DNA from: an uncultured Latescibacterota bacterium
GTDB taxonomy: Bacteria > Latescibacterota > UBA2968
NCBI GenBank assembly: GCA_951812755.1
Contig: OX638329.1
Span: 605,339 to 669,338, forward strand
Reading direction: 5' to 3'
DNA length: 64,000 nucleotides
The position numbers were made by a program, and so were the translations under genes. Under the pieces are notes generated by a model. That model was not told where the DNA came from and searched no databases. It worked only from the letters and a program-made list of their open reading frames with translations. This document shows positions 1-64,000 of this stretch, in pieces; position 1 is the stretch's first letter; each line of letters opens with the position of its first letter.

Positions 1-777
1 CCAAAGGAGATTGCAGACGCGGCAATCGAGTGCCATAAGGCGGGTGCGGCGATTACGCATATCCATGTGCGCGATCCCGAGACGGGTATTGTGTGTTCGC
101 GGATCGAGCTTTTCAAAGAGGTCGTGGACCGGATTCGGCAAGCTTGCGATATTGCCATTAATCTGACGACGAGTGGGGGAAATATTAAAGGGGAGAATAT
201 TATTGAAGAACGGCTTGAGCCGGTTACGCTGAAGCCCGAGATTTGCTCTCTGGATATCGGTTCGTTGAATTTTGGCACTCGGGTGTTTATGAATCCTCCC
301 GATTGGGGTGTTGCCGCGGCAAAGCGCATGCGCGAGCATCGCGTTAAGCCGGAGATCGAAGTTTTTGATGCGGGTCATATCCGCCAGGCGCGGTATATGA
401 TTGAGGAGGGGTTGTTCGAAGATCCCCCGTTTATCCAGTTGTGTATGGGTCCCGGATGGGGTATTGAAGCCACACCTGAAAACCTGATTTTTATGAAAAG
501 TCTCTTGCCGCCCGATGTACTCTGGTCCGCTCTGGGCGTGGGAAAAGGACAGTTGCCGATGATTACAATGGCTTTTCTCATGGGGGGGCATATACGGGTG
601 GGTTTTGAAGATAATATTTATCTGCGAAGAGGTGTTTTGCTCAAGAGCAATGCACAGATGGTCGATCACGCGGCGAGCATTGTGGAGAAGCTTCAGGGCG
701 AGATTGCCACGCCAGATGATGCCCGGGAGATGCTGGGGCTTACGTATCCGCAGATGAACGCAGATGGACACAGATAA
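1..777 (+). CDS. BKACE / DUF849 family beta-keto acid cleavage enzyme (5' partial)
   Basis: The frame is open from the left edge, so the true N-terminus (about 20-25 residues by family length) lies outside the window. The first residues visible read into AGAAITHIHVRDP, the HxH zinc-binding region of the DUF849 (Kce/BKACE) family. Further family motifs follow: DIGSLNFG, a GPGWGIEATPENL segment, LGVGKGQLPM, and GGHIRVGFEDN near the C-terminus. The family condenses a beta-keto acid with acetyl-CoA to give acetoacetate plus a new CoA ester; the substrate here cannot be told. The last residues (about QMNADGHR) and the stop codon are encoded by a copy of the dispersed cagatg repeat, so the native C-terminus has probably been replaced. 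Confidence 0.88.
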   Translation, partial: PKEIADAAIECHKAGAAITHIHVRDPETGIVCSRIELFKEVVDRIRQACDIAINLTTSGGNIKGENIIEERLEPVTLKPEICSLDIGSLNFGTRVFMNPPDWGVAAAKRMREHRVKPEIEVFDAGHIRQARYMIEEGLFEDPPFIQLCMGPGWGIEATPENLIFMKSLLPPDVLWSALGVGKGQLPMITMAFLMGGHIRVGFEDNIYLRRGVLLKSNAQMVDHAASIVEKLQGEIATPDDAREMLGLTYPQMNADGHR

Positions 778-838
778 AAGGTTTTTAAATGGGCAACATC
801 GCAACCATCCGTGTTAATCGGTGTTTATCGGTGGTTGC
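750..838. repeat. cagatg/cacagat short repeat pair, partly inverted
   Basis: The text cgcagatgaacgcagatgga overlaps the end of the preceding gene. The related cggtgtttatcggtgg lies 60 bp later in inverted sense. CACAGATAAA (about 767-776) and TTTATCGGTG (about 825-834) can pair with one mismatch. Similar words recur near 14990-15060 and 35920-35945, so this is a dispersed family. Confidence 0.6.
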
Positions 839-859
839 TTGCTGTATTTTGGATTTTTT

Positions 860-1720
860 ATGGGAAAACAGGTTGTCGATATTCTCACAGGTACAACTGA
901 ATATGACATTGACTGGCGCATGCTCAATATGAATGCCGAGTTGGTCGCATCCAGTTTGAGCCTCACGTTGAGGTCGGGTCTTCACATGCTGCGACCCTAC
1001 TGGAGATCCAATGTCAATAGCGGCGATGGTGTTGCGCCGATCAATCATATTTTGAAATTTGAAACTTTCGGGCATCCCTGCTCTCTTCAGACAACGCTGC
1101 GACAGGAATCTCAGGTTCGTCTGGTAACAACGCGCGATGATGACGGAAGTCTCAAACGCGGTCATCTCGTTCTGACCTGCCAGCTTTTTAAGGCGGATAA
1201 TCTGGTTGGTCGGTCGGAGTTTTGGCTGGCGCTCACGCGGCCGCTTGCACCTCCTGATGAACGCATGCCTTCCGATGTGCCGGAGGGGCTTAAATTTTTA
1301 AAGGAGCACGAACTGGGGGAAGATGATTTGCTCAGCCGAGATATCGAATCCTATCGCTGCGAGGGCAGTGGTGATATGCTGACCTATGATACACAGCCGG
1401 TTGTTTTTCACATGGATCAGTCGGATCAGTATCGGCATATCAACACGGTTAAATACATGGACCGGGCACTCGATCTCCTGTCACTTCAATATCACAAAGT
1501 GGGAGGCGATGTCGGACGTTTGCGGTTTCACGAAATTGTGATCTATTTTCGCAAGCCCTTTGTACCCGGGCAAGTCGCAGATGCAGAACTCGATTTTGTT
1601 CATTACAAGGATGGGTTTCACGGTGCGGTGCGTTTTTACCACTGCAACGGTGATGGTACGCGCAGCGAGCGGATTTCTATGGCTATGGAAACGCGGGGGC
1701 CTCTGGTGGATGACGTGTGA
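860..1720 (+). CDS. Hotdog-fold acyl thioesterase-like protein
   Basis: About 286 residues from ATG 860. A GTG at 821 is in frame but lies inside the intergenic repeat, so the ATG (MGKQVVDILTG) is preferred; no strong Shine-Dalgarno is seen for either. The C-terminal half has a hotdog signature, QSDQYRHINTVKYMDRALDL, followed by a strand-rich segment with FRKPFVPGQ. This resembles acyl-ACP thioesterase or other double-hotdog proteins, with H-x-N...Y as the usual acyl-binding region. The N-terminal half is probably a second, degenerate hotdog. It converges on the phosphatase gene with a 1-bp gap. The substrate is unknown; the assignment rests on fold-level motifs only. Confidence 0.55.
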   Translation: MGKQVVDILTGTTEYDIDWRMLNMNAELVASSLSLTLRSGLHMLRPYWRSNVNSGDGVAPINHILKFETFGHPCSLQTTLRQESQVRLVTTRDDDGSLKRGHLVLTCQLFKADNLVGRSEFWLALTRPLAPPDERMPSDVPEGLKFLKEHELGEDDLLSRDIESYRCEGSGDMLTYDTQPVVFHMDQSDQYRHINTVKYMDRALDLLSLQYHKVGGDVGRLRFHEIVIYFRKPFVPGQVADAELDFVHYKDGFHGAVRFYHCNGDGTRSERISMAMETRGPLVDDV

Positions 1721-1721
1721 A

Positions 1722-2351
1722 TTATCTGGGGAGGTCTGCGAGGTGGGCAATATCGTTGAGGGATATGAAGGTGGGTTCGCCTCCAGGGTTGAGTTGAAGG
1801 TGATGGATGGCGGCTGTGTGGCACGAGAACTGGGGTTTGTGTTCGTCTTCGGGCGTGTATCCCATGATCGCCTGTAGGCAGGCGACAATAGGTCGGACGT
1901 GTGTGATGCACGCAATTTGCTGATCGGGCGATTTGTTGACGAGTTGGCTCACGGCGTTGGCAACGCGGGTGTGCAGGTCGGCATAGGTTTCGCTGCCTGG
2001 AACGCGCGCCTCTTCGAGGGATTGTCCGCCAAAAAAGCCGGGATAATATTTTTGGACTTCTTCGTTGGAGAGTGTGGCGAGGTCGCCGCTTTCGAGTTCG
2101 CGCAGGTCATCTTCTATTTCGGGTACGATATGGAGCACATCGCCTATCCATTTGGCTGTTTGGCGGGCGCATTTTTGGGGGCTTGTGTAGAGGCTGTGAA
2201 TGTCAAAGTCTTTTCTGAGGCGTTCGCCAATGAGCATGGCTTGCTGTTTGCCCCGATGTGAGAGGGGCATGTCGGCCCACCAGCCGTAGTGGTTTTCGCC
2301 GTCGCGCGTCCTGGCCCGTCCGTGGCAGATTAGAATGAGGTCGGTTGGCAT
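1722..2351 (-). CDS. Histidine phosphatase (phosphoglycerate mutase-like) family protein
   Basis: 209 residues; the start ATG has AAGGA six bases upstream. The N-terminus reads LILICHGRARTRDG, followed by PLSHRGKQQA. This matches the LxRHGxT...LTxxGxxQA layout of the family, with a second catalytic His in CITHVRPI near residue 150. Members transfer or remove phosphate through a phospho-His intermediate. The usual Arg before the catalytic His is replaced by Cys (CHG rather than RHG), which should weaken phosphate binding or alter the substrate. The ELESGDL segment carries the family's acidic residue. Family assignment is firm; activity is uncertain because of the substitution. Confidence 0.8.
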   Translation of the reverse strand: MPTDLILICHGRARTRDGENHYGWWADMPLSHRGKQQAMLIGERLRKDFDIHSLYTSPQKCARQTAKWIGDVLHIVPEIEDDLRELESGDLATLSNEEVQKYYPGFFGGQSLEEARVPGSETYADLHTRVANAVSQLVNKSPDQQIACITHVRPIVACLQAIMGYTPEDEHKPQFSCHTAAIHHLQLNPGGEPTFISLNDIAHLADLPR

Positions 2352-2382
2352 GTGTGTTCCTTATCATTATCAGGGGGTGTGT

Positions 2383-2985
2383 ATGAAGTCAATAGTTGTG
2401 GTGTTTTGTTTATCAATGGTCGCGGTGTTTGGTCGGGCAGACGCACAGCTGGATGTCAAGATAGGAGGGGGTGCTCTTTTGGATCCCACGCGCGGAGGCG
2501 GGCACCTGTCCGTAGAAGTTCCTATTGGAGATCTGTATCCGACATATTTGGCGCCTTTTGTTGAATATTATCGGAAGAGCGGTATTTCAGAAATTCCAGC
2601 GGGTGTCAGTTTGATTTACAAAGCCCCTTTGTCCGATCGCTATGGCACGGTGTTTTTTGGGGTTGCCGGCGGGGTGTTGCACGCACGGGGATTTCCAGTG
2701 TTTATTCCAGCGGTTCTATTACTGGATGACGGAACACTGATTAATGCAGTAGATCCAGTGACTGGAGAATTTATAATGCAACCGTCAATAGATCCAGTGA
2801 CCGGAGAATTTGTAACGGGAACGTCAACCGAGGCGTTGATTGCCGTAGCAGGTGGTATGCGATTTGATGTTTCCGAGGGCATAGGCGCATTTGTGCAGGG
2901 TCGCTGGTTTCGCGCTTTTGCGTCCGGATCAACAAATAATTTTGGCATTCACGCAGGGCTGATGTTCTCTTTGGGTGAAAGATAG
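2383..2985 (+). CDS. Secreted/outer-membrane beta-barrel-like protein
   Basis: About 200 residues from ATG 2383, preceded by AGGGGG. In-frame codons further upstream overlap the divergent phosphatase gene and are rejected. Residues 1-22 (MKSIVVV...RADAQ) form a typical signal peptide. The rest is rich in alternating Gly/aromatic strands (GTVFFGVAGG, GAFVQGRWF, FGIHAGLMFSLGE) and ends in a hydrophobic strand, as in small 8-stranded outer-membrane barrels. A loop holds two copies of DPVTGEF (one ending I, one V), probably a recent local duplication. No specific family is recognised. A strong terminator follows. Confidence 0.65.
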   Translation: MKSIVVVFCLSMVAVFGRADAQLDVKIGGGALLDPTRGGGHLSVEVPIGDLYPTYLAPFVEYYRKSGISEIPAGVSLIYKAPLSDRYGTVFFGVAGGVLHARGFPVFIPAVLLLDDGTLINAVDPVTGEFIMQPSIDPVTGEFVTGTSTEALIAVAGGMRFDVSEGIGAFVQGRWFRAFASGSTNNFGIHAGLMFSLGER

Positions 2986-3012
2986 CTGAATGAGTCAGAA
3001 GTTTATATTCAG

Positions 3013-3039
3013 GCCGGGGTTTATACCCCGGCTTTTTTT
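3013..3039 (+). terminator. Rho-independent terminator
   Basis: Perfect 7-bp stem GCCGGGG/CCCCGGC with a 6-nt loop, followed by seven T. It sits just after the beta-barrel gene and just before the convergent pepA stop codon. Confidence 0.85.
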
Positions 3040-3040
3040 A

Positions 3041-4540
3041 TTAAACCGGCTGATGGCGCAGGAAATCGATCAATAAACGCACGCCAACGCCCGTGGCTCC
3101 GATGGGGGTGTCGGGTTTGGTGGAACTCGTCGATGCGGTGCCGGCGATGTCGAGGTGTGCCCAGGGAAAGTTCTGGACATAAGCTTCGAGGAATGCGGCA
3201 GCGGTGAGTGCGCCTGCGGGCCGACCACCTGAGTTTTTGAGGTCGGCCACATTGCTTTTGATGCGGTTTCTGTGGTCATCCAGAATGGGAAGATGCCAGG
3301 CAATTTCACCGGTGCGATTGCCCGCTTCGTGGATTTGAGCGATGAGGTCATTGTCGTTGCCCATCAAGCCACTGGCTTCGTTGCCGAGTGCGGTGACGCA
3401 GGCACCGGTTAGCGTGGCAAGGTCAATGGCTGCTTTGGGCGCGTAGCGCGCGCTGTATGCGATGGCGTCAATGAGGGCGAGGCGGCCTTCGGCATCTGTG
3501 CTGTGGATTTCAACGGTTTTGGTACCGAGAGGATGCAAGATGTCGCCCGGGCGATATGCGCGACCATCGGGCATGTTTTCTGCGGCGGCAATCAGACCCA
3601 TGACGCGGTGGGGCAGGTCGAGTTTTGCCACGGCTCGCATTGCGCCGATGACGGCTGCGGATCCACTCATGTCAAATTTCATGTTCCACATGCCGTCGCC
3701 ACCTTTGAGGGATATGCCGCCCGTGTCAAAGGTTATGCCTTTGCCGATGAAGATGATGGGCGCGGCATCGGGATCGGGTCCCGCGTGTTCTATGATGACA
3801 AAACGAGGCGGCCGAGCACTTCCCTGTCCCACGGCACTGAGGGCGCCCATGCCTTCGTTTGAGATGCGCTGTTCGTCAAAAATTTCACAGGAGAGACCTG
3901 TTTCACGGGCCATTTCTGAAGCGCGGTCGGCCAGTGTTGCCGGGGGTAAGTCATTGCCGGGGGTGTTGCTCAGGTCGCGGGCAAAACACACGCTTTCGGC
4001 GATGATTTGCCCGGTATTCGCGCCTTTTTCGACATCGGTTTGTTTGGTTGTGTCAAATTCGACGAGGGTAAAGGCGTGGAGACGTTTGGGATTGTCATTG
4101 TTTGTTTTGTAGTTGGTGAATTTGTAATTGCCGAGAATGGCACCTTCAACGGTGGCCTGTGCAGCGTCTGAAACGTCGAGGCCGCCTATGCCGCCGCCGT
4201 GGACGATGGAGGCGAGGGTCTTTGCGCCGAGTTTGATGGCTTCTCTGGTCGCAGATGCGGATGCGAGGCGCACCTGGTTGGGCGTGAAGTCTTCTCTTTT
4301 GCCCAGGCCAACGAGAATGAGGCGCGAGGCGACCACGCCCTGGCGGGGATAGAGTACGGCGGTTTGGTTGCGTTTGCCGCTGAAGTCGCCGCCTGCGATG
4401 AGGTCGGCAATAAGCCCGTCCAGCGCGCGGTTGGCAGCACCTGTTGCGCCGCCCGGTTCTGTGACGCCTTCAAAGAGGTTGAGCACGATGGCGTCTGTTG
4501 TACATTCGAGGATGTTGCCGATAGTAGTGGAGATGTTCAT
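3041..4540 (-). CDS. pepA: Leucyl aminopeptidase (M17 family)
   Basis: 499 residues, normal for the family. It is a cytosolic, metal-dependent hexameric exopeptidase that removes N-terminal residues from peptides. The C-terminal catalytic half shows the family hallmarks in order: IFIGKGITFDTGGISLK (metal-binding Lys and Asp), the KFDMSGSAAVIG segment, and HSTDAEGRLALIDA, equivalent to the NTDAEGR signature with metal-binding Asp and Glu and catalytic Arg. The Asn-to-Ser change before TDAEGR is conservative. The N-terminal macro-like domain is also present. The Uma2-like gene lies 18 bp upstream on the same strand, so the two may be co-transcribed. Confidence 0.95.
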   Translation of the reverse strand: MNISTTIGNILECTTDAIVLNLFEGVTEPGGATGAANRALDGLIADLIAGGDFSGKRNQTAVLYPRQGVVASRLILVGLGKREDFTPNQVRLASASATREAIKLGAKTLASIVHGGGIGGLDVSDAAQATVEGAILGNYKFTNYKTNNDNPKRLHAFTLVEFDTTKQTDVEKGANTGQIIAESVCFARDLSNTPGNDLPPATLADRASEMARETGLSCEIFDEQRISNEGMGALSAVGQGSARPPRFVIIEHAGPDPDAAPIIFIGKGITFDTGGISLKGGDGMWNMKFDMSGSAAVIGAMRAVAKLDLPHRVMGLIAAAENMPDGRAYRPGDILHPLGTKTVEIHSTDAEGRLALIDAIAYSARYAPKAAIDLATLTGACVTALGNEASGLMGNDNDLIAQIHEAGNRTGEIAWHLPILDDHRNRIKSNVADLKNSGGRPAGALTAAAFLEAYVQNFPWAHLDIAGTASTSSTKPDTPIGATGVGVRLLIDFLRHQPV

Positions 4541-4558
4541 AGTGAAAATCCCTGCGTA

Positions 4559-5128
4559 TTAGGAGATGAGGGTTGCCAGTTCGATGTTCAGGTTCGGGAA
4601 TATGTTAGGTTGAAAAATGTCGTTGGATTCGACAGTGGCTGTGCGGAGATAACCGCCGTCGGTCGCGCTGTATTCTTCAATGCCAGGTCCTGTTGTATCT
4701 ACTATCCAGTACCGGGGAACGCCGGCTTTGAGGTAGGCATCGAGTTTGGTGAGGTGGTCGCGGCTGGCCGTAGATGGCGAGAGGACTTCGACGACGAGGT
4801 CGGGCGCACCATATACACGGCCTTCGCGAATGCGGTGCAGGTGTTCGGTGGCGACGAATACGAGGTCCGGTGCATAAGCCAGTTCCCGGTCTTCGTCGAG
4901 TACGACAATGATGTCCTGGCTGAGGCGACCCAGATTGTTTGTGCGGATATGTGGTAGTAAGATGCCAGATAGGCTGAGAATGAGTTCGTTGTGTTCAAAT
5001 GTCGGTCGCATAAGTTCTATTAACTCCCCATATTCGAGTTCACATTTTGGACCGGTTTCGTCTTCGTCTATGGCGAGAAATTCCATCAGGGACATTCTGC
5101 GAACGAGTGATGATGTGGTTGAGGCCAT
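4559..5128 (-). CDS. Uma2 family (DUF820) putative restriction-endonuclease-fold protein
   Basis: 189 residues; start supported by AGGAGG upstream. The layout fits the Uma2/DUF820 family: an N-terminal MSLMEFLAI-like helix, ELEYGELIELM, then AYAPDLVFVATE and APDLVVEVLSPSTASRDH. The PD...VEVLSPS...K residues correspond to a PD-(D/E)XK active site. KLDAYLKAGVPRYWIVD follows, another strong family signature. These proteins are very abundant in cyanobacteria and some deep-branching phyla; their biological role is unclear. It lies between pepA and an MBL hydrolase on the same strand. Confidence 0.88.
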   Translation of the reverse strand: MASTTSSLVRRMSLMEFLAIDEDETGPKCELEYGELIELMRPTFEHNELILSLSGILLPHIRTNNLGRLSQDIIVVLDEDRELAYAPDLVFVATEHLHRIREGRVYGAPDLVVEVLSPSTASRDHLTKLDAYLKAGVPRYWIVDTTGPGIEEYSATDGGYLRTATVESNDIFQPNIFPNLNIELATLIS

Positions 5129-5158
5129 AAAATTACCTCCTTTTACCTCTTACCGCTT

Positions 5159-5779
5159 TTACACCAGAAATGGGTTGATGCGTTTTTCGCGGTCTATGGT
5201 TGTGTCTGGCCCATGCCCGGGGTGAAGTACTGTGTCGTCGGGGAGGGTGAGGATTTTGGTGTGGATCGAGTCCATTAGCGTTTGTAGATCTGCGCCCGCG
5301 AGATCGGTTCGGCCAATAGAGCCGGCGAAAACAGTATCGCCAACAATGGCGTGGCCCGGCCATGTGAGCGCGATGTTGCCGGGCGCGTGACCCGGTACAT
5401 GGAGAATGTTCAGGGTTTCGCGGCCAAAGACAACCGTGTCGCCTTCATCGATAAAACGGTCGATTTCGGGCGGTGGATCGGTTTGAAGGCCGAGAGGTGC
5501 GGCAATGTCTATAAGTGCCTTGACCATAAATACATCGGCTTTGTGGATGGCGAATGGCGCGCCGGTTTTTTCTTTCAGGGATGTGACGCGCCCAATGTGG
5601 TCAAAGTGTCCGTGTGTGGCAATTATTTCGACGACTTTGATATTGTGGTCTTTGATGAGTTGAAGTATGGTGTCGGTATCGTCGCCGGGATCTATGACAA
5701 TGCCTTCGCGCGTTTTTTCGCAGGCGAGGATGTAGCAATTGACCTGGAGCGGACCGACGATGGTGGATATAAAGATCAC
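5159..5779 (-). CDS. MBL-fold metallo-hydrolase (glyoxalase II-like)
   Basis: About 206 residues from GTG 5779 (MIFISTIVGPLQVNCYIL, the usual family N-terminus). A TTG at 5794 is in frame but gives an odd extension. The signature ATHGHFDHIG (HxHxDH) binds two metals; GHAPGNIAL and VGDTVFAGSIGRTDL supply the remaining His and Asp ligands, and HPGHGPDT the last His. This arrangement is typical of hydroxyacylglutathione hydrolase/YcbL-type thioester hydrolases. The substrate cannot be assigned. It is transcribed away from the AT-rich 5.8-6.0 kb gap. Confidence 0.88.
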   Translation of the reverse strand: MIFISTIVGPLQVNCYILACEKTREGIVIDPGDDTDTILQLIKDHNIKVVEIIATHGHFDHIGRVTSLKEKTGAPFAIHKADVFMVKALIDIAAPLGLQTDPPPEIDRFIDEGDTVVFGRETLNILHVPGHAPGNIALTWPGHAIVGDTVFAGSIGRTDLAGADLQTLMDSIHTKILTLPDDTVLHPGHGPDTTIDREKRINPFLV

Positions 5780-5884
5780 GATAAATGTTCTCAACCCTTA
5801 ATTGGTATTTAATATTGAGGGCAAAAGATAATATCGCAGCGCATTGAGCGAAAGTTTTTTTTATGAGATTGTGACATTTTACCC

Positions 5885-5913
5885 TTGACGCATATACAAA
5901 TGTTCACTATATT
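5885..5913 (+). promoter_or_regulatory. Sigma-70-like promoter
   Basis: TTGACG, a 17-bp spacer, then TATATT, in a 218-bp AT-rich gap (5815-6032). It points at the small gene at 6033, about 110 bp downstream. Nothing else coding is seen in the gap. Confidence 0.55.
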
Positions 5914-6032
5914 TATGGCGATTGGAAAATGGTATATAATATTATGTAAAAATTGAGTTTAGGAATATTTTTGTGATTATATATGACGGTTTATGTCGGT
6001 ATATTCACCTAACTTAGATAGGAGATGTTCCC

Positions 6033-6362
6033 ATGAGACGCATTTTTTCTATGTCGGCTGTCGGTTCACGAACAAACGGGGTACAACGCGCTACCTCTCG
6101 GTCCCGTTTCGTCCCTCAGTTTCGTCGGGAAGTCTGTGAGGTGATTAATCGCATTCGCGCCGCTTATGGTCCCGTTCCCATGAAGGCTGTGGCCGATCAG
6201 CCCGAGGTGAAGGCCGCAGAAGCGACGATTGAACAGGCTGCGCGATTGGTGTACAGCGGACTTGAAAATGTCGAGGTATGGCGCGGTGCGCTGGTGGTCT
6301 ATGAACTGACCTGGATGTCCGCGCTGAAAAAGGTGCGTCCGTCGGATAAGTCAGCTGCTTAA
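6033..6362 (+). CDS. Small hypothetical protein
   Basis: 109 residues; ATG preceded by TAGGAGATG, with a promoter-like sequence upstream and a terminator downstream, so it is a self-contained transcription unit. The N-terminal 30 residues are basic and Ser/Arg-rich; the remainder looks helical (VCEVINRIRAAYG, AAEATIEQAARLVYSG, VYELTWMSALKKV). No family is recognised. The length, strong basic start and helical body would fit a small nucleic-acid-associated or structural protein, but that is only a guess. Confidence 0.6.
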   Translation: MRRIFSMSAVGSRTNGVQRATSRSRFVPQFRREVCEVINRIRAAYGPVPMKAVADQPEVKAAEATIEQAARLVYSGLENVEVWRGALVVYELTWMSALKKVRPSDKSAA

Positions 6363-6398
6363 ATAGTTGCCTGTAAAGATTTTTGAGAATATCATGAA

Positions 6399-6424
6399 AG
6401 CTGCGTCTATAGCGCGGCTTTTTT
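6399..6424 (+). terminator. Rho-independent terminator
   Basis: AGCTGCG/CGCGGCT stem (one G-T pair) with a 7-nt loop, followed by six T. It ends the small gene at 6033 and argues that the next gene starts after it, at ATG 6460 rather than at the in-frame TTG 6367. Confidence 0.7.
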
Positions 6425-6459
6425 GTTTTGACAATTTCCTGAAAACAAACGAGAGAGAT

Positions 6460-8148
6460 ATGACAAACTATGATTGGAAGAATAGACTGTATTTCGGGGA
6501 TAACCTTGATATTATGCGAGATCATTTGGAAGATGAGAGCGTTGATTTGATCTATCTGGATCCGCCGTTCAATTCTAATGCCACCTACAATGTGCTGTTC
6601 CAGGAAAAGAGTGGCGAGGATTCCGCAGCGCAAATCACGGCCTTCGACGATACTTGGCACTGGAGTATTGAATCCGAGTATGCCTATCGGGATGTGGTGG
6701 AGAACGGTCCGGATAGGTTAAGTAGGATGCTTCAGTCGATGCGCGAGTTCCTGGGGCAGAACGACATGATGGCGTATCTGACCATGATGGCGCAGCGCAT
6801 GGCCGAACTCCACCGCGTCCTGAAGCCGACAGGCAGTATTTATCTGCATTGCGATCCTACGGCAAGCCACTATTTGAAATTGCTGATGGATGCCGTGTTT
6901 GGAACTGAAAACTTTAAGAATGAGATAATCTGGAAGAGAACCGGATCACATGGCGGTGCCAAACGTTGGGGGCCTATACATGACACGATTTTGTTCTATT
7001 CTAAATCCGACATATATAAATGGAATAGGATCTATCAGGACTACGACGTCTCCTATATTGAACAGTACTACCGCTTTGAAGATGAGAAGGGACGTTATCA
7101 ACGGGTTTCCTTGACAGGCGCAGGAACCAGGTCGGGAGATTCCGGCAGACCCTGGCGCGGTATAAATCCGACTGATTCTGGCAGACACTGGGCGGTTCCT
7201 CTAGGTGCCCTACGGACGGCATTTCCCGATATTGATTTATCCATCCTTTCGACGCAGGAAAAGTTGGACATTCTCGATCAAGCGGGGCTTATCTATTGGC
7301 CTGAGCATGGATCTGTGCCTCGACAGAAGAGATATTTGGATGAGAGTCCTGGCGTTCTAATTCAGGATATAGTTAGTGATATCCGACCAATAGGTGCACA
7401 AGCCCGAGAACGCCTCGGCTATCCCACTCAGAAACCCGAAGCACTGCTTGAGCGCATCATATCGGCAAGTAGCAATGAGGGCGATGTCGTGCTGGACCCT
7501 TTCTGCGGTTGTGGGACAGCAGTTGCCGTTGCGGAACGGTTGAATCGCCGCTGGATTGGTATTGACATTACCCATCTTGCTATCTCGCTGATGAAGAGCC
7601 GTCTTCATGATACCTTTGGGGAACAGCTTTCTGAGTACGATGTCGTCGGCGTGCCGCAAGACCTGGAAAGTGCAGAGGCTTTAGCGCAACAAGATCGCTA
7701 CCAATTCGAGTGGTGGGCGTTAGGCCTGGTGGATGCACGGCCAGCGCAGAACAAAAGAAAAGGTGCGGACCCGGGCGTGGATGGTTATATCAACTTTTTT
7801 GATGATGACAGCGGCAAGTCAAAGCGCATTGTTGTACAGGTCAAGAGCGGTAGGGTTAATGTATCGCAAATACGCGATTTGAAGGGGGCGATGGAACGAG
7901 AAAAAGCGGAGGTTGGTCTGTTCATCACGCTACGGTCGCCCACGCGCCGGATGCATCAAGAGGCCGCATCCGCGGGCTTGTACACACCTGATTATTTCCG
8001 CGAACAATTCCCTCGCAGGCAAATTCTAACCATTGAGAAGTTGCTTGCAGGTGCGCGGGCGCAATATCCGCGTTTTGCCCCCGAGGCTACATTTAAGCAG
8101 GCACCGCGCTATTTGCGGGAGGATGCGAGTCAGTTATTGATGTTCTAA
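6460..8148 (+). CDS. Site-specific DNA methyltransferase fused to an Mrr-like nuclease domain
   Basis: About 562 residues from ATG 6460. The N-terminal two thirds is an amino-DNA methyltransferase with motif IV DLIYLDPPFNSN (DPPF) near residue 29 and motif I VVLDPFCGCGTAVAVAERL with WIGIDIT about residues 345-370. This permuted order (IV before I) is the beta class, which methylates adenine N6 or cytosine N4. After about residue 415 comes a separate domain with GADPGVDGYINFF and IVVQVKSGRVN, then IRDLKGAMEREKA and VGLFITL. This is the D...QVK core of Mrr/PD-(D/E)XK endonucleases. The protein therefore joins modification and cleavage modules; no specificity subunit lies nearby. It is flanked by terminators, so it is monocistronic. 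Confidence 0.85.
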   Translation: MTNYDWKNRLYFGDNLDIMRDHLEDESVDLIYLDPPFNSNATYNVLFQEKSGEDSAAQITAFDDTWHWSIESEYAYRDVVENGPDRLSRMLQSMREFLGQNDMMAYLTMMAQRMAELHRVLKPTGSIYLHCDPTASHYLKLLMDAVFGTENFKNEIIWKRTGSHGGAKRWGPIHDTILFYSKSDIYKWNRIYQDYDVSYIEQYYRFEDEKGRYQRVSLTGAGTRSGDSGRPWRGINPTDSGRHWAVPLGALRTAFPDIDLSILSTQEKLDILDQAGLIYWPEHGSVPRQKRYLDESPGVLIQDIVSDIRPIGAQARERLGYPTQKPEALLERIISASSNEGDVVLDPFCGCGTAVAVAERLNRRWIGIDITHLAISLMKSRLHDTFGEQLSEYDVVGVPQDLESAEALAQQDRYQFEWWALGLVDARPAQNKRKGADPGVDGYINFFDDDSGKSKRIVVQVKSGRVNVSQIRDLKGAMEREKAEVGLFITLRSPTRRMHQEAASAGLYTPDYFREQFPRRQILTIEKLLAGARAQYPRFAPEATFKQAPRYLREDASQLLMF

Positions 8149-8171
8149 ATGTGTTAGGTGTATTGCCAGAT

Positions 8172-8207
8172 AAGGCCGAGATTCTCTGTGGATCTCGGCC
8201 TTTTTTT
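8172..8207 (+). terminator. Rho-independent terminator
   Basis: AAGGCCGAGAT/ATCTCGGCCTT stem with a 9-nt loop and seven T, 24 bp after the methyltransferase-nuclease stop. Confidence 0.88.
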
Positions 8208-8305
8208 ATACATTGACGAGATTGGATAAATTCAGGAACTTTTGACGCCTTGCGGTAGTTTGTCAGGTGGTGGATGGTTTAACACAAATAATGGAGAGAC
8301 GGTGT

Positions 8306-9700
8306 ATGAAAAGGTGGATATGGATACTGATTGCGGGATTTATGGTTTTGCAGGTCGAGGCAAAAATTGATCCTGAATCTCAAGCGACGATTGCGCAAAT
8401 GGAAAAGTTCAGCGAAGCTTTTGCAGCGGTGGCTTCCGAGGTCAATTTAGGTGTGGTTGCGATTATAAATAAAAGAGTTATTGGGGTGCGAAGATCAACG
8501 GGCAATCCCTTTTTCGATTATCTTTTTGGCGGTGGGCAGTATCGGAGAGAACCGCGGCAGCAGGGTTTGGGTTCGGGGGTTATTGTTTCTCGAGATGGCT
8601 ATATTTTGACCAATCATCACGTTATTGCAGGTGCCGATGAGATTGAAGTAGAACTCGACGATGGCAGAACATTTGACGCAATGCTGGTGGGAACAGATCC
8701 ACAGAGCGATGTTGCGGTGTTAAAGGTTGATGGGCGCGAATTGCCTGCGCTAAAGATGGGCGATTCGGACAAGTTGAAGGTCGGTTCCTGGGTGCTGGCG
8801 ATTGGCAATCCGTATGGTTTGCGGCACACGGTGACATACGGTATTGTGAGTGCGATAGGGCGGGGCAATTTAGATATTCTGGATTATGAAGATTTTATTC
8901 AAACAGATGCGGCAATTAATCCGGGCAACAGCGGTGGGGCGATGGTGAATTTGCGCGGGGAACTGGTGGGTCTGAATACGGCAATTTTGTCGCGTAGCGG
9001 AGGCAGTCAGGGTATTGGGTTGGCTGTGCCAATCAATATGGCGCGCAATATTATGGACCAGATTATCGAGGCTGGAGAGGTGAAACGCGGGTATCTGGAT
9101 GTGGTGGTTCAAGACCTTACGCCGAAACTTTCCGAAGCACTGGGGTTACAGGTCAACCAGGGTGCGTTGATTCAGGAAGTGGGAAAATTTGCCGAGCAGA
9201 CGGGTTTACAGCCCAGCGATGTGATTGTGGGGTTGAACAACCGCGAGATTTCCAATGCAGATGAATTTCTCACGCGTATTGCGCGAATCCCTCCGGGCGC
9301 ACAGGTGACAATTGAGGTGATCCGAGATGGGGTAAATAAAAAGCTGCGCGTAACAGTAGATGCGTTTGATCCCTTTCGCGGCCTGCAAGAGGTGGAGCGA
9401 CAACGCGCTCTGGGGTTGAATGTTCAGGAGATGACGCCCGCAATTGCCCGTCAGTTTGGTTATGATGCACAATCGGGCCTGCTCATCACCGATGTGAGAG
9501 CAGAAAGCGCGGCTGAAGCGGCGGGTTTGCGACGAGGAGATGTGATCCGCCAGATCAATCGCAGGTCCATGCGTTCGATGGAAGATTACGAAGATGTATT
9601 GGCCCAGTTGAAACCCGGTGACGAAGTTGGCATGATTATTCGCAGAGAGACCCGCCGGCACTATGCCAATTTTTACGCTGTGCTCAAGGTGCCGAAGTAG
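8306..9700 (+). CDS. HtrA/DegP-like periplasmic serine protease with two PDZ domains
   Basis: 464 residues from ATG 8306, which has GGAGAG upstream; an earlier GTG at 8267 is rejected. Residues 1-20 are a signal peptide. The trypsin-like domain carries the triad: His in ILTNHHVIAG (about 104), Asp in SDVAVLKVD (about 134) and Ser in NPGNSGGAM (about 209). Two PDZ domains follow (about 250-350 and 375-460; the second begins near GLLITDVRAESAAEAAG). The protein degrades or refolds damaged proteins in the periplasm. The order protease-PDZ-PDZ is that of DegP/DegQ; the Q-linker typical of DegP is short, so DegQ-like is equally possible. No partner genes lie in an operon. Confidence 0.93.
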   Translation: MKRWIWILIAGFMVLQVEAKIDPESQATIAQMEKFSEAFAAVASEVNLGVVAIINKRVIGVRRSTGNPFFDYLFGGGQYRREPRQQGLGSGVIVSRDGYILTNHHVIAGADEIEVELDDGRTFDAMLVGTDPQSDVAVLKVDGRELPALKMGDSDKLKVGSWVLAIGNPYGLRHTVTYGIVSAIGRGNLDILDYEDFIQTDAAINPGNSGGAMVNLRGELVGLNTAILSRSGGSQGIGLAVPINMARNIMDQIIEAGEVKRGYLDVVVQDLTPKLSEALGLQVNQGALIQEVGKFAEQTGLQPSDVIVGLNNREISNADEFLTRIARIPPGAQVTIEVIRDGVNKKLRVTVDAFDPFRGLQEVERQRALGLNVQEMTPAIARQFGYDAQSGLLITDVRAESAAEAAGLRRGDVIRQINRRSMRSMEDYEDVLAQLKPGDEVGMIIRRETRRHYANFYAVLKVPK

Positions 9701-9755
9701 AAGTGTGATCCGCAGAAAAAAAGTAAGATACAAAAAATGTGAAGTGATAGTACCC

Positions 9756-9788
9756 GTCATCGCGGCATGGTGTTGAGCCGCGATCCAG
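9756..9788 (+). repeat. REP-like palindrome (copy 1)
   Basis: Starts GTCATCGCGGCATG and ends GCCGCGATCCAG; ATCGCGGC/GCCGCGAT form the stem. It sits between the convergent htrA and sulfatase genes. Confidence 0.85.
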
Positions 9789-9797
9789 TGGTTTTAT

Positions 9798-11207
9798 TTA
9801 ATCCACATCCTTCTCATACCGCTCGTCTTGTACTTTTTCCTGAAGGCGGTAGAGTTCGTCTTTGAGTTCGCGCGCGATATCGGCGTATTCGGGATCACTG
9901 TACACGCTGTTGAGTTCACAAGGGTCTTTTTCGAGGTCGAAGAGTTCCCATTCGGGTTCTTTGGTGTCTTCGATAGACCCTTTTTGATTGAGACCATCGG
10001 CATAGTAATAGATGAGTTTGTACTGGTGGGTTCGCACGCCGTAATGGGCGTAAACATGGTGGTGTGCAAGGTGCATCCAGTAGCGATAATACATCGATGT
10101 TTGCCAGTCTTCAGGTGTTTCGCCGTTGAGCAAGGGGCGAATGCTCGATCCCTGAAAGATTTCGGGGATGTCAATGCCCGCGTAGTCGAGAAAGGTGGGG
10201 GCAAAGTCGGTGTTGAGGATCATGTCGGTGTTGATACTGCCGGGTTTGATTTCTTTGGGATAGCGGATGATGAAGGGCATGCGCAGGGATTCTTCGTACA
10301 TAAAACGCTTGTCATACCAGCCGTGATCGCCCAGGAAAAAGCCCTGGTCAGATGTGTAAATGACGATGGTGTTGTCGGTGAGACCTTCTGCATCGAGATA
10401 GTCGAGCATGCGCCCGACATTGTCGTCGATGGAGGCCACACAGCGCAGGTAGTCTTTGATGTAGCGCTGGTATTTCCATTTTTTATCTTCTTCAGGTGAG
10501 AGACCTTCAGGGGGTAATCCCTTGAGGTCATTTTTGTTCATGTCGCGGTCAACGCGCATTTGGGCGGCTTCGGCAGCGCTGGCGCGGTTGCTGTAGTCGT
10601 CCCAGAAGGTTTCGGGTTCGGGTATGTCTTCGTTTTCATACATGTGGGCGTGTTTTTCGTCGGGTTCCCAGGCGCGATGAGGCGCTTTGTGGTGGTACAT
10701 GAGCATGAAGGGGCGGTTTGTGTCCCGCGCTTTGAGCCAGTCGAGGGATAAATCTGTGATGATGTCGGTGACATAGCCTTCATAGACTTTTGTTTCGCCC
10801 ATTTCTATCATTTCGGGGTTGTGGTATAATCCCTGCCCGGGCAGGACATTCCAGTAGTCAAAGCCGGTGGGGTCGTGGATGCCGCCGTGACCGAGATGCC
10901 ATTTGCCGATCATGGCGGTTTGATATCCCGCCTGTTGGAATAATTTGGGAAATGTGAGTTGTCTTCCGTCGAGATGGGTCGCCAGCGTGGTTACGCCGTT
11001 GATGTGGTTGTATGTTCCGGTGAGGATTACCGCTCGGCTGGGGGCGCAGATTGAGTTGGTGCAAAAGCAGTTGTCAAAGCGCATGCCTTCATTTGCAATG
11101 CGGTCGAGGTTGGGGGTCTGGTTGATGCGGCTGTTGTAGCAACTCATGGCATGCGAGGCGTGATCGTCGGACATGATAAAGAGGATGTTGGGGCGGTCTG
11201 TAGGCAA
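9798..11207 (-). CDS. Type I sulfatase (arylsulfatase family)
   Basis: 469 residues. The start is TTG 11207, chosen because AAGGAG lies six bases upstream and no ATG is placed better. The N-terminus [17 protein letters not shown] supplies the metal-binding Asp pair. [11 protein letters not shown] is the CxPSR motif whose Cys is converted to formylglycine by a sulfatase-maturing enzyme (none in this window). GKWHLGHGG and [15 protein letters not shown] are further family signatures. No signal peptide is visible. It hydrolyses a sulfate ester, probably from a sulfated polysaccharide; the substrate cannot be told. A second sulfatase lies at 28606. Confidence 0.93.
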
Positions 11208-11222
11208 GAGAGACTCCTTGTG

Positions 11223-11561
11223 AAGGATTAAAAATTAAAAATTGAGAATTAAGAATTGATGTTGCGCATAGGCACAATATAATGGGCCTGTCTGGTCGTA
11301 GTCCAGGCTCACGGTGGAACGGTGTGCAACGAGTTGTAGTCCAAGTTTATGGTGAAGTGAAAGAAGGTGAGACGCGAGACGAAAGACGTGAGAAACAACC
11401 GTAGGGGCGAGGCATGCCTCGCCCGTCATCGCGGCATGCTTAAAGCCGCGATCCAGGTGTGAAGGGTGGAACGGTGTGCAACTGGTCGCAGTCCAAGTTT
11501 ACGGTGAAGGTGAAACGCGAAAGGCGCACGTCATCGCGGCATGCTTAAAGCCGCGATCCAG
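11223..11561. repeat. Composite repeat-rich intergenic region
   Basis: No gene is seen in about 490 bp. In order it holds: AT-rich aattaaaaattgagaatt near 11230; a ~45-bp word starting ggtggaacggtgtgcaac at 11313 that recurs at 11465; the perfect palindrome GGGCGAGGCATGCCTCGCCC at 11405-11424; a REP-like copy directly abutting it at 11425-11456; and another REP-like copy at 11530-11561. The neighbouring genes diverge from it. Confidence 0.75.
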
Positions 11562-11630
11562 CCCGCATAAAATATGACATTGCATGTGGGATATCAAGTG
11601 GGACAAAAGGCGGGCACAGGCGTTTATTCT

Positions 11631-11658
11631 TTGTGGGGTGTGCAATGATTGGTATTAT
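11631..11658 (+). promoter_or_regulatory. Possible promoter of the propeller phosphatase gene
   Basis: TTGTGG, a 16-bp spacer, then TATTAT, 39 bp upstream of ATG 11698. The -35 match is weak. Confidence 0.4.
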
Positions 11659-11697
11659 ATACAGACGACGAGATGTAACTATGAAGGAGTAGAGTAA

Positions 11698-14600
11698 ATG
11701 GTGGGTCAAAGATTTTTGTTTTTTATATGGATGCTCATTCTTTGTCTGAATGCCGAGGTTTTTGCGGGCGAGGCCAGGCATGTGTGGACGTCCTTTCGGC
11801 AAGAAGATGGGCTGGCGCACAATGTGGTGACGGCTGTGGTGCAGACGCCCGATGGGGCGATGTGGTTTGCCACGCTGGGTGGGGTGTCGCGCTATGATGG
11901 GCGTTCATGGAAGAAGTACGGGGTCGAAGATGGGTTGCCGGGAAACGCTGTTCAGGATCTGGTGGCCGCGCCCGATGGGGCATTGTGGGCTGCTGTGGGA
12001 CGGGGTTTTGGTCGTCAAGCGAGACAAGGGCTGGCTTATTTTTTCGGCGAGGAATGGAGAGGTATTGATACGCCAGCAGAATTGAGAGGGCGAGGGGGCT
12101 TGCGCCAAATTTTGGGGCTGGATAGCGGTCGCGCCTGTCTGGTGACCGATGAAGGTTATTTGTTGCGCTTTGATGGCGCGCAGCTTTATGTGGTGAGCCT
12201 GAATGGTCAGCCAATTCGAGGCGTTCAGAGTTTGATGGCCGATGCAAATGGAAAAGTTTGGGTCGCTTATGGGGGGCGAGGTGGTAATGTTTTGTTTGGT
12301 CCTGGAATGGGACAGGGGGGACGAGGTGAACCGGGTGGTCGGGGCAGGCGTGGCGGTTTTAGGGGGGCGGACGGTTCCGATGGTGGTAGAGGACGCGGTG
12401 AACCCGGTGGTCGGGGCAGGGGTGGTGGTTTTAGGGATATGGACGGTTCCGGTGATGGTAGAGGACGCGGTGGGCGCCCTCCTGTGCCGGGTGTCCGGCA
12501 GGGGGGTGGAAGACCTGGCGGGTTTGCTCGAGGCATGGGTTTATTGGATGTGGATACGGGCGAGTGGACGACGATAGCAGATATGGACAGTTTGGAGAAT
12601 GTGTCGGTGTTGGCGATGGGGCAGAGTGACGATGGCGCGCTCTGGTTCGGTACCGATGAGGGCGGGCTTAAGCGATATCATTCGGGACAATGGGAAACAT
12701 TTACAACTGAGGATGGGCTGCCTTCCAATCGGGTGCAGGTTATTCGCTTTGCACAAGATGGAACGCTTTGGATTGGCACGCCGGCTGGTGCCGCTTCTCG
12801 AGATGCGAATGGACAATGGCGAATTTTTACAGAGCGCGAGGGATTGCCCAATAGCTATGTGGTCGATATCTGTATTGCTGCAGATGGAGCAATTTGGGTG
12901 GGTACGCGCGGTGGGGTTGCGCGGTTGGGTCTTTCGGGATGGTTGCACCATAGGAGTTGGCCGGGGATGAATGATCGCGGTGCTTCGATTTTCGCGCTCG
13001 ATGAAAGGGGTCAGCTCTGGGTAGGCAATGATGCGCTTTACAATTTTGAACAGGGTTCCTGGCATGTAGCACGCGAGTTAGAGGACGATGTGCGCGGGCG
13101 GTTGGTCGATTTGTTTGTCGATGGAAAAGGTGGTCTCTGGGCTGTAACGCCGTTTCAATTGTTGCGTTATGATGGTGCGTTGTGGGAGATGATAAGGCCA
13201 GATAGGCGCATAGGATTGCCTTTTCGAGATGTGTGCCCTGCACAAGATGGCGGTGTGTGGGCAATTGCGCGCTCGGGTGTTCATCGATTCGATGGACAGG
13301 TATGGACGGCTTTTTCTACCGCCCAGACTCAGGGTCTGGCGCAGATAGAGAGCAATCCCGACAGGTCCGGCATGTCGATTTGCGAGGCGAGCGATGGCAG
13401 TTTGTGGCTGGGGCAGGTAGATGGTCTGGTGCATGTGGTGGATGGGGAGCGGCGCAAATACACGGTGGCTGATGGGATACCCGGTGGACCGATTACTGTG
13501 GTTGCCGAAGATATTGGTGGACAGATATGGGTAAGTTCACCGCTCGAGGGTGTGGCGCATTTTAATGGGCAGAGGTGGCGCCGCGTGCCGGGCACAGATC
13601 AGGCGCAGTTTAATGGGGTCGGTCGGATATTTCCGGCGAATGATGGCACGGTGTGGCTGGCTTCGCCGATTGATGGCGCGATTCACACCGATGGGTTTGC
13701 ATGGGTGCGCTATACGGTTCAAGAGGGGTTGCCGAGTACACAGGTTTGGGATGTGGGACAGGATGCTAAGGGCAATCTCTGGTTTGCGACGTCTGGTGGG
13801 TTGGGTTGTTATAATCCCGATGGCGATGCGCCCGAAACACTTCTTTTGGCTCCGCCAGTTCAAATTGCGCCGTATCAAAATGCGTTGTTTGAATTTTCGG
13901 GGCAGGATGTGTGGAAGCAGACGCCAGATGGGTCATTGCAGTATTCATGGCGGCTCGGTGAGGGGGCGTGGTCGGGTTTTTCGCGCAATAATCGGGTTTT
14001 GTTGGAGGATCTGGACGCGGGTGTTCACAAATTTGAAGTGCGCGCTATGGATCTGGCTTTTAATGTGGATAAGACATCTGCTGTGCAGGTGTTTGAGGTG
14101 TTGGCGCCTGTGTGGCAACGGCCCTGGTTTGTGGGGTTGAGTGGTGTTTCGCTGCTCATTGTGCTGGTCACGACGGGATATGCGTTTCAAAAGCACAAGC
14201 GCTGGCGCATAGCACAGACGCAGTTGATTGACGAATTGGAGACGGAACTTCAGGAAGCCCACGATATGCAGATGGGGCTGTTGCCCCGAGCCCCCGTGCG
14301 CGAAAAGGGTTTTGAGGTGGTGGGCAGATGTTTGCCGGCCAATCACGTCGGCGGTGATTATTTTACGTATTTCTGGTTGGACGACGATCGGAAAACACTG
14401 GGGTTTGGGGCCGCAGATGTGTCGGGTAAGGCGATGCAGGGTGCTGTGCGGGCTATGCAATTGAGCGGGATGTTGCACTATGAGGTTCGCGCGGCACAGA
14501 CGCCGATAGATGTGCTGCGGAATTTGAATATTGTTTTGCAAGAGCAATTTGATGAGGCGAGTTTTGTGACGTGCTGTTTGGGGACGCTGGATTTAGAGAC

Positions 14601-14979
14601 CGGGGAGATGGTTTTGGCCAATTCCGGGCATCCCTATCCCTATCGGGTGTCTGTGGGGGGTGATTTGCAGATGATAGAATTGATGTCTGTACCTCTGGGT
14701 ATGACATTGCCGCCCGAGGTCGATACCGAACCCAAAGAGGCGCGTGTGTTTTTGGATTTTGGCGATATGCTGGTGCTCTACAGCGATGGGGTGACGGATA
14801 TGCAAAATGCTGCGGGGGAGTTTTACGAGGAGGCGCGCCTGGAAGTTTTGCTCAAAAAACACGCGGGCGCGAGTGCCGATGTTTTGATCGATACGGTGAT
14901 CGATGATCTGATCGAATTTCGCGCGTCGTCGGCACAAACAGATGATGTGACGCTTCTGGTTATTAAGAGGTCGTTTTAA
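11698..14979 (+). CDS. Two-component-type propeller sensor with C-terminal SpoIIE/RsbU PP2C phosphatase
   Basis: 1093 residues; ATG preceded by AAGGAG. Order: signal peptide (1-24); many reg_prop blades of the DGAMWFATLGGVSRYDG type to about residue 730; a Y_Y_Y domain (about 740-800, YSWRLGEGAWSGFS); one transmembrane helix (about 806-827); a short coiled linker; then a SpoIIE phosphatase with QMGLLP, VGGDYF, AADVSGKAMQGAV, LYSDGVTDM and TDDVTLL, giving all expected metal-binding Asp residues. It probably senses a periplasmic or extracellular ligand and dephosphorylates a cytoplasmic anti-sigma-antagonist-like partner, which is not encoded nearby. Residues about 193-280 are an unusual Gly/Arg-rich insertion in one blade. 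Confidence 0.9.
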   Translation: MVGQRFLFFIWMLILCLNAEVFAGEARHVWTSFRQEDGLAHNVVTAVVQTPDGAMWFATLGGVSRYDGRSWKKYGVEDGLPGNAVQDLVAAPDGALWAAVGRGFGRQARQGLAYFFGEEWRGIDTPAELRGRGGLRQILGLDSGRACLVTDEGYLLRFDGAQLYVVSLNGQPIRGVQSLMADANGKVWVAYGGRGGNVLFGPGMGQGGRGEPGGRGRRGGFRGADGSDGGRGRGEPGGRGRGGGFRDMDGSGDGRGRGGRPPVPGVRQGGGRPGGFARGMGLLDVDTGEWTTIADMDSLENVSVLAMGQSDDGALWFGTDEGGLKRYHSGQWETFTTEDGLPSNRVQVIRFAQDGTLWIGTPAGAASRDANGQWRIFTEREGLPNSYVVDICIAADGAIWVGTRGGVARLGLSGWLHHRSWPGMNDRGASIFALDERGQLWVGNDALYNFEQGSWHVARELEDDVRGRLVDLFVDGKGGLWAVTPFQLLRYDGALWEMIRPDRRIGLPFRDVCPAQDGGVWAIARSGVHRFDGQVWTAFSTAQTQGLAQIESNPDRSGMSICEASDGSLWLGQVDGLVHVVDGERRKYTVADGIPGGPITVVAEDIGGQIWVSSPLEGVAHFNGQRWRRVPGTDQAQFNGVGRIFPANDGTVWLASPIDGAIHTDGFAWVRYTVQEGLPSTQVWDVGQDAKGNLWFATSGGLGCYNPDGDAPETLLLAPPVQIAPYQNALFEFSGQDVWKQTPDGSLQYSWRLGEGAWSGFSRNNRVLLEDLDAGVHKFEVRAMDLAFNVDKTSAVQVFEVLAPVWQRPWFVGLSGVSLLIVLVTTGYAFQKHKRWRIAQTQLIDELETELQEAHDMQMGLLPRAPVREKGFEVVGRCLPANHVGGDYFTYFWLDDDRKTLGFGAADVSGKAMQGAVRAMQLSGMLHYEVRAAQTPIDVLRNLNIVLQEQFDEASFVTCCLGTLDLETGEMVLANSGHPYPYRVSVGGDLQMIELMSVPLGMTLPPEVDTEPKEARVFLDFGDMLVLYSDGVTDMQNAAGEFYEEARLEVLLKKHAGASADVLIDTVIDDLIEFRASSAQTDDVTLLVIKRSF

Positions 14980-14989
14980 AACCTAAAGC

Positions 14990-15060
14990 ATCCGCAGATA
15001 CACGCAGATGAACGCAGATATGTAGGGGCGAAAAATTTTTCGCCCGATATGAATACAGAT
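14990..15060. repeat. cagat-type repeats and a perfect GGGCG/CGCCC palindrome
   Basis: The words gcagatacacgcagatgaac are followed by the perfect 20-bp palindrome GGGCGAAAAATTTTTCGCCC (15026-15045). It lies between the phosphatase stop and the dsbD ribosome binding site. Confidence 0.75.
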
Positions 15061-15080
15061 GAATGTGAAAGGAGATTAAT

Positions 15081-16964
15081 ATGCGGATTTTTGCCGCGGT
15101 ATGTGTTTTGATGGTGCTTCAGAGCAGTGCCGCATTGGCTCAAAATGAGGCTTCGTTTGGCGTGATGGTGGAGCCAAAGGCGGCGCGCGTTGGGGAGGCT
15201 GTTGCGGTTTGGATTGATGTGGATCTTTCCGACGACTGGCATATTTATTCGGCGACCACACCTCCGGGTGGTCCTTATCCCACGGAGATTGCGCTATCGG
15301 GCGAGGCGTTTCGGCAGGTGGGGGCGGTGATTCAGCCAAAGCCTATTGTGGAGTACGATCCAAATTTTGATATGAATGTGGAATATTATCACCCCAAAGT
15401 GCGGTTTGGGGTGCGGGCTGAGGTGGGTGAGGGGATGCCGGGCGAGCGGGTGCTGACGGGGGAAGTGACGTATATGCTTTGCAATGCGACGCAGTGTTTG
15501 CCGCCAAATACGTACACTTTTGAGGTTCCCGTGATGGTAGAAGCGGGACCTGCGCGGGCTGAGTATGTGTTTTCTGCTGTTGAAGCGCCCGCGGTGCCGT
15601 TGGATGGCACGGGTAGTGTAGCCGATGTTGAGCGTGCGATTACAGAGGGTTTGAGCGCGTTTTTGTACCTGTCTTTGTGGATGGGTTTTCTGGCTTTGCT
15701 CACGCCCTGTGTGTTTCCGATGATTCCCATTACGGTGTCGTTTTTTACCAAGCAGGAAACGCAGAGCCGAAGGGAGTCTGTCACCAAGTCGCTGGCTTAT
15801 TGCGGGGGTATTATTTTTACGTTTACCGGGCTGGGTATGGTGTTGGCGGCGACTCTGGGCGCGTCTGGTGCGGCTCTGTTTGCGGCCAATCCCTGGATCA
15901 ATTTGTTGATTACTGCGATTTTTGTGGCTTTTGCGCTGGCATTGTTTGGGTTGTTTGAGATTCGATTGCCTTACGGTTTGCTCAATAAGTTGAATCAGGT
16001 TCAGGGGGGAAGTTATGGCGCGATTCTAATTATGGGGTTCACGTTTTCTCTTACGTCGTTTACGTGTACTGCGCCTTTTGTCGGCACATTGCTGGTGCTG
16101 ACGGCTCAGGGAACGTGGGCGTGGCCCATTTTGGGCATGCTGGTATTTTCGGCTGCTTTTGCCTCTCCGTTTTTCTTTTTGGCACTTTTTCCACAGGCGC
16201 TTTCTTCTCTGCCCCAAAGCGGTGGTTGGTTAAATTCCGTGAAGGTGGTGATGGGGTTTTTGGAATTGGCCGCTGCGTTGAAATTTTTGAGCAATGTCGA
16301 TCTGGTGTGGCAGTGGGGTATTATTTCGCGCGAGGTCTTTATTGCGGGGTGGATCGCGATCTTTTTTCTGTGTGGTTTTTATTTGTTGGGAAAGATCCGG
16401 TTGCCGCACGATTCTGTGCTCGATACGATTGGTCCGTTGCGTTTGCTGGCGAGTAGTGGGTGTTTGGCTTTTGGGCTGTATTTGATGACGGGTCTTTTTG
16501 GTGCTCCCCTGGGCGAATGGGACGCATTTTTCCCGCCTTATGGGAGTTATGGCGAGATTGCCAAGATAAGGAGTGGTGAACCCGAGCTGACCTGGCGCGA
16601 TGATTATGAAGCGGGTTTGGCAGAAGCAAAGGCGACGAACAAACCGGTATTTATCGATTTTACGGGCTATGCGTGTACGAATTGCCGCTGGATGGAGGCG
16701 AATATTTTTCCCGAAAAGGAGGTGCACGCGCTATTAAAGCAGTTTGTACGGGTTCAGTTGTACACAGATGGACGGGGGGAAAAATACAAGCGCAATCGCG
16801 ATTTGCAGGAGGCTAATTTTGGTACGGTTGCTCTGCCTTTGTACGCGGTTATGACACCCGATGGAAAAGAGATTGCACATTTTCCAGGGATGACGCGCGA
16901 TGTGAATATCTTTGTCCGCTTTTTGAAACAGGGGCTTAGTCCGACTGTTGCAAGTGTGAAGTGA
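15081..16964 (+). CDS. dsbD: Thiol:disulfide interchange protein DsbD
   Basis: 627 residues; AAGGAG before the ATG. Signal peptide 1-20; N-terminal DsbD-alpha domain (about 25-150) with a Cys pair in LCNATQCLPP; a multi-helix membrane core (about 190-465) with the two conserved intramembrane Cys in LTPCVFPMIP and SFTCTAPF; and a C-terminal thioredoxin domain with ACTNCRW (about residue 530). It carries electrons from cytoplasmic thioredoxin across the inner membrane to periplasmic thiol proteins. The last ~80 bp of the gene are duplicated just downstream as part of a 124-bp tandem repeat. Confidence 0.94.
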   Translation: MRIFAAVCVLMVLQSSAALAQNEASFGVMVEPKAARVGEAVAVWIDVDLSDDWHIYSATTPPGGPYPTEIALSGEAFRQVGAVIQPKPIVEYDPNFDMNVEYYHPKVRFGVRAEVGEGMPGERVLTGEVTYMLCNATQCLPPNTYTFEVPVMVEAGPARAEYVFSAVEAPAVPLDGTGSVADVERAITEGLSAFLYLSLWMGFLALLTPCVFPMIPITVSFFTKQETQSRRESVTKSLAYCGGIIFTFTGLGMVLAATLGASGAALFAANPWINLLITAIFVAFALALFGLFEIRLPYGLLNKLNQVQGGSYGAILIMGFTFSLTSFTCTAPFVGTLLVLTAQGTWAWPILGMLVFSAAFASPFFFLALFPQALSSLPQSGGWLNSVKVVMGFLELAAALKFLSNVDLVWQWGIISREVFIAGWIAIFFLCGFYLLGKIRLPHDSVLDTIGPLRLLASSGCLAFGLYLMTGLFGAPLGEWDAFFPPYGSYGEIAKIRSGEPELTWRDDYEAGLAEAKATNKPVFIDFTGYACTNCRWMEANIFPEKEVHALLKQFVRVQLYTDGRGEKYKRNRDLQEANFGTVALPLYAVMTPDGKEIAHFPGMTRDVNIFVRFLKQGLSPTVASVK

Positions 16965-17133
16965 GAGGGCCTCACACAAAGACACAGAGACACGAAGATA
17001 CAAGAAGTGAGGGATGACGCGCGATGTGAATATCTTTGTCCGCTTTTTGAAACAGGGGCTTAGTCCGACTGTTGCAAGTGTGAAGTGAGAGGGCCTCACA
17101 CAAAGACACAGAGACACGAAGATACAAGAAGTG
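16886..17133. repeat. 124-bp tandem duplication including the dsbD 3' end
   Basis: Two copies (16886-17009, 17010-17133) that look identical. Each holds the last codons of dsbD, its stop, and a cctcacacaaagacacagag tail. The second copy's coding part is a non-functional gene end. Confidence 0.92.
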
Positions 17134-17469
17134 GGAGAAAGACTGTCATCGCGGCATGGTGTTAAGCAGCACACAAAGACACAGAGACACGAAGATACAA
17201 GAAGTGGGAGAAAGACTGTCATCGCGGCATGGTGTTAAGCAGCACACAAAGACACAGAGACACGAAGATACAAGAAGTGGGAGAAAGACTGTCATCGCGG
17301 CATGGTGTTAAGCAGCACACAAAGACACAGAGACACGAAGATACAAGAAGTGGGAGAAAGACTGTCATCGCGGCATGGTGTTAAGCAGCACACAAAGACA
17401 CAGAGACACGAAGATACAAGAAGTGGGAGAAAGACTGTCATCGCGGCATGGTGTTAAGCCGCGATCCAG
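17134..17469. repeat. 73-bp minisatellite ending in a complete REP-like palindrome
   Basis: Four head-to-tail 73-bp units start at 17134, 17207, 17280 and 17353. A fifth partial unit starts at 17426. In units 1-4 the REP-like palindrome is broken after TTAAGC and joined to acacaaagacacagagac; the last unit runs on to the full palindrome (17437-17469). There are no unique spacers, so it is not CRISPR. Confidence 0.92.
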
Positions 17470-17481
17470 AAGGTTTTTTTA

Positions 17482-18732
17482 TTATGATAGGCCGAGAAAT
17501 ACGCCCAGGATGAGGCCCACCACGCCGAGTAGTGATAGGAGCAGGGCACCAATGGCGATTTGAAGCATTTTGGGTTCAAGGTGGTCGAGATAGGTTTCGA
17601 GTGTTTCGATGCCCGAGCGCACAGCGCGTTCGATGGGGTCGGGGAGGTGCTCGACAAAGGGTATTTTTTGCCGAGAGATTTCGTCGATGTATTGAATATT
17701 TTTGATGTTGTGACGGGCATTGAAGGTGTGTTCGACGAATTTGCGGATTGCGAAACGCTGTACCGGGTCGTGAATTTCGGATAGGCAAAGGGTTTGTGCA
17801 TCAATGGTGTTGGACAGTTTGAAGCAGTGTGTGGTCTTGTCGGGGTCGTCGGGGTCGGGTTCGAGTTCGCCTTTGACGACGCGCCCTAATATGGTGAGGT
17901 CGTGATAGTTGAGGTAGTGATAGCGTCCGCCTTTTTCGCGGCCCAATAGGCTTTCGATGCGTTGGCGCAAGATATCGGGATCGTCTTTGCCCTGGCGAAG
18001 ATGTTCGGAGATTTTGATGTTGAAGCATCGCGCATAAAATTTGAGAAAGTCCCGGACAACGGGCGAGGTATAACTGCCTTTGGCGTTGATGAGACGACGC
18101 ACAAAGCCGAGGTAACGGGGGTTTGTGTAGAGTCGTGCGGCGATGTCGAATGAGTCTTTGTCCGATTCGCGTATGTGTGTTTTGATGGCGGCGTCGATTT
18201 GTACGCTCATCTGGATTAGTGCCATGTCTTCGTCGTCTTCGCGCACGATGGACCGGGCTGGGTCGTCGGGTTCGTCGCGGGCGAGAAAGGGCCTGGTTTC
18301 GCCCGAGGCAAAGCTGCCAAGCCCGCCTTCTATGCCCTGCCTGATCATGATTCGAGAAGCGGCTTCTTCTATTTCCGCTTCTGTTTTTTCTATGAGTTCT
18401 TCTGGGAGTTCTGCGTTTTGTTGGGGTACAAGTGCAGAGATGTTGTCTGCAAAGATTTGAACTTGAGATTTGTTGTTGAATACATCGAGATAGGGTTGTT
18501 GCATTACTTCGGGCAACAGATGCTGTGTGAGGGTGTTGCCCCGCTGTCCTTTGAAGGCGGTGTAGAGTGCTTCGTGCAGTGAGGTGAAGGGAACCACGCG
18601 CGTTGCGACGATTACGCGATCTGTGCTGTATGTGAAGATATAGAGATTTTCCCAATAGCACTTGCGGTAGTATGGTCGGCCGGTTTTGGAGGAGAAAGCG
18701 AAGCGGTATTTTGGATCGACAATGCGTTCCAT
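17482..18732 (-). CDS. Hypothetical protein with C-terminal membrane anchor
   Basis: 416 residues; AGGAGG sits five bases before ATG 18732. No family is recognised. The body is soluble-looking and charged, with an acidic stretch (REDDEDMALIQ) around residue 165. The C-terminal ~25 residues (IAIGALLLSLLGVVGLILGVF) form a single hydrophobic helix with almost nothing after it, suggesting a tail-anchored protein with its bulk in the cytoplasm. The gene diverges from the FolC fusion gene. Codon use matches its neighbours, so it appears to be a native gene. Confidence 0.75.
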   Translation of the reverse strand: MERIVDPKYRFAFSSKTGRPYYRKCYWENLYIFTYSTDRVIVATRVVPFTSLHEALYTAFKGQRGNTLTQHLLPEVMQQPYLDVFNNKSQVQIFADNISALVPQQNAELPEELIEKTEAEIEEAASRIMIRQGIEGGLGSFASGETRPFLARDEPDDPARSIVREDDEDMALIQMSVQIDAAIKTHIRESDKDSFDIAARLYTNPRYLGFVRRLINAKGSYTSPVVRDFLKFYARCFNIKISEHLRQGKDDPDILRQRIESLLGREKGGRYHYLNYHDLTILGRVVKGELEPDPDDPDKTTHCFKLSNTIDAQTLCLSEIHDPVQRFAIRKFVEHTFNARHNIKNIQYIDEISRQKIPFVEHLPDPIERAVRSGIETLETYLDHLEPKMLQIAIGALLLSLLGVVGLILGVFLGLS

Positions 18733-18796
18733 CGGTTCCTCCTGGGTGGGAATAGGTGGTGGGTAGAAAATAATAGTATTAATTCGAAAGGTAAAA

Positions 18797-20914
18797 ATGA
18801 ATTATTTTCGGAGCAATCGGTTTCTCAATACGTTGCCCGATTGGGAAACGGGTGAGCCGATAGAGGGTGGGCTGGAAAATTATTTGCCGCGTGTGCGCGC
18901 GCTGTTGCACCGCATGGATAATCCCCAGGCGCGGTTTGACTCTGTTATTGTGGGGGGGACAAATGGCAAGGGTACGGTGAGTTCTTTGCTGGCTGAGTTA
19001 TTGCGGGCAGCGGATTTTCGCGTGGGGCTTTATACGTCGCCGCATTTGCACACGGTGCGCGAGCGGATACGTGTTGATGGCGAGGTGCTCGCGCGCGCTG
19101 TGTGGGCCGAAGGCGTCGCGCATTTTTACGAAAAAAGCCGCGATTTTGAGCGCGAAGGCTGGGGGGCGTTTAGCAAGTTTGAGGCGCTCACGGTTTTGGC
19201 GGCGCATCACTTTGCGCGGGTCAATGTGGATTGGGCTGTTTTTGAAGTGGGGCTGGGTGGGCAATTTGACGCGACCAATGCGTGGGATTCAAAAGTTGCT
19301 GTGTTGACGGCTATTCATCTGGATCACACGGATGTGTTGGGCGATACGCTGCATGAGATTGCGGCGGATAAGGTACATATTGCGCGATCGGGAAGGCCGC
19401 TGTTTACGGGGTCAGGGCAGGCAGCCGAGGTTTTGAAGTTGTTGAAGAGGGCGTGTGTGCATCGGGGTGCGGCGTTGCATGTGGTCGATACGGAAATGGA
19501 CGATATTGCGGATCGACCGGCTACTTTTCGAGAGAATGCCGCGCTATCAGTGGCCGTGGCGCAGCATATTGTAGATGGGTGCGGGATGGTGTTGCCGGAT
19601 GAACGGGTGCGGGATGTGATTTTGAATGGTTCTTTGCCCGGGCGATTTGAGGTGATTCGGAAGGCGCCTCCTTTGATTTTAGATGGCGCCCACAATCCGG
19701 ATGCGGTTCGCGCATTGGTCCGCGATTTGCAACTTCTGTCGGATCAGTGGCGATTTGTGGTGGGTGTTAATAAAGGGCACGATGCACGGGGTATTTTGCA
19801 GGCAATTTCGCCCCTGGCTGCCGAAGTTGTTTTGATGCAGTCGGCGCATCCCAAAGCTATTTCTGTGGCGAGCTTGAGATCGCGGGTTCCCAAAGGGCTG
19901 TGCGTGCGGTGTGAAACAGGGGGATTGGATTTTTTGATGCAGGCATCCCGACGACCTACGTGTGTACTCGGGTCACTACATCTGGTTGCGTTGGCACGCG
20001 AGGTTTTGGATTTGCCCGGGGAGGCGGATAGTTTTGGGGAGGATGTGATTTTAGAGAGTTTGCGGTGTCTTGAAATCGCGTGTCGCAATTTGGGCGTGGG
20101 GTATGAGGCGGTGTCGGCAGATGGCAATGTGATTCGGGTGGAGAGGGACGGAAAACCGCTGTATTTTTTGCGAAATAAACATCCGTTTAACGATTATGTT
20201 TCTGGAAAATTGGCCGAGGACAAAGGGTATCAATACGAGTTGTTTGGTCGGGCGAATATCACCGTGCCCAGGACGATGACGGTGTTTAACCCTCTATCTG
20301 ACCGGCGGTTTGATCGGTATAAGACGCATGCGTCTGTCGCAGATATTGTGAGCGATGTGGTGCAACACATGTCGTTTCCGGTTGTGCTGAAACGCAATCA
20401 CGGGTCTATGGCACAGGGTGTGTATTTGGAGACGAATGCAGGGGATTTGCAATCGCGTTTGCAAGAATTGTGTGAGGAAAGCAGCCGATTTGACAATGTG
20501 TTGTTGATCCAGGCTTATGTTGAGGGGCCTGAGTATCGCATTGTGGGCAGCGAGGATGAGTTGTTGCTCGCTTATGAAAAGCAAAATGATTCGGATATTG
20601 AGGAAGAGGATATCAATCCCCTGCATCGGGCGGGGGGCAGGGCGGTCGCGGTTGTGGATGAGGGATCATTGGAGGATTTTCGCGCGTTGACACAGGCGTT
20701 AAATCGGGTGTTGGACTTGGGCTTTTACGCGGTTGATTTGATCGCGGGGTCCGATGGATTTTTTGTTTTGGAAGTGAATCCCAATCCTATATGTCACTTT
20801 TACAATGCGGATAATGGACGAGGCGATTTTGTGCAAATTTATCAGTATCTGGTACAGAAATATTTGCTGGGCAAGTGTCCCAGGGTGCCTGTTTTAAAAG
20901 GCGGTAAGACGTGA
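18797..20914 (+). CDS. FolC-like Mur ligase fused to a C-terminal ATP-grasp domain
   Basis: 705 residues, far longer than the ~420 of FolC. Residues 1-400 are folylpolyglutamate/dihydrofolate synthase-like: P-loop VGGTNGKGTVSSLLAE (about 51-66), LYTSPHLHTVRERI, EVGLGGQFDATNAW, and LDGAHNPDAVRAL in the C-terminal subdomain. From about residue 410 a second catalytic domain follows with ATP-grasp features: FPVVLKRNHGSMAQGV (nucleotide-binding Lys), QAYVEGPEYRIVG, and FFVLEVNPNP (Mg-binding Glu/Asn). Both halves ligate carboxylates to amines with ATP, as in cyanophycin synthetase, but there the ATP-grasp domain precedes the Mur-ligase domain. It may amidate or glutamylate one substrate twice. Function beyond ligase is not known. 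Confidence 0.88.
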   Translation: MNYFRSNRFLNTLPDWETGEPIEGGLENYLPRVRALLHRMDNPQARFDSVIVGGTNGKGTVSSLLAELLRAADFRVGLYTSPHLHTVRERIRVDGEVLARAVWAEGVAHFYEKSRDFEREGWGAFSKFEALTVLAAHHFARVNVDWAVFEVGLGGQFDATNAWDSKVAVLTAIHLDHTDVLGDTLHEIAADKVHIARSGRPLFTGSGQAAEVLKLLKRACVHRGAALHVVDTEMDDIADRPATFRENAALSVAVAQHIVDGCGMVLPDERVRDVILNGSLPGRFEVIRKAPPLILDGAHNPDAVRALVRDLQLLSDQWRFVVGVNKGHDARGILQAISPLAAEVVLMQSAHPKAISVASLRSRVPKGLCVRCETGGLDFLMQASRRPTCVLGSLHLVALAREVLDLPGEADSFGEDVILESLRCLEIACRNLGVGYEAVSADGNVIRVERDGKPLYFLRNKHPFNDYVSGKLAEDKGYQYELFGRANITVPRTMTVFNPLSDRRFDRYKTHASVADIVSDVVQHMSFPVVLKRNHGSMAQGVYLETNAGDLQSRLQELCEESSRFDNVLLIQAYVEGPEYRIVGSEDELLLAYEKQNDSDIEEEDINPLHRAGGRAVAVVDEGSLEDFRALTQALNRVLDLGFYAVDLIAGSDGFFVLEVNPNPICHFYNADNGRGDFVQIYQYLVQKYLLGKCPRVPVLKGGKT

Positions 20915-20930
20915 GACGTGAAAGACAATC

Positions 20931-20962
20931 GTCATTGCGGCATGCTTAAAGCCGCAATCCAG
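20931..20962 (+). repeat. REP-like palindrome
   Basis: GTCATTGCGGCATG...GCCGCAATCCAG variant with compensating changes in both arms (TTGCGGC/GCCGCAA). It lies between convergent genes. Confidence 0.85.
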
Positions 20963-21004
20963 AGAGGGTTGGTGGTTGGGCGGGTTGACTGCTGAACGCT
21001 TTAT

Positions 21005-24000
21005 TTATATCTCAACAGGGACCATTTTGTGCGTTTGAGGTTGATATACCATGCCGGTGAGCAGTTTTTCCAGTGTGTTGGTGATGCGGAAGACAACGCG
21101 ATTTTTGCCTTGTTTGAGATAGGTTGTTTTGCCAGTCCAGCTATAGGGTGCCCAGGCGCGCACACCCAGAGATTGACCGTTGATGGTTATTTCGACGATG
21201 TCGGCGAGGTTTTGTTCGAGGTCAATTTTGAAACGCGCGGTCGTGGGCAGGGTTTTGAAATCGATGTCTCGGGTGTATGACACGGTGCCAGCATAGAAGG
21301 GTAGCCCCTGCGCTTTGAGGTCAAAAATTGGACCGTTATCTTGAAGGGGTGCGAGCCTGGGGTAGATGTTTCGCCAGGATTTGATCTGAAAACGCCCAAA
21401 GAGATACAGGGCATCGACGAGGCCATCGCCCGAGCTGTTGAGTTCCACACGGATGGCGATCACATTTTTGCCCTTGTTTATGTGTTGTCCTACAGAACAC
21501 GTCGCGTTGGCGTGATCGAATCGGAAGGTGGGACGAAAAGCATTGCTCGGCAATTTGAAACCGTTGATGTAGATCTGATACTCCCCTTGAATAGCACTTC
21601 GATCCATGACCAGAGATAGTTTACTGGGGACGATATCAGAGACAAAGGTTGTTCGGTACCAACAAATCGTTTTTTCTTCTGAGTTGTCAAAAGATTGCGG
21701 GCGCGTTTTGGGCCACCTGCTGTCGCTATAAGCTGGTTGATGCCAGCCCTGTCGCACGCCTGTGTTAGACGGGTCGAGTTTCATTTTGAATTTGTCCAGG
21801 CGCAGGGCGTTATCTTCTTCTGGATCGACTTTCCAGGGACTTGTTAAATCGAGTTTGAGTGTTTCTATCAACGGCTGTTTTTTTTCTTTTTTTTCAGAGC
21901 CTGTTACGATCATGTGTGATTGCAGCCGATCAAAGGAGAGGTTGATGCGGCTCATTTCTCCGGCGGCTTCGATCACAATCGGTGTGCGTTTGCCCGTTTC
22001 TAAATCCCATTTTTCTATCTGTCCATAGGAGGCGGGTATATAAATTTGTGTTGTAATGGGCGAATTTTTCCGATTGGCAAAGAAGAATATGTGATGTTTT
22101 TCATCTGTGCGGTGATGATATTGTATTGCGTCGGCGCTTTTTCCGTTTGACATGATATATATACGCCGAGGCAGTATTTCGTCGAGCAGGCGTTCCAGCA
22201 TGGATGTCGCCTGATTTTTTTCTACAGTACCCCCCGTGCGGATAAACATGAAGTTGTCTCGACTCAGCAGATGGACGCCCGATTCATGGCCGGTATAATC
22301 GCGGATCATTCGCCCGGGTTCCATGTCGGTCAACCGCGAAAATCCCTCGACGACGGATGTGCCCTCTTGAATATCCTCAATGGGCAATAATCCCATGGCG
22401 ATGACGAGACCACCGGCATTGATAAATGCGCGTAGTTTATCAAATGCTTCGCGTTCCAGATTGGTGATGGGGGGGATGATCAGGACCGTGTAGCGCGTTT
22501 TGCCAATCTGTAATTTGCGGTCGCTGATTTCTGCCTGGGCGAGAAGGGTCGGGTCAAGGCTTTGAAATGGTCGCTGCATCTGATACAGGGCGCGGGCAAT
22601 ACAGGCCCAGTCGGCAACGAGGTGATTGGTCAGTGTTTCTTCATCGGGATCATAGCCGATATAAGACCAGTTGTGAAACGGATGTGCGAGATGTGCCCAC
22701 AGGCTGGTGACGGGGTCGAGGAGTGCTATATCGGCTACTTGCTGTCCCTGGCTTAAGAGATGTGCAAGTCGCCCCGCGTAGTCAGATAGCAGGTGGAAGT
22801 GTTTCCAGTAGGGATTTTGGTGGAATAGAGATGTGGCGTGTTTGCGCAATCCGTCGAGTGTGTAGTAGAGGGCGTGGGGGGCAAAGAAGTTGGTGCCGTG
22901 GGTGCCGAGGGTATCGAGTTGTGCTTTCATATCTTGTAGCGTGGTCGCCCAGCCCGCGTCTTGAAAACAGGTATTGAGTACGCGGGAAGTGTTTGTTTGC
23001 GCGGCGAGTGCTGTTGCAAATTCTGGGCTGTGGCGATATGATATGGCGTATTCTTCGACGCGTTCAGCACCGAGCCCACCGCTTGTACCAGGTATGGGTG
23101 TGGAAGCGCGATGGGCATTGCGAAGCGGGGTGATATCGCTCGCATAATTGAGGTCGTGCTCTTTGCACCAGTCGGCACTGCGCGCGCTGTCGTGTCGCTG
23201 TTGCAGTTCGCCCAGGGTTTGAAAATAATCGTAGCGAATGCGGCTCGTGTTGGGACCAAAGTAGGTTATGAGGGCAGGCAAGCAAGGGAGGAGATCGTAG
23301 CCATTGCGCGTTTTGAAGTATTCGGGCAATACGGGTGACCAGGGCAGGTGATCGTTGGGGAAATGCGTTTCTGCGGTTAAAATGCCTTTTAAGGTTTTGC
23401 CTTGATAAGCGGAAAATCGCTCGATATAAGGTTGCTGAACGGTCTGGTGCAGGGTGCGGACGGATTCTGGATTGAACCGATCGAGGTGTGAGCCAGGACA
23501 ATCGCTGGTTGCCGAGGGTTCTTGTAAAAAAACGAGCACGCGCCAACGTCCGGCAGGTGCTTTCCAATACAGTCGGCGGGTGGGATCAAAAGATACATAA
23601 GTGTAGGGATGGTAGGCGGTCAAAGCGTTGTTGTCGCGCAGTGCGTGGTGTTGATGATTGACTCCCAGATAAGCACTGATATCTTGTTTGTCTTCCCACA
23701 GACAGCGGTCTCTTCGCAAGGGAACGGCAAGTGCTTGCAACACGGGTGCCCAGGGTAGCGTGAGGTCAACTTGTTGCCCACCCTGTACAACGGTTTCGCG
23801 AAAGGTGAGTTGTTGTGAGACGAATTGGGGATGGTTTAAGGTGATTTGGGTTGATCCAATACCACCTGGATAGCGGTATTCGTCGTGGATCCAGACATGG
23901 AGGCCACATTCTTCTGCTGTTTCGAGTGCCAATTTTACGCGGTCGAACCAGATGTACGACAAATAAGGCGTTTTTAGCCCAGGACCTGTTGATAGACAAA

Positions 24001-24133
24001 ATCCGCCAAGCCCCTTTTCGCTCATTTCGCGAATTTGACGAACGAGTTCGTTTTCTTCTATGATGCCGTTCCATATCCAAAATGGAACGAGGCGATCAGC
24101 AGCAGGGGGGGTGATGAAATTTTTAGAGTTCAT
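21005..24133 (-). CDS. GH106-like glycoside hydrolase (putative alpha-L-rhamnosidase)
   Basis: 1042 residues. The N-terminus has the layout of GH106 and related TIM-barrel hydrolases: VPFWIWNGIIEENELVRQIR, GLGGFCLSTGPGL, then CGLHVWIHDEYRYPGG. A catalytic-barrel segment with ILTAETHFPND follows, and the middle shows a beta-galactosidase-like trimer segment (VLIIPPITNLEREAF, INAGGLVIAMG). The C-terminal ~250 residues are GH2-like jelly-roll domains (KLSLVMDRSAIQGEYQIYIN, VEITINGQSLGVRAW). No signal peptide is seen, so it probably acts on imported oligosaccharides. No clear Shine-Dalgarno is visible; the region just upstream of the start is a GTGAAGT heptamer array. Confidence 0.75.
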   Translation of the reverse strand: MNSKNFITPPAADRLVPFWIWNGIIEENELVRQIREMSEKGLGGFCLSTGPGLKTPYLSYIWFDRVKLALETAEECGLHVWIHDEYRYPGGIGSTQITLNHPQFVSQQLTFRETVVQGGQQVDLTLPWAPVLQALAVPLRRDRCLWEDKQDISAYLGVNHQHHALRDNNALTAYHPYTYVSFDPTRRLYWKAPAGRWRVLVFLQEPSATSDCPGSHLDRFNPESVRTLHQTVQQPYIERFSAYQGKTLKGILTAETHFPNDHLPWSPVLPEYFKTRNGYDLLPCLPALITYFGPNTSRIRYDYFQTLGELQQRHDSARSADWCKEHDLNYASDITPLRNAHRASTPIPGTSGGLGAERVEEYAISYRHSPEFATALAAQTNTSRVLNTCFQDAGWATTLQDMKAQLDTLGTHGTNFFAPHALYYTLDGLRKHATSLFHQNPYWKHFHLLSDYAGRLAHLLSQGQQVADIALLDPVTSLWAHLAHPFHNWSYIGYDPDEETLTNHLVADWACIARALYQMQRPFQSLDPTLLAQAEISDRKLQIGKTRYTVLIIPPITNLEREAFDKLRAFINAGGLVIAMGLLPIEDIQEGTSVVEGFSRLTDMEPGRMIRDYTGHESGVHLLSRDNFMFIRTGGTVEKNQATSMLERLLDEILPRRIYIMSNGKSADAIQYHHRTDEKHHIFFFANRKNSPITTQIYIPASYGQIEKWDLETGKRTPIVIEAAGEMSRINLSFDRLQSHMIVTGSEKKEKKQPLIETLKLDLTSPWKVDPEEDNALRLDKFKMKLDPSNTGVRQGWHQPAYSDSRWPKTRPQSFDNSEEKTICWYRTTFVSDIVPSKLSLVMDRSAIQGEYQIYINGFKLPSNAFRPTFRFDHANATCSVGQHINKGKNVIAIRVELNSSGDGLVDALYLFGRFQIKSWRNIYPRLAPLQDNGPIFDLKAQGLPFYAGTVSYTRDIDFKTLPTTARFKIDLEQNLADIVEITINGQSLGVRAWAPYSWTGKTTYLKQGKNRVVFRITNTLEKLLTGMVYQPQTHKMVPVEI

Positions 24134-24135
24134 AA

Positions 24136-24184
24136 GTGAAGTGTGAAGTGTGAAGTGTGAAGTGTGAAGTGTGAAGGGTGAAGG
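24136..24184. repeat. Heptamer tandem repeat (GTGAAGT)n
   Basis: Seven consecutive units, five GTGAAGT and two GTGAAGG, just upstream of the glycosidase start. A shorter relative is at about 51831-51856. Confidence 0.9.
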
Positions 24185-24212
24185 GTGGCTTTCTTACTTT
24201 TCCCTTCACACT

Positions 24213-24443
24213 TCATTGTTCAGCACAAGTCTGACAAATATATGTTACTACCCGGCCGTGCGGACGAATACGGATGAGTTTTATCTCGCCTTCTCGCTGT
24301 TTGCACTGCGCGCACGGACGATCTAATTTGGAGGAGGTAAGGGCCGCGCAGGTATCGCAGCGATAAAGGACGCGTTTTTTGCCGTTTTCGATATGCGTTT
24401 GCGCTTTTGTTGCCGGAACTTTGCCACATTGTTCGCAAATCAA
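24213..24443 (-). CDS. McsA-like four-CxxC zinc-ribbon protein
   Basis: About 76 residues from TTG 24443, chosen because GAGGT lies about six bases upstream and the protein then begins ICEQCGKVPATKAQTHI, the usual McsA-type N-terminus. A TTG at 24524 gives an unmotivated 27-residue extension. Four CxxC pairs (CEQC, CDTC, CAQC, CQTC) should bind two zinc ions. McsA-like ribbons act in stress-response adaptor or kinase regulation in Gram-positives; no McsB or ClpC gene is near, so only the fold is claimed. Confidence 0.65.
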   Translation of the reverse strand: MICEQCGKVPATKAQTHIENGKKRVLYRCDTCAALTSSKLDRPCAQCKQREGEIKLIRIRPHGRVVTYICQTCAEQ

Positions 24444-24592
24444 TGGCGTGACCTCGCGTTTTGAGATGTCCGCATTCCGTTTGTTTATAACCCCGAAATT
24501 TAATGCCTGAATAGAAAAAGTCAAGTTATTTTAATAAAATGTTGTTTTATTATAAGTTTATGGAATGATATATAAGATGTTAAAATACGCAC

Positions 24593-24621
24593 TTGTCAAC
24601 AGAAAGCCTTATCTTTATACT
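24593..24621 (+). promoter_or_regulatory. Sigma-70-like promoter for the MocA-like gene
   Basis: TTGTCA, 17-bp spacer, TATACT. The -10 ends only 11 bp before ATG 24633, which would give a nearly leaderless transcript. The GAGGT before the ATG would be at the very 5' end. Confidence 0.5.
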
Positions 24622-24632
24622 ATCGAGGTATT

Positions 24633-25283
24633 ATGAAAGAGCAAATTTACGGTCTTGTACTGGCCGCGGGTATGGCGCGGCGCATGGGGTCAACCAAACA
24701 GTTGTTGCCTTTTGGCGATCGGACGATTCTTCAAGCGGTGGTCGATACACTACACGGTGCTGATCTGGCTGGCGTTGTGGTGGTTTTGGGGCACGATGCA
24801 GATGCTGTGCGCGAGAGTTTGCGCGGGCGGCCCGTGCTGTGTTGTGTGAATGATGCCTACCGCGAGGGGATGTTTTCCAGTGTGCTTTGCGGTCTCCACC
24901 ATTTGCCTGCAGATGCAGATGCTGTGCTTATCGCTCTTGGCGATCAGCCTCAGATTGAATTGCGCGTTGTTCAGGCTGTGGTGCGGGCATACCGCGAAGG
25001 CGACCGGGGTATTGTGATTCCCATATCGGGTGGCAAGCGCGGGCATCCGGTGTTGATCAATTTGTCGCGTTACCGGGGCGAGATTTTGGAGCTTTCTGGG
25101 GATGAGGGTCTCAAGCCGGTTATGCGCGGACACCCTCACGATACGCTGGAGGTGCCGGTAGATGATGAGGGAATTTTGCGGGATCTGGATACGCCAGAAG
25201 ATTATCGATCTGAGATTAAAAGGCGTGAGAGGGCCTCACACAAAGACACGAAGACACAAAGACATAAAGATACAAAGACATAA
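24633..25283 (+). CDS. MocA-like nucleotidyltransferase (molybdenum cofactor cytidylyltransferase type)
   Basis: 216 residues. The N-terminal GLVLAAGMARRMGSTKQLLPFG is the nucleotide-binding signature of the MobA/MocA superfamily; VLIALGDQPQI carries the metal-binding Asp; GKRGHPVLI and LRDLDTPEDY complete the family pattern. Family members attach CMP or GMP to molybdopterin, or act on other phosphosugar-like alcohols. No molybdoenzyme gene is nearby. The C-terminal ~18 residues (RASHKDTKTQRHKDTKT) and the stop codon are encoded by the intergenic tandem repeat, so the native C-terminus has been overwritten or extended. Confidence 0.87.
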   Translation: MKEQIYGLVLAAGMARRMGSTKQLLPFGDRTILQAVVDTLHGADLAGVVVVLGHDADAVRESLRGRPVLCCVNDAYREGMFSSVLCGLHHLPADADAVLIALGDQPQIELRVVQAVVRAYREGDRGIVIPISGGKRGHPVLINLSRYRGEILELSGDEGLKPVMRGHPHDTLEVPVDDEGILRDLDTPEDYRSEIKRRERASHKDTKTQRHKDTKT

Positions 25284-25387
25284 AGATACAAAGACATAAA
25301 GATACAAAGACATAAAGATACAAAGACATAAAGATACAAGACGTTAAAGGTACTCGTCATCGCGGCATGTTTAAAGCCGCGGTCCAG
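25229..25387. repeat. cacaaagacac repeat, 16-bp tandem array and REP-like palindrome
   Basis: Begins with gagagggcctcacacaaaga, shared with the tract after dsbD. It continues as a tandem array of the 16-mer agacataaagatacaa (about four to five units) and ends with a REP-like palindrome at 25356-25387. The same order (cctcacacaaagac word, then palindrome) is seen at 16965-17469. Confidence 0.88.
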
Positions 25388-25416
25388 GAGGTTTTGCTGA
25401 CTACGGAGCATAGCAG

Positions 25417-26466
25417 ATGCTATCAAAAAATGTCGAGAGGTCATTAAAAAAAGGGCAGGTGATTCCCGCACATCCGCTGGCGCTGACTGCAGCGCGGAAG
25501 CTGGATGATCGGCGGCAGCAGGCATTGTCGCGCTATTATATTGCTGCTGGCGCGGGGGGATTGGCCGTGGGTGTGCATACGACACAATTTGAAATCCGCG
25601 ATCCCAAATGGGATTTGTATCGGCCCGTTTTGGAGTTGGCAGCGTGTGTGATGGATGCCGATGCGCCGGCTGATTTTATCCGCGTGGCTGGTATTGTGGG
25701 CAATACGCGACAAGGAGTGTCAGAAGCAGAAATAGCGCGTGATTGCGGTTATCAGATCGGGTTGGTGAGTTTGCGCGCTTTTGCCAATGCGGGTGTCGAT
25801 GCGATGGTTGCACACTGCCGTGCCGTGGCCGATGTGATTCCGGTGATGGGGTTTTATCTGCAACCGGCTGTGGGAGGGTGTGTATTGCCGTTTGATTTTT
25901 GGCGGCGTTTTGCAGAGATTGAGTCTGTGGTGGGTATTAAGATCGCGCCTTTTAATCGGTATCAGACGCTGGATGTGATTCGCGGGGTTGTGGCTGCGGG
26001 ACGGGTAGAGGATATTGCGCTTTATACGGGCAATGACGATAATATTGCGATGGATTTGTTGACGACGCACCGGTTTGTGTGCGATGGCGCGTGTGTGGAT
26101 GTGCGTATTGTGGGTGGGCTTTTGGGGCACTGGGCGGTGTGGACAAAGAAGGCGGTGGAAATGTTGGGGGCGTGTCACAAGAGCGCGCAATTGGATGCTG
26201 TGCCACGGGAGATGCTGACGCGGGCGATTGAGGTGACGGATTGCAATGCGGCGTTTTTTGATGTGCCCAATGCGTTTCACGGGTGTATTGCCGGCGTTCA
26301 CGAGGTGTTGCGAAGGCAGGGGCTTGTCGAGGGTATCTGGTGTCTAAATCCCGAAGAGGGTCTGTCGCCGGGACAGGCAGAGGAGATCGATCGCGTGTAT
26401 GCTGCTTATCCGCATTTGAATGACGACGATTTTGTGGCGGAGCATTTGGATGCGTGGTTGGGGTGA
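25417..26466 (+). CDS. Dihydrodipicolinate synthase/N-acetylneuraminate lyase superfamily protein
   Basis: 349 residues, longer than the usual ~300. The (beta/alpha)8 aldolase signatures are present: GAGGLAVGVHTTQFEI near residue 50 (GGxxxxGxxGE-like), VIPVMGFYLQPAVGG, and VVGIKIAPFNRYQ with the Schiff-base Lys. The family cleaves or condenses 2-keto acids. Next to an aldehyde dehydrogenase this suggests sugar-acid or keto-acid catabolism (for example dehydration to a semialdehyde that is then oxidised), but this is inferred from context only. GGAG lies upstream of the ATG. Confidence 0.85.
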   Translation: MLSKNVERSLKKGQVIPAHPLALTAARKLDDRRQQALSRYYIAAGAGGLAVGVHTTQFEIRDPKWDLYRPVLELAACVMDADAPADFIRVAGIVGNTRQGVSEAEIARDCGYQIGLVSLRAFANAGVDAMVAHCRAVADVIPVMGFYLQPAVGGCVLPFDFWRRFAEIESVVGIKIAPFNRYQTLDVIRGVVAAGRVEDIALYTGNDDNIAMDLLTTHRFVCDGACVDVRIVGGLLGHWAVWTKKAVEMLGACHKSAQLDAVPREMLTRAIEVTDCNAAFFDVPNAFHGCIAGVHEVLRRQGLVEGIWCLNPEEGLSPGQAEEIDRVYAAYPHLNDDDFVAEHLDAWLG

Positions 26467-26580
26467 GGTGAGGGCTGAATTTTGTTGACTTGCAGGGTGT
26501 CGCTGTGCATGATGAGTGGGCTGGAAATAAATATAGAAGTTCGATGATGATCATTTTTAACTGATTGAAGGAGGTTTGCC

Positions 26581-27990
26581 GTGAAGATGCATATTGGTGG
26601 TCAATGGGTGGATAAGTCCGAGAAGATCGATGTGATCAATCCTTATGACAATTCGGTGGTGGATACGGTGCCAAAAGGCGATGCAGCAGATGCAGAGGTG
26701 GCGATTGCGACAGCCGTGCGAGGGGCCAGGGCGATGGCGGCTTTGACGGCTTATGAGCGGTATGAAATTTTGCATCGGGCTGTGAATTTGATGCATGAAC
26801 GGGTTGAGGATTTGGGGCGCACGATTACGCTGGAAGAGGGCAAGGTTCTGGCTGAGGGCATCGGCGAGGCCGGGCGGGCGATTGAGACGATGACGCTGGC
26901 TGCGGAGGAGTCCAAGCGGTTGTACGGCGAGACTATTCCGCTGGATGGTGGTTCGGGGGTGCGCGATCAGTTTGGTTTTACCCTGCGCGTGCCGTGTGGG
27001 GTGGTGCTGGCGATTACGCCGTTTAATTTTCCTCTGAATCTGGTGTGTCACAAGGTGGGGCCTGCGCTGGCTGCGGGCAATGCGGTGATTGTGAAGCCAG
27101 CAACGGATACGCCGCTTTCGGCGCTGAAGCTGGTGGAGATTTTGGTGGAGGCCGGTGTGCCTGCCGAGGCGGTGCAGTGTATTACGGGTCCGGGGGGCGA
27201 TTTGGGCAATGCGCTGTGTTCGGATAGCCGCGTGCGCAAGATCAGTTTTACGGGTAGCCGCGATGTGGGCGAGACGATTTGCAACGTGGCGGGGTTGAAG
27301 AAGGTGACGATGGAGCTTGGGTCCAACGCGCCTTTGATTGTGATGCCCGATGCGGATCTGGATCAGGTGGCTGCTGCGACGGCAGCATCGGGTTTTGCCA
27401 ATGCGGGGCAGGTGTGCATTTCGGCGCAGCGGGTGATTGTCAATGATGCGGTGTACGGCGATTTTATCGATGCGTTGACGCCAAGGGTCGAGGCGCTGAC
27501 GACGGGCAATCCCATTGCTGATGGCGTGGCGATGGGGCCGATGGTGAGAGAGCGCGATGCCGAGCGCGTGCAGGCGTGGATTCAGGATGCGGTGGGTGCA
27601 GGCGCGCGTCTCGTGACGGGCGGCGAGCGCGATGGTGCGATTTATCAGCCGACGATTCTCGCCGATGTGGATCCGAGTATGAAAATTTCGTGCGATGAGT
27701 TGTTTGGGCCTGCGGTGGGTATTACGCGGTTTGACGATATTGACGCGGCTATTGCGATGGCGAATGATACGAATTACGGTTTGAGTGCTGCGTTGTTTAC
27801 CGAGAATATCCACTGGGCAATGCGGTTTGCGCGGGAGGTTCATTCGGGCAATATCCACGTCAATTGGGGTACGCAGTGGCGTGCGGATTTGATGCCTTAC
27901 GGTGGGCTGAAGGATAGTGGGATGGGCAAGGAGGGTCCGAAGTACGCGGTGGAGGAGATGACGGAGACGAAGATGGTGGTGTTTCATTAA
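26581..27990 (+). CDS. NAD(P)-dependent aldehyde dehydrogenase
   Basis: 469 residues; GTG start with a consensus AAGGAGGT five bases upstream. Signatures in order: ITPFNFPLNLVCHKVGPALA (cofactor and Asn), FTGSRDVGE, MELGSNAPLIV (general-base Glu) and GQVCISAQR (catalytic Cys), then ELFGPAVGITRF and YGGLKDSGMGKEG. The enzyme oxidises an aldehyde to a carboxylate. It most resembles the lactaldehyde/succinate-semialdehyde group; the substrate is not resolved. It is adjacent to the DHDPS-like gene on the same strand (114 bp apart), so the two may serve one catabolic route. Confidence 0.92.
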   Translation: MKMHIGGQWVDKSEKIDVINPYDNSVVDTVPKGDAADAEVAIATAVRGARAMAALTAYERYEILHRAVNLMHERVEDLGRTITLEEGKVLAEGIGEAGRAIETMTLAAEESKRLYGETIPLDGGSGVRDQFGFTLRVPCGVVLAITPFNFPLNLVCHKVGPALAAGNAVIVKPATDTPLSALKLVEILVEAGVPAEAVQCITGPGGDLGNALCSDSRVRKISFTGSRDVGETICNVAGLKKVTMELGSNAPLIVMPDADLDQVAAATAASGFANAGQVCISAQRVIVNDAVYGDFIDALTPRVEALTTGNPIADGVAMGPMVRERDAERVQAWIQDAVGAGARLVTGGERDGAIYQPTILADVDPSMKISCDELFGPAVGITRFDDIDAAIAMANDTNYGLSAALFTENIHWAMRFAREVHSGNIHVNWGTQWRADLMPYGGLKDSGMGKEGPKYAVEEMTETKMVVFH

Positions 27991-28005
27991 GTTGTCTATA
28001 CGTGG

Positions 28006-28031
28006 GGTGCGTACTTTATGGAGTACGCACC
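28006..28031 (+). terminator. Hairpin after the aldehyde dehydrogenase gene
   Basis: Perfect 10-bp stem GGTGCGTACT/AGTACGCACC with a 6-nt loop. No real T-run follows, so it is only a possible terminator or processing stem. Confidence 0.45.
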
Positions 28032-28052
28032 TCATTAAAAGGATAATCCGAG

Positions 28053-28421
28053 ATGGCTCTTACGGATCGAGATTTGAGCATCACAAATGAATTGACAAAT
28101 AGGTTGCTCTCGATAGATGCCGAACATCGGATCCGCAAGGTTATTTTGTACGGTTCTCGCGTTCGGGGAACGGCCAGTGTCGATAGTGATTATGACATTT
28201 TGGTGATTGAAAAAGATCCGGTGGCAAAACGAGATGAAATGCGCCGTTTCCGCCGAGCATTGCGTTCTTTACCCTGCGAACTGGACTTATGGGTTATGGG
28301 AAGTCGAGAATTTGAAGAAACCAAAGAAGTTATTGGTGGCATGGCGTTCCCTGCTCACAAATACGGTCAGGTGCTTTATGAACCATTTAAAATCATATCT
28401 GGCACAAGGAAGACCAATTGA
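28053..28421 (+). CDS. MNT-type minimal nucleotidyltransferase
   Basis: 122 residues; AAGGA before the ATG. It shows the pol-beta-like signature VILYGSRVRGTASVDSDYDI: GSx(10)DxD with the catalytic Asp pair, and a later Asp in CELDLWVM. Such MntA-like proteins usually pair with a HEPN protein, as toxin-antitoxin modules in which the nucleotidyltransferase AMPylates the HEPN toxin. No HEPN gene is adjacent; instead a 47-codon frame overlaps the stop codon. Confidence 0.87.
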   Translation: MALTDRDLSITNELTNRLLSIDAEHRIRKVILYGSRVRGTASVDSDYDILVIEKDPVAKRDEMRRFRRALRSLPCELDLWVMGSREFEETKEVIGGMAFPAHKYGQVLYEPFKIISGTRKTN

Positions 28422-28561
28422 TCCAGAAGGGTGAAACTAAAACTCAGGAAAATTCACGGGATGAACTTGCCCGGGATATTAAAGAGGCGAATCGAGAGTT
28501 TCGAGAAGGAAAGGCTTTGCCAACAACGCCCGATGATCTCATGAAAGAGATTACATCGTGA
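28418..28561 (+). CDS. Tiny partner protein overlapping the MNT gene
   Basis: 47 residues, below usual ORF cut-offs. The TTG start overlaps the MNT stop (TTGA), with AAGGA seven bases upstream inside the MNT gene, indicating translational coupling. The sequence is charged and helical (ELARDIKEANREFREGKALP) and ends TPDDLMKEITS. That resembles the C-terminal part of small antitoxin-like proteins, but no family can be assigned. A strong terminator follows 12 bp later, so the two-gene unit ends here. Confidence 0.6.
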   Translation: MIQKGETKTQENSRDELARDIKEANREFREGKALPTTPDDLMKEITS

Positions 28562-28572
28562 TGAGATATATT

Positions 28573-28607
28573 AAAAAACGGCTCCTTACAAGGAGCCGTT
28601 TTTTTTT
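28573..28607. terminator. Bidirectional rho-independent terminator
   Basis: A-run, CGGCTCCT/AGGAGCCG stem and T-run. It serves the MNT operon on + and the sulfatase on -, whose stop codon overlaps its edge. Confidence 0.9.
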
Positions 28608-30147
28608 ACCAGTTTTCGACTGGTCCAGCATAAGGCGCGTGTTCAAATCGACAGGGTGATTCCACGAGGCGCGGGTCGTTTTGTTCGCGAAGGATTTGCA
28701 TGAGTGCGGTGGAGAGTTCTTTGCGGATGGGGTCGTATTCGGGGTCGTCGGCGATGTTGTTCATGTAGTGCGGGTCAACGCGCAGGTCGTAGAGTTCTTC
28801 ACGCGGGCGTTTGCCAAAGCCGATTTCGAATAGTTCCTGTACGTCTTGTTCTGCGCGGTGGTGAATCATATAGGATTTTGTGGGGCTGGCGTCCATGTCG
28901 GGATAGGCGATGAAGGTTTTCCCCGTCAGGTCTTCGGCAGAAGGGGCTTCTGCATGGAGGTCGTCGAGTCCCTGCGGATCACCCATGGGCCAGCGGTCGG
29001 GTGCAAAGTTGTGGATGTAGAGAAAGTCGCTGGTGCGGATGGCGCGTTGCGGATAGGGCAGTTGGCCTTCTCTTGCGGTGCCAACGTGCCGTTCTCGTCC
29101 GGTGATGACAAAGGTGCGGTCGGGATCGACAAGGCCGCTCTGGTCGCTTTTGAGAACGGGGAGCAGGCTTTTGCCGGTCATGGTATTGGGGATGTTTGCG
29201 CCTGCGGCTTCGAGGAATGTGGGGGCGAGGTCCATGAGGTTGACAAAGTCTTCAACGGTGCGTCCTGCGGGGATGTTGTTGGGCCAGCGCGCGGCAAGGG
29301 TGACTTCGCAGCCGATGTCGTAGAGGTTGCATTTGCCGCGTGGAAAGCCCGGTATGCCGTGGTCGCCGCTGACGACGATGAGGGTGTTGTCGAGTTCGCC
29401 GATTTCTTCGAGGCGCTGGATTAAGACGCCCAGGCCAGCGTCAACGGCCTGACATTCGCCGAGGTAGTCGCATACGTCTTCGCGGATGTCGTGTACATCG
29501 GGGAGGAAGTCGGGTAAGCGGCCTTTGAGGTCGTCGGGTTCCAGACCCCACACAGCTTTGCCTGAGCCGCGTTCCCAGGAGCGGTGGGTGTTGGTGGGTC
29601 CCCACCAGTAGCAGAAGGGTGTGTTCTGGGGACGTGCGTCAAGGAATGAGTCGAAGTTGTCGCGGGTTTCGTTCAGGAGTGCTTGTTTGGCGCCTTCAAC
29701 GCCTAATTCGTCGGCGTTTTTGGTTACCCAGTGGGAGAATCTGCGGTAGTTGTTGCCGGCGGTTTCGTAGCGGGTTCGGTCGGCGCCATAAGGGGCATTG
29801 GCGGCTTTTCCGGGGGACCAGACTTTGTAGGTGTAGCCGATGTGGTATCCGGCTTTTTCGAGTTCGAGGGGGTAGGTGGGGATGCTTTCGTCCCATATTG
29901 CACCTTGCAAGATCGCGCCGAGGCCGGTTTGCCAGAAGTATTGTCCAGAGAGGATGGAGCTTCGGCAGGGGGTGCAACTCGGTGCTGGTACAAAGGCGTT
30001 GGTGAATAATGCGCCTTCGCGGGCTATGCGGTCAAAGTTGGGGGTGTCGATGAGCTGGTTGAGGGAGTTGGGGCCTTCAATGCGCTGATACGCGCTGGCG
30101 TAACGCCCCCAGTCGTCGGCAAAAGCAAAGAGGATGTTGGGTTGCAT
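28606..30147 (-). CDS. Type I sulfatase (CxPCR variant)
   Basis: 513 residues from ATG 30147, which has GGAG six bases upstream; the frame's longer version (to 30249) enters the intergenic terminator and is rejected. QPNILFAFADDWGR gives the metal Asp pair. SCTPCRSSILSGQ is the formylglycine motif in its C-x-P-C-R form, common in bacterial sulfatases. VVSGDHGIPGFPRGKCNLYD is the second metal site. No signal peptide is seen. It is the second sulfatase in the window, suggesting use of sulfated glycans together with the glycosidase at 21005. Confidence 0.93.
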   Translation of the reverse strand: MQPNILFAFADDWGRYASAYQRIEGPNSLNQLIDTPNFDRIAREGALFTNAFVPAPSCTPCRSSILSGQYFWQTGLGAILQGAIWDESIPTYPLELEKAGYHIGYTYKVWSPGKAANAPYGADRTRYETAGNNYRRFSHWVTKNADELGVEGAKQALLNETRDNFDSFLDARPQNTPFCYWWGPTNTHRSWERGSGKAVWGLEPDDLKGRLPDFLPDVHDIREDVCDYLGECQAVDAGLGVLIQRLEEIGELDNTLIVVSGDHGIPGFPRGKCNLYDIGCEVTLAARWPNNIPAGRTVEDFVNLMDLAPTFLEAAGANIPNTMTGKSLLPVLKSDQSGLVDPDRTFVITGRERHVGTAREGQLPYPQRAIRTSDFLYIHNFAPDRWPMGDPQGLDDLHAEAPSAEDLTGKTFIAYPDMDASPTKSYMIHHRAEQDVQELFEIGFGKRPREELYDLRVDPHYMNNIADDPEYDPIRKELSTALMQILREQNDPRLVESPCRFEHAPYAGPVENW

Positions 30148-30224
30148 GAAAGTCTCCGTATTGATGAAGAGGTGATTGCTTAAAAAGTATAAACAGCCAC
30201 AGGTATAAGGATATTTATACAAAG

Positions 30225-30263
30225 AAAAACGCCGCGCTGGTATAACCAAGCGGGGCGTTTTTT
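30225..30263 (-). terminator. Terminator of the four-gene accessory operon
   Basis: AAAAACGCC/GGCGTTTTT outer stem with an imperfect inner stem, about 85 bp after the Gp37/Gp68-like stop. It is T-rich on the minus strand. Confidence 0.7.
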
Positions 30264-30347
30264 ACAAGAGCACCCCAAGGTACCAAAGTAAAAGAGAACA
30301 TTTTATTTCTTTAACACTTCATTAGGATGAGCTTAATCAGAGGTCAT

Positions 30348-31115
30348 TTAGAATAATGATGTCTGTAAGGTCTGTTCTTGATAGGACGACAGGCTTGAAG
30401 AACGAGAGAAGACCGGAGGCATTTCGTTCCATTCGCGACCCTCCAATAACCGTCCAGCCTTTTTTTTATTTGTACCTCCCCATTGTTTAAAAAAGAACGG
30501 GACCTTAGCATCTAAGCACTGATCTCGGATATTGATAACCCATTCCTCTTTCATGATACGGCTGCGTGGTCCCGATTCACCGCCGACAATCACCCAATCA
30601 ATCTGGTTGAGTTCCAAATTATCAATAGGCCCGAGAAGTGGTTCTATTGAAAGAAATTTGATAAAGGCATTGGTCGTTCTGAGGCAATCAATACGCCAAG
30701 TGTAATCACAATTCTCGACGCTAACACCCATCCAAACATTATTGGGCCAATCGATGAACTCAGAAACTTGCTGCAGGCGGTCTGCTCGTTTGGAGAGTAT
30801 CTGAAATTCATGCCAGTAAGCCTTTCTCATTACATCGAAGCACTTCTGGATAAAGGAGATAGGCACATCTTTGTGAAACATATCGCTCATAGAATTTACA
30901 AAAACGATTCGTGGTTTCTTCCACTTCAGTGGCAGTTCCAACATATGCTCGTGAAGCGCGAGGTCGAATCCATTTTTGTAGTTCCGATTGCTCATTGCCT
31001 GTAAGCGTTTTGCCATCCTTTCAGCATAGCAAAATTTACAGCCAGGGCTGATCTTAGTGCATCCGGTTAAAGGGTTCCAAGTCGCCTCAGTCCACTCGAT
31101 CTTTGATTTTGTCAT
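30348..31115 (-). CDS. Three-Cys-motif Gp37/Gp68 (DUF5131) family protein
   Basis: 255 residues. The N-terminus [30 protein letters not shown] carries the three-Cys motif CX6CX2C of the phage Gp37/Gp68 (PF07505-like) family, which recalls the radical-SAM cluster motif with different spacing; here it is at residues about 19-29. [31 protein letters not shown] and [10 protein letters not shown] follow as family hallmarks. It starts in a TAATG overlap with the upstream tcmP stop codon, so the two are translationally coupled, as expected for the known pairing with TcmP. The biochemical role is not established. It is the last gene of a four-gene operon with a restriction-modification pair. Confidence 0.9.
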
Positions 31116-31957
31116 TACATAGCTCCCCTGTACTGTGAAAAAATATCTTCGACAATATTCGCTGCAACTGGCTGCTGTGAAGCAAAAAAGAGGTAGTAAA
31201 GCGTTGCATCTGTCGAATTTTTCAAGGGGAGGGGGGAAGGTACATATTGGAAACCTGCTTTTTCTTTGAGCCGGGCTTGAAATGCACGGGCCACACTGTC
31301 ATTATCGGCGACTTTTTCGATTGCTGTATTATCGAAAAGATGAATCTGTTGTGGCTCGGAATAAACAATATCACGCCAAGACTCATCGCCCCAAAAGGCA
31401 TTCATCCGATTGATATTGTTTTGTGAAACCTTTTCGGGGTGTCGCCAAAATACATTTCGATTCATGTCCATTGTGGGGAAGTTCAGAAATATTTCTACAC
31501 TTTTCATCTGGCCGGCTTGGAAAATAACCTCCCAATTTAAATTCAATCTGTAGGGATCCAGCAGGCAAAGGGCTCTTCGATAGTCTCTATATTGTACTTC
31601 GGGGAAGATACGATTTACCAATAAGTTATTACAGTCTCCATTGCTAATATGGACACGATCATGGTTTTGGGCAAGGAGTTTCAACATGTCTGTTTTATCG
31701 CTGTCCATATCGATGAAGTAATAATCATCAAAGCGTGGTTCAGTTCCAAGGGCTATCCAAGGGCTACCTTGTATAACCCGATCTTTGTCTGTTTTAGAAA
31801 GGTGAAAACCCGGTCCTGAGAAAGCATCGATATAGGTGTGGGAAAGATTGTTTTTTTTGGATAATATCACGGAATATGCATGTGCATATTTCTGAATAAT
31901 CTCCAGCTTTATTTCTGACCAAGAACCGATTTCATCTATGTTTTCAAACTCTGCCAT
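31115..31957 (-). CDS. tcmP: Three-Cys-motif partner protein
   Basis: 280 residues. The N-terminal half has a methyltransferase-like Rossmann pattern: [12 protein letters not shown] (motif I-like), [26 protein letters not shown] and [13 protein letters not shown]. These match the TcmP family, which regularly neighbours three-Cys Gp37/Gp68 proteins. The C-terminal half is variable. The gene begins 22 bp after the endonuclease gene and overlaps the next gene at TAATG. The role is unknown; the fold suggests an AdoMet-dependent or nucleotide-modifying activity, which is inference. Confidence 0.87.
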
Positions 31958-31979
31958 AGCGTTTCGTTTTTCATAATTA

Positions 31980-32720
31980 TCACGTACCGTCAGACGAATT
32001 AAATTGAACTATCTTCTCCCACAAAATTTGTCCTTCCCAATCACAAAAGGCTTGCATAAACTCCATAGTAAATTTGTTGACGACCTTACTGTACTCATTC
32101 AAAAACTGATCATTCTTTTCTTTCGCTTTATGCCCAAGCGGCTCAATAATCTCAGTATATAAAGACTCATTTCCCGAAATAAATGACCAAAACTGCTGTC
32201 CGCACAATTTGAAATAATCTCCTTTATCCGGCCGATTATCTCTGCCATAGCAACATCCATTGACGGCCACTATGTTTATTTGAGAATAAACATTGGTTCC
32301 CAAAACCCTTTTAGCTTTACTGAAATTATCCCGCATCTTTTTAATTTGACTACTATTTCCCCAGTTTGGGCCAGATTTGATAGAGACGATATATTTTGTT
32401 TCATTTTGTTCAAATTCCAGATCAATCCCTTCTGCCGAGGACTTTCTTCCACCAAATACTTGCTCACATACAAAAATAGCCAGACCTTCCAGGAATCCTC
32501 CAAATAATCCTTCTTCTGAAGAAGACAAAAATGCGTCCAGAATATTTTTTACGAAATCACCTGCGGTAGTGATGTTTTTTGCCTTAAATAGATAGGGGTT
32601 TTTTCGTCTGAGAACGTTTTCCAGCCTTAGTGTCTCGAGCTTTTCCAGGCGGCTCTGATGAAACCGAGGAATATTGGCCTCAACGTATTCGACAATTTCA
32701 AGCTGTGTGATGGGTTTCAT
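31980..32720 (-). CDS. PmeII-family type II restriction endonuclease
   Basis: About 246 residues from ATG 32720 (MKPITQLEIVEYVEANI). The longer frame reading from 32831 runs inside the methyltransferase gene and is rejected. The start lies 23 bp within the end of the methyltransferase gene, a typical coupled overlap. It resembles PmeII-type enzymes: RLENVLRRKNPYLFKAKN, then EGIDLEFEQNETKYIVSIKSG, a PD-(D/E)XK-like core (Asp...IKSG), then NSSQIKKMRDNF and IVAVNGCCYG. It should cleave unmethylated DNA at the site protected by the upstream methyltransferase; the recognition sequence is unknown. Confidence 0.82.
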   Translation of the reverse strand: MKPITQLEIVEYVEANIPRFHQSRLEKLETLRLENVLRRKNPYLFKAKNITTAGDFVKNILDAFLSSSEEGLFGGFLEGLAIFVCEQVFGGRKSSAEGIDLEFEQNETKYIVSIKSGPNWGNSSQIKKMRDNFSKAKRVLGTNVYSQINIVAVNGCCYGRDNRPDKGDYFKLCGQQFWSFISGNESLYTEIIEPLGHKAKEKNDQFLNEYSKVVNKFTMEFMQAFCDWEGQILWEKIVQFNSSDGT

Positions 32721-33588
32721 AGGAGGCTTTTTCTTCAAAAAGAGTGAATTGTTCTGGCGTAACATTTTTTTTTGCCAATTTATAGTTTTCCGGCAAAATT
32801 TCAATTCCCATCGAGTTTCTACCCATTTCAAGAGCTACTTGGCACGTTGTACCCGAACCTGCAAATGGATCAAGCACCCAATCGCGCTCTTTAGTAAAGA
32901 GTTTTATAAACCATTCGGGCAGTGTTTTGGGGAATGCCGCGCTGTGATTTTTATTTTGGCATTCTGTTGCCAGGTGAAGGACATTGGTCGGATACACTTT
33001 ATCTCGTCCCTGCCAGTTGGATACATTTTTCCCAAATCCACTTTGTGCTTTGGATTCATCTCGGGTTTTGTCTGTCACGCTCAAGTTTTTCAATCGGGCG
33101 TCTGCCCAATCACCCACTGGTACCATGACCTCTTCTTGATACATATTAAATTTTTTATTCTTATTAAATTGCAAGCAGCGTTCCCACGCATCGCGGAACC
33201 TATTGGGCCATTTTCCAGGATAACAATTTTTTTTGTGCCAGATAAATTCTTCTGTCCATAACCATCCTTGTTCTCTCATCGCTAGAATCAACTTCAATAC
33301 ATAGGTATGTCGCTCTCCGTTGATTGCTTTCTCTTTAATATTTAATATAAATGTTCCCGTAGGTTTCAGAACTCTGAGCATTTCTTGTGTTTTGGGCAAA
33401 AACCACTCGACGTACTTATCTGGCTTAATCCCGCCATAGGTTTTTGCTCGACTATCGGCATAGGGGGGAGATGTGACAATCAAATCAAATTGATTGTCTG
33501 GGATTTCCGAAAGCACTTTCAGACAGTCTCCGAGACGAATATCTGTCTCAATTTTTTGACCTGCTGTCGCAGTTGTACACCTCTCCAT
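32698..33588 (-). CDS. Type II DNA methyltransferase (SPPY, beta class)
   Basis: 296 residues; GGGAG precedes ATG 33588. Motif IV LIVTSPPYADSR at about residue 40 precedes motif I WVLDPFAGSGTTCQVALEMG (about 240), the beta-class permutation. SPPY is typical of N4-cytosine or N6-adenine methylation. It heads the operon methyltransferase-endonuclease-tcmP-Gp37/68. The whole unit is visibly AT-richer than the flanking sulfatase and oxidoreductase genes, suggesting transfer. No C (controller) protein gene is seen. Confidence 0.92.
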   Translation of the reverse strand: MERCTTATAGQKIETDIRLGDCLKVLSEIPDNQFDLIVTSPPYADSRAKTYGGIKPDKYVEWFLPKTQEMLRVLKPTGTFILNIKEKAINGERHTYVLKLILAMREQGWLWTEEFIWHKKNCYPGKWPNRFRDAWERCLQFNKNKKFNMYQEEVMVPVGDWADARLKNLSVTDKTRDESKAQSGFGKNVSNWQGRDKVYPTNVLHLATECQNKNHSAAFPKTLPEWFIKLFTKERDWVLDPFAGSGTTCQVALEMGRNSMGIEILPENYKLAKKNVTPEQFTLFEEKASYETHHTA

Positions 33589-33666
33589 AGAAATCTCCCT
33601 AATGCATGCTTTTTTAAAGGATACAATACCTTCCTATCCTTAATATACTCACCCAATGTCGATTTA

Positions 33667-35013
33667 TCAACCCGAGATCGCGTGTTGAGCCGCGTTTTCA
33701 CCTGCGATGAGGCCATACGCGAGGCCCATGCACAGGCCGCCTGTGTAGCCCCGGGTGTAGATGCCGCCGCAATCGGCACCAGCTGCGTAGAGGCCCGGGA
33801 TGGGCTGGTCGTTTTTGTCCAGGACTTGCGCTTGGGCATTGACTTTGGCACCGCCGTAGGTAAAGGTGATGCCGGGGAGTGTGCGGATGGCGTAATAGGG
33901 CGGTGTGTTGAGAGGGATGAGGCCGCCGGTTTTTGGTATTGAGAGGGTTTGGCCGTTGCCAGTGGCGCAGGCGGTGGTGTATTCGGATATTGTTTTTTCG
34001 AATGTGTGGGCGGGGATGTGCCAGCGGTTGGTCAATGCGCGGGCGAGTTCTTCAAGGGAAGCTGTTTCGAGGACTTCGCCGCCTGCTTCGCGGATGTTTT
34101 TGACGCGGTCGTTGTCCGGGGTGGGCCATTGCGAGAGTGCGTTCTGGTTGTCGCGGATGTGCTGGTCAAAGATGAGTATGGCGGTGGCCTGGGGTTGTTG
34201 GACGAGGGTGTGGCAGGTGACTTCGTCGCCTAAATATTCGTCGTCGAATCGCTCGCCTTTGAGGTTGATCAAGATGGCGTATTCGCTGAAGTCGGGTTTG
34301 ACTTTGAGGAAGTTGTGCAGTCCGACTTGTGCGGGTGGTGCGGGGAGGAGGTGACCGTAGAAGCGGTTTAATGGTTCTGTGGGTTGCGCGCCTGCTGCGA
34401 GTGCGCTTTGAAATCCGCCGCCGGTGTTTTGAGGTACGCCGCGGACGATCATGTGATCGGATTCTGCGCCGAAATACTGTGCGCGCAATTTGGGGTTGGC
34501 CTGATATCCGCCGGTTGATAGGATGACGGATTGGGCTGTTATTTCTGTTCGTGTGGTTTGTACGCCTGTGACGGGTTTGCCGTTGCCGCCGATGAGGCCG
34601 GTCAGGCCGGTGTGTGTGAGGATGGTGCCGCCCCTGTGTTGGAACTGGTAGCCGAGGATTTCCAGTGCGGTGCGCGCATCGGGTGTGAACTGGTAGATGG
34701 TGCGTTGAAATTTGTACGGTTTGTCTCCGCGCGCTTGCAGGGATACGCCCTGTTTGCGGAGCCATTCGATGCCTGTGTAGAAGTGGTCGATCAAGGCGGT
34801 GCCGAGTGCTGTGTCGCCATTGGGCTGCACTTTGAGCCATTCGTCTATGTTTTTTGCACACCAGATTGTGCCGCCCGATGCGGCTGCAGATCCGCCGATT
34901 GTTTCGGCTTTTTCGACGATGGCAACAGATGCGCCTTTTTCCCGAGCGCGCAACGCCGCACACAATCCGCCTATGCCCGCGCCCGCTACTATGACGTCGT
35001 AATGGTCAGACAT
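33667..35013 (-). CDS. FAD-dependent fumarate reductase/ketosteroid dehydrogenase-like flavoprotein
   Basis: 448 residues from ATG 35013 with AGGAG upstream. The N-terminal [19 protein letters not shown] is the FAD-binding GxGxxG Rossmann motif, followed by [37 protein letters not shown] at the C-terminus closes the FAD site. The arrangement matches the FrdA/SdhA-like soluble flavoproteins that reduce enoates or dehydrogenate steroids. The substrate is not identifiable. It lies between the restriction operon and the toxin-antitoxin remnants but has the GC content of the core genome. Confidence 0.88.
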
Positions 35014-35081
35014 CGTGTTTCTCCTGTGAATATCAGGGTGCATCCTAATACAGTTTATTCCCGCTGTCAAGGCAAAGAGAA

Positions 35082-35108
35082 AAGGAGGTGAGATTATCTC
35101 ACCTCCTT
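35082..35108. terminator. Perfect 12-bp hairpin containing a Shine-Dalgarno-like arm
   Basis: AAGGAGGTGAGA/TCTCACCTCCTT with a 3-nt loop, upstream of the flavoprotein gene. On the minus strand it is followed by TTTTCTC. It may terminate minus-strand readthrough. Confidence 0.5.
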
Positions 35109-35140
35109 CCTAAACTTCAATCACCCCTATCAACAGTGCC

Positions 35141-35172
35141 GTCATTGCGGCATGGTTTTAGCCGCAATCCAG
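35141..35172 (+). repeat. REP-like palindrome
   Basis: GTCATTGCGGCATGG...GCCGCAATCCAG variant, 58 bp upstream of the small BrnA-like gene. Confidence 0.85.
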
Positions 35173-35229
35173 TTTGTTTTTCTATATTATTACATTCTTT
35201 GATTATTTCAGCAAGGAGGGCAAGAAAAG

Positions 35230-35409
35230 ATGAACGAGAGATTTTCTGGTCGGAAGTCTAAGAACGAGAAGTCGCGGACAGACTTTGATTATTTGGATCG
35301 CGTGACAGATGAGGAGATCGACAAAGCGATAAAAGACGATCCCGATACCCTCACCCTTGATGATTGCGATATAACACAATTACGTGTTGTTTATCGAAAA
35401 AACGAGTGA
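35230..35409 (+). CDS. BrnA-like small antitoxin-type protein, copy 1
   Basis: 59 residues, just under common ORF cut-offs; CAAGGAGGG precedes the ATG. It begins MNERFSGRKSKNEKSRTDFD and contains VTDEEIDKAIKDDPDTL. The DEEI...AI..DPD pattern recalls BrnA antitoxins of BrnTA modules. It is nearly identical to the gene at 37353 (about six differences plus the last residues), including the leader. No BrnT toxin is adjacent to either copy, so both are orphans. Confidence 0.75.
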   Translation: MNERFSGRKSKNEKSRTDFDYLDRVTDEEIDKAIKDDPDTLTLDDCDITQLRVVYRKNE

Positions 35410-35606
35410 TTTGTCAGACGTTTGGCATGGGTATCAATTTGAGATCAAGAAGATAATATTACCATTCGAGCAACGGAATTGTCTCCTCTTCTCTTATAAG
35501 CGGCACATGATTACGCACATTCCAGAGAAGAATCTGATTATCCGATCCAAAATATATGAAGCCCGGAAACCAGGCCAATTCTAAACTTTCAACCGCGCTA
35601 TGTTCA

Positions 35607-35850
35607 GAAGCTGTTTTAAAATTAATACCTGATGTTACGCATGTCAGGCGTTTTGTCATGCTGAGCGTAGCCGAAGCATCTTTTCCACCTGAGTTGGTAA
35701 GAGATGAACTGGCCTGAGAGGCGGCCAGTTGTACCCCGCTCCTTCGACTCTGCTGCGCGGAGTTTATCTTGAGCGTAGCCGAAAGGCTCAGAATGACAGG
35801 GCAATAGAGCATAGCTGAGAAGGGGCAAAATGAGTTTTAAAACAGTCTCT
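35607..35850. mobile_element. MITE-like element, copy 1
   Basis: About 244 bp with imperfect terminal inverted repeats GAAGCTGTTTTAAAA and (reverse-complemented) GAGACTGTTTTAAAA. Inside are the palindrome AACTGGCCTGAGAGGCGGCC... and a TTATCTTGAGC-type stem. It is nearly identical to 47079-47297 in opposite orientation; this copy has an extra ~25 bp. It contains no real gene (the frames in it are shared, non-functional readings). Confidence 0.8.
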
Positions 35851-35858
35851 TAGAGCGG

Positions 35859-36038
35859 TACATATCTTTCACATGACCGCCCATTCATGGCTCAAAATGT
35901 ACCCTTGCACCTTTCATCTGTGCCCATCTGCGTCCATCCCTGTTTTCACAGGGACATGCCTGCGGATTAAATTCAGGTTGTGAACAAGTGTGTAATACAG
36001 CATATTGAAGGCATAATGAGGTGCCTGAGTTTCTTTTG
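35859..36038 (+). repeat. Leader region of the Rpn-like gene, repeated at 56872
   Basis: The words tacatatctttcac, ttcaggttgtgaacaag and catattgaaggcataatgag recur in the same order at 56872-57018. No ORF is present here. Confidence 0.65.
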
Positions 36039-36067
36039 AGCCTTTTTATCCCTCAATTCTGTGATAA

Positions 36068-37021
36068 TTGATTTTTTGGCCTGATATTTGCTTTGTGTCT
36101 GAGTGTTGCGCGTGTCCCACGCACTCATCCCATCAGACGCGAGGCATCTCACATGGCAGAATTCGATACGACTTTGCCGGCTTCACCCTCGGGCGCGAGG
36201 ACATTGAAGTTCTTGCAGTCATTGACACAGAGCAATACACTGTTGAAGCTCGCCAGACAGATAGCCTGATTCGCGTGCGTATGGATGACGAGAAGGTATT
36301 GGTCCACAACGAGTTTCAAACGACTGACAGCACCAATCCGCCTATGCGCATGGCAGGGTATATCGGACGTGCTATTGAGCATCACGGGTTGCCGATCTAT
36401 TCCAGCGTGATCTACCTGCGTCCCAATGCTGGGCGGCGCGATCCCGGGTACTATGTCCAGGAGCATCTCGACTACGAAATCACGATTCGGTATCGCGTGA
36501 TCAGACTGATCGAAATAGAAGGTCAACCCATCCTGAGCGCGGGACATTCAGGGCTGATTCCTTTCACGCCATTGATGAAGTCACCCGAAGGAGTGGCCTC
36601 GGATGCGTGGTTGCATCAGTGTATTCACACGGCTCGGACACGCCCTATCGCCCGGTCATATAGGGCGGATTATCTGGCTGGCATGGTGGCATTGAGCGAG
36701 TTGGTATATGCTTCTGAAACAATTTCTGCTATCATTTTCAAGGAGGGCATCATGGATCTGATCCGCGAATCATCTCTTTTTCAATCCCTTACCCAACAAA
36801 GCAGAGAGGAAAGTTTTGAGCAGGGCAGAGAGCAAGGCGAAAAAAGAAGCACGATCGAAGCTATCCTTGATGTGTTGGAGATTCGATTTGACCTGAGCGA
36901 AGCGCACCCTCTATCCACACGCATTGCCGCCATTGACGATTTGCAACGCCTCAAGCAGTTGCTCCGTGCGGCGATACAGTTGCCCAATCTCGAAGCATTT
37001 CAGCGCGTGTTAGATGCGTGA
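36068..37021 (+). CDS. Rpn/PD-(D/E)XK transposase-like nuclease, 5' end disrupted
   Basis: Up to 317 codons, open from a TTG at 36068, but the natural start is probably ATG 36153 in another frame (MAEFDTT, typical of the family). The conserved reading resumes one frame over at YDFAGFTLGREDIEVL, so a short deletion/frameshift seems to have removed part of the N-terminus. The core VHNEFQTTDSTNPPMRMAGY resembles the E-x-Q active site of Rpn (recombination-promoting nuclease) proteins, followed by GLPIYSSVIYLRP. The C-terminus has the EQGREQGEKRSTIEAIL tail common in this group. It was likely a mobile-DNA-associated nuclease; it may now be a pseudogene. Confidence 0.65.
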   Translation: MIFWPDICFVSECCACPTHSSHQTRGISHGRIRYDFAGFTLGREDIEVLAVIDTEQYTVEARQTDSLIRVRMDDEKVLVHNEFQTTDSTNPPMRMAGYIGRAIEHHGLPIYSSVIYLRPNAGRRDPGYYVQEHLDYEITIRYRVIRLIEIEGQPILSAGHSGLIPFTPLMKSPEGVASDAWLHQCIHTARTRPIARSYRADYLAGMVALSELVYASETISAIIFKEGIMDLIRESSLFQSLTQQSREESFEQGREQGEKRSTIEAILDVLEIRFDLSEAHPLSTRIAAIDDLQRLKQLLRAAIQLPNLEAFQRVLDA

Positions 37022-37027
37022 CGTGAT

Positions 37028-37160
37028 TTCCATAAGCCTGACGATATACAGGACATTGCGTAAGGAGGCGCAAAGAGAAAGCCGCTTTTACAGGCGGCTT
37101 ATTGCTCAAGCCGAGGACCGTTTCGATGACCATTTGAGAAGATTGAAAGGAAACATCTGA
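37028..37160 (+). pseudogene. Remnant of a HigB/Gp49-like toxin gene (middle and C-terminus)
   Basis: One frame reads FHKPDDIQDIA (toxin N-terminal third). After a junction, another frame reads SRFYRRLIAQAEDRFDDHLR, the C-terminal signature of Gp49/HigB RelE-fold toxins, and ends KGNI-stop at 37160. The core between them is missing. The stop overlaps the antitoxin ATG as TGATG, the ancestral coupled arrangement. Confidence 0.65.
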
Positions 37161-37338
37161 TGGGAACGTCCCTACAAAAAAAATAGCGTCTCTACCTCCT
37201 GAGAGACAGGCGCGGATTAAGGCCGAAACGGCGCATCTTCAGGCTACCTACATGACCCTGGAGGACTTGCGCCGGGCGCATGATATGACTCAGGCGCATC
37301 TGGCGAAATAACCTGGCAAAAGTTAGGGGACCATTGCG
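37160..37338 (+). pseudogene. Broken copy of the XRE antitoxin gene
   Basis: Nearly identical to the intact gene at 41335. A lost base in the A-run after ATGGGAACGTCCCTA shifts the frame; CAA and CAG codons have become TAA and TAG further on. The copy stops at about codon 59, where the leader of the BrnA-like gene begins. Confidence 0.85.
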
Positions 37339-37352
37339 AGGAGGGTAAAAAA

Positions 37353-37535
37353 ATGAACGAGAGCTTTTCTGGTCGAAAGTCTAAAAACGAGAAGTCGCGG
37401 ACAGACTTTGATTATTTGGATCGCGTGACAGATGAGGAGATTGATCAGGCGATAAAAGACGATCCCGATACTCTTATGCTTGATGACTGCGATATGACTC
37501 AGCTACGTGTCGTCTATCCGAAAAAAGCCTCGTAA
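37353..37535 (+). CDS. BrnA-like small antitoxin-type protein, copy 2
   Basis: 60 residues; GAGGAGGG precedes the ATG. It begins MNESFSGRKSKNEKSRTDFD and contains VTDEEIDQAIKDDPDTL and DDCDMTQLRVVYPKK. It is a paralog of the 35230 gene 2.1 kb upstream. It lies directly after the broken antitoxin remnant, with the junction just upstream of its ribosome binding site. A terminator overlaps its last codons, so it appears to be expressed alone. Function as an antitoxin is inferred from pattern only. Confidence 0.75.
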   Translation: MNESFSGRKSKNEKSRTDFDYLDRVTDEEIDQAIKDDPDTLMLDDCDMTQLRVVYPKKAS

Positions 37536-37557
37536 ACACACGAGGCTTTTTGATTTT
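37521..37557 (+). terminator. Rho-independent terminator
   Basis: AAAAGCCTCGT/ACGAGGCTTTT stem with a 6-nt loop, then TTGATTTTT. It overlaps the end of the BrnA-like gene. Confidence 0.85.
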
Positions 37558-37578
37558 TGGCTGCGATTTAATAATGAC

Positions 37579-37767
37579 TCATCTTCCCACCGGTTGCCCC
37601 AGGATCCAGTGCATTTTTGCGGACCTTTTTTCCCATGCTAAAAGATCCTCAAGTGCCTGCTTTTGTTGAGGGGATAACTCAAAATCTTCTGGTTTAGGAA
37701 CACTGAGAAACATAGCTTCCAGATCCTTCTGTGTAGCTGGTTCATTCCGGGGCTGGCTTTGGGACAT
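37579..37767 (-). CDS. Small hypothetical protein
   Basis: 62 residues from ATG 37767, which has GGAGGAG upstream. The longer frame to 37806 lacks a ribosome binding site. The protein is hydrophilic and helical (QKDLEAMFLSVPKPEDFELS, QQKQALEDLLAWEKR). No family is recognised. Its size and setting among toxin-antitoxin remnants would fit an antitoxin-like or addiction-related protein, without proof. Confidence 0.55.
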   Translation of the reverse strand: MSQSQPRNEPATQKDLEAMFLSVPKPEDFELSPQQKQALEDLLAWEKRSAKMHWILGQPVGR

Positions 37768-37928
37768 AACTCTCCTCCGGTTACAATGAAAAACAGAACT
37801 ACTCAAACAAGATGACTTTGAAACAATGTTAACATAAACTTGACAAATATAAGCAAAAAAATCTCATGAACAAACCAAAAGTTCTAATTTTAAAAAAATA
37901 ATTCCACAGAAATCAATTGCGTAAGCTA

Positions 37929-38189
37929 TCATCTCGCTTCCTTTTTGACCTTTTCCCAAGGAATGGGTTTTCCCCCTGTTCGTTCCATTTCTTTTAACGT
38001 TTGATCCGCTACTCGATTGTCAATCACGTCTTCCAAAAATTGAAAAATTTCTTCTTCTGGAATGCCCTGCTTTTGAGCTTTCACAGCAGCATTTTCAAAT
38101 GCTTCCCAAAGTTCTCTTTGTACATTTTCAGGTTTCTTGCCGATTGTTGGACAAGATTCTGGCACATCAATGGGGGTCGAAACAGCCAT
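37929..38189 (-). CDS. Small hypothetical protein (antitoxin-like tail)
   Basis: 86 residues; AAGGAG sits upstream of ATG 38189. It is a charged helical protein with ELWEAFENAAVKAQKQGIPE, EEIFQFLEDVIDN and a C-terminus GGKPIPWEKVKKEAR resembling the ends of small antitoxins. It is preceded on the same strand by the DUF2779 gene (88 bp). The ~160 bp between it and the 37579 gene is AT-rich with no visible gene. Confidence 0.55.
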   Translation of the reverse strand: MAVSTPIDVPESCPTIGKKPENVQRELWEAFENAAVKAQKQGIPEEEIFQFLEDVIDNRVADQTLKEMERTGGKPIPWEKVKKEAR

Positions 38190-38276
38190 TGAGATACTCC
38201 TTCAGAAGAATAGTGGAATGATCATTACAACAAATGTAGCCAAAGCAAACAGATTCTTCAAGAGAATTCACCCGGA

Positions 38277-39731
38277 TTATTTCGAAAGATACTTCACGAG
38301 TTCTACCATTGCCAGAGTGTCGTGCTCACAATAAGCTAATAACTCGCGTACCAGCCGTCGGCACTCGACGGTATCAGTCTCAGGGTTGATGATTTGTAAA
38401 TAGGTCGTGCCCGCCGCGCTTCCGTCCTGTACGTCACCGAGCGATCCATAGTCGAGGTGCGGTGCCATGGTGGGTAGTACCTTCTTGATTGACCACGAGC
38501 CGTGCATATCGGGATGATAGTAAGTCCTCCGCACGATGGGAAGGAGATCCACGAGTCGGTCCGTCAATTTGTGCAGTTCCTCGGCGAGATCGGGGTAGCG
38601 GGCTATCAGGGCGTTTAAAACGGTCTTTTCATAGCTTCCATAAGCGAAGATAGGTCCTTCCTTCCCTATGGTCTCTATCAGCGCTTCCGCACAGGTACGC
38701 ATCGGCGCGTTGCCGCTGGTGTCAAGATATTCTTCGTGCTGAAGCTCTCCGCTGGCCAGCTCAATGTGACAGGACCATTGAAATGGCAATGCCTGGTAGG
38801 GGCGCGTGCCTTCCCAGATGGGAACCGCGAATTGGATGGTCTCAAAGTCGAGGTAGTAACGCGGATATCCATATGCGCCGATCTCAGCGGTCTCTGGTGT
38901 CAGTTCTGGCTCACCCGTTATCGTGATACGTCGTACCCGTTCTTGTGTGGCACTGCTCAAACGGCCTTCAGGTATGTCGCGGATGTCTTCAATGCCTTCA
39001 GCGGTCAAGGCGTTCTGAAGTTGAGGGGAAATACGAGGCAGATGTCGCAGCGGATATTCGGTCTCTTCGCCGCGGCAATAATCGATAAAGGGACAGGAAT
39101 AGGGATCCTCGCATTGGGATCCCATTTCGATTTCGGGTTCGCCGCTGTTGAGCATTTCTCTGTAGCGCTGCACCCATTGGGGGACTTCTCGGATCAGTTC
39201 TCGCACTTCTTCCGTGATGTCTTCATAGTGAAACAGGCCCCGGTAATCGCCGTTGCCGGGGTACACGAACTGATTGTCGATGTGACAGAGATAGATCGTT
39301 TTGACCGGGATGCCCGCACATTTTAGCACCCAGGTCTGCACTGCACTATCTGCATAATGATGATCTTTGACTGAGGTGCTGGATTTTACTTCGATGAGTT
39401 CAAAGCCTTCGCGGCAGGGCTTGAGGACATCTACGCGGACCAGAACATCATGCGCTTTGAAGGTGGCTTCGAAGATCGGTGTATCGGGCTGTTCTGTTAG
39501 CAGACGTCGGGTGTGCTCTACAGCAGCGTTCGCTCCGTGATCGTAGGAGACGAGCACTCCGTCCGGATATTGAGCGCGAGCTATATCGTTGACGTTATCG
39601 CCCGCAGCAAAGCGCTGCTCGACATCGGAGCCGTATTCGATGAGATCGGATCGATACACCTCCAGCCACAGACGCTTTTCACACTGGCGACCCGCCATGA
39701 TTTTCGATTTGGAGAGATAATGTTTTGTCAT
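38277..39731 (-). CDS. DUF2779 protein: Cas4-like nuclease plus DnaQ-like exonuclease-like domain
   Basis: 484 residues. The N-terminus LSKSKIMAGRQCEKRLWLEV with the later CEDPYSCPFIDYC gives the four-Cys iron-sulfur pattern of Cas4/AddB-type PD-(D/E)XK nucleases; FELIEVKSSTSVKDHH holds the catalytic E-x-K. The C-terminal half (DUF2779) reads YYLDFETIQFAVPIW, an RNase H-like DxE site, with CEHDTLAMVELVK near the end. Such proteins are common in accessory/defence regions; their role is unproven. A WYL-regulator fragment lies immediately upstream. Confidence 0.82.
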   Translation of the reverse strand: MTKHYLSKSKIMAGRQCEKRLWLEVYRSDLIEYGSDVEQRFAAGDNVNDIARAQYPDGVLVSYDHGANAAVEHTRRLLTEQPDTPIFEATFKAHDVLVRVDVLKPCREGFELIEVKSSTSVKDHHYADSAVQTWVLKCAGIPVKTIYLCHIDNQFVYPGNGDYRGLFHYEDITEEVRELIREVPQWVQRYREMLNSGEPEIEMGSQCEDPYSCPFIDYCRGEETEYPLRHLPRISPQLQNALTAEGIEDIRDIPEGRLSSATQERVRRITITGEPELTPETAEIGAYGYPRYYLDFETIQFAVPIWEGTRPYQALPFQWSCHIELASGELQHEEYLDTSGNAPMRTCAEALIETIGKEGPIFAYGSYEKTVLNALIARYPDLAEELHKLTDRLVDLLPIVRRTYYHPDMHGSWSIKKVLPTMAPHLDYGSLGDVQDGSAAGTTYLQIINPETDTVECRRLVRELLAYCEHDTLAMVELVKYLSK

Positions 39732-39734
39732 GGT

Positions 39735-39840
39735 TTATTTGCTTTGTTCAAGTGGTTTGTTAAGCGTATCTATGCCATGACTTAAAATCCACGATTTTAT
39801 TTTATCAAACCACCTGGTCGGAAGGAAAGTTAGAGTCTGT
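39735..39840 (-). pseudogene. C-terminal fragment of a WYL-domain regulator
   Basis: The last ~25 codons before the DUF2779 start read WFDKIKSWILSHGIDTLNKP. This closely resembles YEIKSWILSHGADAEVLEP at the end of the intact WYL regulator at 47448. The rest of the gene is missing, and the frame above it does not look coding. It is probably a relic of a regulator that once preceded the DUF2779 gene. Confidence 0.5.
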
Positions 39841-39886
39841 CTGGGGATTACCCAACTACTGAGAGGTTCTGTTTTTTGTTGCTGGC

Positions 39887-41065
39887 TTAGATATTTTTTA
39901 AGGACTCTCTGAGTGCCCAAAAGGAATCCTCCTCTGCCACGAGTTTTATCAACTCACTTGCCGCCTCATAGAATCTCTCCTCTTGATCTTCGCAAGATTC
40001 CGTTCCTAAAAAAACATCCAGCATGGGCTTTCGTATGTGAATTGGGTTCTGTTTATTTGGTTCATTGTGATCGTCCAGGTGATTGTAAAACTCCCATCCA
40101 TCGTTTAACTGTGCTACTTTTTTTGACAATTCTTCCACTAATTTTTTATACTCCTCTTTTTTATTATAAAAATCACGTAGTGAGTAGGGAAAACTAATAA
40201 TCAAACAGAAATCAGGTCCCTTAACACGGTCAATCGGCTCTGTTTTGTGATCTTCTCCATCTAACAAAACACCTACAAATATATCTCCTGGACTATGATC
40301 AGAATTAGGTTCATCCCAAGCTAATAGTTGTATCCCTATCCTTCCATAATAATCATCTTTCCCGCGTTGGATGGGAATAGATAAATCATAATCTTTTTTT
40401 ATCATTTTTTTCCATTCTTCGTCTTGCTCCTCTCGGCCCTTCACTCTCTCTATGAGGTTTTTTATATTTTTTTTGAAATCCGTTATAAGGTTGTTTATAT
40501 TTTTCTTGAGATCTATCGCTTCATAATAATACCGTGTTAATGAATGAGATATTGGCGCTGGTGGACCTAATCCTACACTTTTTAGTAGCTGCTGAAAGTC
40601 TTTGACAAGAAGTTCGCTATTATTACTTTTCTCTATTAAATCGTATATATCGCTCCAGCATAAAGCGAGGTCGGGGTCTTGTTCGTGTTGCTGTTGTGTC
40701 GCAGTAATTAGAACGATGCGATAATCGTCGAAGTTCTCTTTGGCGTAGTCTTTGTAATTCGCAAGCTGATTTTCGTCAAGGCGACGCCATGTCTTGTGTT
40801 CAAAGATAATCGCTTTGTTCTCACCGTTAAAATGACAAACCATATCAGGGAACTTGCCGTCAAGATTTTCCTGAGTGCGCCACTCACAGTCATAATTCCC
40901 AATACTCCAATTCAGTTTTTCTTCCAAGTCTTGTAAAAAAAACTTTCCAAAAACGTGATACTTGTTCAGAATCCATGCAAAGCCTTCAGTGATGAAGTTT
41001 TCCAAAGGATCTCGGTTTTCTCTTGGAGAATACCTTCTAAGTGCTTCAAATAAGCCTGTTGCCAT
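39887..41065 (-). CDS. PD-(D/E)XK nuclease-like protein of unknown family
   Basis: 392 residues; a consensus AAAGGAGGT precedes ATG 41065. The N-terminal part has NFITEGFAWILNKY, then GKFPDMVCHFN and AIIFEHKTWRRLDENQL, a PD...(E)xK site at about residues 72-92 with a following QLANYKDY helix. This resembles PD-(D/E)XK superfamily proteins found in defence islands. The C-terminal two thirds is Lys-rich and AT-rich (DLKKNINNLITDFKKNIKNL), unlike the GC-rich core genes, suggesting transfer. The target is unknown. Confidence 0.68.
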   Translation of the reverse strand: MATGLFEALRRYSPRENRDPLENFITEGFAWILNKYHVFGKFFLQDLEEKLNWSIGNYDCEWRTQENLDGKFPDMVCHFNGENKAIIFEHKTWRRLDENQLANYKDYAKENFDDYRIVLITATQQQHEQDPDLALCWSDIYDLIEKSNNSELLVKDFQQLLKSVGLGPPAPISHSLTRYYYEAIDLKKNINNLITDFKKNIKNLIERVKGREEQDEEWKKMIKKDYDLSIPIQRGKDDYYGRIGIQLLAWDEPNSDHSPGDIFVGVLLDGEDHKTEPIDRVKGPDFCLIISFPYSLRDFYNKKEEYKKLVEELSKKVAQLNDGWEFYNHLDDHNEPNKQNPIHIRKPMLDVFLGTESCEDQEERFYEAASELIKLVAEEDSFWALRESLKNI

Positions 41066-41225
41066 TTTCTACCTCCTTTTTTGCTAATAAAACAACCCTT
41101 TTCTATGCAATATAATTTCTACCCTCAGAAAACCAAACTCAACAAGTACATAAAAATGTAAGGGTTAAAGTTTGGATTGCAAATGCTTTCTGCTGTCAGA
41201 AAAATGATGTCCTTTTATTATTGTC

Positions 41226-41254
41226 TTGAAACTATATTGCTCTGAAGCTATTAT
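41226..41254 (+). promoter_or_regulatory. Sigma-70-like promoter of the toxin-antitoxin remnant
   Basis: TTGAAA, 17-bp spacer, TATTAT, seven bp before the toxin-stub ATG at 41262. The AT-rich ~160 bp before it (41066-41225) shows no gene. Confidence 0.55.
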
Positions 41255-41261
41255 TGAAATA

Positions 41262-41334
41262 ATGGAATGGATTGTTGAATTTCATCCTGCGTTTGAACGC
41301 GAGTTCGACAAGTATCCCGAAAAGGAAACATCTG
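41262..41334 (+). pseudogene. 5' stub of a HigB/Gp49-like toxin gene
   Basis: ATG 41262 starts MEWIVEFHPAFEREFDKYPE, the N-terminus of Gp49/HigB toxins. It then runs directly into the antitoxin leader, so all catalytic parts are deleted. The frame continues out of phase to a stop at 41378. Confidence 0.78.
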
Positions 41335-41664
41335 ATGGGAACGTCTCTACAAGAAAAAATAGCGTCTCTGCCTCCTGAGAGACAGGCGCGGATTAAGGCC
41401 GAAACGGCGCACCTTCAGGCTACCTACATGACCTTGAAGGACTTGCGCCGGGCGCATGATATGACTCAGGTGCATCTGGCAAAACAACTTGGCAAAAGTC
41501 AGGTGACCATTGCACAGATGGAAAAACGTACGGACTTGCTGCTTTCGACACTCCGCCACTATGTCGAGGCTTTGGGAGGTCGGCTTGATCTTGTGGTGCA
41601 ATTTCCGGATCGAGCACCCATCATTATAGAGCAACTAAGCGGCGAGATTGAAAGTGATAAGTGA
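41335..41664 (+). CDS. XRE-family (HigA-like) antitoxin, intact but orphan
   Basis: 109 residues from ATG 41335 with AAGGAAA upstream; the frame's longer version from 41272 is out-of-phase toxin DNA. A helix-turn-helix is visible: THDMTQ-like AHDMTQVHLAKQLGKSQVTI followed by AQMEKRTDLLLSTLRHYVEALGG, typical of HigA-type antitoxins that end with a beta-strand/acidic tail (VVQFPDRAPIIIEQL). It would repress its own promoter and bind a HigB toxin, but only a 20-codon toxin stub remains upstream. A broken paralog lies at 37160. Confidence 0.87.
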   Translation: MGTSLQEKIASLPPERQARIKAETAHLQATYMTLKDLRRAHDMTQVHLAKQLGKSQVTIAQMEKRTDLLLSTLRHYVEALGGRLDLVVQFPDRAPIIIEQLSGEIESDK

Positions 41665-41766
41665 TTTTTTGAGAAGAAAATACCTGCTCGGCACCCTCTT
41701 CTGTGCATTGCGGCAGTCAACTGGAACAGCACGGTTTGAGCGACAACGATATGATACCTTTTTCAC

Positions 41767-43434
41767 TCACTCTATCAACAAATGCCACTTCAGGCCCGAA
41801 CCGGGCAGGGTGACGCTTACGTCTTTCACGTTTAGTGCATCTAAAGTCCCTGGCAGGTTGCCGCGCAGGAGGAAGCCCTGGTCTTCATAAGGACCGATGA
41901 GAGAGTCTTCTTTGTTGTCCAATTTGATCTTTTTGCCTTCTGTCGTGGTAAAGATGATGTCCTTAAATTTGCGGGGTTTGCCAATATCAGCGGTGGCATA
42001 TACTTTGCCCAGGATCTGTGTGGGATCTAAGGAAAAGCGGCTGGCAACAGCGGGCGTGGTCCATCGCTGGCACGACATTTCAAGGGTCACGACCTCATCG
42101 CCCTTTTTGTTGCGTCCCACAATGCGCACGGGTTTGTCAAATACTTTGACCTGAGATCCGGTAAAAGCCGCGATGCGGTCATCGAGCAAGGGGTGTGAGC
42201 GAAATGCTTGCAAGTTCTTTTGATCGGCCCCGACGTAATCCGTGTAATACCGCAGTTTTTTCAATACCCGCGTCATTTCAGCAAGCCCTTCCTGTCCGTA
42301 TTGCTGCTCCAGATATAACGCGGCCATTGCATCGGCCTCTTCTTCCATGGATCGCGGGTAGCCTTCAAAAAACACATCTGTTGCTGACTTGACCAAAGCA
42401 TAAGCCAGTCCGCCAAATATCACTGCTTTTTCCGCTTTGTTTTCATCTGATTTGGCTCCGGCAATGACGCCTACCAGCACGCCCACGCCTGCTGCAATGG
42501 CCTGTTTCTTTTGCTCGTTGCGATAAATCCGATAGCTGTGCCGTCGCTCTACATGGGCGATTTCATGGGCAATTACGCCTTCAATTTCCAAATCGCTCTC
42601 CGTGGTCTCTAACAAACCCCGATTGACAAATACAAATCCCGTGGGCAGTGCATAAGCGTTGACTTCGTCGTCTTCCATTACCGAAAACCGATACTGATAT
42701 CCCTGCAATGGTACCGGCCAATTGTCCAGTACCCGTTGCCCAATCTCTCTCGCCTTGACCTGCAATGCGTGGTCAGTTGACAATTGTCCCATGCTTTGTA
42801 CCTGTTGCGATGCGTATAGCCCCAGTGTTCGCTCGGTGGCATAATCGCTCACCAGAGGCATTCGCATAAAACACAGCTTGCAGGCGCGCATGCCCGCGCC
42901 TTCTGCTTCGGTATGGGTGTAAAATGCCTGTTGTTTGTCGGCATCGGGCAGGTGATTGGACGAAGCCACATGGAACATCAGGCTTTGTGTATTGCCTATC
43001 AAGGATGGTGAGACCTCGGTCTCTTCACCTGTCTTAAAACACAGCGCAAAACCCATATCAAAAGCCGCGCGATCAATGGATGGCGAATGCAATGGCTGAG
43101 AGAATCGCACCAGTCCCTTTCCCAGCCGCGCACTTGTAAACTCGACTTCTATGGCATCGTCTCGCGTTTTGACTGATCGAATCTGCACGGGTTCATCTTT
43201 TTCTATGCGAAACAGGGTTGGATATTTCCGGGAATGCGCGTAATAATACACATTGCCCCCATGCTCGTAATACGTCATGGGATTTTGATGAATACTACCC
43301 CGCAGGGTCACGTTGTGTCCCTTCAATACCTTCTCTAATTCCTTTCCTAAACGTCCCGATACCTTATCTGCTATCACTTCACCACTTGCACAGAGACACA
43401 ACACAATGCACATAAAACGGATGAGATTGATCAT
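41767..43434 (-). CDS. Secreted M48-family metallopeptidase
   Basis: 555 residues from ATG 43434 (MINLIRFMCIVLCLCASG), with AGGAA upstream; the frame to 43467 lacks a better site. A signal peptide is present. VIAHEIAHVERRHSYRIY carries the HExxH zinc motif and EEEADAMAALYL the third ligand Glu, as in M48 peptidases. A glycine-rich hydrophobic segment (AIAAGVGVLVGVIAG) follows the zinc site. The N-terminal ~170 residues and the C-terminal ~130 residues are unassigned. It is probably a periplasmic or membrane-associated protease in envelope maintenance (BepA/YggG-like in general layout). Confidence 0.88.
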   Translation of the reverse strand: MINLIRFMCIVLCLCASGEVIADKVSGRLGKELEKVLKGHNVTLRGSIHQNPMTYYEHGGNVYYYAHSRKYPTLFRIEKDEPVQIRSVKTRDDAIEVEFTSARLGKGLVRFSQPLHSPSIDRAAFDMGFALCFKTGEETEVSPSLIGNTQSLMFHVASSNHLPDADKQQAFYTHTEAEGAGMRACKLCFMRMPLVSDYATERTLGLYASQQVQSMGQLSTDHALQVKAREIGQRVLDNWPVPLQGYQYRFSVMEDDEVNAYALPTGFVFVNRGLLETTESDLEIEGVIAHEIAHVERRHSYRIYRNEQKKQAIAAGVGVLVGVIAGAKSDENKAEKAVIFGGLAYALVKSATDVFFEGYPRSMEEEADAMAALYLEQQYGQEGLAEMTRVLKKLRYYTDYVGADQKNLQAFRSHPLLDDRIAAFTGSQVKVFDKPVRIVGRNKKGDEVVTLEMSCQRWTTPAVASRFSLDPTQILGKVYATADIGKPRKFKDIIFTTTEGKKIKLDNKEDSLIGPYEDQGFLLRGNLPGTLDALNVKDVSVTLPGSGLKWHLLIE

Positions 43435-43536
43435 TGCCCTATTCCTTTCTTTTGATGTTAGACTCACCGGATTTTAGTAATTACAGAGCAGTCAATATAT
43501 GATAAAATCCCCTTTGATTTTAATAAAATGCGTGCA

Positions 43537-43569
43537 GGGCTGGCTGTGTATTGTAAGCACAGTCAGCCC
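43537..43569. terminator. Hairpin between OMP and M48 genes
   Basis: GGGCTGGCTGTG/CACAGTCAGCCC, a 12-bp stem with one G-T pair, 14 bp after the OMP stop on the minus strand. No strong T-run. Confidence 0.5.
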
Positions 43570-43583
43570 CTGTGATTTAAAGG

Positions 43584-44135
43584 CTAAAACAAATATCCCA
43601 ATACGAGTGAGAATTCATTGATAGCTACTGTCACATTCTGTGCGCTCAACAAGCTCTCTTTTTGGGCAAAGCTCACGCCTCTGGATTCCAGTCCCAGAGA
43701 AAATTTCTCACCTATAAATCGTTTTACACCCAGTGCCGCGGTAAATGCAAATTTGGTGCCTGTGTCGTAAAGCGGGATGGGGTCGCTTGCGCCCAATCCG
43801 GCTTCGATATAGATGCGCGTTGGTTTTCCCGCCCGCCAACTGTATCGATAGGTCGCGAATATATCGCCCATATAGGTTTCCGTGTTGCCCAGACTGCTGG
43901 TAATTTCATAAGCTGCGGCGCCATAGCGCACGCCAATGGCCTGGGTCTGTGTCAGGTTGTAGATGAGTTGGGCGCCGATATACCCTGCGGTACCCGGTGG
44001 CGATGGTTCCATGTCGTTGAGTATGGTGTGTCCACTCAGTGCGAGAAAGACTTCGATACGTTTGGCCTGGTCCTGGGCGTGAACGCTCTGAAGCGTGAGA
44101 AATAGAATTGAAACTACGACTATGATGCGTGACAT
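43584..44135 (-). CDS. Outer-membrane beta-barrel protein
   Basis: 183 residues from ATG 44135, preceded by GGAG. Signal peptide MSRIIVVVSILFLTLQSVHAQ. Alternating strands follow (GTAGYIGAQLIYNL, AIGVRYGAAAYEI, YMGDIFATYRYSW, IYIEAGLGAS, FAFTAALGVKRFIG), and the protein ends in FSLVLGYLF, a C-terminal aromatic strand as in OmpA/OmpX-like barrels recognised by the BAM machinery. No specific function is suggested. Confidence 0.75.
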   Translation of the reverse strand: MSRIIVVVSILFLTLQSVHAQDQAKRIEVFLALSGHTILNDMEPSPPGTAGYIGAQLIYNLTQTQAIGVRYGAAAYEITSSLGNTETYMGDIFATYRYSWRAGKPTRIYIEAGLGASDPIPLYDTGTKFAFTAALGVKRFIGEKFSLGLESRGVSFAQKESLLSAQNVTVAINEFSLVLGYLF

Positions 44136-44245
44136 TAAAATCTCCATGTTGGTGTGTGGCTTTGAAAAAGGAAAAGAGAAAGGATTTAGATCGGTCAGGT
44201 AAAGATATTCTTAAACATTGTATCTCTCCTTTGCATGTCATGGGG

Positions 44246-47059
44246 TCAAAATCCGAGGGAGATACCGCCGGGTTTTATGCGGCATTCTTCGGCGAGGGCG
44301 TGCGCGATGCGCTCTGGGTCGTTCAGGAAGCTCAGTACCTTTGCTTGCTCTCGCACATTGGCAAAGTCGGCGGGGGTGAGTTTGGTCAGTGCGAGTACTG
44401 AGGACGGTGCTGTGTTGTTGAAGAATAGCTCGAAGGCGCGGTTGATGCGCGGTTGATCCAGAAAGTAGAATTCAGCGCGAAAGACGAATCGGCGTGCGGC
44501 TGCCGGGTCGATGATGTCCCACTGGTTTGTGGTGCAGGCATAAGGGAGGGGATGCCGCTCCATCTGGCTGAGGATTTCGTTGACCAGGCTCACTTCCCAT
44601 GATCGTTGGGCAGATTGCCGGTCCATGAGGAGCGAATCCGCTTCGTCGAATACGAGAAATGAGCTGGTCTGGAGGGCTTCGGCAAAGGCCGATGCGATAT
44701 TTTGCTCATTTTCTCCGACGTATTTGTTCAGGAGGTCGGACGCGCGTTTGGGAAGGATGTCTATTCCCATTTGTTCGGCGATGTAGCGCACAAAAGCCGT
44801 TTTGCCCGTTCCCGGAGGGCCGCACAGGCAGAGCGAGAATCGGCGCGTGCCGAGGGTGACCATTTGCTCGGATAGTGCTTCGAGATTGATGTCTGCGTGG
44901 ACGAGGGCAGGGTCGTAGTGTTCTATTGGGCGCATGTCGGGTGGACGGGTGCCATGGCGCAGTTTTTCCTTTTGGGCTATGTTGCGTCTGATGGTCTGAC
45001 TATTTCCGCTGACCAGGGTCGTTTGTTTGGCTGCCAGAGCGACCTGGCGAGGGGTTATTTTGTTGTTGTGTGCCAGTTCCTGGACGAGGAGGCGCGTTTC
45101 GGCGTCTGGGATGCTCGCTTTGTGCAGGATGCTGGAGTACACATGCTCGCGTGCTGTGGTGGGCATGTGGCAGAACTCGATGGCGTGTAACATGCGGTCG
45201 ATGAAGAAGGGTTCAAATGTGCGGTAGTAGGAAATGGCGTTGCACGCCCAGATAATGGGGACGGGGTTTTCTTCGACTATGCGGTTCAGATAGAGTTTTT
45301 CACGCTGGTGAAAGTCCTCCATTTCGTCAAAGAGGATCGCGGCGTTTGGTTCGTCTGATAGGGCTTCGAGGGTGTAGTTGAGTGTTTTTGTGCGGTCTGC
45401 GCTCGGGCGTGCGTCTGGGCCGATTTCGTTTTCTCCTATGGCGTATAATTGTGCGCCGACTTCGCCACATAGGGTGCGAGCGAATTCGGTTTTGCCAGTG
45501 CCCGGAGGTCCGTACAGGAGGATGTTGACGCCTTTTCTGTTTTTACCGAGCACTGCAGCGAGGGTATGTCGGACATCTGCGGCGTCTTGTCCGAGGTGTG
45601 AAAATGCCTCCCACGGAAGCTGTGGTTTGACCGGAGGTCCGAGGCGCGGGCGTGTGCAATGGGTGGCGATGGTGCGTTCCAGTCGCTCGCAGAAGTGGTA
45701 GATGTCTTTCTCGTCGCCGTTTATGAGGCGAGTTGTTTCTATGGCTTTTGCGAGGATGGCAGGGGGGCATTCGAGTTGATTTACGAGACGCCGGGCGCAC
45801 GCGGTTGTATTGATGCTTTCGATACCACTTTCCTCGAGCATGCGCTGTAGAATCGCTGTCTGACGGGTGGGACTGTGGGCGGTGAACTTGAGGATGTACG
45901 TGAAGCGCCGCAGCATGCTTTCGTCCAGGTGGTCCAGGCGATTGGCTGTGTAGATGACGGGTACGGGGGTGTTTTCCAGCAGGCGGTGGTTGAGGAGGCG
46001 GGTGCCGTGACCAGAGTCCAGGACATCTTCGGCTTCGTCGCACAAGATCGCGGCGTTGGGCACGGATCGCAGGAGGGCCTGGGCTATGCGTATCTGGTTG
46101 CGGCGTCGGGTGTGGGCCTCGCGTTCGGTATCAGACTTTTCCTTTGCGTTTCGGCCCGGTTCGCCGATGGAATAGAGGTACGCACCAGCGGCGCGGGATA
46201 GGGTTTTGGCAAATTCGGTTTTTCCAGTGCCGGCACGACCGTATAACAGGATGTTCACGCCTGTTGCAGGTTTTTCTTCGCGTCGCTTCTGCATTGCTGC
46301 GGTGAGAAGACGTACGACATTGTCCCGGTTATCGAGGTGCGCGAAATCACTCAGGTCCAGTGTGGCCTCGCATGGCTGACCGACCAGACGCGCCATCAAT
46401 TCGTCCATGTCCCGCACCGGAGGACTCCAGATCCGGCCAAAATAGGTATTTATGTAGCTTCTGGGATTGGTATGTACCCCATTCAGGTCTTCCAGGTCGG
46501 CGATGCCCACATTGGCCAGTTCGCGGAAAGCGTCCTCTACTTCGTCGCGAGAGCAGCCCAGCAAGATCGCAGTTGTTTCGAGATTTCCGATGGCTGCGTA
46601 CTGGAGGTGATCCCACAGGCTTTCGGCAATAGAGTTACCGATATAACTATAACAGCACGCGAGTTGGAGTAGCGACCCGGCTATTGGCGTCAGGGAAAAA
46701 CGCTGGATGATCAGGTGGATCGCTGTCTGGAATGGAGTCGGCGGCGGAGCTTCGCGGGTTTTCTCCTCCAGGATTTTCACTGAAGAGTTGATGAATCGGA
46801 TTTCAGCGGCTTTTCGTTGGGCCGAAGTCTCTATTGTCTGTCCTTTTATCGCTTTATATTCTTGCATGAGGAAGGCGTCCATGCTTTCCAGTTCTTCCTC
46901 ATTTCGTCTGTACCACTCCAATAGTTCTTTTCGCACGGCGGGGTTCTGCTGGGCGGCGCGAATCGCGTTCAGCAGGTAGATGCGACTTCTGTACAGGCTA
47001 TATTCATTCACGGATCGAAACTGTCTTAAATGTCTGTGGTGTCTGCTATCTCTTCTCAT
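44246..47059 (-). CDS. Protein with three tandem AAA+ ATPase modules
   Basis: About 937 residues from ATG 47059, which has AAGGAG 12 bases upstream; an in-frame ATG at 47098 lies inside the MITE end. The N-terminal ~220 residues are helical and unassigned. Walker A sites follow at about 275 (LLYGRAGTGKTEFAK), 518 (LLYGPPGTGKTEFAR) and 750 (LCGPPGTGKTAFVRY), with Walker B AAILCDEAED, AAILFDEMED and FLVFDEADSL. Modules 1 and 2 are close paralogs; module 3 is more divergent and followed by a RxxF sensor-like RRFVFRAEFYFLD. Two-module AAA+ proteins are common; three in this size are not. Probably a remodelling ATPase; the target is unknown. Confidence 0.88.
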   Translation of the reverse strand: MRRDSRHHRHLRQFRSVNEYSLYRSRIYLLNAIRAAQQNPAVRKELLEWYRRNEEELESMDAFLMQEYKAIKGQTIETSAQRKAAEIRFINSSVKILEEKTREAPPPTPFQTAIHLIIQRFSLTPIAGSLLQLACCYSYIGNSIAESLWDHLQYAAIGNLETTAILLGCSRDEVEDAFRELANVGIADLEDLNGVHTNPRSYINTYFGRIWSPPVRDMDELMARLVGQPCEATLDLSDFAHLDNRDNVVRLLTAAMQKRREEKPATGVNILLYGRAGTGKTEFAKTLSRAAGAYLYSIGEPGRNAKEKSDTEREAHTRRRNQIRIAQALLRSVPNAAILCDEAEDVLDSGHGTRLLNHRLLENTPVPVIYTANRLDHLDESMLRRFTYILKFTAHSPTRQTAILQRMLEESGIESINTTACARRLVNQLECPPAILAKAIETTRLINGDEKDIYHFCERLERTIATHCTRPRLGPPVKPQLPWEAFSHLGQDAADVRHTLAAVLGKNRKGVNILLYGPPGTGKTEFARTLCGEVGAQLYAIGENEIGPDARPSADRTKTLNYTLEALSDEPNAAILFDEMEDFHQREKLYLNRIVEENPVPIIWACNAISYYRTFEPFFIDRMLHAIEFCHMPTTAREHVYSSILHKASIPDAETRLLVQELAHNNKITPRQVALAAKQTTLVSGNSQTIRRNIAQKEKLRHGTRPPDMRPIEHYDPALVHADINLEALSEQMVTLGTRRFSLCLCGPPGTGKTAFVRYIAEQMGIDILPKRASDLLNKYVGENEQNIASAFAEALQTSSFLVFDEADSLLMDRQSAQRSWEVSLVNEILSQMERHPLPYACTTNQWDIIDPAAARRFVFRAEFYFLDQPRINRAFELFFNNTAPSSVLALTKLTPADFANVREQAKVLSFLNDPERIAHALAEECRIKPGGISLGF

Positions 47060-47078
47060 AGCGTGTTTAATCTCCTTA

Positions 47079-47297
47079 GAGACTGTTTTAAAACTCATTT
47101 TGCCCCTTCTTGGCTATGCTCTATTGCCCTGTCATTCTGAGCGGAGCGCAGCGGAGTCGAAGGAGCGGGGTACAACTGGCCGCCTCTCAGGCCAGTTCAT
47201 CTCTTACCAACTCAGGTGGAAAAGATGCTTCGGCTACGCTCAGCATGACAAAACGCCGGACATCCGTAGCATCAGGTATTAATTTTAAAACAGCTTC
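47079..47297. mobile_element. MITE-like element, copy 2 (inverted relative to copy 1)
   Basis: About 219 bp with terminal GAGACTGTTTTAAAA and TTTTAAAACAGCTTC, flanked by TTA on both sides (possible target duplication). It abuts the start of the triple-AAA+ gene and supplies its alternative start codon. Confidence 0.82.
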
Positions 47298-47372
47298 TTA
47301 TGTTATGTATCGGAATCTGATGTGTCGTCGAGGCTATTTAGAGCAACTATTGTGCCAAAAATTGGGTTTTTT

Positions 47373-47407
47373 ACAAAAAAAGAGACGCATTGCAATGAAT
47401 GCGTCTC
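47373..47407 (-). terminator. Terminator of the WYL regulator gene
   Basis: GAGACGCATT/AATGCGTCTC stem with a T7 run on the minus strand, about 40 bp after the stop codon. Confidence 0.85.
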
Positions 47408-47447
47408 AAAGATAAATAAGAGGTATGACAGGGTATGTCGTGGGTGG

Positions 47448-48419
47448 TCAGGTTTTTTTATAAAAAGTTAGATTTTTTTCGAGTGTCTCGATTATTTCTT
47501 CGCGCAGAGAGGCTGGTTCAAGGACTTCTGCATCTGCGCCATGGCTCAGTATCCAGGATTTTATTTCGTAAGAGCCGCTGGCTTGAAAGGAGAGGATGAT
47601 TTCGCCGTTGTCCAGTTCTTCAATTTCTTGTGAGGGGTGCCAGGTCCGCTGTTTGATGTAGCGGGCTTGCCATGCGGAGAAGCGGATTTTGACGTCTATG
47701 GGGTCTTCGAGTGTGATGCCGAATGCCTGCTGGATGCGGCTTTCGATATCGAGGTCATCGGGTGGCTCAAAGGTTTGGGATGTGATTTCGAGGTCCTGAA
47801 TGCGTTCTGCCGCGAGTGTGAGTAAATTGTCGTAATTTGGATTACGGCAGAGTAGATAATATCCGTTGTGATAATACGAGAATCCCAAAGGGGTAATGGG
47901 ATAGGTTTTGGTTTGTCCGGTTGTGATGGCGCAATAGGTGATGTTGCACACTTTGTGTTCGTTGATTGCGCGATAAGCGGTTTCGAATATTTGGGGAGAT
48001 ATCAGCGCTTTTTGTCCGCGATGATGGGGGTAATAAGCTGCTCCCGCCTCTTCTAAAAATGCTTGAATCTGCTCTGGGAGCCTTGTTCTGATTTTGTTCA
48101 GGGTCTTTTGAAATGCTTCTTTGTATGGCGTGCCTTCAAGCGGACTGATGATTCCTTCGATGAAGGTTAGTGCGATGATTTCGTCAGTGGAAAAGTTCAG
48201 CGGCGGTAAGTTATTTTTGACCGTAAAGTATTTTTTACGGTCTCGTACCTTTTCTTCGATGATGAAGCCCACGTCGGATAGCGTATTGAGATCCCTTTGT
48301 ATTGTGCGCGTTGAAACGCCTGACTCATTGGCGAGTTCTCGATAGGTCATGCCATAAGTCTTGGCTGCGAGTGTGCGGAGGATGTCCAGTTGGCGGACGA
48401 TTTGTTTGTTGTCTGACAT
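47448..48419 (-). CDS. YafY-type HTH-WYL transcriptional regulator
   Basis: 323 residues; AGGA lies upstream of the ATG. An N-terminal winged HTH (MTYRELANESGVSTRTIQRD, then LNTLSDVGF) is followed by a WYL domain (ITYCAITTGQTKTYPITPLG, GYYLLCRN) and a WCX-type C-terminus (SYEIKSWILSHGADAEVLEP). WYL proteins bind nucleic-acid or nucleotide ligands and often regulate defence or DNA-damage genes. Its targets are not evident; the nearest same-strand gene downstream is the triple-AAA+ gene, separated by a terminator and the MITE. Confidence 0.92.
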   Translation of the reverse strand: MSDNKQIVRQLDILRTLAAKTYGMTYRELANESGVSTRTIQRDLNTLSDVGFIIEEKVRDRKKYFTVKNNLPPLNFSTDEIIALTFIEGIISPLEGTPYKEAFQKTLNKIRTRLPEQIQAFLEEAGAAYYPHHRGQKALISPQIFETAYRAINEHKVCNITYCAITTGQTKTYPITPLGFSYYHNGYYLLCRNPNYDNLLTLAAERIQDLEITSQTFEPPDDLDIESRIQQAFGITLEDPIDVKIRFSAWQARYIKQRTWHPSQEIEELDNGEIILSFQASGSYEIKSWILSHGADAEVLEPASLREEIIETLEKNLTFYKKT

Positions 48420-48467
48420 GGCTATCCTGTAAGATCAGAAATTTTTTTTGAAAGACCACTTAGCACC

Positions 48468-48499
48468 GTCATCGCGGCAGGGTTTAAGCCGCGATCCAG
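48468..48499 (+). repeat. REP-like palindrome
   Basis: GTCATCGCGGCAGGG...GCCGCGATCCAG, just upstream of the WYL gene and downstream of the tRNA-Leu terminator. Confidence 0.85.
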
Positions 48500-48550
48500 A
48501 GGTTTTTGCCTTTGGGTGTCTGGGCGGGGACTGAAAGCTGATGGCTAATT

Positions 48551-48583
48551 AAAAAATGGGCTTACGCCATCCCGACGTAAGCC
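48551..48583 (-). terminator. tRNA-Leu terminator
   Basis: GGGCTTACG/CGTAAGCCC stem followed on the minus strand by ATTTTTT, 13 bp after the tRNA 3' end. Confidence 0.88.
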
Positions 48584-48595
48584 CTTGTGTTTGTA

Positions 48596-48682
48596 TGGTG
48601 CCGAAGGTGGGACTCGAACCCACACGGCCTTGCGGCCACTGGATTTTGAGTCCAGCGCGTCTACCAGTTCCACCACTTCGGC
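48596..48682 (-). tRNA. tRNA-Leu (anticodon CAA)
   Basis: Acceptor GCCGAAG/CTTCGGC, anticodon arm CTGGA-CTCAAAA-TCCAG giving anticodon CAA, a long variable arm (TGGCCGCAAGGCCG) as in type II tRNAs, T-arm GGGTTCGAGTCCC, and an encoded 3' CCA. It has its own promoter and terminator. Confidence 0.96.
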
Positions 48683-48694
48683 ACCTTGGTCAAC

Positions 48695-48723
48695 AATATC
48701 CCAAACGCGGGATGGTGTGTCAA
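48695..48723 (-). promoter_or_regulatory. tRNA-Leu promoter
   Basis: TTGACA, 17-bp spacer, GATATT on the minus strand, 12 bp before the tRNA 5' end. It overlaps the stop codon of the preceding gene. Confidence 0.7.
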
Positions 48724-49274
48724 GGGTTTTTGAAGTAATCAGTTTCAGCGCGTGGGGGTCCGATGATTTCGTTGTAGATGATGGCTTTGCGGATGGTGTT
48801 GGGTTCAAAATCGAGTTTTATACGGCGTTTTTTGCGTTTGGAAAGAAGGGATGTTCGCGTTTCAGATGCGCGTGTAAATGGGGTTTTGCCTTCGATGTAA
48901 GATGATTCGTCAGAGACCGGGCGTTTGCCCTCAACTTCCTGAAATTCTGGTCCGGTGTCTGTTTCGGAGACCGGGCGTTTGCCCTCAATTTCTCGAAATT
49001 CTGGTCCGGTGTCTGCTTCGGAAACGGGACGCTTGCCCTGTACCTCCTGGAACTCTGGTTTGGGTTCTGGTTCTGGAGATCCGAAGAGCAGGTCCCATTC
49101 AGAGAGGTCGATCTCCGCTTCTTTAAAGGGATCGTCGGCACCACCCACATCGCGGGACGGGTGCCTGCGCTGGAGTTTGGATTCATCGGGCGTTCCTCGT
49201 AGCTTTTTCATAAGCGACGAGACAAGGCCGAAGAGGAGAAACACGATTATCGGTACAATTACTTCCAGTTCCAT
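48720..49274 (-). CDS. Single-pass membrane protein with a repeated EGKRPVS linker
   Basis: 184 residues from ATG 49274; the longer frame enters the intergenic repeats. Residues 1-20 (ELEVIVPIIVFLLFGLVSSL) form an N-terminal anchor. The middle has three to four tandem copies of an ~18-residue unit of the type PEFQEVQGKRPVSEADTG. The C-terminus is basic (SLLSKRKKRRIKLDF) and ends in AIIYNEIIGPPRAETDYF. No family is recognised; the C-terminal EIIGPPRA pattern is seen in small membrane proteins of unknown function. It lies downstream of floA on the same strand. No clear ribosome site. Confidence 0.65.
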   Translation of the reverse strand: MELEVIVPIIVFLLFGLVSSLMKKLRGTPDESKLQRRHPSRDVGGADDPFKEAEIDLSEWDLLFGSPEPEPKPEFQEVQGKRPVSEADTGPEFREIEGKRPVSETDTGPEFQEVEGKRPVSDESSYIEGKTPFTRASETRTSLLSKRKKRRIKLDFEPNTIRKAIIYNEIIGPPRAETDYFKNP

Positions 49275-49298
49275 GATGTAAGTCCATTTGTTAAGGGG

Positions 49299-49398
49299 TG
49301 TGTGCGGGCGAGGCATGCCTCGCCCGCACACATCTGCGTTCCTCTGCGAAAAACGCTCAAATGAACTGGCCTGAGAGGCGGCCAGTTGTACCCCGCTC
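49299..49398. repeat. 34-bp perfect palindrome plus a third copy of the MITE core palindrome
   Basis: 49299-49332 is a perfect palindrome centred on GGCGAGGCATGCCTCGCC. 49361-49398 carries atgaactggcctgagaggcg and the rest of the internal palindrome found in both MITE-like copies, without their ends. Confidence 0.85.
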
Positions 49399-49429
49399 AT
49401 TCGCGTTTTTTTCTGCGGATCACACGTCT

Positions 49430-50413
49430 TTAATTATTGTCTTCTTCTTCTTCTTCGGTTTCACCGGCGATGCCTTCGCGCATTTGTGTGTCGGCTTCGA
49501 TGTTGCGCATGCGGTAGTAGTCCATAATGCCCATGTTGCCACTGCGGAATGCGTCGGCCATTGCGAGGGGTACTTCGGCTTCGGCTTCGACGACGCGGGC
49601 GCGCATTTCCTCAACGCGGGCTGCCATTTCCTGTTCTTGTGCAACGGCCATTGCTCTGCGTTCTTCAGCGCGCGCCTGTGCGATGTTTTTGTCGGCTTCA
49701 GCCTGGTCTGTCTGAAGTTTTGCACCGATGTTGTCGCCCACATCCACGTCGGCAATGTCGATGGAGAGGATTTCGTAGGCGGTGCCCGAGTCGAGGCCCT
49801 TATCGAGTACGGTTTTGGAGATCATGTCGGGATTTTCGAGTACGTCTTTGTGGGTTTCTGCGGAGCCGATGGTGGTGACAATGCCTTCGCCCACGCGGGC
49901 CATGATGGTTTCTTCACCTGCGCCACCGACCAGGCGTTCTATGTTGGCGCGAACTGTGACGCGAGAGGTGGCTTTGACCTGTATGCCGTCTTTGGCAACG
50001 GCGGTGACCATGGGGGTGGAGATGACTTTGGGGTTGACGCTGACTTGCACGGCTTCGAGTACGTCGCGCCCGGCAAGGTCAATGGCGGCGGCGCGTTCGC
50101 CGGTTAGTCCAATGCCGGCTTTGTCTGCGGCGATGAGTGCATTGACGACGTTTTCGACATGGCCCCCGGCGAGGTAGTGGGCTTCGAGAAATGCGGTGGG
50201 TATGTCGAGACCCGCTTTGGTTGCGTTGATTTGCGAGCCGAGGATGATGCGCGGGGGGACGCGACGCAGGCGCATGCCGATGAGTTCGCCAATGCCGATG
50301 CGCACGCGCGCAGCAAGGGCAGAGATCCAGAGGCCGACGGGGATAAAGTAGAAAAAGAGGGATAGTAGCAGAATAGCGCCTACAACAATGAGGAGAAGAA
50401 AAATGGCGTCCAT
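49430..50413 (-). CDS. floA: Flotillin-like protein FloA (UPF0365)
   Basis: 327 residues; AAGGAG six bases before the ATG. An N-terminal membrane hairpin ([20 protein letters not shown]) is followed by an SPFH-like domain and an Ala/Glu-rich coiled coil ([20 protein letters not shown]). Family hallmarks: [28 protein letters not shown]-like [14 protein letters not shown], and [14 protein letters not shown]. It forms membrane microdomain scaffolds. It is directly downstream of an nfeD-type gene (26 bp), the usual pairing. The C-terminus is unusually acidic ([10 protein letters not shown]). Confidence 0.95.
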
Positions 50414-50439
50414 GAAAAGCTCCTTAAGAATGGTCGGTC

Positions 50440-51774
50440 TTATGTGTCTTCTATTTTTCGCACAATGACGCGACTGCCTTCGATTTCGATGATTGTGACG
50501 GGTGTGTCTTTGGTTAAGTATTCGCCTTCGGTCGATACGCTGATGCGGCGACCGTCAAACACGCCGGTGCCGCCGGGGCGCAGGTCTGTAAATGCGGTGC
50601 CGGAGGCACCCAGGAGGTCGCTGTAGGGTGCCGCAACATATCCTTCAGAGGCTTTTTCTTCGGTGTCGAGTACCAGGCGGTTCCATATTCTGGAGTTGGG
50701 GAGGGAACGCAAAATGAGAATGGCAAGGGCACCGGTTAGAATGAAAGATAAGAGCAAGGGGGTGAGTGCGGCGTTGATGTCGTTCCAGGTCCAGAGGTCA
50801 TAGCGACCCATGAGGCTTAAGAACAGGCTGGTTAAGATCAGGATTGCGCCGGGAATGGCGAGCAGGCCAAAGCCCACGACAAAGAAGAGGTCGATGAGGA
50901 TGAGCGCGATGCCGATAAAGAAGATGAGGATTTCAGACCAGTCGGCGAGGTTGACGAGCAGGTGGCTGCCGAAAAAGAGTCCCAGGCAGATTAAGCCGAT
51001 GGTGCCGCCGATGCCCCAGCCCGGGCTTTGGATTTCGAAGATCAGGCCCAGAAATCCCAGGGTCATGAGTAGCGACGCCAAATAGGGGTGGGTGAGATAG
51101 CGCACGGCTTGTTCGGCCCAGGTGGTCGATTGGTGAATGATGTTGGCCTGTACGAGGTCGTAGTGTTTGAGCACGGCGACGAGTTTTTCCGATTCGTTTT
51201 TTTCGGCGATTTTGTGGTCGGCGATGCCTTGTTCAACGGCTTCTTCAGTGGTGAGGGTGAGGAGTTTGCCTTTGGGGGCGAGGCCCTCGATATCGACGTC
51301 TTCATCGACCATGGCTTCGGCTAATTTGGAGGAGCGACCGGTTTTTTCGGCTGTGGCTTTCATTTCGTTGCGGAAGTACGAGATGATTTTTTCGCTGGCT
51401 TTGTTGCCTTGCATATCGACGGCTGTGGCTGCGCCAATGGTGCCGCCTTCGACCATGATGATGTGGTCGGTGGATAGAGAGATGAGGGCGCCTGCAGAGA
51501 TTGCGCGGGGGTTGATAAAGGCGATGGTTTTGACGTCGCTGTAGAGTATGGCGTCCCGGATGGTGAGCGCGGCGTCGAGGGCACCGCCGGGGGTGTCGAT
51601 TTCGAATATGACGGCTTTGACGCCTGCGTCTTCTGCGTCGTGCATGACGCGCGTGACAAAAGCGGCAACGCCACCTTCAATGGTGCCGTTGATTTTGGCG
51701 ATGTGTACTTCTTCTGCCCGGGTGGGCAAACCGAGTCCGAGAATGAGTACGAGAAGTGTGAGTACAGGTTTCAT
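50440..51774 (-). CDS. nfeD: NfeD-family membrane serine protease (ClpP-class)
   Basis: 444 residues from ATG 51774 with GGAGGAT upstream. Signal peptide 1-20; a ClpP/crotonase-like Ser-Lys protease domain (about 25-210) with [14 protein letters not shown] and [17 protein letters not shown] (catalytic Ser); then five or so membrane helices (about 235-370); then a C-terminal OB-fold NfeD domain ([20 protein letters not shown]). It partners with FloA in membrane microdomains and degrades stomatin/flotillin-like proteins. Operon order nfeD-floA matches many bacteria. Confidence 0.94.
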
Positions 51775-51934
51775 CGATAGGATCCTCCACAATATATGTC
51801 CATGAATACCTTATATTGAGGTGGTTGTCAAGTGTGAAGGGTGAAGTGTGAAGTAGGAAGTTTGAAGTACCAGCCTTTTGGGGTGAGATGAGGTGGGGTC
51901 TTCTCACTTCTTCCTTCTTCCTTCTTTTGTATGC

Positions 51935-51963
51935 TTGACACCATGCGGGTTTTCCTGTATTTT
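51935..51963 (+). promoter_or_regulatory. tRNA-Met promoter
   Basis: TTGACA, 17-bp spacer, TATTTT, 20 bp before the tRNA 5' end. Confidence 0.75.
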
Positions 51964-51982
51964 TTTCGCCCTAACATTATGT

Positions 51983-52055
51983 GGCGGCATAGCTCAGCTG
52001 GTAGAGCAGTGGAATCATAATCCATGGGTCGGGGGTTCGAGTCCCTCTGCCGCTA
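51983..52055 (+). tRNA. tRNA with anticodon CAT (Met)
   Basis: Acceptor GGCGGCA/TGCCGCT (G-T closing pair), D-arm AGCTCAGCTGGTAGAGC, anticodon arm GTGGA-ATCATAA-TCCAT with anticodon CAT, T-arm GGGGGTTCGAGTCCC. CCA is not encoded. Elongator Met is most likely; a lysidine-type Ile tRNA cannot be excluded by eye. Confidence 0.94.
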
Positions 52056-52066
52056 CTAATAAATAT

Positions 52067-52108
52067 AACAAAGCCCGTCAATCGGTGGTGATCGACGGGC
52101 TTTGTTTG
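52067..52108 (+). terminator. tRNA-Met terminator
   Basis: AACAAAGCCCGTC/GACGGGCTTTGTT, a 13-bp stem. A near-copy lies at 56780-56820 beyond the giant WD40 gene. Confidence 0.88.
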
Positions 52109-52196
52109 TACTTGGGGTACTATGTAATTTAGGATCGGTTGCTATGTAATACCTGCCATTTTTCAGGTATCACGCCTGGTCCTGATGCGATTCAAG

Positions 52197-55100
52197 TCAG
52201 GATACTTTCTTACCAAAATTATCGACAAAAATCAGAAAATCACTAACTCCAATCACACCATCCCCATCCAAGTCAAACCGTGCGTCATACCCCACATCCT
52301 CCTGACTGAACCCAAACTGATCGACAAAGAGCAAAAAGTCGGAAATACCAACAATTCCATCGCCATCAAAGTCGGGTGTAGGGGCTGACGTAGGGGTGAC
52401 ATACTGCGACATATCCCACAGCAAAATTGTGCCGTCACGTGATCCCGAAACGAGTTCTTTGCCATCGGGTGAAAACGCCACGGACTTAACGCTACCCGTA
52501 TGCCCTTCAAACGTGGCAACCTCTGTTCTGGTCGCTACATCCCATAGCACAACCTCAGGATCTGATCCTGAAGCCAGCAGCGTCCCATCGGGAGAAAATG
52601 ATACAGAGTTGACAGAACGCGTATGCCCTGTAAGCGTGGCAATATTACGCCTTGTCCCAACATCCCACAATTTGATCGTTTCATCTTGGGCCCCTGAAGC
52701 GAGTGTTGTGCCATCTGGTGAAAATGCAACAGAATAGACGGCCTCCGTATGTCCCTTAAAAGTAGTGACATTTGATTGCGTCTTAATATCCCATATTTTA
52801 ACCGTGCGATCATATCCGCCTGAAGCCAGTGTTGTGCCATCTGGTGAAAACGATAGAGAAAGTAAAGAATTGCGATGCCCTTTAAGTGTAGCGATTGTTG
52901 TTCGTGTTGCAACATCCCACAGGATGATATCGCGTTTACTCTCAATTGCAAAAATTTTACCATTCGGCGAGAATGCAACAAGACCCCCGAATAACGCATT
53001 ATTCTCATCAATAGTGAAAATATTTTGTCCTGTTGCAACATCCCACAGCTTAATATAATCTGGATATCCAGATGCGAGGATTGTACCATCGGGCGAAAAG
53101 TCCATAGAATCGACCCACATAAGATATTCAGAGAGAATAGTTGCGTTTTTCGTAGCAATATCATACAGCGTGACATCAAAAAGTGACCCTAAAGCGAGCA
53201 TTGTGCTATTTGGCGCGAATACCATAGAACGGACACGATACGCCTTAATTGTAGCGGTATTTTGCCCTGTTGCAATATCCCATAGTTCAACGCTTTCCCG
53301 TGACGCACCAGCGATGGTTGCACCATCTGGCGAGAACGCTAAAGAAATGACATTATCCTTATGTAAAAATACAGTCATCTTTTCTTTTCTGGCAACATTC
53401 CATAGGGTAATTGCATTTTTATACATTGAAGCGAGGATTGTACCATCTGGCGAGAACGCAATAGAATAAATACTACCGCCAACTTCACCTTCTTCAGCAA
53501 AAGTGGCGATATTTTCCCGCGTCGCAACATCCCATAGTTTGACCTCATCACCCTCCGCTTCTGAGACAGCGAGCGTTGTGCCGTCAGGAGAGAACGCAAG
53601 AGAAAGAACCTGACTCGAATACCCTGCAAGCGTAGCGATATTGGTTTGCGTTTCAACATCCCACAGTTTGACCTCTTGCCATGACCCAGAAGCAAGGATC
53701 TTTCCGCTTGGCGAGAAAGACACAGATCCAACACCGCCATTATGCCCCCAAAGCGTGGCAATGTGTGTTTGAGTCGCAACATCCCACAACTTGACCGTTC
53801 CATCCCTAGCCCCTGATGCAAGCATTGTACCGTCGGGGGAGAATGCAACAGCCTCAACAGATCGACTATGCCCTGTAAGTAGTTCAATTTCACGCCAGGT
53901 CGCCACATCGTAAAGCCAGATACCAATAGCACTTGCCACAGCGAAAAGTTGACCGTCTGGCGAAAACGCCAATGCTTTGCCTATGCCATCAATGACGCCT
54001 CTCCCAAGACGAACTATTGCACCATCGGGCAAATGCCATGTCTGGTAATCACCGCCCATGATTGGTATAGCAGGTGTACCGACACCCACAGCATTAAAAG
54101 TCACAGGATCAAAGCCAGCGACAGATACCTCAACCGTATTTGTTCCCGCAATAGGACCAAGCGTGAGTGTACTCTGCGCCCTGCCATTGGCATCCGTCGT
54201 TGTGTTCTCAACCGTGAACCTCCCGCTGAGCTTTCCGTCGCCTGTGGTGACTGTAAATGTGACTGGAATATCTTCAATCCCGGCACCATTCTTATCACGC
54301 ACCTCAACCATCAACAGGTTTGCCAATAACGAACCGGGCGCACCTTGTTGGTTATCGCCTGAATTTTTCACGAATGTTAAAGGATAGTTTTTATCAATGT
54401 ACTGCACAATATCCCACAGTTTGACGCTTTTATCAGCAGAGGCAGAGGCAAGGAGAGTTCCATCCGGCGAAAAGGCCACCGAGCCAACCCAATGCGTATG
54501 TCCCTTGAACGTGACGATATGCGTCCCTGCCCCTACGTACCACAGTTTGACGCTTTTATCAGCAGAGGCAGAGGCGAGGAGAGTCCCATCCGGCGAAAAC
54601 ACCACCGATTGGACATCGCTCGTATGCCCTTCGAGGGTGGCCGTATTCTCCCTTGTCGCCACGTCCCACAGCATGATCGGACCCGTCACTGTCCCCGAAG
54701 CGAGGAGGCTCCCATCTGGTGAGAACATCACTGACTTGGCCCCCACTGTATGCCCTTCGAGGGTGGCCGTATTCTCCCTTGTCGCCACGTCCCACAGCTT
54801 CACCGTGCCATCCCACGACCCCGAGGCGAGGAGAGTCCCGTCGGGCGAAAACGCCACCGAAAAAACAAAGTTTGCATGCCCTTCGAGGGTGGCCGTATTC
54901 TCCCTTGTCGCCACGTCCCACAGCTTCACCGTGCCATCCCACGACCCCGAGGCGAGGAGAGTCCCATCCGGCGAAAACGCCACCGAAGGAACATGGTCTG
55001 CATGCCCTTTAAGGGTGGCCACCTCCGTTTGCGTCGCCACGTCCCACAGCTTTACCGTGTTAAGCTCCTGCACGGACGAGGCGAGGGTGTTCCCGTCCCT

Positions 55101-56501
55101 GGAAAAGGCCACCGAGCTAACCCAATGAGGATGCACGACGAGGGTCGCGATACGTTCTCTTGTCCGCACATCCCACAACTCGACTTTCCGGAGCGACCCC
55201 GTGGCGAGGGTCCCTTCTGGCGAGAACGCCAGCGAAGTGACCGAGAACTCATGGTCGAGGCTTGCAATTAGTTGTGGAGAATATTCAGAAAGACCGAATT
55301 GCCGCCGTTTGACGTTCCCATCCGCATCAACCGCAACAACTCGCATTGTATGGACAACAGGGTCATACAGACTCGAGAAGGCTTCGGATGGGATGACGCC
55401 GTCGTAATCGAATTCGACTACGCCCACTTTCTTGCCAGCCAATCCACGACACGCTTTCACTTCGCCCTCAACCTCAACAAGCAGGATCACCTGATGAATC
55501 CCCTCCGGGTCGGCGACTTCGATCTGGACCGAGACACTTGTTGTTCCAGCCGGATATGTGCGCGGAGAGAGGAGCCGAATGGTTGGAACTGACCCCTCTT
55601 CGATTGGACTGCCTAAATTGAAGTAGGTATGCACGGCCAGGAACTCGGCAGCGCACTCGGATAGCTGATTCTGTCCCGGGCCGTAGGACATGGTGTATGC
55701 AGCATCGCGGAAGTCGTGGTACAATCCGAAGGCATGTCCAAGCTCATGCGCCACCAGGGCCCGTTGAAATTTTTCTGAGACCAACAAGAAGCCACCCTTC
55801 TTACTCCTGTCGACTCCGACACCTCTCGCAGAGGAACCCGAGACATCGATCCAATCCATGCTGTTGTCGATGACGATGTAGTAAATGTTCGCATGGAGAT
55901 TGAACCGGCGTTCAATCTCCTCAAGCACCTTGTGATTCGTGATCTGGAGATAGTGGCTATCCGCATGTTGCCCATTGACGCGATGCACCAGCGGCTCGCC
56001 CTGGGCATCGGTTTCAAAGCGAAAGGTTTTGCGACCATAGCCGTGTGCTTCCATCTGGTCGGCGTAAAAGGTCTGTACCTGGCGAATTGTCACTTTCATC
56101 AAATCAACCACTTCCTGCTGAAACGGGCGGTCATTCGGCAAGAAGTAGATCATCCGCACGGTGCGCGGTTCGCCCACGTCCAGGTCAAGGGCTTGTTTTG
56201 TGGCAGCATACAGGCTATCGCGTGCCCGTATGGCTTCGTAATCAAGCGGTAAGCAAAAAAACTCGTTATTGGCCGGTGGGGACGAAGCATAGCTGATAGA
56301 CGGAAAGCAAACACAGATGACAAGCAACCACCGCACAGGCGGCACCAGCCACCTACAATGAGCGTAGCGAATATCAACACCGATGGACACAGCACAGGCG
56401 CAGCCTACAACGTAGCGAAGCGAGTATAAGAGGCGAGGGAAAAGGTTGAGTAGTGCGAATAAGTACGCACGCAACTGGATTGGGAAGGCAAAATTTTTCA
56501 T
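52197..56501 (-). CDS. Giant secreted metzincin-like protease with WD40 arrays and dockerin-like C-terminus
   Basis: About 1434 residues from ATG 56501 (AGGAGT upstream). A GTG at 56336 would start at a cleaner signal peptide (RWLLVICVCFPSISYA); the ~50 codons between are repeat-like, so the start is uncertain. Order: a zinc protease domain with VAHELGHAFGLYHDF (HExxHxxGxxH, metzincin) and a later Met-turn-like YTMSYGPG; WD40 blades of the type VAFSPDGTLLASGSWDGTVK; a bacterial Ig-like domain (VRDKNGAGIEDIPVTFTV); a long second WD40 array; and a C-terminal pair of calcium-loop repeats (DFDGDGIVGISDFLLF, LDGDGVIGVSDFLIF). It is probably an exported surface or secreted protein; the target is unknown. 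Confidence 0.88.
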   Translation of the reverse strand: MKNFAFPIQLRAYLFALLNLFPRLLYSLRYVVGCACAVSIGVDIRYAHCRWLVPPVRWLLVICVCFPSISYASSPPANNEFFCLPLDYEAIRARDSLYAATKQALDLDVGEPRTVRMIYFLPNDRPFQQEVVDLMKVTIRQVQTFYADQMEAHGYGRKTFRFETDAQGEPLVHRVNGQHADSHYLQITNHKVLEEIERRFNLHANIYYIVIDNSMDWIDVSGSSARGVGVDRSKKGGFLLVSEKFQRALVAHELGHAFGLYHDFRDAAYTMSYGPGQNQLSECAAEFLAVHTYFNLGSPIEEGSVPTIRLLSPRTYPAGTTSVSVQIEVADPEGIHQVILLVEVEGEVKACRGLAGKKVGVVEFDYDGVIPSEAFSSLYDPVVHTMRVVAVDADGNVKRRQFGLSEYSPQLIASLDHEFSVTSLAFSPEGTLATGSLRKVELWDVRTRERIATLVVHPHWVSSVAFSRDGNTLASSVQELNTVKLWDVATQTEVATLKGHADHVPSVAFSPDGTLLASGSWDGTVKLWDVATRENTATLEGHANFVFSVAFSPDGTLLASGSWDGTVKLWDVATRENTATLEGHTVGAKSVMFSPDGSLLASGTVTGPIMLWDVATRENTATLEGHTSDVQSVVFSPDGTLLASASADKSVKLWYVGAGTHIVTFKGHTHWVGSVAFSPDGTLLASASADKSVKLWDIVQYIDKNYPLTFVKNSGDNQQGAPGSLLANLLMVEVRDKNGAGIEDIPVTFTVTTGDGKLSGRFTVENTTTDANGRAQSTLTLGPIAGTNTVEVSVAGFDPVTFNAVGVGTPAIPIMGGDYQTWHLPDGAIVRLGRGVIDGIGKALAFSPDGQLFAVASAIGIWLYDVATWREIELLTGHSRSVEAVAFSPDGTMLASGARDGTVKLWDVATQTHIATLWGHNGGVGSVSFSPSGKILASGSWQEVKLWDVETQTNIATLAGYSSQVLSLAFSPDGTTLAVSEAEGDEVKLWDVATRENIATFAEEGEVGGSIYSIAFSPDGTILASMYKNAITLWNVARKEKMTVFLHKDNVISLAFSPDGATIAGASRESVELWDIATGQNTATIKAYRVRSMVFAPNSTMLALGSLFDVTLYDIATKNATILSEYLMWVDSMDFSPDGTILASGYPDYIKLWDVATGQNIFTIDENNALFGGLVAFSPNGKIFAIESKRDIILWDVATRTTIATLKGHRNSLLSLSFSPDGTTLASGGYDRTVKIWDIKTQSNVTTFKGHTEAVYSVAFSPDGTTLASGAQDETIKLWDVGTRRNIATLTGHTRSVNSVSFSPDGTLLASGSDPEVVLWDVATRTEVATFEGHTGSVKSVAFSPDGKELVSGSRDGTILLWDMSQYVTPTSAPTPDFDGDGIVGISDFLLFVDQFGFSQEDVGYDARFDLDGDGVIGVSDFLIFVDNFGKKVS

Positions 56502-56564
56502 CAATTTGTACTCCTGGATTTGACCCGATTTAATTGTTCCTTTGTACTGGCACTCTTGTTTATA

Positions 56565-56767
56565 TGCAAAAAGCGTGCCAATAAGAGCGATGTCCAGAGA
56601 GCTATATTCGTAAAGCATTGTTTTACATAAAGAAAAAGAGCTAATCTGACTATATCAAATCGTCGCAGGATAGTCGGAATGGCTCTTTTAAAGACCTTAT
56701 ATGGTCTTAAAAGACGTACTATGGTCTCCATGGTCCCGATACCATAGTACATTCTCCATTATCATTT
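56565..56767 (-). promoter_or_regulatory. Structured upstream element A of the surface-protein genes
   Basis: About 200 bp, 64 bp upstream of ATG 56501, largely identical to 61909-62114 upstream of the LRR gene. It contains GAGC...GACTAT...ATAGTC...GCTC, AAGACC/GGTCTT (56691-56708) and GTACTATGGT/ACCATAGTAC (56716-56750) inverted repeats. It may hold the promoter, an operator or a folded leader. Confidence 0.7.
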
Positions 56768-56820
56768 AATAAATATTAAGAAAGCCCGTCAATTGGTGAT
56801 GATCGACGGGCTTTTGTTTA
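56768..56820. repeat. Second copy of the tRNA-Met terminator region
   Basis: AATAAATATTAAGAAAGCCC... with the stem AAAGCCCGTC/GACGGGCTTT, matching 52057-52108, but with no tRNA beside it. It adjoins element A exactly. Confidence 0.8.
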
Positions 56821-56871
56821 CTTTTGACTTAATCCAGGAGGTTTGGGTTGTCATCGCGGCCTGATGAGAAG

Positions 56872-57018
56872 TACATATCTTTCACCATACCACTGATTCA
56901 TCGCTCAAAATTTACACTAACGCCTGTGCTTCTCAATCGCCGCTTCAACAGACGATCCACAAATTCAAGTTGTGAACAAGAGCGCGATACTGCATATTGA
57001 AAGCATAATGATATGCCT
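56872..57018 (+). repeat. Relic of the Rpn-gene leader
   Basis: Matches 35859-36038 in order (tacatatctttcac, attcaagttgtgaacaag, catattgaaagcataatg), but no Rpn-like coding follows. A truncated REP-like start (gtcatcgcggcctg) lies just before it at 56850. Confidence 0.6.
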
Positions 57019-57068
57019 GCGTTTCTGTCGCGTCTCCTTCAGGTGCGCCCTCCTGGTCGCAGAACGGG

Positions 57069-57105
57069 ACAAACAAGCCCCCACATTTTGTGAGGGCTTG
57101 TTTGT
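57069..57105 (-). terminator. Terminator of the LRR gene
   Basis: ACAAACAAGCCC/GGGCTTGTTTGT, a perfect 12-bp stem with a 13-nt loop, about 150 bp after the stop codon. The 57106-57257 interval shows no other gene. Confidence 0.7.
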
Positions 57106-57257
57106 ATAAGATGCGCTGGCACAAAGCGAAGTGCCCGCCTTCCAATGTCAAGGATTCGGATTCAAAAATCTAACCCCAAAAGGCGCAAGTCATGGACACG
57201 TTCTCGCCGCCTGCCGCGGTGTCCGGCGTATCGTTTTGCCCGAAGGCAAGCGTTACG

Positions 57258-60200
57258 TCAACGCTCCCAAGAGGCCTCATCCGGGATGCCGTGGCTGGTC
57301 AGGATCTCCAGTCCTGGTTCTGATAGCAAAAGGCTGGCTGCAGGCCGCTTCGCAGCCGCCTGTGTGTCCCGCAGGATGCCCCGGACATTTCCCGTGCCGC
57401 GGTCCAGCAGGAGTGTAGCCGAGAGGCCGCCTTCGCCATCCAGGATGGAAACGCCTTCAGGGCCCGAAAGCGCAATGCGCGCCAGCCTGCCCGCCCAATC
57501 GTCCCGTACTGGAAGAATGAAGGCGAAAGCGCCGCCCTTGCCTCCGCACCCGTACTCAGGGATGCCATAGGGCAAGCTGAACAGGTTGTTGCCGTTGTCA
57601 TCCTCGCCCGTGAGCGTGTACGGACCGTCTATCCGCGGCAGGGAAGGCGGGGCACTGACCGCGAAAGCCGGTTCGAGAAAGGGTTTTTCATTCTCGTCCA
57701 GCCCACCCCAAATCAACAGGCCTCTCGTGGGGGGCGTGTAGGACGCCGCCAGTGGCGCGCTCTTGGCTCGAGAGCGGTGGGCAAGTGCCCTGGTAAACGA
57801 GTAGTCGCTGATCCATTGGGGATCGCAGTATGTCATCAGATCCGACGTTGCGGGGCTTACCAGCGATTTGTTGACGAAATCGTATCCCCACGCGCCGATG
57901 GTCCCGTCTTCATAGGGGTATTCCGGATCCGGACCTCCTGCGCCACATCCCGGGGCGTGTAACAGACTCAGGTTGTGTCCGAGTTCGTGCGCTATGACGT
58001 TCCCGTCGAGAATGGACTGACTAATATATCCACCTATTCGCGCTATTCCTCGCAGGCGACTTTGACCCACGCTTCTGAAGATGCCCATATAATACCCCTT
58101 CGCGCCTTCCATGGCATAAATCAACGCAGTTTCGGGCCCCAATTTGCCAGAAGCGTCCGACGTGGGATCCACAGAAGTCAATACCGGCTCATGAACCGTC
58201 AGACGGAACTCGTTCACCGGCAGGATATCGCGGGTCAGGCGGAACAGATCGGATTCGGACGACAGGCCCTCGGTTTGTGTCAATACGGAACGATCCGGGT
58301 TCTCTTCCCAAAGAAAGGGTATCAGCGTCAACTCAAAAGGCGGCACGGACCGCACGTCCAGAGCCGTGCGACCCGTCTGGGGCAGGCGGGTGACGATGCC
58401 CAGAGCCGTATCCAGGGTCTGGTTGGGATCGATTTCGACCACCATCTCCAACCCCGGCATCACGACGGAGCCGGGCACCACCGCGTTGGCTGAATTTAAT
58501 AGTGACGCCTCGTTGACCTGCCGGGGGATATTCGTGGTCTGGCCCCTGATGTTCGCCGTGTGTACCTCGACCCCGTCCCTGTAGAAGGTAGCCCGCACGG
58601 GGGGCATGGTGGCATTGACCTCCTGTTCAGCCGTGACGAACACGCGCAGCAGTGCGGCTTCGCCAGCCATTAGGGGTACGGGATATTCGAGTGATTGCGT
58701 GGCCTGCACCAGATAGGCCGCGGCTTCGTCGGAACGGGCGCAGTTGGGCACGCGACTGAACGGTATTGCCCTCAGCCACGTCAGGAACCCGGGGTCCTGC
58801 GGTGAACACAGGAGTGTTTCACTCAGTGTCAGAGATTCAAGGGTGAGACCCGTAAGGGCGTTGGGCAGTGTTCCAGAAAGGGCGCCGTTAAAGCCGAGGT
58901 TCAATGTTGTGAGATTGGCGAGTTGTCCCAGTTCCTGTGGGATATTTCCCGATAACTGGTTTGTGGATAGATTCAGTTCCTCGAGGTTGGCGAGTTGTCC
59001 CAGTTCGGAAGGAATGTTGCCCGATAGCTGGTTTGTGGATAGATTCAGTCCTTCGAGATTGGTGAGTTTCCCCAATTCCGCAGGCAGGTTGCCGGTCAAC
59101 AGGTTTTTGCCAAGGTCCAACCATGAGAGATTGGTCAACCGACCCAGTTCCGGAGGTATATTGCCTGATATTTGGTTTGAGGAGAGATGTAGCCCATAGA
59201 GGTTTTTGAGTTGTCCCAGTTCCTGTGGGATATTGCCGGATAACTGGTTGGTGGATAGATTTAAATTTCCGAGGTTTTTGAGTTGTCCCAATTCCCTGGG
59301 TATCTCGCCCGTTAGCGTGTTATTTTCTATCCATAATGTTTCGAGGTTTTTGAGTTGTCCCAGTTCCGGGGGTATGTTGCCGGTGAGGAAGTTATCGACA
59401 AGCCATAGCTTTCTGAGGTTTTTGAGTTGTCCCAGTTCGGTGGGTATCTCACCAGTCAGGCTATTGTACCACAGCGTCAGGCTTTCGAGGTTGGAGAGTT
59501 GCCCCAGTTCCGCAGGTATCTCCCCGTCCAACGGGTTGTAAGAAAGATCCAATGTTCTGAGGCTAGTGAGATGTCCCAATTCCGACGGGATATTGCCGGT
59601 CAATTGATTTTCGCTAAGGTCCAACCCTTCAAGATTGGAAAGTTGCGCCAGTTCGGTGGGTATATTGCCTGTCAACTTATTATACGCGAGAATCAGGCTA
59701 TCCAGATTGGCGAGATGTCCCAGTTCCTGTGGGATATTGCCCGATATCTGGTTTTTGGACAGATTCAGATCTGCGAGACTGGTGAGTTTCCCCAATTCCG
59801 GGGGTATGTTGTCGGTCAACTGATTTGTGGACAGATTCAGCGATTCGAGATTGGCGAGTTGCGCCAGTTCTACTGGTATCGTCCCTTGCAGGTTGTTGTC
59901 ATTCAGAGACAATTCGGTCACGCGCTCGCTGGCATCTGTGGTTACGCCATACCAACCGCCGAGGGGCGCGTCGCTCGCCCAATTCGTCGCGTTTGTCCAG
60001 TTTGCTCCTTCCGTCCCGCTGTACAGCGCGACCAAAGCGTAATAATCCAGGCGGGCGTCGGTACACTGGGCAACCTCGCTTTCCCGTATTCCATCGAGCC
60101 ACGTCTGGAATTCGTCGCGGGGGGGTGCGCACAGCCGCGTTTCTTCCAGTTCGAGAGATTCGAGAGTGAGTCGCGTAAACCCCTGGGGCAATGGACCGGA

Positions 60201-61871
60201 CAGGGCCGCGTTGCCAGCGAGGTTCAGTGTTCTCAGGTTGTCCAAATTGCTCAGTGAAGGGGGAAGGAGACCGCTCAGGTTGTTGTCCCTCAGGTTTAAT
60301 TCGGTCACGCGTCCGTCGGCATTGGTGGTCACGCCATACCAATCGTCCAGAGGCTCCAGGGTCGTCCAGTTTTTGTTGTTCGTCCAATTCGGTCCGTTCG
60401 TCTGCTTATAGAGCGCGATCAACGCATCCCGTTCCGGGTCAGCGCAGTGGGTACCTCCCCTTTTTTCGGGAATACTGTCGAGCCATTCCACGAATGCGCC
60501 GGTCAGAGGTACGCACATCCCGGTGTCTGCCAAATAGAGTATTTCCAGAGAGAGGTCTATGAGTGCCGGAGGCAATGGTCCCGATAGATCGGCGTTTCCA
60601 CTGAGAATCAGTTGGGTGAGATTTGTGAGTTGTGCCAGTTCAGTTGGAATCGTCCCTGTCAACTGGTTCCCGCCAAGGTTCAGAAATGTTAGATTTGTGA
60701 GTTGTGCCAGTCCCGCTGGAATCGTCCCTGTCAACTGGTTCCCGCCAAGGTTCAGAAATGTTAGATTTGTGAGTTGTGCCAGTTCAGTTGGGATCGTCCC
60801 TGTCAACTGATTAAAGCCAAGGTTCAGAAATGTTAGATTTGTGAGTTGTGCCAGTTCAGTTGGGATCGTCCCTGTCAACTGATTAAAGCCAAGGTTCAGC
60901 CATGTTAGATTTGTGAGTTGTGCCAGTCCCGCTGGAATCGTCCCTGTCAACTGGTTCCCGCGAAGGTCCAGAAATGTTAGATTTGTGAGTTGTGCCAGTT
61001 CAGTTGGGATCGTCCCTGCCAACTGGTTCACGTCAAGGAATAGCCATGTTAGATTTGTGAGTTGTGCCAGTTCAGTTGGGATCGTCCCTGTCAACTGGTT
61101 CACGCTAAGGCTCAGCGATGTTAAATTTGTGAGTTGTGCCAGTTCAGTTGGGATCGTCCCTGTCAACTGGTTCACGTTAAGGCTCAGATCTGTTAGATTT
61201 GTGAGTTGTGCCAGTTCAGTTGGGATCGTCCCTGTCAACTGGTTCACGCTAAGGCCCAGCCATGTTAAATTTGTGAGTTGTGCCAGTTCAGTTGGGATCG
61301 TCCCTGTCAACTGGTTTCCGTTAAGGTTCAGAAATGTTAGATTTGTGAGTTGTGCCAGTTCAGTTGGGATCGCCCCTTGCAGGTTGTTATCCCTCAGTCT
61401 CAAATGGACCACACGCCCGTTGGTGTCGGTGGTCACGCCGTGCCAGTCGCCGAGGGGCGCGGTGCTCAACCAGTTCTCTTTGTTTGTCCAGTTCGGTCCA
61501 TTAGTCGCCTCGTAGAGTCTGACCAGTACTGCCCTGTCGTCGAGAACCATCTCTTTGCCGAAGTTCTCCGTGAAGATCAGAAAATCGCTAATTCCAATTG
61601 TTCCATTACCATCCAGATCATACCGCGCTTCATATCCCTCATCACCCTGGCGCGACCCGAACACATCTACAAACAGCAAGAAGTCGGAGATACCAACTGT
61701 CCCATCGCCGTCAAAGTCGGGAGAGGGATTGGCGTTGTCGTTATTTTCATTAGACGAGACCGCAGGGGTTGTTGTGAGTTTGTCGTTTGCATTTGAACCC
61801 GTGGAGGCATAACCCACAAATGCCAGTAACACAAGGGTAATAATAAATAGGATCTCTTTTTTTAAAAACAT
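57258..61871 (-). CDS. Giant LRR surface protein with dockerin-like N-terminus and C-terminal zinc metalloprotease
   Basis: About 1537 residues from ATG 61871, with AAAGGG upstream. Signal peptide/lipobox-free leader (about 1-25); a paired calcium-loop module at about 48-107 (DFDGDGTVGISDFLLFVDVF, YDLDGNGTIGISDFLIF); then three blocks of plant-type LRRs, each introduced by LYxxTNGPNWTNxxNW and built of LTGTIPTELAQLTNLTxLxL-like 24-residue units. From about 1040 come non-LRR domains, and at about 1295 HELGHNLSLLHAPGCG, a HExxH...H zinc site followed by SDLMTYCDP. It is most likely exported; the LRRs would bind a protein or glycan and the protease act on it. Many LRR units are near-identical at DNA level. 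Confidence 0.88.
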   Translation of the reverse strand: MFLKKEILFIITLVLLAFVGYASTGSNANDKLTTTPAVSSNENNDNANPSPDFDGDGTVGISDFLLFVDVFGSRQGDEGYEARYDLDGNGTIGISDFLIFTENFGKEMVLDDRAVLVRLYEATNGPNWTNKENWLSTAPLGDWHGVTTDTNGRVVHLRLRDNNLQGAIPTELAQLTNLTFLNLNGNQLTGTIPTELAQLTNLTWLGLSVNQLTGTIPTELAQLTNLTDLSLNVNQLTGTIPTELAQLTNLTSLSLSVNQLTGTIPTELAQLTNLTWLFLDVNQLAGTIPTELAQLTNLTFLDLRGNQLTGTIPAGLAQLTNLTWLNLGFNQLTGTIPTELAQLTNLTFLNLGFNQLTGTIPTELAQLTNLTFLNLGGNQLTGTIPAGLAQLTNLTFLNLGGNQLTGTIPTELAQLTNLTQLILSGNADLSGPLPPALIDLSLEILYLADTGMCVPLTGAFVEWLDSIPEKRGGTHCADPERDALIALYKQTNGPNWTNNKNWTTLEPLDDWYGVTTNADGRVTELNLRDNNLSGLLPPSLSNLDNLRTLNLAGNAALSGPLPQGFTRLTLESLELEETRLCAPPRDEFQTWLDGIRESEVAQCTDARLDYYALVALYSGTEGANWTNATNWASDAPLGGWYGVTTDASERVTELSLNDNNLQGTIPVELAQLANLESLNLSTNQLTDNIPPELGKLTSLADLNLSKNQISGNIPQELGHLANLDSLILAYNKLTGNIPTELAQLSNLEGLDLSENQLTGNIPSELGHLTSLRTLDLSYNPLDGEIPAELGQLSNLESLTLWYNSLTGEIPTELGQLKNLRKLWLVDNFLTGNIPPELGQLKNLETLWIENNTLTGEIPRELGQLKNLGNLNLSTNQLSGNIPQELGQLKNLYGLHLSSNQISGNIPPELGRLTNLSWLDLGKNLLTGNLPAELGKLTNLEGLNLSTNQLSGNIPSELGQLANLEELNLSTNQLSGNIPQELGQLANLTTLNLGFNGALSGTLPNALTGLTLESLTLSETLLCSPQDPGFLTWLRAIPFSRVPNCARSDEAAAYLVQATQSLEYPVPLMAGEAALLRVFVTAEQEVNATMPPVRATFYRDGVEVHTANIRGQTTNIPRQVNEASLLNSANAVVPGSVVMPGLEMVVEIDPNQTLDTALGIVTRLPQTGRTALDVRSVPPFELTLIPFLWEENPDRSVLTQTEGLSSESDLFRLTRDILPVNEFRLTVHEPVLTSVDPTSDASGKLGPETALIYAMEGAKGYYMGIFRSVGQSRLRGIARIGGYISQSILDGNVIAHELGHNLSLLHAPGCGAGGPDPEYPYEDGTIGAWGYDFVNKSLVSPATSDLMTYCDPQWISDYSFTRALAHRSRAKSAPLAASYTPPTRGLLIWGGLDENEKPFLEPAFAVSAPPSLPRIDGPYTLTGEDDNGNNLFSLPYGIPEYGCGGKGGAFAFILPVRDDWAGRLARIALSGPEGVSILDGEGGLSATLLLDRGTGNVRGILRDTQAAAKRPAASLLLSEPGLEILTSHGIPDEASWER

Positions 61872-61908
61872 TTGCAAATCCCTTTAGAAAAAGAAAATTT
61901 GATTTAAG

Positions 61909-62114
61909 TGCAAAAAGCGTGCCAGTAGAAGCGTTGTTATAGAGATCTATATTCGTAAAGCGTTGTTTTACATAAAGAAAAAGAGCTAATCTGACTATAT
62001 CGTAGCGTCGCAGAATAGTCGGAGTGGCTCTTTTGCAAGACCTTATATGGTCTTTCAAGACGTACTATGGTCTCAATGGTCCCGAGACCATAGTACATTC
62101 TTCATTATCATTTT
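61909..62114 (-). promoter_or_regulatory. Structured upstream element B of the surface-protein genes
   Basis: Counterpart of 56565-56767, 38 bp upstream of ATG 61871. The terminal hairpin is perfect here: GTACTATGGTCTC/GAGACCATAGTAC (62062-62096), with AAGACC/GGTCTT just before it. Compensating differences between A and B keep the stems. Confidence 0.72.
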
Positions 62115-62145
62115 CCGTTTGCAAGTGTGAGATACAATGTATGAA

Positions 62146-62721
62146 TTAGTTTTTTTCCCATATCATATAGCAGGCACTTTGGTCTGGATATTGCTCTTCG
62201 ATCATTTGCCAAAATTTCTTTCTTTGTCTCTCTTTGCTTCTAAGCTGGAGCAACGGTTGCAACCGATAGACAGATAGGAAATTTAGTCCTGGGTCTGAGT
62301 CATCTATCTCCAAGATAAAGTCTTTAATTTCTTCATCCAGTTTGAGTAGCTGTAGAATCAAGCGGGTTTTCGTTCTCGAAATTCCTACCTGTTTAGCAAG
62401 TGCGGTCTGAGATTGAACATAGCCCTTTTCAAGAAGTTCGTGATAATACATGGCCTTTTTGAGATAGTTGGGATGGTGCAATTTTCGAGTAACTAATTGT
62501 TTTTGGGGCTTATGTCCGATTGCGATTATGGGTTTATTGTTTCTGCGGAAGTGATGGATGGGGAAGTGATCCCTTACGGTAAAAAGTTCAGTGAGTGGCA
62601 CGGTCGGGCTACCAAAAGTATCGTCTCGCTGAACTTGATCTATCTCCAAAGGTCGTAAGTTTTTGCTGCGATGAACAGCACTTACGGCCTTTTGTTTTAG
62701 CTCCGCCAGAGGTGCATCCAT
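62146..62721 (-). CDS. HTH (ParB/KorB-like) DNA-binding protein
   Basis: 191 residues; AAGG lies about 10 bases before the ATG. The N-terminal ~90 residues are basic and unassigned. About residues 90-150 contain a helix-turn-helix, ALAKQVGISRTKTRLILQLL, preceded by YYHELLEKGYVQSQT and followed by LDEEIKDFILE, as in the HTH of ParB/KorB-like proteins and of small proteins linked to recombinases. It lies upstream of element B and of the LRR gene, so it may regulate the surface genes or belong to a mobile element. No integrase is near. Confidence 0.6.
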   Translation of the reverse strand: MDAPLAELKQKAVSAVHRSKNLRPLEIDQVQRDDTFGSPTVPLTELFTVRDHFPIHHFRRNNKPIIAIGHKPQKQLVTRKLHHPNYLKKAMYYHELLEKGYVQSQTALAKQVGISRTKTRLILQLLKLDEEIKDFILEIDDSDPGLNFLSVYRLQPLLQLRSKERQRKKFWQMIEEQYPDQSACYMIWEKN

Positions 62722-62794
62722 TTGGACAAAGCCTTTACACTACGGCCTGATCTAACCAAGGGCACCATTTGACTGACGATTGGTGTCAGGTGTA

Positions 62795-62836
62795 CAAAAA
62801 ACAAGTGCTGTCCAATCAGATACTGGACAGCACTTT
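62795..62836 (-). terminator. Terminator of the right-edge WD40 gene
   Basis: AAGTGCTGTCC/GGACAGCACTT, an 11-bp stem followed on the minus strand by GTTTTTTG. The rest of 62722-62936 shows no gene. Confidence 0.82.
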
Positions 62837-62936
62837 GTATTATCTCATCCGCATACCAACTTAGGAGCGATACCCTATACCCGCCCGTAGGATGATGGAT
62901 GATTTATGTATGATCCACCAAAACGGGTAACTCCAT

Positions 62937-64000
62937 TTATCCCGAAGTACCAAAGCTGGCGGTAAAGATCAGAAAATCTCCGAATCCAATCGTCCCATCG
63001 CCATCCAGATCGTATTTTGCATCGTAATTAGAATCGCCCCGACTTGCCCCGAACCTCGCTACAAATGCCAAAAAATCTGCAAAATCAACCTGCTCATTCC
63101 CATCAAAATCGGGCGTGGGCGTCTTCTCCACACTACTACTCCATTCAGATACATCCCACAGCTTGATTGTTTCATCTACTGACCCCGAAGCAAGCGTCTT
63201 ACCACCATCAGGCGAAAAGGACACTGAAGCGACAGACCTCGTATGCCCTTCAAGGGTGGCGATATTTTGCCTTGTAGCAACGTCCCACAGCTTGATTGTG
63301 TCATCTACTGACCCTGACGCGAGCGTTCTACCATCAGGCGAAAAGGACACTGAAAGGACATTCCTCGTATGCCCTTCAAGGGTGGCGATATTTTGCCTTG
63401 TGGCAACGTCCCACAGCTTAATTGTGTCATCTACTGACCCTGACGCGAGTGTTTTTCCATCAGGCGAAAAGGACACTGAATAGACCCAACCCGTATGCCC
63501 TTCAAGGGTGGCGATATTTTGCCTTGTAGCAACGTCCCACAGCTTAATTGTTTCATCAGAAGACCCTGAAGCGAGTGTTTTTCCATCAGGCGAAAAGGAC
63601 ACCGACACGACAGAACTCGTATGCCCTTCAAGGGTGGCGATATTTTGCCTTGTAGCAACGTCCCACAGCTTAATTGTGTCATCAGAAGACCCTGAAGCGA
63701 GTGTTTTTCCATCAGGCGAAAAGGACACTGAATAGACCCAACCCGTATGCCCTTCAAGGGTGGCGATATTTTGCCTTGTAGCAACGTCCCACAGCTTAAT
63801 TGTTTCATCAGAAGACCCTGACGCGAGTGTTTTTCCATCAGGCGAAAAGGACACCGACACGACAGAACTCGTATGCCCTTCAAGGGTGGCGATATTTTGC
63901 CTTGTAGCAACGTCCCACAGCTTAATTGTGTCATCAGAAGACCCTGAAGCGAGTGTTTTTCCATCAGGCGAAAAGGACACTGAATAGACCCAACCCGTAT
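62937..64000 (-). CDS. WD40-repeat protein with dockerin-like C-terminus (5' part beyond window)
   Basis: The frame stays open to 64000, so the N-terminus is missing; about 354 residues are visible. They hold about seven and a half WD40 blades of the type VSFSPDGKTLASGSSDDTIK, each 42 residues and nearly identical, then SSSVEKTPTPDFDGNEQVDF and a second loop LDGDGTIGFGDFLIF, the same paired calcium-loop module as in the two giant neighbours. No catalytic domain is in view. DNA units alternate in a 252-bp higher-order pattern. It is likely exported like its neighbours. Confidence 0.88.
   Translation of the reverse strand, partial: TGWVYSVSFSPDGKTLASGSSDDTIKLWDVATRQNIATLEGHTSSVVSVSFSPDGKTLASGSSDETIKLWDVATRQNIATLEGHTGWVYSVSFSPDGKTLASGSSDDTIKLWDVATRQNIATLEGHTSSVVSVSFSPDGKTLASGSSDETIKLWDVATRQNIATLEGHTGWVYSVSFSPDGKTLASGSVDDTIKLWDVATRQNIATLEGHTRNVLSVSFSPDGRTLASGSVDDTIKLWDVATRQNIATLEGHTRSVASVSFSPDGGKTLASGSVDETIKLWDVSEWSSSVEKTPTPDFDGNEQVDFADFLAFVARFGASRGDSNYDAKYDLDGDGTIGFGDFLIFTASFGTSG

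Follow-up and report, generated by a model that had tools for sequence, protein, structure and literature searches.

Folate tails are commonly viewed as gamma-glutamyl chains made by FolC. RimK-type ligases carry out the same kind of chemistry as FolC ligases, and cyanophycin synthetase (CphA) holds one ATP-grasp and one Mur ligase in a single chain. Ferone reportedly found in 1986 that E. coli extracts make alpha-carboxyl-linked folylpolyglutamates; to our knowledge, no gene has ever been assigned to this synthesis in E. coli, and in excerpts of open-licence papers neither an assigned gene for alpha-linked folylpolyglutamates nor a FolC::ATP-grasp fusion turned up. FolC ligases add to the end of a tail, and there is evidence that an acyl phosphate takes part (PMC10861534); CofF puts a terminal alpha-linked glutamate on F420 once CofE has made the gamma chain (PMC8498797). 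MptN is the alpha-L-glutamate ligase of tetrahydromethanopterin and MyfB lengthens the polyglutamate of methylofuran (PMC8141765).

FolC and a RimK-like ligase share one reading frame

The stretch of DNA analysed here (the window) comprises 64,000 nucleotides of a contig from an uncultured Latescibacterota bacterium. At 18797..20914 (+) it encodes, from an ATG start to a stop codon, a single 705-residue frame in which a FolC domain is followed by a RimK-like ATP-grasp ligase. A sequence-only reading had given this frame with exactly these boundaries, and its two domain calls were correct. The FolC (dihydrofolate synthase/folylpolyglutamate synthase) domain, residues 30-403 (18884..20005, +), scored 274.8 bits against TIGR01499 (cut-off 162.65) and matched the PDB FolC 1o5z with an E value of 5.8e-48; Mur_ligase_M and Mur_ligase_C each exceeded their own Pfam cut-offs. 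The P-loop GGTNGKGT was found at residues 53-60 (18953..18976, +), in the first domain as the reading had placed it.

The C-terminal region, residues 406-705 (20012..20911, +), consists of a short linker and a RimK-like ligase with a short N-lobe, the ligase spanning about residues 415-690 of the protein. Its RimK-type core, residues 518-667 (20348..20797, +), scored 29.5 bits with PF08443 against a cut-off of 21. An AlphaFold2 model of the C domain (pLDDT 84.9) comprised a complete ATP-grasp, and how the two domains sit relative to each other was uncertain in the predicted model (pTM 0.61).

The fusion recurs across one class of uncultured bacteria

A genome-contig scan with six peptide patterns, which favour close relatives, returned 38 loci, 34 of which were full-length fusions at 44-97% identity; the other four were FolC-only or short matches. 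This recurrence rules out chance, and the bias of the patterns makes fusions outside the phylum possible. The relatives were labelled Candidatus Latescibacterota, with some Gemmatimonadota or unclassified. A profile of the C domain matched in 43 of 64 genomes of the phylum, all within the class of the window (43 of 47). Every one of the 44 C-domain matches lay in the same frame as FolC and behind it, and no free-standing C-domain gene was found by the profile search of the 64 genomes. A plasmid search with the C domain gave four records at 24-30% identity, annotated as RimK or D-Ala-D-Ala ligase.

FolC itself scored above the TIGR01499 cut-off in 45 of the 47 class genomes. The four class genomes without a C domain comprised one with an unfused FolC (G021), the two with no FolC match (G023 and G034) and one whose FolC reaches the contig end (G038); G029 was counted among the 43 on 49 C-domain positions ahead of a contig end. 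Since the contigs of G029 and G038 both stop there, loss of the C domain was rejected for these two genomes. Each class genome with FolC had one above-cut-off match, reported in G012 as two pieces of a single frame. The exception, G020, had two near-identical copies, one of them broken off; this second FolC was read as an assembly chimera, the copy being 99.5-99.6% identical to the region of the first contig up to the break. The fusion is not peculiar to one genome and recurs across one class of uncultured bacteria.

For residue-level comparison, 32 fusions were aligned: that of the window, 28 of the 34 from the genome-contig scan and three from a separate search. The six rows dropped (L008-L012 and L018) were similar to others. 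The mean column identity was 57% for the C domain and the same for the whole protein.

The fusion is the only FolC of its host

The host genome is 99.6% complete, with 6.53 Mb in one contig. It encodes FolK, with FolB directly upstream of folK and away from the fusion locus, and FolP (301 bits, cut-off 162.6). The only TIGR01499 match in the whole genome was the fusion gene, which was also the sixth of six Mur_ligase_M matches; the other five proteins look like MurE, MurF, MurC, MurD and an Mpl-like ligase. The absence of a second FolC, which the sequence-only reading had observed for the window, thus extends to the whole genome. In chlamydiae a CofE-type FolC2 takes the place of FolC (PMC1971073); no such substitute was found in the host genome. 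Since FolB, FolK and FolP are present with no other FolC and no CofE-type substitute, the fusion is almost certainly the dihydrofolate/folylpolyglutamate synthase of the cell. As the only FolC in a genome whose de novo folate pathway needs one, it serves folate, a role that the reading had also considered. Given this sole-FolC status, its FolC domain would convert dihydropteroate and glutamate into dihydrofolate. A substrate of the F420 type, reached through a CofE pathway, was rejected because the genome has no CofE homologue.

The ATP-grasp half keeps its catalytic residues

PF08443 matched 31 of the 32 fusions (E up to 0.001). Eight residues, K532, Q572, E579, R581, K595, D647, E659 and N661, were invariant in all 32 and aligned with K141, Q177, D187, R189, R203, D248, E260 and N262 of E. 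coli RimK. Among them are the ATP-grasp lysine K532 (20390..20392, +) and the Asp, Glu and Asn metal-ligand positions, D647 (20735..20737, +) and E659 and N661 in E659-V660-N661 (20771..20779, +). From general knowledge of ATP-grasp enzymes we take D647 to be the Mg-binding Asp, and E659 and N661 the Mg-binding Glu and Asn.

The two-ligase idea of the sequence-only reading, which loss of the ATP-grasp residues in relatives would have weakened, thus stands: all 32 relatives retain the catalytic residues of the two ligases, and each chain holds two complete ATP-dependent carboxylate-amine ligases. The second domain is highly likely to be an active ligase. The alternative that the domain is an appendage without catalysis, or with a regulatory role, is hard to reconcile with catalytic residues that are invariant among C domains at only 48-98% identity to that of the window, and we regard it as very unlikely. 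The reading had further held that a sole FolC with fully conserved folate-site residues would point to an ordinary FolC carrying an accessory domain; the gene is indeed the sole FolC, but the second domain keeps every catalytic residue and all fusions carry a Lys-to-His change in FolC, described below.

Family assignment of the C domain was less specific. In NCBIfam, the 32 C domains matched the RimK family (32, the sole family matched by all), LysX (31), two cyanophycin models (21 and 13) and MptN (2, E up to 0.001). For the C domain of the window all NCBIfam matches fell under their curated cut-offs, including TIGR00768, the RimK family alpha-L-glutamate ligase (55.8 bits, cut-off 143.4). 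It is therefore best seen as a subfamily of its own, and its distance from the RimK-family cut-off means that donor and acceptor are not readable from family. In Foldseek searches with the C-domain model, the first eight PDB matches were RimK (top E 4.4e-13), followed by ArgX, D-Ala-D-Ala ligase (Ddl) and cyanophycin synthetase. VIA-align gave LysX with Z 20.6 and rmsd 3.0 over 243 aligned positions, with many ties. Neither method cleanly separated RimK, LysX/ArgX, Ddl and CphA, the VIA-align Z of the first rows spanning 19.3-20.6, mostly as ties. The fusion thus shares the ATP-grasp fold and catalytic residues of RimK (the S6:L-glutamate ligase) and LysX/ArgX; it differs from them in its score far under the RimK cut-off, its short N-lobe, its union with FolC and the motif after the metal ligands, NPxC..YN..NGR (C666, Y669, N670 and G674 invariant), which replaces the SPG loop of RimK.

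These likenesses bear on the possibility that the ATP-grasp domain modifies an acceptor that has nothing to do with folate, for example the acidic C-terminus of ribosomal protein S6, and that its union with FolC benefits only expression or stability. The host S6 (L116) ends in an acidic tail with a C-terminal Glu, which makes a protein target of the RimK kind possible. The C domain of the fusion is moreover the sole RimK-type domain of the genome, and RimK, LysX and ArgX, which work on protein tails, are among its nearest families. However, E. coli has a gene of its own for RimK proper, the motif that follows the metal ligands does not resemble that of RimK, and the lack of a stand-alone C domain in 64 phylum genomes would be odd without a functional tie to FolC. 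On this evidence we consider an unrelated acceptor unlikely.

The sequence-only reading had also compared the protein to a reversed cyanophycin synthetase and raised a poly-amino-acid product as one possibility. The comparison holds for architecture, the same two folds occurring in the opposite order, but goes no further: the fusion scored 42.3 bits against TIGR02068, whose cut-off is 850, its Mur part is a FolC above the FolC cut-off, and RimK outscores CphA for its ATP-grasp part. It is not a member of the cyanophycin synthetase family. A secondary-metabolite or polymer ligase outside folate metabolism would fit the pairing of ATP-grasp and Mur ligase that CphA also has, as well as the presence of cyanophycin synthetase structures among the Foldseek matches, the first at rank 26. 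Yet the genome has FolB, FolK and FolP but no FolC other than this one, all 32 C domains match the RimK family, and no biosynthetic cluster was seen around the fusion. The polymer product was therefore not borne out, and we judge such a ligase highly improbable.

The FolC half differs from unfused FolCs at the glutamate site

The fusion shares the whole FolC profile with FolC/FPGS enzymes (TIGR01499; E. coli FolC, T. maritima 1o5z, M. tuberculosis 2vor). The P-loop residues G54, G57, K58 and G59 were invariant in 32 of 32 fusions, as were H177, K192, D296 and H299, so that the P-loop lysine, the metal/carbamate site and the C-domain DxAHNP residues of the FolC family are all in place. We take D296 and H299 to be further glutamate-site residues of FolC. 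FolC activity of the fusion is very probable.

Beyond the added C-terminal ligase, the fused FolCs depart from this family in three respects. The first is the lysine of the DKD motif (K336 in E. coli FolC), which was His328 (19778..19780, +) in 32 of 32 fusions and lysine in 16 of 16 unfused FolCs. The fusions therefore lack the basic Lys or Arg that an ordinary FPGS glutamate site has at this position, a residue that is not within the curated FolC family definition. Its counterparts R377 of human FPGS and K348 of MurD presumably help to bind the incoming amino acid. The unfused set comprised 13 of the 15 phylum genomes with an unfused FolC, two FolC-only loci of the genome-contig scan (L041 and L042) and E. 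coli FolC; the fragmentary G047 and G059 as well as L043 and L044 were omitted. Seven alignment columns separated fused from unfused FolCs under a rule by which the majority residue differs and is held by at least 90% of fused and at least 75% of unfused sequences, and only the DKD Lys/His column was absolute. Second, TIGR01499 scores were lower in fused than in unfused FolCs (256.7-301.7 versus 365.4-411.5 bits, with at least 396 of 400 profile positions matched). Third, the stretch from K192 to N247 was often shorter in fusions (50-70 versus 68-80 residues). In a tree with six unfused FolCs, the fused FolCs formed one group (support 100/99) whose stem measured 1.71 changes per column; the order of the outgroups is unsafe because their branches are long.

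The Lys-to-His change could mean that the glutamate handling of FolC itself is altered. One reading is a division of labour, in which FolC makes dihydrofolate only, its gamma-elongation being lost or reduced, and the entire tail is the work of the ATP-grasp domain, whether alpha-linked or made of a different amino acid. The absolute histidine, at a position that we take to be amino-acid-binding in human FPGS and MurD, speaks for it, as do the lower family scores and the long stem. However, dihydrofolate synthesis and chain elongation take place at one and the same site, and a change there does not have to part the two activities; D296 and H299, the two other glutamate-site residues, were kept in 32 of 32 fusions. 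Such a division is conceivable but rather unlikely.

A proposed reaction on the folate tail

The explanation that we favour overall, with about as much confidence as reservation, combines FolC with a tail-extending RimK-like ligase on one folate tail. The FolC domain would join glutamate to dihydropteroate and then probably lengthen the gamma-glutamyl tail through an acyl phosphate at the terminal carboxylate. The RimK-like domain would act as a second active ATP-dependent ligase on the same tail, activating a carboxylate at the tail end and adding one or more amino acids. That the folate tail is the acceptor is probable. The leading candidate for the added residue would be L-glutamate joined through the alpha-carboxyl, an alpha-linked bond whose chances we put a little below even. 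Because the two ligases are fused in a genome without another copy of either, the simplest meaning is that a gamma-ligase shares one folate tail with a further ligase, which probably forms alpha links.

The reaction would be the folate counterpart of those of CofF on F420, MptN on tetrahydromethanopterin and MyfB on methylofuran. The likeness lies in the proposed job, a RimK-type ligase adding glutamate to a cofactor tail; those three enzymes, unlike the fusion, are encoded by separate genes. It would also be the same reaction as the alpha-carboxyl-linked folylpolyglutamate activity of E. coli, where FolC is unfused. The union of FolC with a second, apparently working ligase suggests an unusual folate tail in the class, and a class-wide fusion whose halves never occur separately in that class serves as Rosetta-stone evidence for an action of such ligases on folate tails. 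The fusions form a candidate enzyme family for the synthesis of alpha-linked folylpolyglutamates. A more far-reaching version, which we advance tentatively and think doubtful, is that, after fusion, the Lys-to-His change reshaped the glutamate site of FolC and that the RimK-like half builds part or all of the tail, giving class-wide alpha-linked, mixed-linkage or non-glutamate folate tails. If this were true, the folylpoly-alpha-glutamate ligase that other bacteria use could be a member of this family. Overall, the interpretation of the sequence-only reading was partly supported.

Gene neighbourhood

No folate genes were found among the eight neighbours scanned beside the fusion, and a promoter and terminator scan gave nothing exceeding shuffled sequences. 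In 18 of 29 loci (L016, L017, L019, L020, L022-L026, L028, L029, L031-L035, L039 and L040) moaA lay immediately upstream, ending 3-90 bases before the fusion; it was absent there in the remaining 11, among which L027 is truncated on the upstream side. The L017 moaA was confirmed by NCBIfam, and MoaA domains were found by Pfam in L016 and L017. MoaA is the GTP 3',8-cyclase, and many of the moaA loci also carried a cystathionine gamma-synthase-like gene downstream of the fusion. The window itself encodes a MocA-like NTP transferase at 24633-25280 (+), whose best model, the DVU_1551 family, gave 177.9 bits, under its cut-off of 315; its KDTKTQRH-type tail overlies a 16-base tandem repeat at 25240-25339. 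A molybdopterin substrate, prompted by moaA and this transferase, was set aside because the genome needs FolC and has no other.

Divergent from the fusion, a gene at 17485-18732 (-) encodes a 416-residue protein whose C-terminus is hydrophobic and which neither Pfam nor NCBIfam matched; among the 29 loci, only L007 and L013 had frames resembling it. Nearby, a 73-base unit occurs five times with 100% identity (17097-17459), and beside it a perfect duplication of 124 bases (16886-17133) extends over the end of a DsbD-like gene. A further gene, at 11698-14979 (+), fuses a two-component-regulator propeller to a SpoIIE phosphatase and contains a Gly/Arg-rich 72-base repeat at 12319-12472. Long arrays of tandem repeats, with units of 72 and 126 bases, lie at 58911-61377, 54412-55059 and 63205-63984, and our guess is that they are leucine-rich and WD40-like coding repeats.

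Follow-up and report, generated by a model that had tools for sequence, protein, structure and literature searches.

Putative sigma-54 promoter modules and propeller-bearing activators associated with surface-protein genes in an uncultured Latescibacterota bacterium

The closest precedent for the locus described here is the PEP-CTERM box with PrsR/PrsK/PrsT (Haft 2006, PMC1569441), where a -24/-12 element and an upstream activator box precede many single surface-protein genes and where the cognate activator (EBP) was found by phylogenetic profile. PrsR, a response regulator, works with a membrane kinase, and its targets carry PEP-CTERM, whereas we find a one-component, propeller-bearing EBP that is often encoded beside the module, targets of WD40, LRR and FGE type, and operator words that differ between cassettes. 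No receiver domain was detected in these propeller EBPs, whose match to the NCBIfam model PEP_resp_reg was restricted to the AAA+/HTH part and fell short of the cut-off. Their sensor resembles that of the Bacteroides HTCS (Martens 2011, PMC3243724), which also combine Reg_prop and Y_Y_Y and occur as many paralogues tied to adjacent loci. HTCS, however, span the membrane and carry a histidine kinase, a receiver and an AraC-type output, in contrast to the sigma-54 AAA+ output found here. The propeller EBP is neither HTCS nor PrsR.

In their N-terminal sensor, central activator domain and C-terminal HTH_8, and in the sigma-54 control of the cell exterior, the proteins resemble the type Ib sigma-54 EBPs (Francke 2011, PMC3162934); that survey gives PAS and GAF as common EBP sensors, and the word "propeller" was not found in its text. 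N6-spaced dyads upstream of sigma-54 genes are also known from repeats of the DVU2894/FlrA type (yGTCA-N6-TGACr, PMC4641369), but the module described here has a different word (AGACC-N6-GGTCT), a tandem array and another regulator architecture. In the literature searched we found no description of an HTCS-like propeller sensor joined to a sigma-54 output, and nothing relevant on Reg_prop with sigma-54 or on Latescibacter or Poribacteria with sigma-54.

The module and its promoter core

The window (the whole stretch of 64,000 nucleotides that was analysed) contains two copies of the module, A and B, which share 90% identity across 205 bp, with a drop in identity at either border, in agreement with the original prediction of two largely identical stretches of about 200 bp. 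The features are:

56565 to 56771, minus strand: whole module, copy A (c02), from alignment and genome search
61909 to 62114, minus strand: whole module, copy B (c01), from alignment and genome search
56566 to 56580, minus strand: sigma-54 -24/-12 core of copy A, exact match to TGGCACGCTTTTTGC
61910 to 61924, minus strand: sigma-54 -24/-12 core of copy B, exact match to TGGCACGCTTTTTGC
56634 to 56653 and 56670 to 56689, no strand: arms of stem 1, copy A, followed by a T-run in gene direction; possible terminator
61979 to 61998 and 62015 to 62034, no strand: arms of stem 1, copy B; possible terminator
56691 to 56708, no strand: dyad d2, copy A, AAGACCTTATATGGTCTT; candidate activator site
62037 to 62054, no strand: dyad d2, copy B, AAGACCTTATATGGTCTT
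56711 to 56728, no strand: dyad d3, copy A, AAGACGTACTATGGTCTC, 20 bp from d2
62057 to 62074, no strand: dyad d3, copy B, AAGACGTACTATGGTCTC
56716 to 56750, no strand: outer palindrome, copy A, imperfect
62062 to 62096, no strand: outer palindrome, copy B, perfect 13-bp arms at 62062-62074 and 62084-62096
52197 to 56501, minus strand: target gene A, encoding a secreted WD40 protein of 1434 aa with dockerin-like repeats; start moved to the ATG at 56501
57258 to 61871, minus strand: target gene B, encoding a secreted LRR protein of 1537 aa with an M66-like peptidase match and dockerin-like repeats
62115 to 62165, no strand: remnant, beside copy B, of the leader that precedes a divergent EBP gene elsewhere

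All 16 copies of the genome end, in gene direction, in TGGCAC[GA][CA]TTTTTGC, which is the sigma-54 -24/-12 consensus, and a recognisable core (consensus TGGCACN5TTGC) is kept in 59/59 modules compared from this genome and its relatives, modules that share descent, so that counts across them are not independent. In both window copies the core reads TGGCACGCTTTTTGC on the minus strand and points at the surface gene (2 exact matches in the window vs 0.20 expected at one mismatch or fewer), and in the genome the core pattern gave 29 matches vs 0 for a reversed control pattern. RpoN is represented by one Sigma54_DBD match (E 4e-59). We consider it highly likely that each copy is a sigma-54-dependent promoter module with enhancer dyads, activated by EBPs of the composition Reg_prop/Y_Y_Y/AAA+/HTH_8. 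The earlier proposal, a shared regulatory module ahead of surface-protein genes, is supported, although it had missed the decisive feature, the sigma-54 promoter.

Judging from the spacing to the GC of the -12 element, transcripts are predicted to start near 56554 (copy A) and 61898 (copy B) on the minus strand, and short leaders separate these positions from the start codons at 56501 and 61871. The ORF list first gives the WD40 gene a start at 56618, which reaches into the element; 56501, with CAGGAG upstream, is the likely start. The LRR gene likely starts at 61871 with AAAGGGA upstream, and both copies thus lie wholly upstream of coding sequence. In about half of the genome's own copies a stretch like TCCCGTCAGGGCGATGA, shared by the leaders of c04, c05, c06, c09, c11, c12 and c14 (e.g. 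L021 5260-5370), follows the -12 element ahead of the start codon and might act as a leader element. The genome has six sites of the type TGGCACTCTTTTTGC; the two that were inspected (L102 at about 1656951 and L100 at about 4259400, genome coordinates) lie inside what seems to be the same transposase reading frame and are therefore probably not promoters.

The inverted repeats noticed earlier in both copies were confirmed, including the perfect 13-bp arms, which are present in copy B only and contain a mismatch in copy A. Among the forms first envisaged for the module was a folded, riboswitch- or attenuator-like RNA leader acting in the transcript of the surface gene. Copy B does fold far better than its shuffles (z -5.65 as RNA, -5.28 as DNA), and covariance analysis of the stems revealed modest co-variation of paired positions, a result compatible with DNA dyads as well as with RNA stems. 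But the hairpins are found upstream of the -24/-12 promoter and therefore outside the predicted transcript, where enhancers belong; an Rfam scan returned nothing above gathering score; the two to three dyads of a module have one word in common, and these words follow the HTH of the EBPs (see below); and an internal mismatch in stem 1 is kept in 42/44 sequences. An RNA leader is for these reasons a very improbable explanation. The inverted repeats and the surface-protein targets had also suggested a phase-variable, i.e. invertible, promoter, a reading to which we attach next to no probability because the promoter, wherever a copy has a clear target, faces the gene downstream, and no gene for a recombinase was seen adjacent to the copies.

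Stem 1, with arms of 20 nt that are 85% complementary in copies A and B, is the best conserved stem of the module, is followed by a T-run in gene direction and reaches about -14 kcal/mol. It is plausibly a terminator that would keep read-through out of the promoter; a simple terminator scan did not call it because its loop is longer than the limit of the scan. Another terminator-like hairpin, AAAGCCCGTC...GACGGGCTTT, is located just past copy A (window 56781-56814) and likewise after c05.

Distribution of the module

Searching the genome (6.53 Mb, one contig) recovered the 16 copies with E values from 1e-103 to 4e-10, so that the repeat is not due to chance, and six of them (c01-c06), including both window copies, form one run. 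A covariance model of the module detected it in 11/60 genomes, own genome included. The giant propeller EBP is present in 11/11 module-bearing genomes, and no module was found in any of the 38 genomes that lack the propeller EBP. One genome (G016) is the sole one of four of its genus to have module and EBP, and there the two are adjacent. Among named records, the closest are for the most part Latescibacterota MAGs.

Many of the own copies are 80-90% identical along most of the module, spacer included, several orphan copies precede unrelated genes, and the flanks of some copies look segmentally duplicated. This would suit a simple mobile or amplified, MITE-like repeat that lies near genes by accident and whose ends are the hairpins. 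Yet the borders of the module match functional parts, it keeps a constant orientation and a constant distance to gene starts, the promoter core is kept while the dyads diverge on both arms, and the linkage to the EBP extends across genomes, all of which makes such a repeat unlikely. No terminal inverted repeats were obvious by eye in the own copies. An IS200/IS605 element or MITE as the whole explanation, first suspected from the hairpins, was given up in view of the -24/-12 core and the EBP linkage; duplication or recombination may still have been the route by which the module spread, alongside its function as a promoter. At L022 9605-10007, two diverged modules (w22, then c10) stand in tandem ahead of one secreted-protein gene.

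Propeller activators, contact loop and operator words

About 25 strong Sigma54_activat matches were found in the genome, and ten of these proteins form one family of about 1,070 residues. A Pfam scan identified Reg_prop repeats, Y_Y_Y, the Sigma54_activat AAA+ domain with its lid (with Walker A and B in the linked EBPs) and a C-terminal HTH_8 (Fis-type), and no histidine kinase, receiver or AraC HTH. The propeller EBPs have no signal peptide, their N-terminus beginning directly with the propeller, and those of this genome show no membrane-type hydrophobic segment, save for a doubtful extended start in L097. The family extends to an uncultured Gemmatimonadaceae record with 36% identity and the same domain order. 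An EBP adjoins 28/59 modules, 17 of them in divergent orientation (including c11, whose EBP is a remnant) and 11 after the 3' end of the EBP; a further 5/59 lie beside other EBP remnants, and for 26/59 no EBP was found in the stretch seen, some of these being at contig ends. At c06, c08, c09, c12, c14 and c16 the module separates the neighbouring gene from a divergently oriented EBP, and at c05 and c13 it directly follows the 3' end of the EBP. Very probably, these giant propeller-bearing activators, often encoded alongside, switch the block on. The EBP beside c09 (L021 16222-18905) spans two separate reading frames and is possibly a pseudogene.

The sigma-54 contact loop of these EBPs provides an internal control. 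Within the genus it reads GAFTGA in some EBPs, GAFT[SNT]A in most and GAFA[SN]A in five, the commonest form being GAFTSA rather than GAFTGA; a published survey considers the change of G5 to S putatively functional and most changes of T4 inactive (PMC3162934). Allowing up to 600 bp on the divergent side of the EBP or up to 500 bp beyond its 3' end, a sigma-54 site was found for 35/35 testable GAFT-loop EBPs (32 + 3), a set found in part through the modules and from which L228 was left out since its contig ends 83 bp downstream, vs 0/5 GAFA-loop EBPs of the genus (Fisher p 1.7e-5 for 32/0 vs 0/4). The chance rate of such a site is about 5% per EBP, and the own genome together with the loci found EBP-first shows the same split. 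The branch with GAFA[SN]A and no sigma-54 site (L097 9563-12829, L219, L224, L225 and L229) may perhaps have turned into sigma-54-independent regulators. In six EBPs from other genera of the class (L207-L212) the contact loop is wholly replaced (e.g. CENETATSEI), and again no adjacent sigma-54 site is present.

Among the upstream hairpins are dyads AGACC-N6-GGTCT in tandem, spaced by about 20 bp (112 sites vs 3.5 in shuffles, in related and hence not independent sequences), situated about 105-150 bp before the -24 box. This is the layout of enhancer sites; the dyads are candidate activator sites, and of the forms first proposed for the module the operator array is the one that fits. More distant cassettes keep the promoter and the dyad layout, with a dyad word that has changed on both arms and is repeated within the module (GATCATATACGATC-type three times in L221, GACGTTATAACGTCT in L170, GAACCATATACGGTTC in L096 and L166). 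A 7-mer occurs at least three times in 26/68 modules vs 3 expected. Words that change on both arms and recur in the module look like private sites of paralogous proteins and would not be expected of RNA stems. Once propeller and AAA+ distances are corrected for, operator distance still tracks HTH distance (r 0.27, p 0.001), whereas the correlation of propeller and operator vanishes given the HTH (r 0.07, p 0.18) and a weaker residual correlation remains for the AAA+ domain; since the words came from an automatic extraction with noisy output, this co-variation supports rather than decides the assignment. Direct repeats around GTGTGAGATACAAT were also observed in the leaders of divergent EBP genes (L024 10165-10290, L020 10250-10385, L018 12740-12870) and are possibly a control site of these genes themselves.

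As the genome encodes several further EBPs, the sigma-54 promoter might be served by another of the approximately 25, or stem 1, being the best conserved stem, might be the binding site. We hold this to be rather unlikely, since the loop-site correlation and the co-variation of HTH and operator tie the propeller EBPs to the module, and stem 1 changes little between cassettes with differing HTH. With the propeller EBP as activator, RNA polymerase with RpoN would sit in a closed state at -24/-12 before the surface gene, and the EBP would bind the upstream dyads, assemble and, once its propeller sensor meets a signal, open the promoter with ATP. Cassettes with different dyad words, each matched to its own EBP, would be insulated from one another, while modules with a common word would form one regulon.

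Target genes, orphaned copies and implications

The genes downstream of the modules encode LRR, WD40, FGE-sulfatase/PKD, fibronectin III and multicopper-oxidase proteins. At 32/44 strong modules, vs about 4% of random positions, an ORF with a ribosome binding site and a hydrophobic N-terminus follows within 400 bp, as judged by a hydrophobicity rule rather than a trained signal-peptide predictor. The expectation that copies precede dockerin-like surface genes thus holds as regards secreted-protein genes, but dockerin-like repeats are present in many target proteins and not in all. In one case (c15, L025 10264-10905) the module is found ahead of an XRE-type HTH gene instead of a gene for a secreted protein.

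The window copies have no adjacent EBP. Copy B (c01), c03 and c04 retain sequence like the leader of an EBP gene without the EBP and therefore resemble cassette ends that have been orphaned. At 686535-689756 of the genome, about 20 kb from the window modules and within the run c01-c06, lies the gene of the nearest EBP that has this AGACCATATAAGGTCT word, and the word is common to these and to the modules beside that EBP. The shared word suggests that both window genes are probably driven in trans by this EBP, and we moderately favour assigning the orphans to its putative regulon. A small gene with a ParB-type HTH (window 62146-62721, minus strand), whose last codons overlap the EBP-leader remnant, adjoins c01, and a similar gene adjoins c03. 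Its relatives occur intact and broken elsewhere in the genome (L028, L029, L030, fragments L031-L034). Because homologues are found elsewhere without the module, it was rejected as part of the element and is probably a chance neighbour.

Eukaryote-like repeat proteins (WD40, LRR and others) have been reported from sponge-associated Latescibacterota (PMC12993501), and in the literature searched we found nothing on what switches them on. The module would let the bacterium co-regulate such large secreted proteins. From the sequence comparisons we incline to the view that in Latescibacterota-like bacteria a large family of soluble one-component propeller EBPs with private operator words forms insulated sigma-54 cassettes that set the display of eukaryote-like surface proteins (WD40, LRR, FGE, multicopper oxidase) cassette by cassette, and that a side branch lost its contact loop together with the sigma-54 promoters. 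A propeller sensor of the HTCS kind would here be joined to a sigma-54 output, and the joint disappearance of sigma-54 contact loop and sigma-54 promoter represents a natural experiment. The outcome is a concrete candidate regulator, a putative operator code and a putative regulon that are open to testing.
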